Assembly (NCBI GenBank): GCA_030141605.1
Contig: JAQGDQ010000321.1
Location: 1 to 64,000 of the forward strand
Reading direction: 5' to 3'
Origin: Tubiluchus corallicola
Lineage: Eukaryota; Priapulida; Priapulimorpha; Priapulimorphida; Tubiluchidae
Length of the DNA stretch: 64,000 bases
The translations under genes were made by a program, and so were the position numbers. Positions 1-64,000 of the stretch are shown here, piece by piece. The notes under the pieces were generated by a model, which was given only the letters and a program-made list of their open reading frames with translations, made no database searches and was not told the origin of the DNA. Each line of letters begins with the position of its first letter. Position 1 is the stretch's first letter.

Positions 1-3000
1 AATTTCCGAAAATCAAGTATAAATAATGGAAAAAATATCTAAAAAATAAGTCGAAAAACGCGGCTTTATAGTTATTGTCTGTCAAAAGTCAACTAGATAC
101 GATAGTTTTTGCGTGCGCCACTTAATTGTGAGCCATACCGACTCAAAAATACGCTGCAAAACAGTAATCAGACGCATTGACCCATTTGCAGCTGTAGCAT
201 GGGGTGTTAAATATATTGACTGGATTGCCTCTGGTATATTATATTTGTTTTAAACTTGAGTTAGTTTTGCACAGTATTACAAAAAAAATTTATATCAAAT
301 ATCAAACCCACGTTCTTACAGAACACTAAACCATTTCCTTTGTCATTATTATTGGAGGTTCGCAGCTCATATAGTTTTTTTAATAAACAGCGAAGTTGCA
401 AGGTCAACAATATATCAAATAGTTAATATAAACATTCGTTTTTTCTTCGGTTTGTGAATTCTCAAAATAAATGTAATTCTTGGTACTATCTCAATGGTTG
501 TAAATACCTTGGTAATAAGTTTTTATTTATATAGCGCATGGTGTGCGTAAACTGGTAGGTTAACGTTCCAATTTCAGGTTAATAACGTCAGCATTATAGG
601 TCATACAACATGCAGAATCCAAGCATCTTTCTAATTTTCAGCCTTTTGCCTCTTAGTCTCTTGTGAATAATAAATGTTGAGCTAGTAAAATAATCTACAG
701 TCTTGATCTTAATTTATTTATCACACGTGTCTCTTTCCAGCATCGTAGTAACACTGGAGTAACGAAGTAAAACATATTGTATAGCTGACAGTGAAGTTCT
801 GGCATTTAGATTAACAGCCATACCTTATCTTTCGTTTCCTGCTAGGCCTGTGTGTGTGTACTATTAGTGGTTCATTCACTTGAACCTCGTATGTGCTTAT
901 TTATACAGATAAGCAAAATACAAATCCCTTACGTGAATGAAACAGTCTAAACAAACAGTCAGCTTAACCCTAACCCTCGGCCAAGGTCAGGTCCTGCCAT
1001 GCTAGTTAGAAGGTATTCCTCCAACTAAATCAACAAACTGTAAAGGAAGAGGAATGTTGTGAGTTGCGACTGTGGGCGGGGAAGACCCTGGGGTATGAGC
1101 ATTAACTGCCAGTATTCGTAACACCCGTGAGCTATCGTACGGTTGAGTTAGCGGTTTAAAGGCTTGCTGATATTTCCATTCAACATAAATGGGTTTTAAT
1201 GGTAAATAAAAACTATCTTAAATTATTATAATCGTCACTGTGTCTATAAATTATTGCCGGCAAAAGCTAAACGAATAAACCTCTAAGCCTATTGTTGTAA
1301 CCACAGAATTAGAAAAACGACTTAAGCAAAAAAAAATAACGAAAAACTTTTTTTACATTGCCAGCTGTGACTCTTAATCTACCGTAAATTATCCCACTCT
1401 TGTATTTTAAAGAAAATTATTAGCAGTAATTACAGACTTAATATCTACACCAAAATCAGTTAGTACCTCAGAAGATCAGAGCTTGAGGAACTTCTTGTCG
1501 CTAGTTCGCTTTCCTCATTTCTCACCCGGGAGGTAGCGGGTTCAACTCTTGACCGCGTCGTACCAAAGGCTTAAAAATGGCACAGCTGCTTCTTCGACCA
1601 AGCACGTGGGTTTATCGAAGTAATAATACATAATAATAGATTTAATCAACTTACCCCATTTATAGTCGTCTGCTAGACATGCCACCCCACTAGGTAGGAT
1701 ATGATGGCGTTTTTTGTTCTTTTATAGTCACATTATCACGAATAAAATATCACAAAACGAAAGACGCACCAAAAGAAAATTTGTCTCTACTCCCTCTTTC
1801 GAGAATCTACACACGATTTAAATATTAAACAACAGAAAATTCCAATACCAGTTAAACTTTACAGTAAGCGGCCAAATGCCCTGAACGTCTTCTTGCTTGA
1901 TTTACAAATCAGTTACTGACTGCGTGGTTGAGCATTCGGCAATGTTCGGTTCAGTGTAATAATTATTACAGCAAAACAGCAAAGAGCGCGGACTGTTAAA
2001 GGAGCGTTCACATCAGCGATGCTACGCCTACTGACGTGCGAGTGTACTTTTCACCACGCGACATACTAATCCTCCTTGGTTCGCGTGACTGAAAAGTTCC
2101 TTAAACTCTTACTTGTTGCGCTCACGGTGCAGTTTGGTGAACATAGCGCCCCCTGGTTTGGTTGCGCCACCTGCTGGGCGCACTGACTAACACGCGGAGG
2201 CAATGCCCCTCTAACTCGGCGTCTGTCTTTGTGGCGTAACGTACGTAAATATGTTGCCGCGAAATTAGATACTTGAGTTTTCATTGCAGTTTAGATGTGA
2301 GAAAACAAGTTTACGGGCGTTAATAAGTTGTTACTAATTACGCCATTAAAGAACGCCTACAATGGCGTCTAAGAGTTACATGGGGGGTTTAGAAGGTAAT
2401 TTTACATATAAAAGACTATTTTTGCACAATATGGATAACGAGTGTGTGTTACGAACTTTAACTCGTGCATTAACAGGTTATTGAATTCTAAGGATGGATT
2501 AAAAGTTGAGTTTTTGCAAGGGCTGACCCGTATACCATATATAAGATTATAGTACAATACTTCTAAAACACACCCAGTAAAAAATTTTTAAACTCCATGG
2601 AAGGTACATATAAAATCCTGGCGAGGTGGGTGGTTGACTGGTCTTGGTGACTGTTTGGCTGTTATAGTCAGACAGCATGAATCCTGGTCAGTAAGTGGAT
2701 GAGTGAGGTGAAAAAAACTATTTCTGGGTGTTTTTATTTGCCATACTGCTTTAGCTATTTCATTTGTTAAGAGAAGAAGGGTTAAGAGAAGATGTGTTAT
2801 GTAAGCCTACTCTCTGAACGTGCTCAGTGTTTCACCCTAAAATTTTATCGTTGGTACTGAACTAGATACTTGTCTCTCTACAAACATTCAACATTAGTAC
2901 TAGTTGTAGGACATTGAATGCTCGATCTTGAGTGATTGTTAGACGAACTGTATAAAAAGAACCTGAAAATGTTTAAACCCGGGTTAATTGTTTATACTGT

Positions 3001-4296
3001 GTAACCTTAATAAACTGTAAAAACAAGTTCTTTAAGTTAGTTTTTACTAGTGTTTTATCCTTGTGTGTATTTTATGTGTTTGTGTTTTTATGGACTAGAT
3101 TGTGAAATAAATAAATAATTCAAAATAAGGTAATTGAATTCAAAAGCTTCGAAAACTAGACAGCAACGTGTTTTTTCAAATTGCAAGCGAGTTGTTATTG
3201 TCGTCTTAGTTTCGTTATAATAATGAACAGTAATGATTATGCTGACGACGACGATGATTCTCATGCTGTGGTTTTACTTGCGTCATTTCTATTAATTTTT
3301 GTATTTTTGTCAATTTATTTAGAGAGTTTTCCCATTTTTATTAGCAGTCAGACGTTCACATTCATATTGAGCTAGTTTCAATACAAAAAGTTAATATGCT
3401 AGTTGCAATGCATTTTGCTCACGTTTTGCTCTATGCTCTAATGAATACTTTTTAATCTTGCTATGATGTGTCCTCTCCTTACCCCAGAGGACAAAGACAA
3501 CTTGTTTGCCAGAGAACACCTGCAAGCTTTGTTATAGGTCACTATTGATTCGATATGAAATTTGCTTTAGTTTTTTTTATTTTTATGGCAGCTTTATTCA
3601 AAACGCGTACACGTCGTTAATTAATCAAGTTTTTACCGTGTGTAGCCTTCTGTTGTTGTAACAAGCGCAGGCCACGCACAACGACCGAGCAGATAAAAAG
3701 CGAAAAGAAAATAGACGACGCCCATGAGCACAATCTGTTGCGTAATTCATGAGCTTTTTCAGCTGATATTACTAATTTTTTCCACAAATCATCTTATCCA
3801 AATTTCATTCAGATAAAAATGACGGAAAGGTATAATTAACCTCGGTGTGACCTTTCCTGCAAACACGTAATTATTACATGTAACACAGTCAATGGGAACA
3901 TTGGTCATGGCAGAGAAGCTGAAATATATATATATATATACATAAATATATAGCGCGAAAATACGTGTAGTACTATTTGTAATACACAACTTCAAATGAA
4001 AAAAATCGCTCTAGTTTTTTAAACTTTTGACAGTGTAATCGTATTATAATATAAGCAACTTGTTTTTAATAGTGTCATATGAATTATTCCTTACACTGTA
4101 ACTCTTTCTCAACTCACTATTTTTGAGTTTATTAGCCTATTTAACCAGGCACTTCATCATTAAATTTTAGTGCAGATGGATAAATATAGGTAGTATAGCC
4201 GGTTCTAATGTTAGCATTATCGACCACAAATGAAGATTTGATCGCGAAATTGCTGTAGTTACTTAACTTATTTGGGTACGGACCGTACGGTATAAT
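1..4296. other. Gene-free AT-rich sequence
   Basis: Apart from the possible SINE at 1.5 kb and an (AT)n run near 3.93 kb, I see no supported gene. A GC-richer patch at about 2040-2250 has no ORF that looks coding. Confidence 0.6.
1488..1625 (+). repeat. Possible tRNA-derived SINE
   Basis: A T-arm/B-box-like GCGGGTTCAACTC lies about 50 nt after an A-box-like stretch, followed by a non-tRNA body (ACCAAAGGCTTAAAAATGG) of the kind seen in animal SINE central domains. No poly(A) tail or target duplication was found. Confidence 0.4.
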
Positions 4297-4975
4297 ATGT
4301 AAGTAACTTTCGCAGTGTTCGATTTTGTACGCTTCTTCGACAGAGGTCATTACATCCTATAGAAGCCATTACATAGAAAAGATAGGTCAAGTGAACTAAT
4401 TAAGCGTTATGTCATATCTTATCTTTGTTGTGTTGCCCTACTTGAACAGTTTTAATCAGTAGTGTAGTAAATACACAGAGAACTTGTAGTTGTGGACCGT
4501 AAAGCGTATTATTTGAACATGAAGTCAGAGATGACGAATTGCAATGAATTTTTATCATACATGCAAAGCAGGGTAGATGTTTTGTTTATAGATTAGTTTT
4601 ATATATACCAGTGCGCAGAATTCGTATGTAAATACTTCTCATTGTGAAGTTTAAATTGTTGAAAGGTGTCGAATAATGATTCAGCTTATAACGCTTCGTT
4701 TTTCTTGTTTATGTAGGTGTCGTCACATTACTAGCATTGTTTACAAGTTAATGTCGCCATCCGCTAAAATTAATTTTTTGAACAGGAATTCAAACGCTGT
4801 GTGTCATGTCTTCCTTACGTATCTTGACTATTTGTCAGTCAAGGGCGACACGGTACGGCCTAATTAGTTCTGGCCTATCTTTTCCATCATAATGGCTTCT
4901 ATAGGATGAAGCAACATGTGTAGAAGAAGCGTACATAATCGAACAATGCGAAAGTCATTTACATATGTGAAGATT
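4297..4975. repeat. Inverted repeat pair (about 110 bp arms)
   Basis: The segments 4297-4402 and 4860-4975 are inverted copies at roughly 80 percent identity by eye, sharing TAATTAGTTC, CCTATCTTTT, ATGGCTTCTATAGGATG and GAAGAAGCGTAC. The left copy read on the minus strand encodes VEEAYKIEHCESYLHI, and the right copy on the plus strand VEEAYIIEQCESHLHM. The interior is unrelated. It may be a small foldback element or a duplicated gene fragment. Confidence 0.65.
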
Positions 4976-7868
4976 TTAAGTTGTAAATTTCTAGGCAATA
5001 TATTTTTAATATGTGATTTAGATTTTTAGTTAGTAATTTTAATCTGTTTTATCAATAATTTTTCATGTATGTTGTAAATATATGTAATATAGTACTATGT
5101 GTACTGAACTAAAAAGAAGCGAAAATTAAAATTAAGTCAATTAACTACAACAATACTTGTACAGCCAAGATGCGATAGACATGACGTATAGCGTTTTCAT
5201 AAAACCTTCTTCCTGTCTCGCCCCAACATCCATCTTATTTCTAGTTTTCAAAAAACCTTTCGCTTTTATACAATTATATCGTAAGATTAGTGATCAGGAT
5301 AAAGCTAAAATAGCTAATCGTAAACAAGAGATATCTATCACAATGACGAATGGCGATGGTGACAGGACGAAAGTGACGGTGATTATGGTGATTATAATGA
5401 CATCAGGAAAAAATGGCTGTTTTAGAACGCTGATTGTTGAGTGCATATCGGAGCCTTGGCTTGAAATTTTTTGACTACAATGCTTAAGTATCCTGAGGTC
5501 AAGTTAAAGGTCAGATTATGCAAAATGAAGGTAGGAAAAAGTTGACACTTCTTTCTTGTGTACTTTCATTACTGCCGCATCTACCACAATCTTCACAGCT
5601 CTATTGTCCGCTTCTTATTGAGCTCGAGTTAAGCAAATACACCCCTGCTTTCATTTCAACAAAATTAAACTCATGAGGTGGATTGCCCTGGTAGAGGGCA
5701 CTCTTAAAGATGTCAGTGTCACTAAAATTAGGAGAGTGTGGATGGCACCAAGCAAATCTTAAAAGTAACTAATATTCATGCGTGAAACATGTTAGTAAAT
5801 CTAACCGCATGCATTATTTTAATTTGCTTCTGTAAACATTGATCTAATGTGGATGCGCCATGTACTTGAAGTTGAATACGTGCAGTTTAAACAAGCTTGT
5901 TTGCTCCATGATTCAATCTTGTCAAGTCCTGTTAAAAAACTGAGGTCATCACCCCATGTATCCGAACTTTTAAACAAATAACCCTTTCGTTCTGAAACTT
6001 GACAGAAAGTTATTGGGCCGGAAAATTAGCTTTGCAGCTTCAGAAGCGTAATGAGCATCTCCAGGCGCATAGGAAGAGAATCTATGATGTGCTAATGGAA
6101 AGTTTTACCTCCAGTTACTCTCAAAAGCAGCAAATTGTTGTTAAAAGCTTCGCGTTATACAGAATTTTGCGCGAAGTGTAAAGTATTTCAAAAGGACATC
6201 TCTGCTAGCTTACTAGGAAACGCAGAACCTTTGACTTTGGACTGTGTAACTTGTTATGCGTTCAACGATTACAATTTACATCCGATATTATAGAAATCAA
6301 TATGTGTGTAATTCTAAAATACACCCTGATTAACTAAAAGAGACAAAGTTGGAGACTATCATTTCCAATAATAAAACTTTTGACTTCCAAAACGATCTTT
6401 CTGATTCATAATTAAATGCCACGAACTGCAGCAATGGGTGTTACGCGCTAGACAACATCACTTTGTTTGGCCCAACAAAGACTTTGATTTTACTCTACCT
6501 ACTGAATAAAAAAGTACCAGTTGTGCCACATTTAATTTTAACTTCTAACAATTTTTTTCGTTAGGTTAAAATTTGGCCCAAATCCGTACTCGCTGTAAAT
6601 TCTAGGCAATGTGCATGCGTGTTTCGCTACGTTACGGGTAAATTTGCCAGGAAAATCGTAAGAAAAGTAGTTTAGACCCTTTAGAAACCCGTTCTTTTCA
6701 ACAATATTTCAGATTATAGAAGTCCAAACCCTATATGCCAGTGTTTGAGCAACTATTACAACGGTAACATCATGTGTGTTGAACAATTTCTTAAAACAAG
6801 CATCAGTTAAATGAATTCCACGTCTTTTCATGGCAGTTATCGGGTAATAAAATTACATTTTGAGGCTGTAATCCGGTTGTGTAAACAGTGAAATGCGTTG
6901 AAATAACAAGTTTTTAACAAAGTGGCACATCTTGTTCGATCGTTCTGATTTGAATCAGGAGCATACCTAAAGTGCAGAACACGTGATATTCCAAAATATA
7001 GTTGTTGTAATCGTAACGTGGTATTCTCCCAATGGCAGAAACTAAAAGCATTTAGTAAAAAATCCAATGTTTTATTGCACAGCATCATGGCTGCGTATTG
7101 GAAGGTCATCGGCTGCGTATTGTAATTTCATCGGGCGCGTACTATATTCAGCTGGAAAAAAATAGATAGAATGGGGGACAATTTTTCAGCATCTCCCTTC
7201 TTTCTTCAACTCATTACCCGCGATGGGTAATAATTGTTGTGAAATAAATCAGCAGTGATTTCTGAAAATTCTGGCATTCACGGTCATAATCTAATTAACA
7301 GATCGGGCAAAGCCAAATAACCAGCAGGGTCCAACTCGCAATGGCCAATTATTCATTCGAGAATTTATTCATTTCTCGGGCTTTATTTAATTGAGTTTTA
7401 TTTAATCAAACGGGCTGCTGCAGCATCACAAAAGCTACTCGGAAAATTGTAATACACACTGCGAGAGTCAAAGTCAAAATCAAGCGTGCGTTATTAATAT
7501 TATCTTTATTTTTTCCAGCCATACCATATGTTTGCACTAAAATTTGTTTAGTAGTAAAACAGAGGCATCATAATGAAACGTTGTGCTTGGGAAACAGTAA
7601 GAACAATAGTCAAAACAAAGTTAAGACCATTGTTTTAGACTTTTTAATCTATAGAGCGATCATCATGATTAATTAAACTCTCATTATACGGTACAAAAAG
7701 AACGAGAGAAAAACGTAACCAAGGAACTTTAATTATAACACAGCAATAAGAGCACCAAGTATATAGCAGAGACGGATTAAAATTCGTATTTAGTAATCTT
7801 TTGCTTCCCCCCTTTTCTTCCTGTTTTCTAAAACGTATCCCCTAAAGCGTCCTACTTAATAGTAGTTT
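4976..7868. other. Gene-free sequence
   Basis: Only short frames of random composition occur on either strand. I recognise no exon with flanking splice sites and no repeat. Confidence 0.55.
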
Positions 7869-8118
7869 ACTGTTGTTGTTGTTGTTGTTGCCGTCGTTAG
7901 TGCTGATGCAACTGCTGTTGTTGTTGTTGTTGCTGCTGTTGCCATTGTCGTTGTCGTCGTCGCCACTGCCGCTGCCACCGCGACTGTTGTTGTTGTCTTT
8001 GTCTTTGTCGTGGTTTTGGTTACCATCACCGTGGTTGTCATCATCGTTGTTTATTGTTGTTGGTGTTGTAGTTGTTGTTGTTGTTACTGCTGCTGTTGCT
8101 GCTGTTGTTGTTGTTGTA
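7869..8118 (+). repeat. (GTT/GTC/GCT)n triplet microsatellite
   Basis: An impure run of TTG, TCG, CTG and related triplets covers about 250 bp. It opens long frames on both strands that are only poly-Leu/Val/Ser or poly-Thr/Ala/Asn and are not genes. Confidence 0.9.
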
Positions 8119-10079
8119 ACTATTTGCCAGAATACCGTTGTTTATAAAAAGGCCCAACTGTCCAACAAACTGTATATGTCCTACATAGTAAAAAGGCAAA
8201 AGGAAATTTAAAAAATTTAGAAATTGTGTAGTGAGACTGATCATTGTTTGAACAAGCTCGTCTATACAGGGTTGTCGTATTAGTTAATGGCGATCATATC
8301 ACACTTGCTCTAATCCGCTTAAGAAGCATTGGAGAACAAGTATCTCATTACAACTACAGGTAATTATCTGTAAATCATATCAGCGTCTTTTCTCGTACCT
8401 AATTGTACCAGGGTTGCTGTCCCTAGCTAGCAGCATCCAGTGCAGCTATAGCGCAGGTGTCAGCTTGAATCTAGGACTGTCAATATTTAAGTTCATTGTG
8501 AGCATAATTAATGGTATCTGTCGGTGCAATAGGTGAGACGTTTTATATTCCTACATCCCAACGTTTATAGGCACCATTGTTGACACGATTTATGGAACTT
8601 ACAGAGATTCATCAAGGTTAGCCAAACTACTATAAATTATAAAGCGCATAAACCAAATATATTGCAGCTGTTTTGTAGTGATGTATCATGTTAATTTTTA
8701 TAAGGCTTCCCCTTCTTCAAGCCTTTTTCTGCTTATAACTGAGTACCGAAAATCATTTGTTTATTGGGTTCTCCTGTTTTTTGCAGTAGGGCACAGTACT
8801 TAGTGGTTGGGTATTTTTAATATAGATTGTAGCTGGACCGGAATCTCTCGTATTGTCAATGTTGATCGTCTGAGGTGAGTCTGATCAAAGCGAACTTTTA
8901 GCCACATTCTGACGCGTACACATCTTTCTTCTGCGAGAAAAGTAGCAGTTTGGCAGGTGAAACCACTCAGAACCCCATGAATTCATCCATCCGTCCATTT
9001 ACTTGCCAGCCTTGGCGTTGCTTACATACCCGTGAATGCTGTTGCTGTGTGTTGTTACTCTTGCTGCTTTCATTCTTTCTGCCATTTTTGCTACCATCCT
9101 TCTACCTTTTGTTGTTTGCCTTTCTCAATCCTGTTGACCTTCCAGCACCGAATACGACAAAGTTCTTGCAGTTTTTATTTTTGTGTGATTCTTTTGCCTT
9201 TTGTAATTTAGATCCTATACATAATTATCCCTCATACAGATTTTCCACTCTCTAGCGGCCCGCCTGCAATTTACGATTTCTCTGCTCTGACTCATTTAGT
9301 TAGTAACTGCAGCAACTAACTGCACAATGTAATAAAAATTCCCGAGGGAAAATTTCATTACATGGCTATATTGTCAGGTCAGATGTTACTGCCCTTCTGT
9401 CCTCAAAGCAATGCTGTTTTTTGAAAACCCAAAATTATTTAGTTGCAAGTTTAACTGACAGTTGTAAAAATCTTGTAATATGATACATGTGTTTTTTATC
9501 ATTTAATTTATTTGACACTGCACTTAATGAGCACGAGAAGCAGCATTGTGCTTGACGACAAATTGACTACATTTGAATTCTCATGTGACCCAGCCCTGCG
9601 CTATTAATTAAAACAATGTACCTCTGTCTCAAACACCAAGACGACAAGAATAAATTTAACAACTTTTCATAACTCACAAAATAACGAGGTAATTTGTAAG
9701 AATGATGCCCGCAAGGCAAAAAACGAAGAAACTGAAAATGAAAGAAACAATTTTGCAAAAGGGGTGAAGTTGATAACAGTACCAACGCACATTATATACT
9801 GGCACTGGATCAAAACTGCTAAAGTCTGTTCTAGGACTTAATTAATAAAAACAAATCTGTTTCACCAAGTAGTTCACTTAGGCATTTCACCACTGTAACT
9901 GCTCTTGTTGTGTCAGTGCTTGGCATTCACAACTATCACTCTTTGCTGAAAAGCCTTCAGCGTTATGCTTTGTTGATGATATGTTATAGCAAAGCCCTTT
10001 CAAAACTTTAAGCTCCTGTAAGACTATAAGACAAGAGTATAAGGCCTTATAAGACTTTGAAAGAGCATTGTGTTACAAT
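8119..10079. other. Gene-free sequence
   Basis: The frame at 8950-9255 contains a hydrophobic run (CCCCVLLLLLLSFFLPFLLP), but it comes from TTG/CTT-rich DNA, lacks an ATG at its start and has no homology I recognise. Nothing else is seen. Confidence 0.55.
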
Positions 10080-11640
10080 AGTCTCTCTTCTGTGGGGCAT
10101 AGCCAGCACTGTTATGCTTGGCTGGTGGCATTTTCACAGCAGCCTCACCGCTTTCTTGGCATGCAGGGTTACGCTTTGCTGATGGCATTTCACAATCGTT
10201 TCTTCTCTTCGCTGGTCTGCAACGTTATAATTTGCTGATGACATTTCACAATGGTTTCTTCTCTTCACTGGTCTGAAATGTTACAGTTTGCTGATGACAT
10301 TTCACAATGGTTTCTTCTCTTCACTGGTCTACAACGTTACACTTTGGCATTTCACAACGGTTTTTCCTCTTCGCTAGTATTTAATTAGTTTAAACATATT
10401 TACTTTAGAATCTTAAATTTTTAATAATCATGCTCAGTCAGCTGATCTTGAAGGGGAATGATCCTATATGTCATACACTTCATCCGTCTCTACATTTCAT
10501 ATACAGTAATATCGTGCAAGTTTTATTAATGGCGTTACAGCAATCTTTCCTCTTCGCCTGTCTGCAGCTAGATGCTTTATTGACGGCATTCACAGCGGTC
10601 TTTCCTCTTCACAGGCAGGCAGAATTACATTTTACTTACTGCATTTTACGTCTATATCTCCTCTTCACTGGTGTGCAGCGTAACACTTTATTAACGACAT
10701 TCACAAGGGTCTCTCCTCTCCACTGGTGTGCAGAATTATGTTTTACGTCTGTCTCTCCTCTTCACTGGTGTGCAGCGTAATCCTTTATCGACGACATTCA
10801 CAAGGGTCTCTCCTCTCCACTGGTGTGCAGAATTATGTTTTACGTCTGTCTCTCCTGTTCGCTGGTGTGCAACATAATACTTTAGTGACGGCATTCACAA
10901 CGGTCCTTCCTCTTCACTGGTGTGCAGAATTATGCTTTACTTATGGCATTTTAGGACTGTCTCTCCCCTTCACTGGTGTGAAGCGTAATGCTTTATTGAC
11001 GACAATCACAAGGTCTTTCCTCTTCACTGGTGTGCAGAATTATGCTTTTCTTATAGTATTATAGGACTCTCTCTTCTCTTCACTGGTGTGCGGAATTGAA
11101 TTACACTTTACTTATGACATTTTAGGACTGTCTCTCCCCTTCACTGGTATGCAACACAATACTTTATTGACGGCATTCACAACGGTCTCTCCTCTTCAGT
11201 GGTGTGCAGAATTACGCTTTACTTATGGCATTTTAGGACTGTCTCTCCCCTTCACTGGTGAGCAACGTAATGCTTTATTGACGACATTCACAATGGTCTC
11301 TCCTCCTCATCGGTGTGCAGAATTACGCTTTACTTATGGCATTTTAGGACTGTCTCTCCTGTTCGCTGGTGTGAAATGTAATGCTTTATTGACGGCATTC
11401 CCAACAGTCTCTCCTCTTCACTAGTGTGGGCGACATTCACAACGGTCTTTTCTCTTCAACTGCATGCAAAATCACGCCTTAACCTGTGGCATTTTAGGGC
11501 TGTCTCTCGCCTTAACTGGTGTGCAGCATAATGCTTTGTTTCCGGTATTCACAACAGTCTGTTCCTCTTTGCTGGCATGATGCTTTACACCTTGCTGACG
11601 CATTTTACCACGATCTCTCCTTTTCGCTGCAGACATCACA
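10080..11640 (+). repeat. Minisatellite, about 55-bp unit
   Basis: Degenerate tandem copies of a unit with CTCTTCACTGGTGTGCAG, then GCTTTATTGACGACATTCAC, then a CAANGGTCTCTC-like join. The copies alternate between two unit types (CAGCGTAATGC and CAGAATTACGC versions). The array is interrupted at about 10380-10520. Several open frames (for example 11086-11424) result from the repeat and shift with each indel, so they are not protein genes. Confidence 0.9.
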
Positions 11641-13929
11641 ACAATCTATTTTTCCTCTTAAACCAACTGAGCCAGTATTTTGAGGTTTTTAAGCTTAACA
11701 GTTACACTACACCCACACCTATTATTCCTGTGCCTTACTATACATTCGTTACTATACATACTGAGCGTTCCAATAACACTTTTTTAAGATTTTTACGGTT
11801 TACGAAATTAACAGACAAATACCTGTATTTACCGGGTTAGGGAAACAACATTCACATTTTCTTCCGCGCCATTGGGTGGGCCTGGTGCAAGGAAAAGGCG
11901 TTTGGTGAAGCATAAGCTAAGTGAATCAGACGACTTGAGTGGTGTAATGATTTCTCCTTATCTCCTTACCGAATGAGATGCAATTTCTTGCCTGACTTGT
12001 GTAATTTTCGAACATTCTCCTCGTGCTTTAGTTTTTGGATTTATGGTGTATTAGACGCTAGACATATCGCTAGATTTAAACGCTAAACAGTTTTGTCTTC
12101 TTTTCTTGTCTCGCATAAAATTGTATATTTATTTATTTGAACAATATCTAAGTCGCTGTTTAAAAACAAAAATGAAATAAAATAATTGGCATACCTATAG
12201 AGAAAATTTTAACAAAGATGCCTGTGAGTTAATTTCTAAAGTATATAACAGGCCAGTCTTCAGATAAAATTCCTAAAAAATACAGCTGTCTTATTTTGTA
12301 AAGCTATGTTAGTTGCAAGGTGCAAAGTTTTTTGTATTTCTTGTTGTTGGCCTTGATTACAGATGTTCGTTCGGCACCAGTAACCTACATTAACTTGCTT
12401 GCTTAAGTTACGCAATAAATTATAGAAATGAAGCTCTGGCACCATCTAAAGCATCCATGTCCGTTTATTAATCCAGCAAATTTATCTGGAGGCATTGTCG
12501 TCACGAATAATGTAGATTGGCTAGTTTAGGACTAACCAAATAACTCATTAAACAGCAAAAGTTTGCCCAAGTGCCAGATCACTTGTTTGGGACCATAAAG
12601 AAGGTGTGGTAGAATTAACTTTGCAGAGATGTTGGCTAGTGCGGCAAATCCTGTAATGAGATTTTTTTGGTTTCGTTATTCAATATTATTAGTTGAGTAG
12701 TTAGTTTCGTAAGGTTTCTATGCTACCTCTTTCCTCCGCCGCCTGGCAACTCATCTCTATGGTTTCATTTGACTCGGATCATTGCATCGCTTATCGTCGG
12801 CTAGCATCTTCCCAGCATCAGTACCAGTACATTGCCCTCTCGCAACTAATAAACCGCATCATTCCACCGCCAGTCAATCAGCTAGTCGATTCAGGGTCAG
12901 CTCTAGCTAGCCATAAACACGTGTCAGTCATGGACTAGCCTATTTCAGGGTAAGATGTCTGCTTACAAACTCAAATACTGAGTTCAGAGTTGCTGAAACT
13001 GGCTATACTTAACTGCTCACATTCTCGATTGAGCGGTTAAAGATTTTAATGAAGCTAGAAGTGGTGTATCACTGGTTTTGGTACTAGTGCCTCGATCCAT
13101 AATTCAAGTTTGTTCCTTGGGAAACACTGTAACCCATACTTCACAGTTCAAAGTGCACTTGATAACTATGGAATTTTCATTAACAGGCCGGAACTAGTAA
13201 TGGTTTACAGTCCTAACATGTCACAAGCAGTAATGTGCTTAAACTTTATACTACACTACAAATGTTTGCTGGTATAGTGATATAAACATCCAAAAATAGC
13301 TAGAAAAAATAACTTGAACTTGTGATTAGAGAACAAAAAACCTACATCAAGTAAACATATCGGGGATTAAAATTATTAAAAAAACGAAACTGAAGAAAAT
13401 AATGTTTGATTAAGCCATTTTGCCATTCCTGTTTATTACCTATTCATATATGCTACGTTTCAAGTAAAATTATAATGTTTTTCATTATTATTTTCTTTAT
13501 GTTAGAATAAATTTCATGTACATTTGACGACTGTGAGGATGCTCAACGTAGCAGCTAATTTGAAGTAAACTTTTCTGGTGAATTAGGTAGGTGTTTTTCT
13601 CATAACTCAGCTTCCACGAACTAGTCATGATAAACAGTATGGTGAGTTAGTGTAGACTGTTTACATCTTTAGCCCTACGCTGAGGTTAGATCAAAGCGAT
13701 CTTACTGTTTTATTCTACCCCGCAGCTCACTATAACCTTTGCTTATACATGCATATAACCATATAAGCTGACATTGAATATTTGTCAGTCTATTACAATC
13801 GCCAAATGGTTAAAGAAATGTAGATAAACACTATGTGGAATGGTCGTACATTATTGATTATGATTCTGTTTAAATATTTGCTCAGCCTTTTGATAGCATT
13901 TATAATACCAATATAGGTTATCATTAAAT
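11641..13929. other. Gene-free sequence
   Basis: No open frame here has coding-like composition. I see no repeat or RNA gene. Confidence 0.55.
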
Positions 13930-14330
13930 GATCACTTGTTTATCTTTGTTTTATTCCATTTTGCTTACATTCGTTCACCGGCACTTCACTCACAGGCTAT
14001 TTGCTAGGTGCAGTCTTGGCAGCATGTCATACCCTGACCGATTAGCATTTTTAAATCTTGAGCCACTTGAACTTCGTCAAATATTTTTGCGATCAGACAA
14101 TGTGTTCTACTATATTACATGTAGACGGTACCATAGACAAAGAAGTATTTCTTAGTAAAATACTTTCATCTAACGTAGCTTGTGGGTCACTGCTTGAACT
14201 TACATCCACTCACTGCCGACTTGATTGTTGAAAATCTCAAACAGAGTAATTAAAATCTGGAATCAACTCCCCGAGACTGTCAGCGGTACCCTTTCTGCTT
14301 GTGCTCAGAGTAGCAAACTTTTAGAAAAAC
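13930..14330 (+). mobile_element. LINE 3'-end remnant (reverse transcriptase C-terminus)
   Basis: Frames on the plus strand read FTHRLFARCSLGSMSYPDRL followed by AFLNLEPLELRQ, and, after a break, RVIKIWNQLPETVSGT. The pairing of a YxDRLxxLNLxxLExRR block with a RVxxxWNxLPxxV block is typical of the ORF2 C-terminus of CR1/Jockey-like LINEs. The frame is interrupted between the blocks and nothing upstream resembles the polymerase core, so this is a 5'-truncated, dead copy. Confidence 0.75.
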
Positions 14331-14511
14331 GTTTAAAATATGTAAATATCATTTATCTTTTAGCAGGCACCTGTAAGTAGCTTTGGTTCTGAGGTTTTAA
14401 CTAACCCTTTTGTCTGTATAGTTTTATTGTTCTGTGTAGGCGTGTACGTTTTATCCTGCTTTCATGTTTTATACTTTCTTGGTGAATATTATTAATATTA
14501 TTAATATTCAC

Positions 14512-15240
14512 CACTACTACAATTCATCACTACCACAATTCATCACTACTACGTTTTGCAACTACTATGTTTCGCAACTACTACGTTTCGCCATTTCTAC
14601 GATTCCCCATTACTAAGTTTCGCCACTACTACAATTCGCCACTACTAAGATTCGCCACTGCCACGATTCGCCACTACTACGTTTTGCAACTACTACGTTT
14701 CGCCATTTCTACGATTCCCCATTACTAAGTTTCGCCACTACTACAATTCGCCACTACTAAGATTCGCCACTGCCACGATTCGCCACTACTATGTTTCGCA
14801 ACTACTACGTTTCGCCATTTCTACGATTCCCCATTACTAAGTTTCGCCACTACTACAATTCGCCACTACTAAGATTCGTCACTGCCACGATTCGCCACTA
14901 CTATATTTCGCAACTACTACGTTTCGCCATTTCTACGATTCGCCACTACTAAGTTTCGCCACTACTGCAATTCGCCACTACTAAGATTTGCCACTACTAC
15001 GATTCGCCACTACTACGATTCGCCACTACTACAATTCGCCACTACTAAGATTCGCCACTACTACGATCGCCATTACTATGATTCGCCACTACTACGATTC
15101 GCCATTACTACGATTCGCCATTACTATGATTCGCTACCAGTGTATAGTTCGCCATGAAAATTTTTCTTTACTATGTTAAGACCTTATCACTTTAACAAGT
15201 GTTTCAGTTCGCCATTACTATGATTCGCCACTACTAAGAT
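14512..15240 (+). repeat. 16-bp minisatellite with 112-bp higher-order unit
   Basis: The basic unit is TTCGCCACTACTACGA with substitutions. A seven-unit block repeats as a whole: the variant ACGTTTCGCCATTTCTAC occurs at 14583, 14695, 14807 and 14919, exactly 112 bp apart each time. The right part (about 14990 on) is simple 15/16-mers, then about 70 bp of unique sequence and two more units up to 15240. Confidence 0.95.
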
Positions 15241-16779
15241 GCTGAACATTGAGCATGTTGTTTTGTTTTATTACCAATAATATCGTAAAACAGCTGATCT
15301 TCGGATGATCTTAATATAAAAAGCTGATAATAATAATCAGTACGAAGTAAGGCGCCAATTTAGTAACTACACTTGCTTATGGCTCTTACTGACAAATTTT
15401 GTTCAATAATTACAAGCTGTACTAAAATCTTTTTCCTGACCCTGTATTGTCTGTGGGTGTTGGTTAAACGCACTGATCAAATTTTGTTTCTTTGGGTATT
15501 GTAATTTCAACTATTATTATTACTACTATTTTTACGAAATTCCAGTACAATTTTAAATTTGTTAGTAGCCTAAAAACAAGAATATTTTTCACATTATAAC
15601 AACTTAAACAACAAATAATGCAGCAGTTAGTCAAGGGGAGTACAATAAGCATATAACACATTACTTAATTTTGACATCCATTCTGGTATCAGGTTAAGCT
15701 CACTTCTGTTCAAAAATTAAAAACGTTTACAAATATTGTAATGTTCACAAATCTTAGTTAAGTCCGTTTTCTTTAAACTGGCGAAAGAATACTGTTTACT
15801 TGTAGTCATATTATATCGTTTGTTATCATTTAATGTCAAAACAATCTTTTAAAGAGCAGAAAAAAGTTTACTTTTAGTTTATTTCACACTAGTAAAAAGT
15901 AAACAATATTTATTAAAATATATACATAATCATACGCACATATATAAAAATCATACAAGACACATAATATTCACCCGCATAAAAGCAACGTAATAGTGAA
16001 AGACGATGATATGCAAAGTATGGTATGTATATTCAAAAGCTCCGTCCCCAAATTGGGTCAAAATTTTTACCTCGCGTTTAATATACTGTTCAATATGTTC
16101 AATACAATCACATTCAAAACAATACAATCACATTCACAACATTCAAAACATATATATCTGTATATGTTGTAGAGAAATATGCTTTTGTTAACCGAACATG
16201 TTTGAGACTCTATAAAGCGACAAAACTGTGCCGGCTGTAGATAGCCAAGGCATGGTATTTTACTCGATTTTTCCGTTTGGGTAGGTGGCGTTTCTTGTAG
16301 AAATGATGGCTTCTCAAAAATGGACATATTTTGACGATTTTTCGGTCATAACACAAGCGGGTCAAACGGCCACGACCCGTAATTACAGGCTGAGATGGCC
16401 CTCTGCCCCGGGCACACTCACACTAAATATGGTGAAGCAATCTTGCCTTATATTTGAGTTATTACAAAAAGATCCGTATTTTGGAAACTAAACAACACAA
16501 AACGAAAATAACAGTAGATTCTGAATGTCTAATTTTCAACCGGACATACTTTTTATCGCCGTTTTCTGGTTAAGCGAAACGCGACTCGCGATTTTGACGC
16601 ACTGCGTTTGACGTGAATCGAATGATGTATCGCACGCCTATATATGACTTGTGGCTCCCGTTCATAGAGTGTTTAAAAAACTATGTTGTTCCATATATTA
16701 AGTATAGTATATAGACATGAGGGTACTTAGCTGTTTCTTGTTAATAATAGAAATCTCGTATAGAAAAAAATTACTGACG
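15241..16779. other. Spacer between inverted minisatellite arms
   Basis: The only notable frame is 16285-16491 on the plus strand (internal ATG then ASQKWTYFDDFSV), which has a more coding-like, GC-richer stretch around 16350-16430 but no family I recognise. It may be a remnant of a transposon ORF if the arms bound an element. Confidence 0.4.
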
Positions 16780-16905
16780 AAATGTAGTAGTGGCGAATCG
16801 TAGCAGTGGCGAACCGTACACTTGTTAATGTGATAAGGTATTAACAATGTAGAGAAATTCTCTTGGGATCTATACACTAGTGGCGAACTGAAACACTTTT
16901 AATAA
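16780..16905 (-). repeat. Inverted copy of the 15.1-kb minisatellite flank
   Basis: On the minus strand this segment reads GTGTATAG, CTTATCACATTAACAAGTGT, GGTTCGCCACTGC and ATTCGCCACTACTAC in the same order as 15138-15240 on the plus strand. About 1.5 kb separates the two, so the minisatellite and this segment may be arms of one foldback element. Confidence 0.75.
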
Positions 16906-17121
16906 TTCATTAACGCGAGTCATTCTTTAAAAAACAATCATGTTCTCTTTTATTTTTGTACATTGGATTATTTTAACTATTTTAAAATGGCTCTTGCCAT
17001 TTAAACAAAGCTCTTTTCTTGACTCTCCTAAATGTATAAAATTATTTTTAATTAATGTTACGTGAAAACACAAATCGGAGGAAAATCTGTTAATTTTAGT
17101 TTGCAGTTCTACAATCTTTGA

Positions 17122-17649
17122 CAGTGGCGGCTAGTAGCTAAAGTTAGTGCCGGTGTGCTGCAAAATTGAGAATTTTTTAGCCATTGTTTTAATACTGTAT
17201 GAAACGAAAACGAAACAAACATATGTAATTTCAATGTTGTAATTGTAATTTTAAACAAACAAACAAATTTATACATAAACTTGATAAACTCCTAAACAAA
17301 AAATAGTGTTTGCTTACGAATAGCCTAAATTGTTGCAGTTCAAGAATATGCCGGTACACGGCTTTTAAGCACGTGACAACTGAGATCACATACTACGTGA
17401 GCGACAGTACTCTTTCTAAAGTACAGCTCCTTATCTCAGATATGTGCGGATGACCGCATGCGCACAACAGCCATACACCACGTTGCTTGCGCTGTGAAGC
17501 AAATTGTACTTCCCTCACGTGCTCCGGTTCGGTACAAAAATAAAGAAAGAACTAAAGAAAAAAGATTATTATATTGAATATTATCGATAATAATGAGTGA
17601 AAACAGGGGGTGCTACAGTACCACAGTACCTATACACGAGCCGCCACTG
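17122..17649. mobile_element. MITE with CAGTGGCGGCT inverted ends
   Basis: Both ends read CAGTGGCGGCT inward, and the similarity continues imperfectly. The flanks AATCTTTGA (17113-17121) and ATTCTTTGA (17650-17658) form a 9-bp target duplication with one mismatch. The ends look hAT-like, but a 9-bp duplication would also suit a MULE. There is no transposase; the minus-strand reading frame at 17581-17853 runs across the right end and is not a gene. Confidence 0.75.
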
Positions 17650-18499
17650 ATTCTTTGAACTCAACTGGATGAGCAAAAAACATCTGCGCACAAAACGTTC
17701 CGAACTTCCGATATTGTCTCTTCTGCCATCTATTGGAAAACGTTTTAATTTTTTCAATAAGTGCAGTAACTTAGACGAATAAAATGGATCACTGAACCTG
17801 ATCCACTTTGGCGCATGTGCTAGATTATTCTTATAGTTGTTTACAATTTTCAAAGGAGGTAAATGCTTATGAGTAAATAGGGTTTTTAGGCCGCTCGTTA
17901 TTATTTACGAGTAAAGCACTAAAAAATAAGTCAACTCCACGTATCACAGCAACATGGCTAAGCACGCAACCGCTCATGCGTGCAAAATAACATTAATTAT
18001 TTTGATTTAGCAGAATCGGTTTGCAATTTTGTTTTGCTTAAGTATCCGTTATATCCTAAATGGCACAGGTTCTAAAATAAATGTGCTGCTCCCTATATAA
18101 TGAATGACGTTTGCGAGGTCGTTGTTCCAAATATCTTTCGCGCATGTATAATAACTCTTTTGTGTTCATAACGGGATTCATACTTCAGGCCTAAACATAA
18201 ACATGTCAGTTTCAACTTCTGACATATAGAACTGAAAAAAACATTATTTTGAAACACAGAGGGAAGTTGCTGACGTTAAATACTGGACGCACATTTCATT
18301 ACCGTACAACTCCAATGTTGTTAAGTGATTACTATTGTCTACTATTCATACTGTTACTTTCTTCAATGGCAAAATTAGAGCATTGACCGCTGTTTTGGTT
18401 AACTTATCTGTTTGCTTAATGCTTGGTTTACTACTGTTCTTTATTGCATGTAGGCACAGAATGAGTAAACATATTCCAGACCGCATTAATATCTTTCTC

Positions 18500-18505
18500 T
18501 TCCCG

Positions 18506-18552
<47 letters not shown>

Positions 18553-18655
18553 TCTTTTTCCTCTCTTTCTTACTCCTATCTCTCTCTCGCTCTCTCTCCT
18601 TTCCCCTCTCTCTCTCTTTCCCTTCTCTCATCCTTTCTCTCTTTCAAATACTCAC
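18500..18655 (+). repeat. (TC)n microsatellite
   Basis: A CT-rich run with one almost pure (TC)n core of about 40 bp and impure tails. It opens a poly-Ser/Leu frame on the plus strand and a poly-Arg/Glu frame on the minus strand; neither is a gene. Confidence 0.95.
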
Positions 18656-21600
18656 TCATTTTCGCTCTGGTTCTGTCCTTTTCACTCCTTTACTGTCAAA
18701 CTTTCAAACAATAATAACTCAAGTATCATTGTTCTTTTCACTCTGTAATATCCCATTTGGCAGTTTCTACACTGCAAAACGCGTAATATCTGCGTGTGAC
18801 TTGTTAATGGCCTTTTATTGATCAGAAAAATTTATTTTGTCATTAGAATGGTCTTAGCTTTAAGAGCTACTGCTGATAATGTAGGTACTGAAATCGGCTG
18901 TTTTTTATGCTTTACTAAATTCGAATAAAAAGATGCTTCTAGAAGAACCAGTAGTCAATGGATTTAATGTATGTTTGATAATGCAAATTTAATGGAAGCA
19001 TTACAAGTTTGAAAAGGCATCTGCACGAATTTCTGCTAAACATCTTCACGTGCTTCTGATTTCCAAACTTTAATGTACTAAAGCAGCTAACATTATTAAG
19101 CAACGAACTGCAATTCTATAAAAAATCATACTATGAGTGGCTTCATCATTTTCTTGCATTTTGTATAGAAAAATGTAAATATCGGTAACATGTGTACGTA
19201 GTGCCTAGTAAAAAATGTTACACAATCTAAATTTAAAAGTCCTCTCATTTAGATACAAATGTGTCCTTTAACAATTTTCTAATATTACTAATACTATAAT
19301 TCATTTTTCTAATTCTTGTCAATTTTATTTCCAAAAGCAAATCAACAAACGTCTTTAAAAATGACTCACGGCACCAAACTCATTGAGACTGGGGATTCCT
19401 TGAGGTTAGACCTCCACCCCCTTTACACCCCCCACTTGCCAATTATAATGGCTTTCATAGCTATGATTGTAAATGATAGCATTATCAGATAGACCGTCTT
19501 TATTTAAAATTAAATGTTCCTTTTCATCGTTTGTTTCGTTTTTATGTATTACTCTCGATTTTCACCGTACACGGAGGTGAGTTTTTTATCGACATACAAT
19601 ACACGTGCTGCATGCGTCATAAATTGGGTACAGAATATGCCAGAATGCCTACGCTTTAACTTCAACATCGAACACAAAGTGTGATTGCGAGCTTTGTCCA
19701 CTGCTCCTCGCATTCTCTGTTTTTCTCAAGTGTTTTTGTCAAGCATCCGCTGCGCACTGCAGTTTTTGTCAGAGAGCTAGTTCATTGTCTACAATGTTTT
19801 GGCTAGAGTTCAATGACCTACTCAACATCTTCTAGCAACCGTTAAGCAAACACGGCCAGACGTTGCAAAGAAGTTTCCTCACATAGTATGTTACGTCACT
19901 TACATGGATTCTTATGAGATATGTATGTAAATATATCAGTAAAATTTTATCCTACCATTTGTAAATCGAAAAGGACTTTAGTTGCAGTATCTGTTTATAC
20001 ATTTACAAATCAAAAGACTAGGCTGCGAAATGAACTAGCTATGCTGTCCTACAGTTTGAAATGAGTAATGATTCGACCTTTTAATGTAACGCGAGACTTA
20101 TGATGGCTTTTCAGCTTATAATTAAATTTCTGGCAAGCAATTTCTTGGTATTATTTCTCCCTGTAGGGTATTACAACTTTGAAGCTGCTGCTTATGTCTA
20201 TCATCAGACGCTGCGAATGTATCAAAACAAACTAAACATCTGCGTAGGCCTACCTGGTCTAATGGATGGCGTGATCATGTACAAAACAGTGTTTCATATA
20301 TAGTTTCAAAAGGGAAGGGGTAAAAAATGTGCATAGCAAACTTCGTCATATAAGCTCTGAGAGCCTCAAAGAGATTAAGTGAATTTCTTGCTTTTTAAGT
20401 TTTGGCAATTTTCTAAAATGCCAAGAAATTTCTCAGTCAGCCAGCCCAACGTTAACTACAAAGTGTAAAATGAGCGAAATGCACATTGTATACCATTAGA
20501 TTTTTGGTGTGCTCTGTTGACGAAAACAGTCGGTGTTATATCATGTTGAACTTGAATTTACACACACACGTCTAAAATATCTACAAATAAAAATTTACCT
20601 AAATACATCTTGTTCCATACAGTCATTCTGTAATAACACTTTGTTATATCGCTCGTCTACCAAATTCAAAGCAAAACAACAAACTAGTCAGTTTCCACGC
20701 ACACAATTAGTTACTTTTCTTCAACAACCATAAAGGTATCAGATTTTCATTTCACGGTGCCCGCAAGGTCCACGAGACGTAGCGCTTTGTGTTATTTTCT
20801 CATCGGCCTAGTTTCGTCGGCTGCGTACGCTATTCTTTATCGATTTTAGCAGCAAAGCAACGAGAACTTTTTGCCCGATAAAATTTTCTGCGTTGTTTTT
20901 GCTCGTACTGCCTTACAGCTTACACGGGGTTGGTTTCCCATAAAATAAAGCTACTATGTTCGAGACTCAATAGAATTATTATGTTTATAAGTGTATGTAA
21001 GTATTAGTTTTTCATTTTATGCAATTTTGTATTACTTTTTTGCATTTATGCCCAGCGAAATGACTCATCCATGCATTTTGTTTTGTAATACGGTTCAGTG
21101 ATGACCAGCTGATGCTCGCAGCTGAAGACCAACACAGCACAAAAATATAGTGCAAATGTGCTAAAATCTAAGCTCACTAAAATCACATCCTCCCTAAAAG
21201 ACTTTGTCAGCTTGGCTGGTAAAAGTCCAAAAACAAGTGGCGTTTCTGGCTCCACTCAACGCCCTTTTATCAGCCAGTTATCAATGATGACATCACAAAT
21301 GGACATAGTTTTCAACAAACAGTTCATGAGCATGTTGTACGTGTGTTGAAAAGTGAAAATTGAAGTACAGTTATATTTTTAATATTCAGTGTGATATACG
21401 AAAACTTGGCAAATTTTAAGTTTAAAATCCAAATTTCAAGTTTATCTCTGTCAGTGCACATGCATGACCTCTCGAACGTGTGCAATACGTCACAACTATG
21501 AACACTTCTCAGCTGAGAGGTACAGCGCGCCTGTTTTTTGTACAACACATTTCCGAGATGCAAGTGCTAGAATCCATCTAACTAGCAAATAGCGAAATGC

Positions 21601-22002
21601 ATTAACAGCAATGAAAAACTAACCGCAAAGAACGTACGAACACACAATTACGTTCCTGTGGTATTAATGACGTTCCTCTACGTCCTCAGCAAACTGCTAG
21701 CCAGAAGCGAGTCAGTTTTACTACTTTGATTTTCACTACAGTATATGATTATAATTTCTTTGAAGAATAAAAATAATTATTAATAATAATGTATAATTCT
21801 GATTTCGCTGAGTTCTATCAGAAGAACGATAATTGGGATTTTTCTGGGAAATTGGGAAGATAAGCAAACGAGCTGTTCAGTATAACACTGCTCGCAACAT
21901 TTCCGATGCATGTGTAAACGTATTTACTTTTTAAAAAATATCACATATAATGAAATTAGATTAGATTAAATTAAAATAGAATGTTTGAAAAATTTTGTAC
22001 TT
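18656..22002. other. Gene-free sequence
   Basis: No exon chain, RNA gene or clear repeat was found. Short frames at 20100-20733 and 21046-21563 lack splice context and recognisable sequence. Confidence 0.5.
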
Positions 22003-22060
22003 CACTGAGACTCAAACCCAAGATCTTTTGCTTTCCGGGCAGTTAGCTACGCTAGCACAT
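22003..22060 (-). repeat. tRNA-derived (SINE-like) fragment
   Basis: The minus strand reads GCTAGCGTAGCTAACTGCCC, GGAAAGCAAAAGATC and GGGTTTGAGTCTC, resembling D-arm, anticodon arm and B box of a tRNA. The stems are imperfect and there is no clear acceptor stem, so it is a SINE head or tRNA relic rather than a gene. Confidence 0.5.
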
Positions 22061-22329
22061 TAATATTTACAATAGCATTAAGGCAAGATAACAGGAAAGT
22101 CTGTAATGTTTCCTGTGATACTTTACTAAAATATTACCTCAGGCTCAGTGGTATAATCGAATTATGACGCATGTATGTATTACTACTTTTTGCTATTCTT
22201 ATGGTTTGTGTTTGTGCTTTCTCTTATAGTTTTTATTTACTGTGCTCTTTTATGATTGTGTTCATTGGCAACAACCAAAAGAGTGCGACCACAATGTGAG
22301 AATTACGATGTGACGAGATTGCGGTGTCC

Positions 22330-22372
22330 CGGATGTAGCTCAGCGTTAGAGCGTTCGCTTTGCATGCATTTT
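22330..22372 (+). pseudogene. Truncated tRNA-Ala (UGC) sequence
   Basis: About 43 nt match the 5' half of tRNA-Ala: GGATGTAGCTCAG, GAGCG and CGCTTTGCATG with a TGC anticodon. The match stops at the anticodon stem, and no T-arm follows. It is either a broken tRNA gene or the head of a SINE. It sits 0.43 kb before the intact tRNA-Glu. Confidence 0.7.
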
Positions 22373-22794
22373 ATGTTACGCTATGATTTTACGTTATGCT
22401 ATATTTCACAAAGTAGAGCTGATGCTATTAGACTTTTAGCGCAAGTGATAAACGCTTTATAAATTTGAATTTGCAAAACTAATAGGCCTGCCATTTCATA
22501 GCTTTACCCATATGTTTGTAAATTTTCTCACGGTACTACTAGTCGGCGCCACCGTGTTGACCGTTTACAAAGATCGGCTGTTGGGAAAAGCCAATGGCAT
22601 GTTTATGCTGTGGCGTATTTGTTGCTCTCATAATAAATCATACGGCGTTAATTTAAATATAGGAAGTTGTAATTTAAAACGCAAAGGTTTTTGTTGTATT
22701 TTTCGCAATTATACACTGAAAAATATGAAGAATTTTGAAATCTGATCATCGCTGTAGATTTAAGTAGCTACTTAATAACTTGGCAAGTAAGTCA

Positions 22795-22866
22795 TCCCAT
22801 ATGGTCTAGTGGTTAGGATTCCTGGTTTTCACCCAGGCGGCCCGGGTTCAATTCCCGGTGTGGGAA
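22795..22866 (+). tRNA. tRNA-Glu (anticodon UUC)
   Basis: The 72-nt sequence is almost identical to animal tRNA-Glu(UUC). The acceptor stem TCCCATA pairs with TGTGGGA (one U-G), the D-arm is GGTCTAGTGGTTAGGATTCC, the anticodon loop in CCTGGTTTTCACCCAGG shows TTC, and the T-arm is CCGGGTTCAATTCCCGG. A run of T follows at 22871, fitting a Pol III terminator. All internal promoter boxes are intact, so it is probably functional. Confidence 0.97.
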
Positions 22867-23662
22867 CATATTTTTACTTAACGCCATACCCTCACCCACA
22901 TTACCCGTAAATTTCATGATTCTACTCTTCAATATTAAAATATTTTTATCTAAATTCTAAACATTTGCGTAAGTTATTTTTAATCTATTGACCATTGAAA
23001 ATTACACCTGCTTACATGCGTACATTGGAAATCACAACAGTAGAAACAGCGCACAATTTAAATCTAATTTTGAAAGCAAAAATGTTTTTAACGTTCGCCT
23101 GAACCTCTTCTTCACAGTCCTACCCTACTAGCCCCCAAAAAAGGTCGATAATTGATTCTTGATAATGGTACCCACGTGTTTGCTCATACATATATCATAG
23201 TGTTCTAATTAAGCTTTTGACTTCTTTTGATTTGAATTGATTTTCTAGTGCAAACAAGGCTTAGGGCCAGCCAAAAATCCTGGCCACAAAAAATAAAATA
23301 AAAAACAATAAATTTTCGGGTGATGACAAAAATGCTGTTCTTTATTTTTATGTGAATAAATGTTTTGTAATTTTTATTGCGACCTATTCGTCAATTTTAT
23401 TTTAACATGGTGGATGAATAACACCTTTTTTGTAAACCACGTGATAATTTTATTTGCTCTTTTGAGCTAAAAGCTCTGCTACTTTGTTTTTCTTTAAGAT
23501 ATTAATCCACATTGGTTTCTTTTAGAGAAATACTTTCTACAGTTTACATTTGATACAGTCTTCTTGCGTAAAGCATCTTTGATCCTGGTACAACTCATGA
23601 TGATAGTGGGTCAACTATAGTCCAAGGTATTTTCTCTGTACCTGATCCTATTAAAGGAATTC
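22867..23662. other. Intergenic sequence upstream of the RAMA gene
   Basis: AT-rich DNA without supported coding exons. The promoter or additional 5' exons of the RAMA gene may lie here or further left, but I could not identify them. Confidence 0.45.
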
Positions 23663-24199
23663 TAAACTAAAAACATAAGTAGGGTTTACTGTTCTAAATC
23701 AATCTTAGAAGACAGCAAAGACAGCTTTTTAGGTAACTTCTCGAACAATACAGGAAGGATAATGGATTTAACAAGTGACATTTGTACCGGATCACCTATA
23801 CCTAAAAATAATAACTCTTATGTGCATCAACTCCCAAACCTTTAATTTTAATTCCATTGATTCGACTGAAAATTCCATTACAGTTGGCAATACATATAGT
23901 GATAGTAATTGTTCTCACAAAGCAACTTTTCCGAAGCAGCCGGTTCTTAACTATTGCCCTGATACTAGTGGACAAATACAACAGGAACAGACGAACTGTT
24001 CCCACATAATGTGACACATGTCGCACACAAATGTGCTGCACAGAGTACTCCGTCAAGCTCTGCCATTGAAAAACAATTTTACTCGTGAAAACAAACTGTG
24101 ATACGAGAGAAGTTCGCAAGCAACAGGACGACAACATTCTTGGTTTTCGTCAGACTCTAAGCAAGATTCACACAGCATGAAGCAAAATATACTGGATAA
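23663..24199 (+). CDS. Probable 5' coding stretch of the RAMA gene, frame-disrupted
   Basis: The segment has the same Ser/Asn/Asp-rich, coding-like composition as the following exon, but no single frame is open. Frame 2 reads SILEDSKDSFLGNFSNNTG and on to about 23845; frame 0 is open to about 24011 (SIDSTENSITVGNTYSDSN); frame 2 again over 24011-24085; frame 0 over 24084-24195 with one stop; then frame 2 into the intact exon. Small unrecognised introns, assembly indels or real decay could each explain this. I cannot place a start codon. An in-frame ATG at 23762 is the only attractive candidate in the first part. Confidence 0.35.
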
Positions 24200-24981
24200 T
24201 CTGAAAATCATAATAGTGAAGGCGCATCTGAGGTGAGCAACGTAAGATTAGTAGCTTTTGCATCACAGCATAGTGAAATGGAAACTGGATTATCACAATC
24301 TCTGTTAACTGACAATGCAGAACAATGTTTATTATTTACTGCGGAAAACAACTATGTAACAAGTGAGAATAAGGAATCACTTTTGTCAAAAACAACTGCA
24401 AATGCAAAGGACGATAAACAAAACATTCCTGATGATAGCTGTAGGACTGAAGCACAAATAATATGTAGTGCTGCAATACACAATAGTCTGTATGTGCAAA
24501 GGAACAAACTGGAATGCTCAAAGAATGATGAACAAGGTGCTCGTGGTGAGAACAGCAGAACCAGAAATGTAGAAGTTACTAATAATGTAATTAGTGAAAA
24601 AGACATTATGGAAATTTCCCAGGATAGTGAAACCGAATGTTCTGAATACAGTGCAAACATTGATGATGGTGGCTACAAAACCAAAGATAGAGAAAACAGC
24701 AAAGTTCTAAAGATGCTATGCTGTTCCCAAGAAGATGGAGTTGAATACATGAAAAATAACAAAGCTTTGAAGCTTAGCTGTAAAATTAGTGCTGAAGCTT
24801 GTAAGGTGAAGGAAATGGAAAACAGTGGCTCCGTAAATGGTGATAATGATAATGATGACGGTGATAATGTGGATCGTGATGACACTTTAACTCTGTACTC
24901 TCAAAAAGAAAATATTGAACAAGGCAACAATGACAGTGTTCTCATGATAAGTGTTTTTGATGATAATAATGGTGCTGCTTC

Positions 24982-25033
<52 letters not shown>

Positions 25034-28000
25034 AATGATGACGATGATGATGCCACACATTGTTCACAAGAAGATGAACTAAATAACAGAAACGACGACA
25101 GTGATGTGTCACAGTGCTCTATACAGACTGATATGAATGAAGACACCGTCAATGCCGTAGTTCATAAAAATGGAAACCTCGAAGAGAGTGACACAGTAAG
25201 CCTGTCGCATGATAATGAATCCACACAAGAAGATGAACTGGAAAGCAGTGATATTCATAATGATGCTCAAAAAATTAGAAGCCAAGAAAACAGCAGTGTT
25301 GCTAGCTCTTCTGCATATGAACACGTACCATCGTATGACTCGCAAATGGCCGATAACGAATCAGAGATTTTTGCAAAGGTGATTTTTTTCAAACTGTTAA
25401 TGAATTTCTTTCTATTTCGTGCTATTAATGTTTGAACATTTTTGTTTATTTTCCTTTTTATTATTGTCATCTAAAATAGACCCATGCAAGACGGTAGTGA
25501 GCAAATACAAGTAACTAGCTGTTTTAATCTGTGATTGATCTGTCACTTATCACTTTGCTTAAAGCATTAGTTGAAAGTTGGAAAACGTTATGAATTTGTG
25601 ACAAATGTTAAAACACTAAAAGGCTCTTACACATTTTTAGATGAGTGAACGGACTTGCTTCTTATTGCTGAAACTGGAGAAGCAGTTATCAATATTGTGT
25701 AACAAAGTGGATGACAATAAATTGTCTGACTTTAAAATTGGTAAACAATTTAAATCTTTCATAACCATGTTCGGCTTACCTACGCATTGCACCACCGATT
25801 CACCAAAAAACATATAACTGATAATATAAAATAGTCTCAGTTTTTGCTTATTAGCGATGGTGTGCTACGAATGCGTTGATTATTTTTTAAACTTTACACA
25901 ATGTTGTCTAAACTTATTTTAAACGAATTTACCGTTAGATTAAATTCTTTATTTCGACAGTTAGGTCATAAATTACGTAAAATATACACACAATTGCAAA
26001 TACATTTACCATAATAGTTACAAAGACAAAGATAGCTAAAAGTACCGTTTTTGAAAATAATAAATATACTGCAACAGTTATAAAAACAATTCATTCATTA
26101 GACAAGTACGTCATTTTAACCCTTCAGTCTGTTCTCAGTTACTATTTAGCCGATAGCTAAACGGATGTCATGTATGTAGTACAATGGCTGTGCTTAATGT
26201 TAAAAAGCTGCGACTAACGGTCATCGGGGGAGTTTAAATTTACAGGTTTTACCAGCATTACTGCTAACGCGAGTCTTGTATGCAATAAAACATAGATCGT
26301 GTATGTTATCTAAAATTTCGAGACGATTTTTAAGCTCTATTTACGAAGGGTGTTTTTTGTCCTTTAAACAGCTTCCTATACTGTGACAGTTTAAATACAT
26401 AATTTTTTTTCATTCAGGTCTCGTATATGTAAATTTTTGTAGCAGAAAATTGTTTTGCTGATAAGTGAGAATCTCGCTTCAAGAAGAAAATTACAGCCTA
26501 CCACTAGTAAATTAGTTGTATTATTCTGCTTATTATTTTTTACTGCACCCTTACCTTGAGTTGACGCTGGTTTTATAATCTTATACACATAAGATTTGAG
26601 AATCTTATATTATTAAGACAAGCTGTACCCCACTGCCCAAATGTTACGAAAGAAATGTAGGCGACCAGCTTGATTTGTGTAGCTTACACACATCCAAAAC
26701 TTATTTTTTTCTTTTAGCTACTTACAGGAAAACATTAGACTGCATGCAGTCGGTGTTTCAACAGCTGTTTGGAGCACTGATAAAAGAAAGAATGCAGTTG
26801 AAACGATCAGTGAAACTGTTGCCAAAGCGAGAAAAGCTAAAAGAACTGAATAGAAAACAAATGCGATTAACAACAATGATGAGAAAGCATCGCTGTGCAT
26901 TGACAAAAGTTAACAAAATGCTGAAGATGAGTGGAACTGAGTCAACTGATTATCGCTCCTTAAACTTGAACAGAATATCTTTGGCTAACCAAAAAGGACT
27001 AAAAAATTTTGAGCATTTCTTGGGCAACAGCTGGCAAGTAGATAGGAAAAATTTAGCAAAAACTAAACTCAAAACAAATGCTAAAAGTGGTCTTAAAACT
27101 GAGCTGGGATGTCTAGATGTTGGAAATAATGTCAATTGGGATACGTGGTACAACAAATCTAGTGGTAGAAAAAGATGCTTTTCACCAAAGCAGACCAAAC
27201 AGAAAGAACAGTACTCAGCAAATGAAGCTTGTACTGATATTCTTTGTAATGATACTCTAAATACTCAGCAAAATGGAAGAAACAGTGCACAGAAAAGATC
27301 TTATGCTGCTGTCAGACAGCAAGAGATTAATACTCAGATTTTTTTTCAAAGAAACAGTTTTGCAAACAAAGCAAACTCTTGGAATTTGCCTCCTTGTGCT
27401 ATAACTGAAAAGGCCATTTTTAGCAGCTTATCGCCTAGTCACGTGGTGCAGAATCATAGCATTATCACGGGTAATGGTTCACAGCAAACATCTCAAAAGG
27501 GAGCTGTCATTTCTACAAACAATTTGGCATTTGGAGAAACCAAAACTACTCCCAACATCACAGAAAGACAACCACCAGTGTACTCTAATACATCTAAAGA
27601 TGTCATGGCTTTTCGTAATATGCCACGTTTGGTGGAATCACTATCTTCGCTTGAATGGGTCATTGCAAATAAATCATTACTACGTAATAACATGGGGACG
27701 ACCAACGAAGAGTTACTGGAATCAGTAATGAATAGTTCTCAGATTGAGAATTTGGAGTGGACTCACCCGATAGACTCTTGTTTACAAGATGACGTCCTTA
27801 AAGAGTGTCCTTTGCCATCAATTGAGACAACGGCCAACACGATTAAAGTAACAGCTGATGCTATTAATGAAGGTACAGAAAAAGCATATGAAGCAAGCTC
27901 AGCTTTAGAAGACAGCTCCAGTAACAAAGGTCCTCCACATCAAACGCAGTTGAAGGGAATTACTAGTTGTGAATCAGATATAAGCAACCACCATACATTA

Positions 28001-29691
28001 AATATGAATAATGAGTTAATAGAAATTATAAAACTAGCTCAAACTTTCATGGCATGCAAAACATCAGCTGAGATTTATGACATTATCTTTGAAAAATTGA
28101 ATGAAAAAACTGGTGATAATAGTGATGTGATATGTTTAGTTGAGGGACAAACAAATGTCACAAAACCCAAGGACAATATATTAAAAGTGAAAAATCAGCA
28201 AATGCCAACTGAACACACTAGCATGAGTTTTGCAACTTCATTTTTCCCTGCATCTGCAGAATCAAACTATTTGTCAGCAACTGCATTGTCCGCACTTGCA
28301 AAAGAGCCTTCGATGAATAATTTAGTAAATACAACAGCATCATCAACAGGACTACCACTGTCACAAAATATACCAAGATCTTCATCACCTGCAGTTAAAA
28401 CAACTGGATTATCTATATTACCACGCACAATGGAAGTTACACCAAGTAAGGTAACAACGTCATTGATGACGCCAGTGTCATTTTGTCCCACAGTTACGCC
28501 ATCAGTGTCAGCATTAATAGTCGCACAGCCAGCTAATACTGTAATTTCTTCGTCGTTCACAACACCAATGCTATCTGCTGTAGCATCGTTAGATAGACCT
28601 GCAGTTATGGCAGAAATACCCAGCCAGACACATCATAGTGAGTTTACCTCATCATCTCAAGCTAACAGGACTAAACATAGTCAGCTTCTCAAGGAATACC
28701 CTCCATTAGATTTGCTGCTAAAACAAGGAGTGTTGGAACCAGGCAAAAATCTTTTGACAATTACCACTGAGGTAGCACATGTTACTACAAAGAGCATTTA
28801 TTATTTTTTGTAATAGAGACGCTGCTTAGACGTGATGAATTTTTAAATTTCTATATAATATCAGGTTTTACTATACGAAGCCACTTTGAATCACATGAAG
28901 ATTTAGTCAACACTGATCAAAATGAATAATATTGCGACTTTCAGGCAAAGGTCTTCTATGGGTCATTGCTGTCAGACGGTCTCATTCAAGGATCTGGCGG
29001 TGAGATATTTATCAGTCCAATGCAGTGGTGTAACAGTGTGTTTTATAAGAAAGGCAAAAAGTTGAAGTCTTCTCGCAAAACTGCTTACCAGAAGGTAACC
29101 TACCTTTTAGCAAATATTCTAGAAATACTGTAGAACTTTTTCTCATGTCTCGTGGACAGGGCAATAGCTTAATGGCCACTGTGTATTAATGACTGCAAAG
29201 TAAATTGAAGATTTGGTTAGCTGGCTGTGACTGCCCGGTAAGCACCAGGCGATCTTACTTGCTATATAGATGTCTCTCCTGTTATGCTCGATGGACATAC
29301 ATACATATATTCATCTGAAAGTGGTTAACATATCTGTGCTGTGGTTAAATCTCACCTCAGAGGTTACTTTTGATACTGATTTAGGTTCTTATCCCACCAC
29401 TATCATCAGCATTAGAGTAATGACTGATGTATGTGTCAACCTTCGTCATCATTTATTTTTCTGTTTCAGGTTTGCTACCGTGGAAGGCCACTTATACATT
29501 ACAAACTTCTGGTTGAAAGTGAAGGTCAAAGTTTTCCAATAGATGAGTCAATCCAAACACAACCCTCTACCACAGTGGCTTCAAGCTGTATTGAAAACTC
29601 TAATAACAACAATGCTAAAGACAAAACTTCATCAAGGGAAGAATTAAAAGGCGGAACCTTCCTTCCTTTGTCCAGACTCTTCTATCAATGA
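24200..29691 (+). CDS. Large acidic/low-complexity protein with C-terminal RAMA domain, 5' end unresolved
   Basis: Exons: 24200-25378 (open in frame from 24200, true start unknown), 25641-25740, 26718-28771, 28945-29094, 29470-29691 (TGA). Phases 0, 1, 0, 0 all fit, giving about 1234 residues. The first exon encodes acidic, Ser/Asn-rich sequence with DDD runs and a polyalanine tract; the second and the start of the third encode a Leu/Lys-rich, probably helical region (LLLKLEKQLSILCNK, then KREKLKELNRKQ); a long disordered part follows; the last three exons form a RAMA domain. In animals RAMA domains are known from MPND and the meiotic protein ANKRD31. MPND has an MPN domain after RAMA, which is absent here. 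An ANKRD31-like gene is possible, but I see no ankyrin repeats in the window and do not name it. Likely nuclear, by inference. Confidence 0.85.
24972..25033 (+). repeat. (GCT)n trinucleotide tract encoding polyalanine
   Basis: A run of GCT triplets, perfect for most of its length, encodes about 19 consecutive alanines in the acidic N-terminal part of the RAMA-domain protein, directly followed by a run of aspartates. Near-pure codon use indicates slippage expansion rather than conserved protein sequence, so the length is probably polymorphic. Confidence 0.95.
28691..29530 (+). CDS. RAMA domain encoded across three exons
   Basis: The domain starts at PLDLLLKQGVLEPGKNLLTI (end of exon 26718-28771), continues in 28945-29094 with VFYGSLLSDGLIQ, FISPMQW and SSRKTAYQKV, and finishes in 29470 onward with CYRGRPLIHYKLLVE. 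The order Leu-x-x-G-x-L-x-PG, a G-x-L-x-x-DG-x-I strand pair, an F-x-SP-x-x-W segment and a Lys-x-x-AY-x-x-V-x-Y-x-G-x-x-L end matches the RAMA (restriction enzyme and adenine methylase associated) family, thought to bind DNA or chromatin. All hallmark positions are present. The assignment rests on pattern recognition only. Confidence 0.75.
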
Positions 29692-31007
29692 TCTCTACAG
29701 ATACTAAGAACAATACAGATAAGACATTGGACATTACCAAGTTTTGTAAAGACAGGGAATTATAAGCACCGCGAGTTTATTTAGGGAGAAGAATTCTTGG
29801 GTCACCTAGTTTTATCCTCTTAAAATTCTTTTCAATTTCAGGTGATAACTTCGAATAGTGTAAATAAGCAAAAAGCGATTAGCTTTGTTACTACTATGCC
29901 TAGAAGACTAATGTAATTAAAACTAAACTGTAGCAATTAACATAATGTAGTTGCCAGAAAACTACAAGAAATTCTGCTTTTAGTAACATTATAAGTTATT
30001 TAAAATACCAAATCATTTAACAGTACAGCTAGTCACATTGCTGGAGGAGTGTAAAAAAGCACTTCCCCAAACTTTGTAATTGCTGTCTCTCTGTTTTCAC
30101 ATTTTAAGTGTTAAATTATTGGGATACAACTATTTTGACAGTCTTTGGGCATTTGGACTTATGAAATACGGAAAAAGCTAGTTTACCGCTTGTAGTTCCA
30201 GAATGCTGAAATCAGTTGTAAGCTACACCTCGTTTTTAGCTTAATCAATAATACATTGAATGAATGTGCAATTTGTTCTGTTCGTTAGCTTCTCAGGATA
30301 CGGATCTCTATTACTTTATTCTAATCAATATTCAGTTTGCTAAACAATATTTCAAGATTTGCATTATTCTGTAATTTGGATTATTGGTACGGGAAAATAA
30401 TTTGCAGTTTTCCTGTTTGAAAAAATTAACATATGATTAAATAAAAAGACAATAATTATTTTTAGCAGCTCATTATTTTGAAATCAATTTGCTTTCAATT
30501 TGTACAGTCAATGAGTAAATACATTAGGCTATTAAATTCACGCAACTACTATGAGACTCCAATCAGCGACCACCGTTTTCTATCAAAGCAGTCCCTTTTG
30601 GACACTGCATTTAATTAAGCATCTTGCTTTAACAGTTTGCTCAGACCATATCCGTAACACTGTTCATATGACCTTGATTGTTAAAATGTTAAAAAGACTG
30701 CTTGAATAAACTTTCAGTGTGCCAAAATAAGGGGTACTTTAGTATTGGAGTCAGGGGCAAGTCATAAAACCGTCTCTGACATTTGACGCCTAAATGCGGC
30801 CTATAAAAGTTGGGTGAACAGCAATAATATTAAGATTAACTTTCAAACGTAAACGACGTTAAAAATCTTGCAGTGGGTTTTTCACTGTAATTCGCTTACT
30901 ACACCAAATACCTCTCTAGTCGAAAACAAAAGCCAGAGAGTGTGCGCTTGTAACTATTGTTTTAAAGCATCCTGGGTAATCTAGTAGTAGTTGGAGATTG
31001 CGGGACT
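29692..31007. other. Convergent intergenic region / 3' UTRs
   Basis: The region between the stop codons of the RAMA-domain gene (plus) and the chitin deacetylase gene (minus). It holds only candidate polyadenylation hexamers. Confidence 0.7.
30440..30710 (+). promoter_or_regulatory. Candidate polyadenylation signals of the RAMA gene
   Basis: Two AATAAA hexamers (30440-30445 and 30705-30710) lie 0.75-1.0 kb after the stop codon, in the 1.3-kb interval between the convergent RAMA and chitin deacetylase genes. On the opposite strand, TTTATT at 30315-30320 could serve the deacetylase. If used, the two 3' UTRs may overlap. This is weak evidence, as the hexamer is common in AT-rich DNA. Confidence 0.3.
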
Positions 31008-33879
31008 TTACTTTATCCAAGGATATTGTTTTGGACACTCGGCACAAGTTCTCATGTATCGTTCTTGTTCTTTAAATCTATACACGCAATTGTGTTCTTT
31101 GTAACACATGCCAAGCTCTGCTTTAGGCCTGCAATCAAATGGTCCTGGTTCCAGTAGCAGACGATCATTTGACATCGGATATCTGATCCAATCGATCGCC
31201 TGTCTCACTGTCACAATCCACACATCCTCGTACTGAAGGATCCCGTCAAGAAACTCAAGGAAACCTTCTAATTGATGCTCTATTTCAAACCATCTGACGT
31301 GAAAAAACAAAGGAAATGGTGCTTTGTTACTTTCATAGTGCCGCATAAAGTTTTTCCTCAAGTCTTCCATTGTTTCTTGCTTAGTTTCGGGCCATGGACA
31401 ACCGTCAACCATTGAGCATGTGTAACTCATCGTGGTCTTGGGTCGTGTAGACTCATAGTAAATAAGTGGTATTTCCCATAATCCAGGGTAGGAAAGTATG
31501 GGACAGCGATCATCTATAACAAGAAATTTTTGTTATGATTTCTTTTTACTCTGTATAGCATTTAATCGATCAAGTATGATATATTTGTATATTGCAAGGT
31601 AGAAAATAAATAACTAGAGTTGAATGCTTTGCCATCTCCAGACAACGAACTCAGTTACTGATAGCTGATAAACACAATCTCACTTTGACGTAACACTTAA
31701 AATACAAAGAAGTGGCTGTTAACATGTCTGAATGACTGAATACAATAAGTCCACCATGCAAAATAGATGAAAAAAGTCATCTGAAATGTTAATGTTAAAG
31801 TTGCCATTTCCATATTAATATGTTTTTCAGGTCAATGTTCACTAGTGATGCCATCATTCATATTCGCAGCTGTTTTTGTTACTGTTCTTGTTATACACAC
31901 AGTCACTTTTGTTAGCTTTACTTGATGCTCTTGCCATTGGTGCAATTGCCTAACTATCACTATTAATTGTCACAGTTTTACTATTTTACATTCATTGTCG
32001 TTGCTGTGTTGAAGTGTGTTCTAGAAAAGCTAAAATAACAAATTTTAAACCAGAATGGTCCTCACCTGAATTACAAGTGTCATTGATACTGTAATCAAGA
32101 GTGTATGGCCATATTGGAGGATTATTTTGTCTGGAAGAAATAGAGGAATCATAGAGGAATCCCTCCTCCCACATCATTCCAAACTGAGTTTCTCCGTTAA
32201 AGCTCAGAAAAGGTGCTCTCAAACCTACAACGTCTTGCACTGATAATTTCGCAAAGTCGTGCAGCAGTTGTCGTTGACCCACCATTTCTTTTTTCCATGT
32301 TTTCTTTGTCGTCTGCTTCCACCAATGAGGTGGCGATCTGTGACTGAAATTAAAAGAATAAGCAAGTTGTTAATTATTACAATTAATTAAGTCTGCGATT
32401 CCAAAAAGTCTAAATTGCGCAAATCACATGACTTATATTGGACATTTAGCTGACGGTATAATCTTTTGATTAGGGTAATGTACATCAAAAGAAAGAAAAA
32501 AGAAAAAACATTAATGAACGGTAAATGATTCACCTAATGGAATGTGAAGCAACCTCGTGTCCAGTGGCGGATAAATTTTGAACGAGACTGTAGCTGGTAT
32601 ACTCATGCGACACAAAAAATGACAGTTTTATTGGACACCCGCTGGGATTGGTTCTGTCGCCTAAAATTTCCTAAAAGTAAAATTTTGTGACGTGAGACAC
32701 CCACGTATATGTATTCTAAGTGTGTGAGTTTTCTAATAACTTTCCAGCTTTACCCACTCATCGTCTATTAAAAACATTAACATATTGCTTATTGTTATCT
32801 TATTTACCATATTGCAGGATATATCAGAATAAGCATACATACTCGTTTGTCCCCATATTTTCGGTTTTTGACTCCCGCTAAAATTTACTTGTACAGGCCT
32901 ACATCATATTTACTCAGCTCAAAAGACCTGGGGTGTGGGGACACCTCGGGGAGTACATTGTTACGACGGCGAAATACCATTTATTTTCACATGTAACTCC
33001 CTCATTGTGATGGTTCGATCCATTACGAAGCCATTGCATAGCAGCTATAAGTAGCTAGTATGGAATGGCCTCGTTGATTCAACTGGCTGAGGGGCTGGCA
33101 CGATTAACATCTCAGCACCTGTTCCGCAAAACTTGCATGAAACACAGCGGATTCTGGCGAGTTTGTTTTAGGAATTTTTTATGTTCATTCATTTCTCTGA
33201 CGTTTTACTGTAACATGATATGAACGACAATATCAGCACCATCAATCGCAAACCTTACAATATTAAAGCAGTTTAAATGCAATTTTAGTTTGTCCCTGTC
33301 ATAGGCTAAATTGATGATCAGACGTCATAGGTCTAACCTTCCCCTACGCTAGCAAAGGATAGCACATTCGTGTACAAAGTACTTTCACAGAAATAGTTTC
33401 AAACGGACTTTGCTCATTTCAAGACGACCTGTTCAGTACAGGTAACTGGCATACAAAAATTAAGATTAAGATTTTTTATTTTAGCAATAGAAGCCATTTT
33501 GGACATAATATACATATATACACAAACAGAACCATTTGTGTAAGACGAGTAACGCACAAATCATGAAACTTAAAATATTTCGCCTTTTTAGGTTGTAGAA
33601 ACTTATTAATTAGAAATAAATTAAACACAGTAATGTTTTCCAACACTTTGAATCTTAGGTGATGCCACCGGTAATTTGCGGTCACTTTGAGGCTGGGATT
33701 TCAAATTTTTACCATTACCTTGTACACATTCTCATGGGCTTGAGGAGTGACGGCATCATCAAAGCTGATCATAATCAGCTGAGGTGTTTGGTGTAGCTTC
33801 AGGCCGCCAGGTATGTCTGTACCTATGCACCGACAGTTGGGAAGGTGACACAGCTCAACATCACATACCGTAGCATGTT
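31008..33879 (-). CDS. Chitin deacetylase exons 4-7: CE4 catalytic domain and C-terminus
   Basis: Exon 4 (33879-33719) brings a Cys-rich lead-in (CHLPNCRC) and the FDDAV motif. Exon 5 (32670-32534) ends in GHEVASHSI, and exon 6 (32343-32066) starts by completing SH, so the HSxSH metal site is split across an intron. Exon 6 also has GLRAPFL and FLYDSS. Exon 7 (31513-31008) holds LWEIPLIYYE, the DGCPWP segment and a Cys-rich tail ending in YPWIK and TAA. All metal-site motifs needed for activity are present, so there is no sign of a pseudoenzyme. Confidence 0.95.
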
Positions 33880-36800
33880 CTGAAAACCGTTAGTTACGCA
33901 GTTATTTATAATCTTAATATCAAGATTATTATTATGAACGATGACACAAATCCACCAATAAATTGAATTTTAGAAACAAACTTGAAAAATAGGAAATGCA
34001 AAAAATAACAGATTGTAGAAGGCATCCCAGCTATTAGGGTGAACTTTGGACTGTCAAGATCGCTGGGAAATACCCGTGGGAGGAGGGTGTCTAGTTGTCA
34101 TTGCTGCTTTGTAAGCAGAAGGCCCTTGGTTCATTCAGGCCGCGTTCTAGCTATATCGCAATTCCTGTTTCCATGTTTGTTTTCAAAATTCAATTAACTG
34201 TGGATTTATATCACCATTAATTAAACAATTCAGTAGTCAAGAAAAGTTTTAGAATGTTTCCTAAGTAAGCCAACGTTTATAGAATATGCCTCCCTAGGTG
34301 TACTAGACACACGGTATTAAAGTATACTATAATATAGCAACACTAAAACATTGCTGATTGCTTACATCTACACAAATTTATAAACTTGTGACTTTCGAAT
34401 CATCCGAGAGAAAAGCTGCAGTAAAGAGAAGCTGTTAAATTATGTTAAAAGTGTTAAATTATGCTAGACAATTATTCTGATGAAATGCTGGCAGCAGAGC
34501 TAAGGCGCGGTATCACGTGATCAAGTGATTCAGAACCGAAGCGTAGGCGTTCGATGCGCCGAAGCTCCAGCGCACGGTAACTTAGATAAGCCATGTGATG
34601 CACCCATCAAATTAGATTGAGTTAGAGGCTGGAGCAGGGCAGATCAAATCAGGGGGTTTGGCATTACTATCTATTATATTATTTATTGTGTTTGATGTTC
34701 AATAAACGTGTTGTTTCGTAACCGCATTCTTAATAGTTTTGCCATCCCTAAAACACCAATATTCAGCTATGCGCAAACAACGCAATCAAATTATTTTACT
34801 GCTGCAAGAAACTGCGAAAAATGTTCCAAAACATCGAGCAGGAATGTGTCTTAGCTTTCCCAAAACAACTTACATTGTACATAACTACTAGCTGTATATT
34901 TTTGTATTTTAATGCAACATTAACAAGTTTAATTACAAATGTAAACGAGATACGATAGTAGTACCGTTCTCACTCTCGTAAATCAACGCAGTGCATAAAT
35001 ATACACAATGTTCTTACCGAGCTTTTTAGTCAAATTTCTTCTCAACATGAATTCCGTCACCTGCGGTGCAGTATCTAATTGCCTTGACAATGATGCATCA
35101 TTGGGTGGAACGCCAGATTCCAAAGGTTGTTTTGTGGAAGTTACGAAAGTATGTGGTTTTGCTTTTGCTTCTACAGTTTTCAACGAAATTACTTGCGAAT
35201 CGTTGTCAGCCTTTTCTTTGATGTTTACGTTTTTTGAGTGCCGCTCTGACTCGAGTCTCTGGATTTTTTTTGGTACCTTGACACGTTTTAAGGAAGCTGC
35301 TGTTCCATTATATCTAGCAGTTGGAGAAATGTCAGCAGAAAGATGTTTTGGTAAAGTGATTTTTGGGACACATGTTCCAGATGAAGAACTCCGTGGCATG
35401 TATTTTGAGGTTGCATGAGGTGAAATTCTTTGCGTTGTGGTTGATTGGGTCACGTTGGTTATGAAACTTAATGTTTGTGTGAGAGGTGTTGTGAATACTT
35501 GTGGTAAAGAAGCAATCGTTTGAGGCAGTTGTGCCCCATAATCAACTTTAGCAATAGATGCATTGTGATGCTTAATCTTTGTCAACCTTTCGCCATGTTT
35601 TGTAGGATTTGCATCATCTACAGTTGATACATTTTCTCGTAAACTTAAAGAAGTATTCAAAAATGGTCGTTGTGCTTGTATTTTATCAAACGTTGACAAT
35701 GTAACACTTGATGTTGACAAAGCACTAAAAGGCAGGGACTTTGTAATTATTAAATTGTTCCTGAAGCTTTCATAGACATTTGTGCTTTGATTCCAAAAAG
35801 ATCTTGTCTTTTTAATTATGTCTTTTTGAGTTACTGATGCCCTGCTCAGTGTTGGACTTGTTTTGCTTCCAGTTGTTACCATTGAATCATCCTCATTCGT
35901 CTCGTTATTACCATTAGTTGTCTTGCCTGCATTTGTTGTGGGAAAAACATTACCTAAATTGATAATTGGAACCTCCATTTGTGGTTTTGCAGTTTCTGAT
36001 GGAGTAATATACTTAATGGTCACTTGCAGACTTGAATTCTCAATAGAGCTGGAGACATCACTAGAAAGCGCTTTTTGTGTGGTCGGTGATGACAATGATG
36101 GCAACTCTAGTGGTGACGTAAGTGTTGGCGGTAATGATAATACCGATCTTGATGATGACAATGATGTTGATGTCATTAATAATGATGATGTTGATAATGC
36201 TGAGGGGGAAAGAAATGTTGATAAAGGTGGTATTACTGACAATGGCATTGTGGTGGCATGAAAGTCAGCAAGTGGATACACCTTGCTTGGTCCAAAGTAA
36301 ACACTGGGTGTGGAAGGATAACTCATTTCAGTATAAGGCATTGAAGTAGTTGGGTGGAAAACAATATGATTTGTTTTATTATTGCTATGTGCCACAGAGA
36401 AATGTTTGTTTTTCTCTGCGACAGAATAGAAATACGGACTAGCTGTTACAAAATATCCTGGTGAAACAGTTTTCTCGTGATTTTTACTCATTTCACTTGC
36501 ACTGTCTTCCCCAACTTCATTTTTGGTGCCCACTAGTTGAGGAAAGCTCCATTTGGTTTGTTTTACACTAAAATCTTTATTGTTCACTTTTAGAAAATCT
36601 TTATACGATTTTGTAGTTTTGTATTCACCCATGCTATATTTGTATTTTCTATGATAGCCTACCCAACGTCTATCTATAGTATTTAAAGAAATAGACTTTT
36701 TTAACACAGCGCCATAAATACTTTGAAAGTTGCTCCTTTTTGTTTCTATTTCGTCTTTGAAAAAATGCATAGAATTCCATGGTCTCAGTCCTGAGACCTT

Positions 36801-39800
36801 TTCAGCATTGTCATTCTGCTGCCAACGAAGGTGTTTGCAGTCCAAATTTCCGACAAAGTCACACAATTTTATGTTGCTGTTCCACAGTAAGCCGTCTGGG
36901 CATTCGTAGTGTACAACCATGCTTCCCAGTGAAAAACACCAATAAAATTCCTAGAAAATGTATCGAGATTACATCATAAAATGTACCAACTCCTAAGTCA
37001 ATGATGGTAAACGCGTATTAAAAGTGTACAAACGTAGAACGAATGTTGAATTTTCGGATTTTGAGCTGAATTATGTAGATTTCAACAAGGACCTGTATAA
37101 CAGAGGTCCTTGGTTTCTGTTACACACTAAAATTAACCTTGCATACGGTCGCTTGTTTACGAGATCCTTAAATCGTTGCTTGGTGTCAGAGTGCGAACAT
37201 GTAACGATCCCTTTATTGTTAGAATCAGGCTATCCTACTTTTAGGGCAATGTTAACGGCGCTTCAAATGAATTTTTGGAGAAAAATATCAGCTCAGTCAG
37301 ACCATTAATGCAATATTTCCACATAACAAGAAATGTTAATTCAAACCTAGCAACGTGTCTTGCCATTTTACCAGCCGGCAGTCACACAGATTATTTAGCT
37401 AGAGAGCGCGAAAAATTGATAGATACGGTTAGAGCTAGTACCACATCAAACAGGATGACGTATAAAAAACTAAATCCCTCCCTAAAGCCACCTGTGATTC
37501 CACACAAAACTGTTGAAAAATATCGTATTGCATTCACTAGAAACCAGTCTCATAGATTGAAAATTGAGGCAGGTAGATGGAGTCGCCAAACAGTCGGTGG
37601 AAAACTGTGTGAATGTAGTGCTTTCCAAACTGAACAGCATGTTTTAACCACTTGCCAAAAAAACAAAAATCTTAGAAATGAGTTCACGAGCGTGAATTTT
37701 TCTATTAATGTTGATGTACTTGAAAACGAACACGGAAATGAAGTTATTTACGGATTGAGTAACGTTATTTTGAGTCTAGGCCAATGTCTTTCGTCAAGCA
37801 AAAATTAATCATTCATAAAGTTTCTACCAACTCGATTAGAGATTATTCGCAGACTTGTTACCTGTAGTATTTTTTATGACAGTAATATATAGGCAATTGG
37901 TGTACTTAACTATATAGTACATTGCATTTATTTTATCTTTGTTGTTCTCGATGTCTCATTTTGGTAATTTTCTTTGGACTATAGATGTTTTCTGGTTACC
38001 CAATATTATAGTGTATTTGTCTCGAATTACGTAGATTTATAATCACTAAACTAACTAACTACGTCCTTCTTACCTTGCAATGTTCACCTTTACATTCTCC
38101 AATCTTGCCTTCGTGTTTCTGATCTTGTGATGCGCCATCTTTCAAAACTGTAGTAAAAATATAAAACTTGGAGATGTACAAGTCCTGTATGGTTTGACAC
38201 AAAAGATGACAATGTTACCTGGAAATGATTTTGCTATAGTAGTAGTGTAAACAAAGCAGTAACATCTAACAGCAGTAGCCTTCTTGCAATAAAGTTAATA
38301 AACAACGGTAGGACTCGTTTCAAAATGAACTATAAGTAGCTAACCCAACCAAAATGTTTTGAGCCTTCAGACAAGCTCAATTTATACAGAACCATTTGCA
38401 TGCAAGATTGTATATAGAATTTTGGCTATTCACGCGAGGCGTAAAAAAGTGTCGTGACCATTTTGAGACGCACAATACACAAACACACTCACACCTTAGC
38501 TATGAACTAGCAAATGTCATCATGGGCGGACAGAACAGGCAGCATAGAGGCCTACCTCGTCCAGATTCCAGACCAAGATCTAACCTGGAAACGCAAGAGC
38601 TCAGGTTAGCGGATCAGGGCTTGGTCTGTGCTGAGATGTCTAGGCAAAAAACTCACATGATTTACCAACAATATTTCTGATGATATCTATGTCAAGTAAA
38701 GATAGTTTTTCTACATGATGTATTGTTCAGGTGCCGGCATAGTTAGATCCGGTTAATGTGGTATTATTATAATACGCTGAGTGAGCCAAGAGCAGTAGAC
38801 CGTCCACCAGTTTAAACGAACAATAAAAATGCTTATGAGTTATCTTGGTCCTTTGTAAATACGCATCAGGTGGTAAGTAGGCAGTAAGTAAGCAGGATTT
38901 TTTGTTTTCAATTAAAAACGTAAAAAGTAATACCATTATGTATCACATTTTGGCAAGACTTGGGGCAGAGCATTTCGTTATCTCCGGAAAATAACTAAAG
39001 TCATAAGCTTTGATCTTAGACTTAATGAAAGCAGTTATTTTCCTATGCGCGCGCTGCTATTTGTATGTGCTAGTTGCACAAAAATTACGCACATTTTGTC
39101 TTATAACGGGATTGTAGCGTAACAAGATTATATCGCATACCGGAAATACGCTTACTTGTGCTTCAAATTCACCATCATAAATCATGCTAGGTATGAATAG
39201 CACGTGCAAGGACATGTTTTAATGAAATGCAATTACGAGAAATATAGTGACAATCACAAAACAATTTTCTGATGCAAACCGCTACATCAGTAGATAGTCG
39301 TCAAGGCCGGGAAATAATAATCAACTTCGCAAGCGGCTGCTTAGAGACATGCCAATGGATGCCAAAGACAGGAGCAGGAAGCTAAAACTTTTGAGTGAAA
39401 ATGTTTCAACTCCGTGAATGAATTTTTGGCTAAAGTTTACAGTTCCCCACACAAAACAAATTTCGTGACGCTTGTTAGGACTGGGATTAGGGATGGCATT
39501 AAGTTAGGGTTAGGGTTAGGAGCTAGATGGGTTTGGGTTAGGGTACTTAAATTGTGTGGAAATTGTAAAATCCTTCCGAATTTTTTACTTAACGTGCAAA
39601 AATCACTTGGTTTACATAAGTACGATCCTGTATACTTACAAAAACCTTGTGATTATTTTTGTAAATTCGTACATGGCCCAATAACAAATTCTTCAAGTAG
39701 CACTTCACTGAAGACAATTTGCGTTTATCAGTTTGAATACGCTGACTTGATTTTGGCACACTGGGCATAATTATGAATGAGCAAATATTAAAATGTTATT

Positions 39801-41199
39801 AAGGGTTGTGCACACTATTAGTATTATTTGCAATGCTATCTGTTTGACCTGTATTATACTAAAATAACTAGCGGCATTCACTTTTTCAAAATGTGAAGTC
39901 ATTAGTACAATAGAATAAGGATGGGTAACTTTGTTTAACACAATATGATACATTACTTATGTATCATGATCCCACTAATTAGATGTTAGTTGAATGTTGT
40001 TAACTTACTGTTCTGACCCCTGCAATTATAATTAGCCGCTTGCTGCAGAATTAATAATGTGGGCATTCCCTAAAAATTGGTTAATTTTGATGACTCCTAC
40101 CACATTTCATTACAAACAGTACTTTACAGCAGTAAGTCCTACAGAATTTCATAAAAATTCGGTTCGGGACTCTATTAATAAGTTACATGTATAGGAACCG
40201 CGGAAATGTTCTGCTGAAATGTAATTACAAGTAATTAATGAATAGCTATAGATATATAAAGAGGTAATAAATTAGTAAACCATAATTTAGGTATTAATAG
40301 CTTTATTTTTTACATTAAATGTTCGTATGCAGTATACTTAAATGATAATGATAAAAGTAGTCCCGGATGCGAAGCATTGTGTTACTCACTTATTAATTTT
40401 TTTCTGCTTCACTGCTTGGATGTCATTTAGAAAGCCATTTATTGTTGTCATGAATCCATTTCATGAATGTATTATTTAAAACGTCAATATAGGACCCACT
40501 TTATCATAAAAATTTAAAACACGAAGCTGCTCTATTGTGATATATCAATATAAAAATTGTCTAAAACTTACTATGTGAATAACAACAACGGGAATGAGAC
40601 CAGCTCACGGCGAAAGTAATCTGTTTATAAGGCAATATGATGCCAACATCGCAAGCAAGTAATCCAAAAATAGAACAATAAAGACTTGAAAACAGATGTA
40701 AACTTGCAGTAATACAGTTTAAAAATTAATAAATCTAGCTGAGAAAACATGCATGATAAGGTAAACGAACCTATCAAAAAATAGTGAACACGAACCATAA
40801 CATTTTCATACATAAGATTGAGGACGTTTCTTGGTTCATTTTTTCACAATAAATTTGGCTTAATATGTTTTCATTGTGTGCCTATTAGTTTTTATTAAAA
40901 TTACGCGTGATAAAGTAAACAAATCTGCCAAAAATAGTGAACACGAACCATAACATTTTAATACATAAGCGTGAGGACATTTCTTGATTAATTTTTTTAC
41001 GGTAAATTTGGCCTGTGTTTTCATTGTGTACTAGCCTATTACTTTTTGCTAAAAAAACGCATTGTATTTTTGTTTATTGCAAAAATGAATCACTCTGTGT
41101 ATTGTGCATATTTATATTAAAAAAGCGTAATTGTGAGGCTAAATGCCCGTACTTACCCGCTATTAAAATCACAAATAAGTTCAACCAGAAAGTTGTCAT
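31008..41199 (-). CDS. Secreted chitin deacetylase with CBM14 domain and mucin-like linker
   Basis: Chitin deacetylases (carbohydrate esterase family 4) remove acetyl groups from chitin in extracellular matrices, cuticle or gut lining. Seven exons: 41199-41157, 38147-38074, 36950-35018, 33879-33719, 32670-32534, 32343-32066, 31513-31008. Together they total 3132 nt, an exact 1044 codons with stop. Order: signal peptide (about 1-15), six-Cys CBM14 (Cys 33, 38, 44, 56, 69, 77), Ser/Thr/Pro-rich linker (about 90-670), then the deacetylase domain with FDDA (723-726), HSISH (780-784), RAPFL (825-829) and YDSS (847-850). The FDD Asp and the two HSISH His residues match the CE4 catalytic base and metal ligands. 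A CBM14-long linker-CE4 layout resembles insect CDA5-type proteins more than CDA1/2, which carry an LDLa domain; no LDLa is seen. The gene lies tail-to-tail with the RAMA-domain gene. Confidence 0.93.
34085..34145 (+). repeat. Possible tRNA-derived fragment in chitin deacetylase intron
   Basis: GTCTAGTTGTCATTGCTGC and CTTTGTAAGCAGAAGG followed by CTTGGTTCATTC resemble decayed A box, anticodon arm and B box. It lies in the intron between exons 3 and 4 of the deacetylase, in the antisense direction. Confidence 0.35.
35018..36950 (-). CDS. Chitin deacetylase exon 3: CBM14 second half and long Ser/Thr-rich linker
   Basis: A 1933-nt exon starts after TTTCTAG with EFYWC and contains the rest of the chitin-binding domain (YECPDGLLWN, then CD and a final Cys). 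The remaining roughly 600 residues are low-complexity, rich in Ser, Thr, Pro and Val, with several N-x-S/T sequons, as in mucin-like, probably O-glycosylated spacers. No further cysteines cluster there apart from one in the distal part. The donor is CTCG|GTAAGA. Plus-strand frames at 35008-36349 are shadows of this exon. Confidence 0.93.
37000..37808 (+). mobile_element. LINE-like ORF remnant inside the chitin deacetylase gene (antisense)
   Basis: Two overlapping frames (37024-37308 and 37275-37808) look like one reading frame broken at about 37280-37300. The first ends in LLLESGYPTFRAMLTALQMN and FWRKI; the second has RLKIEAGRWSRQ and CECSAFQTEQHVLTTC. The C-x-C...E-x-H-x-x-x-x-C ending is the zinc-knuckle-like finish common in non-LTR element ORF2 proteins. 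It lies in intron 2 of the deacetylase on the opposite strand, between the two CBM14 exons, and lacks the polymerase core. Confidence 0.65.
38074..38147 (-). CDS. Chitin deacetylase exon 2: first half of CBM14
   Basis: A 74-nt exon between acceptor TACTACAG and donor GTAAGA. It supplies GECKGEHCK, giving the first two cysteines of the peritrophin-A fold. Together with EFYWC at the start of the next exon it forms the typical C-x5-C step of CBM14. Phases are 1 in and 0 out, matching both neighbours. Confidence 0.85.
39484..39545 (+). repeat. Telomere-like TTAGGG cluster
   Basis: About six TTAGGG or near copies (GATTAGGG, GTTAGGGTTAGGGTTAGG, GGGTTAGGG) lie within 60 bp in intron 1 of the chitin deacetylase. 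A shorter CCCTAACCC-type match lies at 966-980. They are too short and impure for a telomere and most likely interstitial. Confidence 0.7.
40757..41046. repeat. Tandem duplication, about 150-bp unit
   Basis: Two direct copies (about 40757-40897 and 40909-41046) share GATAAxGTAAAC, AATAGTGAACACGAACCATA, GAGGACxTTTCTTG and TTTTCATTGTGT. They lie in intron 1 of the chitin deacetylase, 110-440 bp downstream of its first exon. Confidence 0.85.
41157..41199 (-). CDS. Chitin deacetylase exon 1: start codon and signal peptide
   Basis: The ATG at 41199 opens a 43-nt coding exon whose 14 codons encode MTTFWLNLFVILIA, a short n-region plus hydrophobic core typical of a signal peptide. It ends in phase 1 at a strong donor (G|GTAAGT), and the next exon starts with TT, giving valine. 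The fit of phase, donor and hydrophobicity is why I chose this start, although the intron is about 3 kb and nothing else links the two exons. No nearer candidate (for example at about 38.25 or 40.6 kb) gives both a Met and the right phase. Confidence 0.75.
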
Positions 41200-43021
41200 A
41201 TCTTTACCTAAAACCTATTATTCTGCACTTCTATCACTGATGTAAAATTCTCGTTCCACTCTACAAATCGCATTCTAGTTCTGTGCTCCTTGGTGTTATT
41301 ACATTGCTTTTAAAAATACTTTCACTAAAAATGTAATTTAAATTTAATTTTTAAACTACCAGTTTCGCAGCATTTTATACACAGAAGCTCGTTGGTACAG
41401 ATTACGCGCACTATGTACGCTTGGTTGCAATACATGTACTTTCGTTTAAATGTGTGCAGTGAAGTGTATAGCGCCTATAGCGCAAAATTAATACATTGTA
41501 TTTTTCCATTTAGTGTTTCACTGCGTACTGTTTTATTTTTAGAATTCCAGCTTTAGTTTTAGTTTTAGAGAAACCGTAAGATTCACCTGACTCACCTGCC
41601 CCTGAATAACATGCACCTGAATTTTAGACGTGTTGTTAATGTTTAGCAACGTGCTGAGATGTTGACTCTATGTAGATGTAGCCCTATATACAAAATTTAC
41701 ATTGCATTACAATACTACTGCGAAATTAGCCTCTAGGTGATTACAACATATAAGAATGTGCTCTCTTCTCCATAGGATCTGTAATGACAAAAATTTGCCA
41801 AGCCATAAGCAAGTAGTATGTTAAACTGCTTTTAATTTCAGTTTACAAAGATCATTCCTGATTCCGCGGTAGCAGCACAGAACAGAACAGAATAGAATGG
41901 AACAAAACTAAAAACACAGATTAATGCTTAATGACGATAGCAGTGACAATGAATAAGAATTTTTGTTCATTGGAGCTAAGTTAGTTACCGAACAAAGTCC
42001 AGCAAAACAGAAGGTGATCGAACGGAAAGGAACCGAACAAAATTGACTAGGAGATTAAACGTTGTTACCGGCGGACCTAAATGCCGCTCTACAATGAAAA
42101 GTGTCTACTGCTACACAAACTGGTTGTAAAGTAAAATTCTACATCTTTTGCTCATATTGTAATAAAAGTGCCTTGGGACCAAATTTAAGCATGAAAACAA
42201 AAGCAATTTAGTAAACAACCTGAACGTAACAAGAATTTTGCTTAGTGGCAAAACAAACCTGAATCTTAGTTAATGAGAAGGATGTTTCAATTATATGTTT
42301 ATTGGTCAAAAAGCAACTACGACTTATGCTTAACTACACTTAAGTATAAACACTAATGACAACTGGATTTTAAACAAAATAAACAGCCCAGGCTAAGCTT
42401 TGTGTGTAGTAATTAAGAAAGCCTACTATCAACTCTAATAAACATATTTTATTCTGTACGGTGTATCTGGCAATCTGTTGCTGTGCGCATATAGCGCATA
42501 GTGTAAAAATCTGAAGTCAATATATAATATTCTTATCCAAGGTTATACAAGGTCAAATAGAAAGCTAAAGCTAACTTGCTGCGTGTGCTGTAACAGAAAC
42601 AAACAGCAACTTTTTAATTAATTTTGAAAGCATTCAGTTTTTTTTTAAATTTACTGCATATTTCATTCACTATACACTCGCTTTCGCAATACAGTTGGTA
42701 TGTAACTTGTAGGTTTTGAGGCACCCGAGTAGTTAGCCTGCGAGCACCTAAATGTCCAGTGGGCTATTCAGCCAGAGAGGCCTAGCCAGAGAGCTAACCA
42801 AGTGGACCGTCGCTAGTTCATTATCGTTTCCAGGTTTCTGCATTACAGAAATAGTGTCAAACAAAAAGTGATATGGCACCAAACCTATAAACGCGAGAAT
42901 GAAAAACACAACAGAAATGCTGCAAGAGTATGATCCCTATATTTTGGTTACACAGGAAGTAACTCTGTAAAGTGGTTCATTTTGTCATGATGTTATTGTT
43001 TTTTCTCGCTGTTCTTTTAGA
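41200..43021. other. Upstream region of the chitin deacetylase gene
   Basis: Contains the presumed 5' UTR and promoter of the deacetylase (minus strand). I found no TATA box or conserved element I can support and no other gene. Confidence 0.45.
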
Positions 43022-45178
43022 CGGGTAAAGATAGCTCCTAAGGGGTACCTAGAACAAATTGGAATCGAATATTTTTCTTCAGATTCCGGTAAAATATGTT
43101 TCAGGTACCCTCAACAAAAAATCGGCTTCGGTACTTTTCAGATATACGCATAAATGCAAGATGGCGCCTACTGGGGGCAAAAATCAGTTATATCTCTTAG
43201 ACTTAAACCATCAAACCCAGATGAAAATATGTATTATCGACTAATAGGAATATGCACCAGAGGATTCCAAAAATTTGTATCGTTTTTCATCTGTGACGTC
43301 ACAATACTATTATGACGTAATTAAGACCATCACTGCTTCAATGTTGTTAAAAATGGGTCGCTGGAAATGATCTTTCAATATCAGTGCTTGCAATGGCATT
43401 CAAAATCAGTTACAGATTGACCTAGCGTGCCATCAGTGTCCTTTCATGTTATTTCCTTGGCATCTAGTTGATAATGTTGGTCACTGGAATTGCGTTACTC
43501 TCCAGTATAATTCTTCTTTGGCCAAAGTAAAACTAGCGGATGCAAAATAAGACTCACAGTTTGAAGGAATCCAAGCACCTGAGCCATGTCCAGTAGATGG
43601 AGTTTGGTCGTCGAGCAGATACATGGACCAAACCTTCACAAGTGCTGCTAGCAAGGAGACATGTGCAGAAATGATGCTAACAGTACCAGTTTAGCTAGTA
43701 CATGTATTTTCGGACTATTTTTGTTTACTTGAAGATGACTAAAATCTTCCATTTCTCTGCTATAAAGATAAACTAACAAGGGATGTTCACGATCGCGATG
43801 TTCAAGATAACGCATTTCTTCGTACATCACTACAACAGCTATTTGCTCTTGACTCACATCAAGGTCCATAAAAGTGTATCCAGTGTCATCTAGTTTATTG
43901 GCCTGTACAGCTAGCGTTAAGATAATGGCAAACAGAAGTGACACTGTATCACGACCGCTGATCATATGGAAGAATAGTAACAAATTGGCCATCGCTTCAT
44001 CCAAACTTCAACCCGTTGGTGTCTTTGCTGTTTTTCTAACGTACTGTAAAGATATATCATGTACCAGCTCGCCCCACTCACTTGAATGTGAGGCTCCTCC
44101 ACTAACAAGCCACTTTTGGTTGCCTGGTGAAGGTTTGGTTCATGCATCTGCTCTACGACACTAAACTCCATCTACTGGACAGCTGCGAGATGTCGATTTT
44201 GTTGTATGACTGCGACACAGGAACTATTTCCACTGATGGCTCAGGTGCCTGGGCTCCTTCCATTGAAGTCACCTTTGTGCCATATTTTGCATCCGCCATT
44301 CGTGAGTAACCCAATTTCAATGACCACCATTATCAAGTAATGTGCCTTAGTCTACTCTGCCACATGCGGCATGCTTGGACGAGTCTGTCTTGGCCAGACA
44401 TTCTTTCTGCTCCCTCCTGCCCTTTGCCAACCAACTTCACCTCACCCCCCGCATCTCATCAATAGGCATCAGTGTAACATACTGCCAAAATGATAGAGCT
44501 AGCTAATGGCAGAGCTTCCTTCTATGTACTGGTTGCCAATAGCCAAGCACTCAAAAGTGAAATGAAAAGCAACAATGCTTTGAATGACCTGACAATGGCG
44601 CTGTGACGTCTTAATTGAAAAATGGCAACATTTTTAGATACGTATGGTGCATTTTCCGGTCAGTTGGTTAACACATCATTTTTGGCTAGGATCAATTATT
44701 TAGGAGAAGCAGTCAAGTTCTGATCCCCATAGGCATCATCTAGATGCCAAGCAAATAATATGAAAGGACCCTGATGGCATGCTAGGTCAATCTGTAACTG
44801 ATTTTGAATGCTATTGAATGATATTGAAAGATCAATTCCAGGTACCCATTTTCAACAACGAGGCAGTGATGGTCTTAATTACGTTATAATAGTATTGTGA
44901 CGTCATCATGACGTCGCAGACTAAAACGACCCCTTTTGGAATACTCGTGTGCACTTTCTTATCATAATAGATATTTTTCATCTAGGCCTCGATGGTTTAG
45001 GAGACATAACTGATTTTTGGCCCCAGTAGGCATCTTGGATTTATGCGTATATCTCAAAACTACCAAAGCCGATTTTGGTTGATTTTTTGTTACGAGCACC
45101 CGAAACCATGTTCTAACAGAATCTGAAGAGAAAAATTCTATTGCAATTTGTTCTAGCTTACTTGTTATCTTTACCTAC
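43022..45178. mobile_element. Foldback DNA transposon with long inverted arms
   Basis: The outer ends share GGTAAAGATA in inverted orientation, and the arms match for about 450 bp (43022-43475 against 44730-45178): CTAGAACAAATTG, ATTTATGCGTATATCT and ATCAGTTACAGATTGACCTA each have inverted partners. The similarity resumes further in (43535-43650 against about 44100-44300), so the element is two inverted, unequal copies. The central minus-strand frame (44004-43648) has FFHMISGRDTVS, resembling the H-x-x-SGCDTxS motif found in proteins of some DNA transposons. No clear target duplication was seen. Nonautonomous and decayed. Confidence 0.75.
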
Positions 45179-48100
45179 CTATTCATGTACTAAATTTTTA
45201 TCAGTTTTTACTATTATGACATCAGAATGCCACTTATGCATCTGAACTATTCATAATTACAGCCTCCCAACAAGTCACAAATATTGTATAGAATAGGCGA
45301 CACGATGGCATAACGTCAGTTATAATATAAACTTTAAAATTCATTCTCAGATGATGATAGTTTGCTAATTAAGAGTAAGTGTAGAAAGTGTAAGTGTAAG
45401 TACTGTAGAAATGTAATCCATGCCAGTACTAGACTTATATAAAGTGGCAACAACAGGACAGGAATAACAATGCACGCTAAAGTTATAGATTACAACATAA
45501 TTTATTAATATTATTATTATTATAATTAATAATATCCCTTTCAAGTTTGACATTAGTTCAGGAATGTATGTATACACCACTCTATAACACAGACAAATGA
45601 TTCTTACAACAAATGGTAACTTTCGTACGATGTGCAATAATCAGATACCCTAACAAGATTATTGTCATAATTATACATCATTATATGCCTACACTTTTCT
45701 ATCTTTACTATATAGTGACAGTGAAGTCTTTAAACATTGCATGTACACAATCTTTCGTATTTACTTCAGAAATCACATGTGATACCTTAATAATGAAAGG
45801 TCAAACTTAAAACTCTGAAATCATAGTACATAGCCTAAAAGTTTATTATCTACTAGCAACAAACTGCTTGAATTTCATTTAAAACAGTTTAAGTAGTTTT
45901 ATATTAATATTACCATTCATTCAATTAATAGTTACTCAAGTACTCCCTAGTTAACAAAGATGTTTCTGAAACTGAGTGCGTCACTTTCAAAAGTTTCAAA
46001 ACAAAAGACAGACGTTGTGAAGTAGTTCTCATTGGCTGCCTTACGAAAAAGAATACTGTTAAGACATGTTTACATGAAACATGTTACCCAAAACCATGAA
46101 TAGCAGGCAAATTCTTTTTATACAGAAGAGATGTATTGATAAATGCAAAAAACTGGAAATACCTACCTCTACTTTATTATTTTATTCTACTCCAGTTAAT
46201 GTGAGAAGAGTCAGTAACCAGAAGTCCACAACTCGATTACATGCAAAAGTTGTTATCAGGACTTTCTCTCACTTTTAGATCAATCAAATTTCAAAATGAA
46301 ACCATTTTAATTTCAAGAATTTTCGGTTACCAAAAATTTATTGACTCATCAAAGAGGCTGTTGATTTAAATACCTATTGCCACACAGAAAGCATCTTTAG
46401 TAACCAGTTTGCTGAAACAAAACAGTACATAGATCACTATGTCTCAAATACATTCAAAAATATACTGTCGTTTCATGTTTCAAAAATCAGTTTTCACACT
46501 TATTTAAATATGTAATGCTACAAAACCTAAGTGTATAGCGAAAGTGTGTAGTACTATTAGTTCAAAGTATAAATCACAGTACTAACATTAACTGTTCACT
46601 GTAAAGAAATATGAAAAGGTCACATATACATAAATATGATTAAGCTACATACATGCTTAAGCATCAAGCAGACAGACATGAAAACTAGCAGCATATACAA
46701 AGAACAAACAACCTAAATTAGATCTGCACATGTTTATAAGGCTAGCTTATTACATTATCTTGGAAATATTATATACGTTATACATCCCTCTGATTTAAAC
46801 ATATTTGCCTACAGCTACTTACACTTAAATCATCAATTGAAGAACGAGGGCTCTCATGCAACAATGACCATTAAAAATGCAAAAATGATTACCAATAGCA
46901 CAAGCCAGGTAAGAAAAATCACAGCACATAAGCTAGCTCACTTTTAGACCCTAAACTAAACAGTGTAACTATTTTGCAGAAATCATTTAATAATTGAAGT
47001 TATGCACGAATATTAACATACAAATAGTAAGTTTCGTAACAGACTACTAATACAACACAAAAAAATTACACTTAACACTATCATTGTTAATGGCAACCGC
47101 TAAACCTAAGAAGGAAGAGAACACAGAATTTGATACAACAGACACAGGAGGAAATCATGCGGATCTAACCCAATTATTTACATTATGAAGCCTCATACCG
47201 TCAGCCAAAATTTTTCAATGGGACCATCAATTAACTAATTCGTGTAGTTCAGAAATACTCATTAACTCGATTAGTATAATTAAACAATATGCCAACAGCA
47301 AAGGCATTTCATAGCATTCAACAATGACCATTGCACAAACACATCAATCAGTTCACCGTATGTCAAAATTTTGAACATCGCACAAACCGCATAGCTCAAC
47401 AGTAATTAATTAATTGTGATATTCATACATTCATTAACCGTGCACAGGAGCATACTGTAATACTGACAATTATGTTACAGAAATTATTGTGCTTCTGTAA
47501 TACACTTGCATGAGAATTTACTATCACATGGTGCTATCTAACACTCTACAATGCTTTGTTTACTTTAGAAGTATACAAACTTCTATTATGCAGGAGAGAA
47601 GAATCAACAACAAAACAAGAACCTCAGATAAACAAAATAAGCAAAAAAACTCATTTAGATAACAGAATTTACAGAACAAAGTCTAACAGGAACAATTATT
47701 TTTGCCTAGAAAAACAACTGCTTAGGTATTTTTAATTGTTTAGGTATTTGTAAATATTGTAATTTACATTGTATGACAATATCTCAAGAATAGATAACAG
47801 AATTTCCCCAAATCTGCAATGATTTGCATTTCAGCACATAACTATACTATAACAATACTATAACCTTCGTACATATTCTGTCAATGTATTCGCCTAACTC
47901 CTTTGATCAAACAATTTAAGATTCACGCTATATTTAATAAAAAAGCGTGTTCACTACTTGCGCAAAAACAGTTTCTGAGATTTTTTATGATGAACAATAA
48001 TCCGTGCAAATGCTGTCCATTAACATTTATATATGTGCTATATGCAAACTGCTACATACGATACACTGCCATAGCTACAAGAGGCAACGTCTGGACACCA

Positions 48101-48252
48101 ACCAAGTGAAATTAATGATAGTATTATCAATTGTCCATAAACCCAATCCATCCTTTACTCATAATTGGCTTTGCCTCATAGCCTTTCAGAAGTGCAACAT
48201 TATTGAATAAACAGCATGGATAAGACAACAGTACTGCTAATCAATCACCAGT
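45179..48252. other. AT-rich region downstream of AP2A, probably including its 3' UTR
   Basis: The AP2A stop is at 48253. About 3 kb of AT-rich sequence without open frames follows (in gene orientation), up to the foldback element. The AP2A 3' UTR must lie here, but no single polyadenylation signal stands out. Confidence 0.5.
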
Positions 48253-51200
48253 TTAGAACTGTTCACAAAGCAGATCACAAACTCGTTCAACTACTGACTG
48301 CTTACTTCCTCGAACAGTTAATCTGAACATCTGTAAATAAACACAATGATTTGGTGTGAATGAATGTTGAGCTATTTAACTTCAATTTTAAAAAAATACA
48401 GGTTGCTTTGTTAATGATGATGCTTTGTTAAAAATCATCAAAGCTAAATTAGGCAAAGGCAAAAAACTTTTTAGGTAAACCCAAGCTCTGTTTTACTTAC
48501 AAAAAATAATGCTGCAATTCGGTCATTCGACTGTCATAGATAAAATGATAGAAATGAAACTACTGCTAGGTTAAATAGTTTATAACAATCAAAATGGGAG
48601 AAAACAAGAAAGAAACAATAGCTGGTGAAAATGATGTGCGGGCAGCAAATCTGACTGGATAATACCATGTAATCTTACATGTGAACTAGATTTTAGAAGA
48701 TCCGGTTTGAATCGGTTACAAAAGAAGACTAACTTTCCTAGAAAACAATAAAAGACTACAATAGCCTAGAAAGCTATAACTTAGTAGAAAAGAGAGGCAA
48801 ATAAAGCAGCAGTTATTGCCTTAGAATTGCTAAACAATAAAGAGAACCTTTAATACAGCAGATTTTCACCATTACTAGTTTTCACCCTACAGAAGCAAAC
48901 CCAAGCACCTTAGAGGTCATTTCTTGTGACTCATGAAGCAAGATTATTTGCTAACGCCCCAAAGACTCCCAAGGCTACTTACCCATACTGCACAATTATT
49001 AGGAATGAATGTGTCTTCAAAAAGGTTTACAAAACTCTGCCCATTTTGCAAAATTTCATATTTTTCAGGGTAATTCCCATAACTGTTTGTCGAATCACTA
49101 CGAAAAGCTCTAAAGCAAAGTGGAAAGCCTGGTAGCTTATTCGTTGACTACTTTAGAACTAGATGAAAAAGTACTACTTGAAACAGATATAAAACATGAG
49201 ATTACTCACTCCTGCTTGCTTATTTGGCTCCAGTCGAACGAGGATTCCCACTTGCTGTGTCCTGGTGTGTATTATGCCAGCGCAGACACAGTTATCCGGA
49301 TTTGGATCTATCCCATCCAAAAGAGAAATGCCAAATCCAGAGAGTTTTGTTCTAGTCTGTTCTGTTTCCATTGAAAATTGTGCCTTGAAGATCTTCTGTG
49401 ACTCTTGCTGAGGTCTGTCAGATGTTAATTTGCAAAACAAAATGTAGTACTTGTAAATAAAGGAATGGTTCTTACTTTCAGACACTTTGTTGGTCTTTAC
49501 CACTTCTATTTATAATCACTTTAACAAATATCAACCAATATGATTTTTGTAAAATTATAGAGAAGCATTTATACTTTCACAATGCAGATACTCAAAGTAT
49601 ATTAACAGAAATTAAAATCTATTGTATTACACAGGTTTTATTCATATTGCAATTTAACTTTATGGCTAGGTAAAAGATAAAATAGACTTTTTGGAAACTC
49701 TAATGATGATGATAAATATTTGAATATTTTTTAGTCCATTTCCTAATTATAACACAGTGATAACACTAAGTGTTATAGTTCACTTTTGTAGCATGCAAAA
49801 CTCAACACATATTTTGCAATGCAACATACAATGTACAACATAGTAAATGCTACATTCTGCAACGCAAAACTGTGACATGTTCAATTGTTGTAAGATTCCT
49901 TCCATACTACAAATGTGGTAAAAAATTGAACTCACGAGCTCAACGCTTTCCACCGAGTGAAGAAATCTTGTTGGTTCATTTCAGCACCTGCTTGAAACTT
50001 GTTTATTGTCAGAGGAAGAATAAGAGAAATCTTCTGTGGAACAGCTGAGTAGCTGAAACAGGATTAAATAATGACTGCATTACTGCAGCAGTACCAAACA
50101 TTGCACATAGTTGTTTGTTTGCTTGTTTGTTTGTTTGTTTACTTGTTTTTTTGCTTTCTGATTGCTCTCCAGTTTTCTCTTTCTGGATTATCTGAGCAAC
50201 CAACAGCTCGTATTTGTAAGAATGTGGTAACTTGCTTATCTTGACCTACATGCATAACATTCATATCCAGTAGCCTCAGTTTGTTTTGTAACTTTAAATT
50301 GCACGACACCATATTGTTCCTGTTTTTGTTCAAAAGCATCTCTCATCAATGAACCCACAAATCCGAAATCTCCGGACAATTTTCTTAGCATACGAAAAAA
50401 GTTTCTGAAGATTTTGCACGTTTCTTATAAAACTGTGAAACACTAAATTATGGGCAAGACTACTTTCCACGTACCTTAATAACTTTAAGAAAAGTATTTT
50501 GAATTTCATAAGCATGTTTACTAACTACAAATACCCATAACAAATGCAAATCACACATGGACTTACACAAATGCAACGGTCATCACCGGGACTTCTGCAA
50601 AATCGGCCAGACATTCTACTTTTAACATCTGCTGTACCTGTGCTCCTGCCTCAACAGTCGGCCCTACAGGAGCCGTCTGAATGGAGAGTTGTTCAAAGTC
50701 GTTAAGGAAACGACACACACTATAATTTAGTAACATCAGCAAGAGCCCACTTTAAAAGCAGCTTAATGAACAATAAGTGATCTAAATTCATTTAATTTGA
50801 CATCTTGATTGATTCATCTTATGAATCAATTCATTTAGAAAACAAATACTTCATCTCAGACCATAGCTCAAAAATTTACAATACAAAACTATTGAACGTT
50901 TTTGACTGTGTCAAAACTGTGTTAAGATTCTGCTTCTGTGACAGGTGATGCTCTAAATGACAGCTTTTGTTTTGTATTTACAAATAAAAATTGTTTTCAA
51001 AATAATTACCAACACTGTATGTTGTTAAATGCACGCAAGTACACTTGTGTCTGACTCGATTAACAGTTTAAATGAAATCAGAGCTTGTCACTTTTCAACC
51101 AGTGACCAGTGGCTCAAGACTCAACCAAATACGGGTCAAGATACATCATTCAATTTGACTCATCAACTCCTTTCAATTGATGCGTTATAAGACGCTAAAT

Positions 51201-53041
51201 CTGGAACTTCCACTTTAACTGTGACCTCGGGGACAAGGATCAAGTGCAGGCATGACTTATACTATTCATTTAGTCTCATTGATACCTCTCATTTCATGTA
51301 CTGCAACCTGTTGCTGCTGGACACTGAAAAGCATTTGTCTACATGACCCTCAATTTTGGTTTTTGCCTCTTAGTCAAGAGTCACTGACCTGGGCGTAACT
51401 CGTACCATCACATTCTGCTCATCAAGACCTTTCATTTGACGTAACACAAGCTACTGTTACTTGACACTGGAATCATTGGTGTCCCAATGCGCGATTTCGG
51501 TTTTTGTCCCGAAACAGGGTCAGGGATCAACCAAAATCAGCAAAACTTACACCATTCAACTTGTCTCATCGAGGCCTTTCATTTGGTCTATTACACGACA
51601 CTGTTACTCAAAATTGGTGTCCCCGATTCCTCAATTTTGGTGTTTGTCCCCTAGCCACATACCAAAAATTGTTGTCCTAGCTCAAAAACTGCAGGAAGCG
51701 GTCAAGCCTAACGAAAAAACAAAATGTGCTGCCCGCTCCATGATCTTTTACCCGAGAACATAAATCTATCTGCCTGGGAAGTGTATCCTATGAGTTTCCC
51801 GATCCTAGCCCTGTGCATGTGCGAGTTAACGAAGAAACAAAAAGGCGTAAATAATAAATAAAAACCGGTGGTAAAACAAGAAGATTCTGCTGTAAACACA
51901 ATCTTAATTATTCCCACAGATGTCTATATATTCACTATATTCATTAGTTTTCAGTCACTGTTGCATGCTAGGATTCACACAAACTAGCCAAACAACAACA
52001 CCTGCTTTTCAGAATGCATTATCCAAAAATTGAGACTATATTGAATCAGTGAAACTAACAGACAGAACCAGTTACAAAGTAGCTTCGTGATAGTAAGCAT
52101 TAACCCGGTGATGAATTTAGAAGGTAAAAATGTCAACTTAAAATTGCCTAAGTTTTGTCAATGTCACACAACATTGCCATACTATTTTTGTTTTCAAAAA
52201 TAATGGAAGATTTCTATCATTAGAAAATTGTGCCCAGAGGTGACATCACCGCTCGCCGTGCACTTGCTAGCCCAAGTTTCTAAATAATCGCATTACTGCA
52301 ATTCATTTATATCTGAACTAAAAAACCATCTTTAGAAATGGGTTCCACTTTTTCAAGAGGTGAGCTCGGTGCAGTTTCCAGTTACAGATAGAACAATTAG
52401 TTACCAATTTTCCTGGTATAAGTTGAACTGTAATTCTATTGTAATTCAGAAAAATAATTTAATTCTAATAATTCGTTTGTGTAATGTAGTCACGTTATTT
52501 CAATTATGCTGTAACCATCAAAGCTTAATAATTTCACCAATGTACAGTAGGTTTAACCCAGTGGTGTAGCTGATAGGGGAGCAACCGCAGCAAAATTTTT
52601 GTTAAATAAATGTTCATAAAAAAGTCAATAAAATATTTTTTATCGCATGGGTTTGGAAGACTTTTCTGGAGTCATTACGTACTTTATTTGATTTTAAACA
52701 CAAAATTAAAATAAATAATCAGTCGCTAAAAATTGTTTGGTACGAGTCACGGGACCTTTTTTATGTGCTTGCTCCTCCTAACTTTAGAACCTGGCTATGG
52801 CCCTGGTTTAACCACACAATTTGAGTCTGAAAGACCCGTCTAATCTAATCTTATTAAAGAAAGGATATGATTAGCGAGTTCTCCAGCTATGTTGAGTTGT
52901 GTGCTGAATCCAGTCAATTGATTCTGTGTCTTGTTCCCGTAGAACAGTCCTAAGCGACCCAGATTTTTTGCGAACTCAGCCTTAACGCCAATTTGTATGA
53001 TATCATTCTCAAAGAGGATTCCATTATTCTTGCAAACAAAC
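48253..53041 (-). CDS. AP2A: AP2A appendage (ear) exons with terminal stop
   Basis: Exons 53041-52869, 50690-50569, 50319-50293 (tentative), 50030-49936, 49414-49210 and 48330-48253 encode the C-terminal appendage, a beta-sandwich followed by a platform subdomain that binds DPF/DPW- and FxDxF-bearing endocytic accessory proteins. Recognisable blocks are [55 protein letters not shown] and MFRLTVRGS, then LLCEQF and a TAA stop. The intron 52868-50691 is of the AT-AC class. The domain is complete apart from slight doubt about nine residues in the 27-nt exon. Confidence 0.94.
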
Positions 53042-56000
53042 CTAAATTTAAGCAGAAAATTGTATTCAAAATGGTTTAATTTATAATAACTAAGAATCAA
53101 ATTGAAAAAATGAAAGTACATAATTTTTTCCTTTTGCAAAAATCCATTAAAACTTTAAAAGCATAAAAGCAGGCTTAACTAGTTTTATTGAGAGAATTGT
53201 TGAAAGAGAAAGACACATTCTGACAATTGTTAGATTTTTGAAAAAAAAAAGATGCACAAGTTATAATTAGACTTATATTCACTTTTAGGAAGTTTACGTA
53301 AACAACAGAATAAAAAATGGCAGTCATGACATGCAGTTTTATCATCAAATATATTCAGTGTTTACACAGTAGCAAAAATTAGACTCCGGTACCCTTTTCC
53401 TTACACCTGTCAGGTACCCGATTGTTAAGACTAAGCAGCAGCGAAGAAATTGAAATCAGTTTTATACGTACATAAAAACAATGACTGATGCATTTCACCT
53501 AACTGCAGTGTTATCGTGACATGTTCCACGAATCACAAAAGTTAATGTTTCGGCAAGCACAACATTTGAATGAGTTCTTGCCCTTAGCTGCCTGCCAAAC
53601 TTCTTAATTACGCTGTACTCGCAAGCATATTGCACACTTTACATCATTCAGCCAGCTACGTCAGTCTAACTGCCACATTAATACAGCGGAGGGATCAAGA
53701 GAATCATAACTATCCATATTGTCATTGTTTGTGTGTTTAAACTTAAGAATTACATATTCGTATCTTTGTTAGTGGTCTAATATAGTTTTTCAACTGTTAA
53801 TAAACAATTTCGTTTAGATAGTTAACCTCTTGGTAAAGAAATCATTGTTGTTTTATGTTACTCCCACGACAAAAGTGGTTTAATCTGCCATGGATCTGCA
53901 ACTGTTAGAGATATTTCCAAATGCTGCTTCCAATTAATAATCTACTAATGGCATTTAAATTTTAAATTCACAAACAATGGATATATCATATTAACAATAA
54001 TGTGTGCATTTTCACTGTTGGAACCGGATAGAATTATCAGGCTCGGGTAACAAACAATATGGGTAATTACTCGGGTACCCGATGGAAACACTATCGTCAA
54101 TGCAGGTATTTTTGCATAAGCCTATTTAGCTATTAGGCTATCATACCAGCTTTCGTGGAACCTTTTGAAATTGAAGTTACCATTTATCCACCATTTGATA
54201 ATTTTAATATTAGCATTCCACTAATATATTCCACAAAGATGTTCGAAATGAATAAAATTTGCCTATTTTCAAATTTGCTGTTTTATTTTTTAAGCTACAA
54301 ACTTTGTCATCAAAACACAACAATACTGTGTATAACAAACGCTAATATAAAAAACGATTAATTAAAAAAGCTCCAAATCACAACAAAATTAAACATACTT
54401 TTTGAAATTTGACTCTGACGTGGCTACACCAGTAAAAGTTTCTCCTAAAATGTTGTTTGTTGAAGGTGGTGGAGCTGCTGGAGGGCTACCAAAAATATCT
54501 AGGAGCATGTCACTAGAAGGGGCAGCTGTATTTGCAGGAGATGGTGCTGCTGGGGGAGTCGGCTCCGTACCAATGTCTAGGCCTAGAAGATCAGCTGAAA
54601 CCTGGGGACTTGGTGGAGCCACATCCTGGTTAAAGAAAATGTAGTTATAATTAGTTAATCGACAAAATAACACAACAAATTGTATAAAAAAATCATCCAG
54701 TGTGCCGAGATTTAGTGAATCAAAGCTTGTGGCTGCCTGAGTTCAAATGCTAACTAAATAAACTTGACCCTGTTAACTAGAAGATCTAAGCAAAGCACAA
54801 TTCGCCTTTTCTTATCATGATAAGTGTCATTCTAAGTATCTCCATCTCTATTTTCTTTTAGCATTTCAAACTGAAGAATAACTTATATGAAAATTAAAAC
54901 ACTGTGTTTGAAATACACAAATTACTAAGACTTTAAGAAAGACATGCTCTTTCAATAATTAGTTTAACAGCTAACTAACTGAAGACGACGATGTTAAAAA
55001 GTTGTGAGCACCAGGACTTAAACTAGAACCTTGAGATTTCACATCACATGCTCTACCAGTTGAGCTATCTGCCCACTACAGGACAGCAGGTGTGTGATCT
55101 CATCCAACATGTGCACAGCTAGTCAGAGCTACCTATGTAATACTAGTGGCATACATATGCATATATGAATTGTGAAAAATGAAATGGTGGAGAAAATTTA
55201 TAAAATGTAACATTCACTAGATTCAAACACCTGCAATATATTTAAACAAAAGCAAGTTGGGGAAACTTCACTAACAATAAGAAAGGAATCTAACAAAGAA
55301 ATACGTTTCCAAAATACAGATAATTGTTGCCTCATCTTACCTGTATCACACCAGTCGGTGTCGTCGTGCCATTTATCATTTTACTGTCTTTCTTCGTTTT
55401 GCCTTCCTCTATCTCACCGTCACGAAGAGCCGAAGGCTTCTTCTTCTTCAGAATAGCTAAGATAGAGGACTCCCTCTCTGGAAACGGAGGCATCTCTTCC
55501 AAAACTGTCGCCTAAGCAATAAGAAATGAATCCCACATCAATGTGTTTCAGAAATCAATGGTGGATAATGGTGAAGTCAAACTTATGGTATAATGACGTC
55601 ATCAAACTTATAATTACATTTATATAGACATCTCTGTGAAAATGTCTATAAAACATTGACTCTGTTAATTACTTTACTAAATGACTTTATTAAGGTGTCA
55701 AAATTGTTATTATAGTACACTGTCAAGTATTATCAATATTTTATTACTGTTGTAACAAACAATCTTTTACTGGAACCAAAAACAACAAGCATACCAAGAC
55801 ATCAGGGCTAGTAACTTTACTCATTTGTAAATATTCCACGGTTCTCTGCTGTATCTCAGCGTCAGCATTACGCACATTAGAATCAGCTGACAAGATCTGA
55901 AAGCAGGTAAAACATACATTGTGTACTAAGTATTAAACTCCCTTTATGAATGCTTTATATACAAATCATTGCGCTTGTTGCAAACATATTGTCAAATCAG

Positions 56001-59000
56001 AAAGTTATTGCGGTAAAGTAAAATAAACAGCTGTGTTTTCCCGTATATTAACGACATTATCACTGTTTTTACTAAAACTGGTGAATTCTATGTGCATTAT
56101 TTGATCACTTCGAAAAATACAAAATTTGAGCAGAAAATACTGGATAAACATACTTACATCTTGTATATTTGATCTTATTTCAGGAAACAGGTTAATAAAC
56201 TTGACATATGTAGAAAGCAGTAAAGCACGAGTAGCAACGGAGCAGAGCGGATATTTAGAATGAAGTAATTCAAACTGAACCAAAGGACTAGAAAAAACAA
56301 CAAAAATTATTTCTAAACCAGTTTGATTAAAAATACATATCATGTGTTGCAAGTCAAAGACAACCATTCTGTATAATTTGCAGACTCCTTTGAATAGATT
56401 GCACGTCAGTGGAGCAACTGATCTAATGCTAGCATAAATTATTAAGTGCAAAACAAGTAAAGCAAGAATATTTTCTAAAATAAAGTTTAAGAAATGTTAA
56501 TACTTATTAAGCATTAACATCTAATAATTACTCCAAGGAGAATTTTATAATCGTGTTGGCAAATACAAACAAGTATCTGTTCAGATCTGATGGCAGTTTT
56601 ACAAATAATATAGCATCTTATACAGTCACTCAAAACAATTTATCAATGTGGGCTTAGGCGGCTAACATATTTTTGTAGGAGTATTTCAGCAAAAAATTTA
56701 CTTAAACTTAATGGGTTTAAGAAATTATCCTTAAATATTAAAAAGATTCAATGATTATTTGCACACCTTGACCTGGAGTCACCAGCTATGAGATTCCCAA
56801 ATTCTCCCAAGATGTAACCACTGACTTTCACCATGTTCTCGTGACAAGCCGGGGCCTGCAGGGCTTCAAACACCGTCTTTGCAGCGTAACCCTGAACATC
56901 TTCCCTATTTATTACAATCTGGATAACTCTGTACCATACCTACAAAAAAAGTAAGATAAACTTTCAAGATGAAAATAACTAAACTGCAGGAAAACCTTTT
57001 GAAGTATGACTATAATTTCTAATAAACTAGACATTTCTATTGATGAACCTACAGATATTATTCAGATTTTGACAAAAAACAGTCAAAATGATTTGGTCAA
57101 TCACAACCATAAAGGTCAGATATTCTTGTGACTACATTCGTTAGTTAGAAGTTGGATTTTGGTCAATGGATCAAGACTATTTTGTATGAAACTACTATCA
57201 CATTTTCCGTTTAAATTTCACCTAATTCGGAGTTTAAAAGATGTGCATGTTTACACTTGTTTATTACCAACTATTTTAGCAGAATAGCTTTTATCTACAC
57301 ATTTTACTTTTACAATGAACTAGAAATGCAATAAACATACCACTCTTTACTCCTAAGAAAGTAAGAATGTAATGTCGAAAAGAAAGTAATGTTAACTCAC
57401 CTCTTCACTCACATGATCCCCTGCAATGCGGATCAGATTTAAGATGGTGTCCACATACCAGTTATAATCTACAGCATATTTCTCAGCCAGTATGGCGACC
57501 TTGAGCACCTAATAAAACAAAAGAGTGACGAAAGGTATTAGTAATCACAGTAGAAATGTATATGATTGGAAACTAAAAACACAAGTTATAATTCAAACTT
57601 TGCATTCTATTTACAAAATACAAATAAAAAGCATAATCTCTGTTAATAGAACAGTGTAATAATAAACTGGGCAGTATAAACAAGTTTGACTCATCATAAC
57701 AAAACTACCAATACTGACACAAATTATAATTTTCACATAACTGGTTAATGTAATTACTATGTAAATGCACCAGTATTTGCAATACAGAAACTACAAGCTT
57801 AATGACTGCAGTAACTTAAAAGTTATCCAACAGAAAAAAAGCAAACACATCATTGCTCTGTACAAAATTCATTTGCTCCTCATTTTTATTTTGGAAGAGC
57901 ATACAGAGCTCTGCAGAAAAAATAGAGTATTTCGACCCTTGTTCGCAAATGACTTCACATATATGTGTGATCTGGGCAACTAATGTTGATGGTTATGGCA
58001 GGAACACAGCCAGCTCAGCGCCAAAGATAGCCTCTTTCTCTGGGAATAAGTTGGCTTAATGGCAAATCAAGAGAGACGTGTTAGCCACATTCAGATTTTA
58101 ATACCCCTTCCCTCAATGAGAGAACCAACGTTGCCTATGACCAATGAAACTCCTTAATAGTAAATTTCTTGGTCACCTATCCACTTACTATGCCCCGAGC
58201 AAAACACATACTAATTATTACATACATATTACTAGTACATAAAAATTTCATGAATAAAACAGCAAAGCTTTCTTACTTACCATCTCTTCCCTAATAGCAT
58301 AATCAGCTGTTTCCAAATACTGCAACATTTCATGTACAATTTCCTCTGCATTTGAACGATCACACATGGCGTACAACAAATCGACGGCTCGTTGCCGCAC
58401 GCTCACGTCCCGTTCTGTCTTCAGCGCATTAATAACCGTCTCCTGGTGTTTTTTTACTGCCTCGTGAGAAAATTCCGAAGTTGCCAAAAGACAGAATATT
58501 TCCAAAGCTAAATAACTGGGACCAAAAATCAAAATAGGTTAAAAAACGATGAGAATTTTGCCAAGCATACTAATAACAACAATATTCTTCAATCATATCG
58601 ATTATAAATAAACAATAAAACACATTGCAGTCCTAAAGAAAAAACCATCAGACAAATAAGGAAGATGACTTGACACATTACTATCTATTTATGACACAAA
58701 AAATAGCACTTGTGAAAAATGAGAACATATCGAATTTGTACAGAATGTTAGTGGCTTTGTAAAGAATGTATTATTTTTAAAATTAAAAACTTTAGAAATT
58801 ACGCCTTAGAAATTAAACACACAGTGAAAATTTGGCATGCAAAATATATTTATTTACTTATGAAACGCATGACTGCTTTGAACATATGCTCACCGAAGGT
58901 TAGTTTCTCTGTGCTGCAAAAACTGCCCAAGTTGATTACATGCTCTTACCAACAAACCTGGCTCACTGAAAATACATTCATTTAATAACATAGCTAGAAA

Positions 59001-62000
59001 ACAACAGCTTAAATAATTTAAAATAAAATTTAACAGGTTATATCTGCATTAGAGCTACTACATTGCAACCTCACTGTTTGGGAATTTCAGCAATTAGTGG
59101 TAAAAACTTTAGAACCAATTAAATATCACAATGTCTATACAGATTAATAGAATTGTTATAAATACCTGTCCTGATGTATAATGAGACTAATTGCTTCAAA
59201 CAGTACAGCATTTTTTGCATTTGAATGCTGGACTTTCTTAGATTTTGGAGGTTCCTGTGCCTTATTTAGAATTGTCTCAAGGCACTCATTTAACCTGGCT
59301 CGAACAGCAGGGTCATCTGGTAAATGAAACAATGCAAAAATAAACTGAAATTTTACAGCAATTGCAATTTTGAAAATAGCCTTTTTCAAGATTTTACAGT
59401 CTAACTTATTATTGGAAAATTCATAAGACTACTTAAAAATTACGTAAACAGTTTTCCAGTTGCTCATGAAACAATCCTCCGAGAAGTTAACGATGTTTTT
59501 AGTTAACATATTATATTTATAATATTATAAAATGTTACTAAAATACAGCATGCTGCTTTACACTTTTAATAAAAAAATAGTAAACAGAATAACAAGTTTT
59601 TTCTTTTATAAAACATTAACACAAAACAATATGAAATATAACCCACTGCCATGCAAAAAAGTTTTCCAAGTTTTCCAATCGGTTTTCACTACACAAGACA
59701 AACTTACCTGGTGGTGGATAGTTCTGCAGTAGTCGCAAAAGTTTAACACTAAGCCATGGTGCAGGCACAAAATAATATGTATAATCCTGGAGGTCGGTAT
59801 AAGATGAGGTGACAATGCGACTTAACCTCGACACGGCGAGCGACACGCAGCCTTTGTACTCTTCTGGATTCTTTTTGACCAGAGACTCGATAAGACTACA
59901 TGCAGCAGTTACAACTCCCTATCAAACAAACAACAGCAAATATTGTAGTTACTATACTACAGCAACATTATTATTAGGTGCAGGGATGTTACAGAAACAA
60001 AAATTTTGTTTCGGATTGCGATAAATGCACTTTCAGTTGAGTTTCGTTTTAGTTGAAATTTAGTAGGTTTTGTAGCTTAAACTTTCTGTCATTTTTGGTA
60101 GCATTTTCCCCAAGTTTTAGTGGTATTTATCCAGTTTACCTTTTTTGCCTCATAGATGTTAAAATCGCTGAAACATTTTGGCTAAAGTAGTTCAAATTAA
60201 GCATAAGTATCGTTTATTTAACTTTTTACACAATTTATAGCATGCTTTTTACAGCAATGCAGCATATCTTCAGTGCTGTCAACTGCGAAGCCTAAACGTG
60301 TCCAGGCACAATCAACCGAAATATCAAAGCATAATTTGAATGAAACCAAATGAAATATATGCAACAAATTCTTTACAAAATAAAATTTTTTGAAGCTTCA
60401 TAATCTTTAACCATAAACATTGTTCTACATATTTGGTTAGAATTTTTTGTCTAGCTACTTCATCAAGCTTTTATCAGAGCAAATATAAGCACACAAACAA
60501 AAACAAAGTATTTCATTTATTTAGAATTTTTTCTAAATAATGTTTTGATAGTAGTTGGTTTTGCAAAATTGATTTCGGTTCGGTTTTATTTCAGTATCGG
60601 TTTGTTATTTCAGTTTCGCTAACGTCGCTGATTAGGGGTGATCATCGAACGTTTGAGTTCAAACATTCAATTCAGCAATTCAACCACATATTCTTTATCA
60701 TTAACATGTTTCAAACATCACGGCAATTAGCACAATTAGTTGTGATTGTGAAATTGTATTAAAAATTGTAAAATAATCCATAATAAAAGTTTGTTACACG
60801 CATATATAAAAAATGTTCCACCAAGTTTTCTTTTTTAACAACATATTGAATTTATTGAAGCTTATAATGGAAAAGATAGCATTTTAAATATATTGGGTAG
60901 AAAGTAGGTTTCTTAATTTTACACTCTCGAGGAAGCCTTGAGAAATTATTTTAATTTTACTAAATTTTTCTTGTAAACTTTTGTATTTTTGAACTGTTTT
61001 AAATCGTCATTTTAGTATTGTTTTTATGAATTTTTTTACTATACAGCATTCAAGCACATATTTACGTGCATTTTACGATACACAAAATAAATAAAATTAA
61101 GCTTAAACTGACAAAGTTTTCTTTTTATATGTATTTACGATGTATCATGTCCAGTACAATAAACGCATCAAAACATTTGTCTAGCATTAAAGCCTTACAC
61201 TATCATCTAAAAAATGGTTTACATGACCGAACAATGGCAGGAATTTAGTTAATTCAACACTACATCCAGATCAGAACGTCCTTATTTAGAATAACCAATA
61301 AAAGCAATGTAAAGCACAAAAAATTAGACAAAAGTAAAAATTGTTTTGATCTGCACATAAAAGCCAGATTTTCTCAGCAAAATTATGATCTTTTCACTGA
61401 AAGTTGCCAAGATAATCACTGTCCTCCAATATTGCTGAATTGTATTTGTGGTTTTCTGTTTGAATCTACTAAAAACTTTTTGTTGTGCTGTCCACTGCCT
61501 AGATTGTTATATTTTATAAATTAAATGAGGTACTACTGTACGAAAACCTTAATATAGCTAAACAAGAAAGTAATGATCTGTTGGAAAGGATGGCTTTAAT
61601 ATTGTTGGAAATTTTAAAATATTCATATGTGTACATGACTTTACATTCTCTGTACTAAACATTTATTGCAGTTTTGCAACAAAGTACATCAGTGCTAACA
61701 AATTTGTAGATTAAATTTTAAACTGTCCTTATTAGTTACATCCAAAGTAATGTTGTGGTAAACGTGTTGTTAGCTTATGTTGTTACAATCATTCTTATTG
61801 CAAATTTTCTGTAAATAGTGCACAAAGCTTGTTGGAGTAAAGATTTTAAATCATGTTTTGAAACTGTCTGATCCAATCCTAAAATAAATTATGTTTAAAC
61901 TAAAAATAAAACTTACTAAATGTTGATCATTGAGTAGGTGTATGATTCGTGATGTCCACTCCCCAGGAGGAATCACTTCAGGAGAAGTTCGAAACAGTCG

Positions 62001-62046
62001 TAGCAAACACAGGGCAGCACTTTGCTTTACAACATCTATGGTATCG
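48253..62046 (-). CDS. AP2A: AP-2 complex subunit alpha (alpha-adaptin), 5'-partial, about 17 exons
   Basis: Large subunit of the AP-2 clathrin adaptor, which acts at the plasma membrane in endocytosis by binding PIP2, cargo, clathrin and accessory proteins. Conceptual exons, 5' to 3': 62046-61917, 59918-59708, 59316-59166, 58965-58894, 58515-58281, 57508-57401, 56939-56767, 56287-56158, 55896-55795, 55511-55341, 54625-54399, 53041-52869, 50690-50569, 50319-50293 (tentative), 50030-49936, 49414-49210, 48330-48253. Phases join without a break and give 802 complete residues plus stop. Near-verbatim family blocks include [60 protein letters not shown] and DPNPDN..CAGIIHT. The window lacks the exons for about the first 150 residues of the family, which must lie beyond the right edge. 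Only the 27-nt exon and the exact edges around it are uncertain. Isoform naming (A1/A2) is not possible, since invertebrates usually have one gene. Confidence 0.97.
50111..50152 (+). repeat. (GTTT)n microsatellite
   Basis: A run of TTTG/TTTGC tetramers in an AP2A intron, just upstream (in gene orientation) of the exon at 50030. Confidence 0.9.
50293..50319 (-). CDS. AP2A: Candidate 27-nt microexon of AP2A
   Basis: Alpha-adaptins have a strand of about eight residues containing a YGG-like turn between the xxVxF and LPxTLNKF blocks. Neither flanking exon supplies it. A 27-nt segment after an AACAG acceptor encodes EQYGVVQFK in phase 0, and the flanking exons then need to end at 50569 and start at 50030. 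Its donor (AAA|GTTACA) is weak, and the preceding exon would use GTGTAA rather than the overlapping GTAAGT, so the boundaries need transcript support. Confidence 0.45.
51080..51690. repeat. Degenerate tandem repeat, 115-150-bp spacing
   Basis: A motif like CTCATC-A-G-CCTTTCATTTG followed by a TTACAC- and TTACT-rich stretch recurs at about 51160, 51277, 51418 and 51567, with variable spacing. It lies inside the AT-AC intron of AP2A. An open frame at 51461-51763 is a by-product. Confidence 0.6.
52559..52805. mobile_element. hAT-type MITE with perfect 8-bp target duplication
   Basis: This 247-bp element starts CAGTGGTGTAGCTG and, read inverted, its other end starts CAGGGCCATAGCCAGG. Both are close to the CAGTGGCGTAGCCAGG terminus common in animal hAT elements. 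It is flanked by the 8-bp direct repeat GTTTAACC (52551-52558 and 52806-52813), exactly the hAT target-site length. There is no coding capacity. It lies inside the AT-AC intron of AP2A, near its 5' splice site. Confidence 0.9.
54399..54625 (-). CDS. AP2A: AP2A hinge exon (Pro/Ala-rich linker)
   Basis: A single 227-nt exon encodes the flexible hinge between trunk and ear. It contains ADLLGLD, a Pro/Ala/Ser-rich tract and DMLLDIFGS, and ends at SNFKK with donor GTATGT; the codon is completed by the next exon to give KKFVCKNNG. The composition and the DLLGLD/LLDIF blocks are typical of alpha-adaptin hinges, which vary in length between animals. The plus-strand reading frame over the same bases is a shadow. 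Confidence 0.95.
55011..55074 (-). repeat. tRNA-like SINE head in an AP2A intron
   Basis: The minus strand reads GGGCAGATAGCTCAACTGGT followed by AGAGCA (a good A box), then a B-box-like GGTTCTAGTTTAA before TCCTGG. The T-arm is degraded and the acceptor ends do not pair, so a SINE insertion is more likely than a functional tRNA. Confidence 0.55.
55341..62046 (-). CDS. AP2A: AP2A trunk (adaptin N-terminal solenoid) exons
   Basis: Ten exons encode the HEAT/ARM-like alpha solenoid of alpha-adaptin from about family residue 155 to the end of the trunk. Nine of the ten exon junctions use GT-AG sites read directly on the minus strand (for example, donor GTAAG after the PPP of the second exon, joined as G|AT to DPAVRARL). 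The donor of 56939-56767 was set at AAG|GTGTGC because this restores DSRSSPLVQF, as in other alpha-adaptins; an alternative GT seven bases earlier would drop residues. The trunk ends in a Lys-rich stretch (LKKKK) and then an acidic/polar linker, as expected at the trunk-hinge boundary. Confidence 0.96.
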
Positions 62047-64000
62047 CTACAAAAGTGACAAATATAACTTAACAACAGTCTTATATTGTATTCACAAAAT
62101 TCTACATTTTTGTGGTCTTCAGTCAGGTTATTCAGCCACCAAACTATAGCAAACCCTAATTATAACAAACCTTATTATAATGGACTTCAGATATAAGCAA
62201 GAACTCTTCATTATTAAACAGAAATTAGGCTAGAATGCAATCCTATCTTGACACAGCTTTAATGCACTGCACTTTTCATTATGTGTACACTATATAGTAC
62301 GATTTACCTAAATAACATATATTGCAGCAACATTTTGTTCATTTGTCTGGGTGATCTAAGGCAAAATACAGAGTCTGGATGTCATAAATTAATTACACCT
62401 TTATGTAAACAGTATTAGATGTGTCAGTATAGAGGCTTATAAATATGGCAACGAGCAGCTCACCATTAAATCGCTACTAATCTATTGATTCACCTTTCAT
62501 TTCAGAGTGAAATAGACTTCAACATGCCAGTATTACTTGCATTACTGTATGAAAATACACAGCGAAGGCAACTTTAACAACATATTTTGGAAGCAAACTG
62601 AAAGAAATCACTTAGCACTTATGAAAGCGGTAAACTCCCTAAATGAAGCACCCCTATTTTCCCAATAATATGTGCTGTTTATGGGTTGGTGGAATTACAT
62701 ATTTTATAACTTTTAAAACTGTTCTGATGCTTACTTTTACGTGATATGGCAACTTAAATTGAGCGCTGCAGCAAATACAATCACCCGCCATGACACTCAG
62801 TGCTATGACATCACAAGATGCAGTACATTAGACAGCCCCAGCCAGGTACTACTAATTAATATGCACAGAGAAGCATGCGTGATTTTCACTGTATTTAGAA
62901 CGCACCCTGCCCAGTGAGCAGAAGTCAGTCGGAGTTGGTTTCAGTGCAAGACTGTGTGAAAGTTTAGACTGCACAAAATGTTTTGAAGCATGTTTAAATT
63001 TTGTTTTAAGATGGTGAGCAATTCAGGGTCAGAGATTTTGAGTTTGAAGACTCTGGAGATGATGAATTGATGCAACATACCAATTAAGCAATATAGTCAC
63101 CAAATAAAATATAGCCGGTTCAGAAAATGTTGAAGATTATACTAAAGACCTAGTATAGTAAGTTTTATTATTATTATTAGAGACAAGCAATTTTCTGAAA
63201 AGAAAAGTATGCCAGGGCTGGCTCTACCATAAGACAAACTAGACAGTTGCATAGGGTGCCAAATTCTGGCAGCAATTCTTTATTTTTTTAGTTTAGTCTA
63301 AGTAATGACAATATTTAGTTGCTTTTCTTTTAATTTGTTTTCTGAAGAAGTCAGTCATAATTAAAAGAATAAGCACAACACTAATAACGATTTATTTCTT
63401 AAGCACATTGATGTAGGAGGGTTTATGGTAACTATACTTTCACTCTCATGTGCCCTAGTCTCTCCATTACTGCATGAGTTCGCTCACTTGTAAATACAGC
63501 GAGGGTCACACATGCGCAGTGTCTTTCTTTTTGGGACGTCACTTCTGCTTTCTTCCCCAATTTTTCCTTTTTTGCAAGATGTCTATTTGGCGCTAAATTC
63601 GAAGTGTTACAATGCTAACCAAAGTGAAAAACACAAATTTATAAAGAAATGAACCCGTTTATTTGTATCACACTAGTCATCAGAGAATTTTAACAGCAAG
63701 CGTCTAAGAAGGTGTCAGTGGACCTTTAATAGCCTGTAATTATCTGTCGTTACAAACTGCAAAAGTTTTCTCTGATATGGTCTTCCTGAAAGTTTTATAA
63801 ATTTACTGAAGAGCATTTATTAATAAATAATAAATAAAAATAATACATTAAAAAACATTCAAATCAAGCACCTAGGGAGTTTTGTATAACTGGGAAATTT
63901 CATCTATGGAGGCCCTTCTGAACTCTAGAAGTACCCTGTAATTGTTGCAAACTTTTGGAGAGTTCTTTTTCTGTATCAGGCCCCAGAGAATGGAATAAAC
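62047..64000. other. AP2A intron extending past the window edge
   Basis: No exon for the missing alpha-adaptin N-terminus was found on the minus strand here, so the intron before the first visible exon is at least 1.95 kb. Only a hAT-like terminus at 63213 is visible. Confidence 0.65.
63213..63285 (+). mobile_element. hAT-like terminus, partner end not found
   Basis: CAGGGCTGGCTCTACCATAA followed by a TAGGGTGCCA-like stretch resembles the start of hAT nonautonomous elements. I found no matching inverted end or target duplication to its right in the window, so it may be truncated. Confidence 0.4.

Follow-up and report, generated by a model that had tools for sequence, protein, structure and literature searches.

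A large, low-complexity protein predicted in the priapulid Tubiluchus corallicola ends in a RAMA domain, with no MPN domain detected

What kind of animal protein ends in a RAMA domain and has no MPN domain beside it? In animals, RAMA is a likely DNA-binding module that is found mainly in MPND and ANKRD31 and has been proposed as a reader of DNA or chromatin state. The question is raised by a multi-exon gene of Tubiluchus corallicola, located in a window of 64,000 nucleotides (assembly GCA_030141605.1, contig JAQGDQ010000321.1, positions 1 to 64,000, forward strand) that starts at the first base of the contig. The G+C content of the window is 36%, and a neighboring gene has a chitin-binding match under the cut-off. 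Searches for Chitin_bind_4, for the mollusc haemocyanin domain and for COX1 gave no match; for the first two, control genomes gave none either, and absence does not follow from them. A sequence-only reading had proposed that the last three exons of the gene form a RAMA domain, preceded by a helical region and long disordered parts. The features discussed here are collected in Table 1.

Table 1. Features of the RAMA gene and its upstream flank, in window coordinates
Feature	Coordinates	Strand	Evidence
Weakly coding-like stretch interrupted by stops and shifts of frame; may be a decayed exon, an assembly error or non-coding DNA	23680..24215	+	coding score
Acidic Ser/Asp/Asn/Glu-rich open block with poly-Ala tract; 5' boundary uncertain, putative link to downstream exons	24200..25378	+	393 open codons, coding signal, composition, donor AAG/GTGATT
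Candidate 100-base exon MSERTCFLLLKLEKQLSILCNKVDDNKLSDFKI restoring the frame	25641..25740	+	1 of 3 candidates; joined model open
Long exon: basic Leu/Lys-rich helical region, Ser/Thr/Asn-rich linker, RAMA start	26718..28771	+	684 open codons; second copy not found by protein search
Leu/Lys-rich region, first two predicted helices	26750..26929	+	AlphaFold2
RAMA part 1	28703..28771	+	PF18755 match
RAMA part 2, whole exon, phase 0	28945..29094	+	PF18755 match; GT-AG introns
RAMA part 3	29470..29505	+	PF18755 match
C-terminal tail, 59 residues, without Trp, ends FLPLSRLFYQ, then stop TGA	29512..29691	+	translation

The spliced exons match the Pfam RAMA profile PF18755 (E 2.7e-11, 43.8 bits against a cut-off of 35.2) across profile positions 20-98 of 107, a significant profile match that confirms the proposed domain. 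Both RAMA introns start with GT and end with AG, and the exon joins are in phase 0 with the frame intact. No MPN match was obtained in the three gene pieces scanned, namely the RAMA exons, 26600-28771 and 24200-25378; over these pieces, the idea that RAMA ends the protein without an MPN domain holds.

A phmmer search of the PDB with the RAMA sequence (limit 0.1) returned one distinct sequence, that of the MPND RAMA crystal structure 7YDT/7YDW (E 6.7e-6). Raising the limit to 10 added 41 further sequences, every one with E >= 0.44. On our alignments, and in our own numbering, the DNA-contacting residues S113, S115 and W135 of MPND correspond to S, M and Y, so that one of the three is kept and two are different, one of these still being aromatic. 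PMC9963953 reports that the MPND RAMA binds dsDNA and histones in vitro and, in its comparison, places the RAMA of CcrM-type bacterial proteins in the same domain family; those proteins have a methylase part, whereas none was seen with the RAMA studied here. Searches for bacterial relatives gave no tblastn match in a plasmid collection and, in one scan of bacterial genomes, 21 stretches that fit a pattern, none of which was confirmed. Neither the long exon alone nor the C-terminal tail alone matched the PDB, and an NCBIfam search gave matches only far under the cut-off.

Upstream of the domain, the gene model rests on two long open frames. The block from 24200 to 25378 and the long exon both exceed by far the longest frames in 300 single-base shuffles (at most 143 and 161 codons, respectively). 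The sequence itself shows RAMA, the way its exons are spliced and these open frames; how the two large blocks are joined is more conditional. They had initially been taken as one frame, which does not work as drawn: the first block ends in phase 0 and fits neither the acceptor at 26718 nor that at 26728. A frameshift was considered as the cause of this mismatch and given up once the 100-base candidate exon appeared. With this exon, the frame stays open for 1,234 codons between 24200 and the stop that ends at 29691. Because frame-restoring candidates of at least 100 bases also arise in 20 of 500 randomised introns (and in 3 of 31 upstream pieces), a role of the exon in joining both blocks is plausible only. 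The joining exon being within chance, the first block may not be part of this gene, and translation could then begin with the ATG at 26744, giving about 800 codons. The gene start placed at 24200 had likewise to be dropped, as the frame merely opens there and its first in-frame ATG is at 24278. The encoded protein is predicted to be no shorter than about 800 residues and probably reaches about 1,200, which includes the inferred link between the two large blocks.

A gene that is open in its 3' part only, that is, a pseudogene, would, should the candidate exon not be real, be another way to account for the phase mismatch at 25378. The broken frame just upstream of the first block makes a partly decayed gene possible: the coding score of 23700-24215 is -5.5, compared to +24 and +26 for two real coding segments, a mean of -34.8 for 45 upstream segments (one of which, at -4.2, exceeds it) and a mean of -34.4 for 300 shuffles (best -4.8). 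Set against this coding-like stretch are the two frames far longer than in shuffles and the RAMA with its GT-AG introns and uninterrupted reading, and we regard a pseudogene as very unlikely. Neither a DNA search with 23500-28771 nor a protein search with 26717-28771 turned up another copy of the gene in the genome, and the only other RAMA locus found by profile search is an ordinary MPND.

The residue composition agrees with the proposal of a large low-complexity protein, and, judged by composition only, long parts of it may be disordered. AlphaFold2, run on the single sequence 26744-27001, predicted helices at residues 3-23, 28-62 and 70-84 (mean pLDDT 76.1, pTM 0.38). The helical region expected just before RAMA is thus predicted, but it does not adjoin the domain, from which it is separated by about 590 residues.

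Among the RAMA domains tested, the closest is that of MPND from the same genome (36% identical over 87 residues, with E 3e-13 when these two are compared by themselves; score 116, compared to 94 for human ANKRD31). Together with the lack of both MPN and ankyrin matches in the parts searched, this proximity is consistent with either a third lineage of RAMA proteins in animals or an old paralogue of MPND that has no MPN domain, with no special kinship to ANKRD31. The two genes are nevertheless built differently. MPND has an MPN domain and carries its RAMA, in this genome, in one uninterrupted frame; the gene described here has its RAMA cut by two introns, at the C-terminus, and accompanied by large low-complexity regions. 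Its RAMA is also more similar to that of ANKRD31 than the RAMA of the MPND from the same genome is. On balance, we consider a third lineage or an MPND paralogue possible, at somewhat less than even chances.

The likeness to ANKRD31, a vertebrate meiotic DSB regulator, was assessed using a human ANKRD31 sequence, whose RAMA fragment scored 92 bits in a check against the RAMA profile. The RAMA of the gene aligns to it with a score of 94 (z 12.7, 0 of 1000 shuffles as high), compared to 34 for the MPND RAMA of the same genome (z 1.7, reached by 78 of 1000 shuffles). This closer likeness points to a possible origin on the ANKRD31 side. In an alignment of four RAMA sequences, 6 gap-free columns are common to the gene and ANKRD31 against both MPNDs, and both lack one residue present in the MPNDs; against this, 12 columns are common to the gene and both MPNDs to the exclusion of ANKRD31.

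In ANKRD31, a tail of similar length follows RAMA (RAMA-to-FLP spacing 56 residues, 59 in the gene) and includes a REC114-binding segment with an essential Trp, W1842 in mouse; the stop of the gene coincides with the position of this Trp, as counted by eye and post hoc, and its own tail has none. The two tails align with a score under the shuffle mean (z -1.0, reached by 905 of 1000 shuffles). ANKRD31 also has a coiled-coil region upstream of RAMA, where helices are predicted in the gene. Alignment of these regions gave z 0.1 to 0.7 (231 of 1000, 839 of 2000 and 490 of 2000 shuffles), and a coil resemblance at first read as support for kinship was given up, similarity being within that of shuffles; the human coil found no match elsewhere in the genome, a negative that carries no weight, as no control genome is known to match. 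Ankyrin repeats, which ANKRD31 has, were not found within the window, either by a consensus scan of 2,098 six-frame ORFs (best E 7; single divergent repeats could escape) or, upstream of the gene, by a Pfam search of the three forward frames of 1-24200, which matched no family. Ank_2 is readily detected elsewhere in the genome, with 204 matches, and ankyrin repeats belonging to the gene could lie on another contig.

Of the meiotic genes, SPO11-type and MEI4 matches are present in the genome. REC114 was not found: one Pfam match was under the cut-off (E 1.49), from which absence does not follow, and a human PH-domain query, confirmed in the PDB, had no genome match, a negative equally without weight, as no control genome is known to match.

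The sequence-only reading is supported in part: a RAMA domain with no MPN detected, on a large low-complexity protein, holds up, and a divergent ANKRD31-type factor and a new RAMA architecture are both possible. The RAMA resembles that of ANKRD31; neither ankyrin repeats in the window nor the tail Trp accompany it. An invertebrate orthologue of ANKRD31, acting as a scaffold of the meiotic break machinery, would need ankyrin repeats that were lost, off the contig or missed and a changed contact with REC114. The RAMA scores, shared columns, tail spacing and SPO11-type and MEI4 matches argue for it; the ankyrin repeats and tail Trp that were not found, the higher score and the 12 columns shared with MPND, the coil and tail similarity within shuffles, the REC114 searches and two papers that call ANKRD31 vertebrate-specific argue against it, and we find it rather unlikely.

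We moderately favor a broader reading, in which the gene encodes a C-terminal-RAMA protein that, judged by its layout, would act as a chromatin scaffold of the same sort as ANKRD31 or MPND, without an MPN domain. The C-terminal RAMA would probably tether the protein to DNA or chromatin regardless of sequence, and the basic helical region and the long low-complexity parts would probably recruit or cluster partners, possibly by self-association. The gene may have a meiotic role.

Being a further RAMA gene, from another animal and with no MPN domain detected, this gene offers an independent case for studying RAMA function, and it could test whether ANKRD31 has roots older than the vertebrates. 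We consider it unlikely that it is an invertebrate member of the ANKRD31 lineage that kept RAMA and has neither ankyrin repeats nor the REC114-binding Trp. If that were true, ANKRD31 would have arisen from a RAMA scaffold already present in earlier animals, and the tethering of RAMA to DNA would be older than the role with REC114.

The RAMA domain proposed from sequence inspection was confirmed by a Pfam profile search, in which the translated, joined last exons matched PF18755 (E 2.7e-11; 43.8 bits, above the curated cut-off of 35.2 bits) over profile positions 20-98 of 107; in the query, 162 residues long, the match covers residues 17-101. When the domain (106 residues) was searched against the PDB at a limit of 0.1, one distinct sequence matched, that of the MPND RAMA structure (7YDT/7YDW); the 41 further sequences listed at a limit of 10 each had E 0.44 or worse. 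Both RAMA introns have GT...AG ends and the frame is kept across the joins. RAMA was the sole Pfam family above cut-off in the pieces of the gene scanned, in agreement with the claim that it lacks an MPN domain.

The blocks of the sequence-only reading cannot form one directly joined gene: the first block runs to 25378 and finishes in phase 0, and the next exon requires phase 1 (acceptor 26718) or 2 (acceptor 26728). Frame-restoring exons were sought in this intron with its repeat-filled middle excluded, yielding three candidates, two with a common acceptor at 25641. The longer of these two encodes MSERTCFLLLKLEKQLSILCNKVDDNKLSDFKI and gives 1,234 open codons from 24200 to the stop, with a first in-frame ATG at 24278. 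Because candidate exons of any length also arose in 229 of 500 randomised introns (20 with at least 100 bases) and in 13 of 31 upstream pieces (3 with at least 100 bases), we grade it as plausible only that this exon is real and joins both blocks; in its absence, a start at ATG 26744 could give a protein of about 800 residues. Upstream of the open frame, a coding-like signal is present only if frame changes and stops are allowed. The coding score of 23700-24215 is -5.5. By comparison, 45 upstream segments averaged -34.8 (one of them scored above -5.5, at -4.2), the best of 300 shuffles reached -4.8, and two real coding segments scored +24 and +26. These values hint weakly at a decayed or misassembled exon.

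Features of the window, with coordinates
Feature	Position	Strand	Remark
RAMA gene	24200-29691	+	larger model; open to the stop if the candidate exon is included
Candidate exon	25641-25740	+	longer candidate
RAMA introns	28772-28944; 29095-29469	+
Coding-like stretch	23680-24215
Interspersed repeats	25788-26371; 23501-23654		many genomic copies, 71-83% identity
tRNA-Glu (TTC) gene	22795-22867	+	just 5' of the RAMA gene
Tandem array	14506-15134		units of ~112 bases
Tandem array	10644-11428		units of ~97 and ~111 bases
Neighbouring gene	~31.0-37.0 kb	-	CBM14 match below cut-off (E 0.0047); long Ser/Thr-rich region; resembles a secreted chitin deacetylase by eye, with no Pfam match for deacetylase
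Open frame	54389-54742	-	like an adaptin-type hinge by eye; no match in NCBIfam, the one collection tried

In the larger model, the N-terminal part of the protein is acidic and rich in Ser, Ala, Asp, Asn and Glu, with poly-Ala, and is followed by a basic Leu/Lys-rich region predicted to be helical from the single sequence (mean pLDDT 76.1, pTM 0.38). This region does not directly precede RAMA: the two are separated by about 590 residues in which Ser, Leu, Thr, Asn and Lys are abundant. Disorder of the low-complexity parts was judged from composition.

A six-frame search of the genome gave two RAMA matches, the gene under study and an MPND-like gene (locus L001, 1474-2751). The latter holds RAMA in one uninterrupted 425-codon frame, together with what we take, by eye rather than by profile, to be MPN. 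Since an exon-split RAMA is easily overlooked (the present one reached just E 0.065), the genome may contain more copies. No second match to the long exon was found in the genome, and DNA matches of 23500-28771, a span ending before the last two exons, are confined to the interspersed repeats.

For comparison with ANKRD31 we used a putative human fragment, supported in its tail by a match to mouse ANKRD31 in 6NXF (E 9e-18) and in its RAMA by a score of 92 bits. The presence of a RAMA domain in ANKRD31 is supported here through this fragment, and one literature search for publications pairing 'RAMA domain' with ANKRD31 yielded none. The RAMA here scored 94 against this ANKRD31 RAMA (z 12.7, 0 of 1000 shuffles) and 116 against the genome's own MPND RAMA (z 20.2, 0 of 1000), whereas the latter two scored 34 against each other (z 1.7, 78 of 1000). 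In this unrooted comparison the RAMA here lies between those of ANKRD31 and MPND, a position that may reflect no more than least change in the RAMA here. Six gap-free columns are common to this gene and ANKRD31 against the MPNDs (which disagree in one), and 12 to this gene and both MPNDs against ANKRD31.

Outside RAMA, similarity to the putative human fragment was not significant for the coil (231 of 1000 shuffles; once the candidate exon is included, 839 of 2000 in local and 490 of 2000 in semi-global alignment) or the tail (905 of 1000). An 'FLP' spaced much as in ANKRD31, with the stop at the ANKRD31 Trp position, is a post hoc observation; mouse has LLP there. The 59-residue tail C-terminal to RAMA contains no Trp, whereas the REC114-binding segment of ANKRD31 depends on W1842, according to PMC9671922. 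A consensus scan of the window's 2,098 ORFs in six frames found no ankyrin repeat (best E 7), and neither did Pfam in the three plus-strand frames of 1-24200, position 1 being the first base of the contig. As a control, at least 204 Ank_2 matches occur elsewhere in the genome (150 of 873 candidates scored), with none on this contig among the matches listed. The genome has SPO11-type (78.6 bits) and MEI4 (47.6 bits) matches; REC114 was not found in genome searches, which does not establish its absence. PMC10666023 and PMC10997794 describe ANKRD31 as vertebrate-specific and as one that 'seems specific to vertebrates', respectively. The RAMA similarity speaks for a divergent ANKRD31-type protein, and the ankyrin and tail Trp results speak against one. 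This is a genuine RAMA gene whose architecture is not that of MPND and not demonstrably that of ANKRD31; comparable proteins may already be in public databases, unnamed.

According to PMC9963953, the MPND RAMA shows no sequence preference in binding dsDNA and also binds histones in vitro; 6mA left its binding unchanged in that study, which cites an earlier one reporting 6mA binding. Three MPND contact residues read from alignments are partly kept here: one Ser is retained, a second Ser is replaced by Met, and Trp by Tyr. The RAMA domain would therefore likely tether the protein to DNA or chromatin, and the helices and low-complexity parts would probably serve as partner-binding regions.
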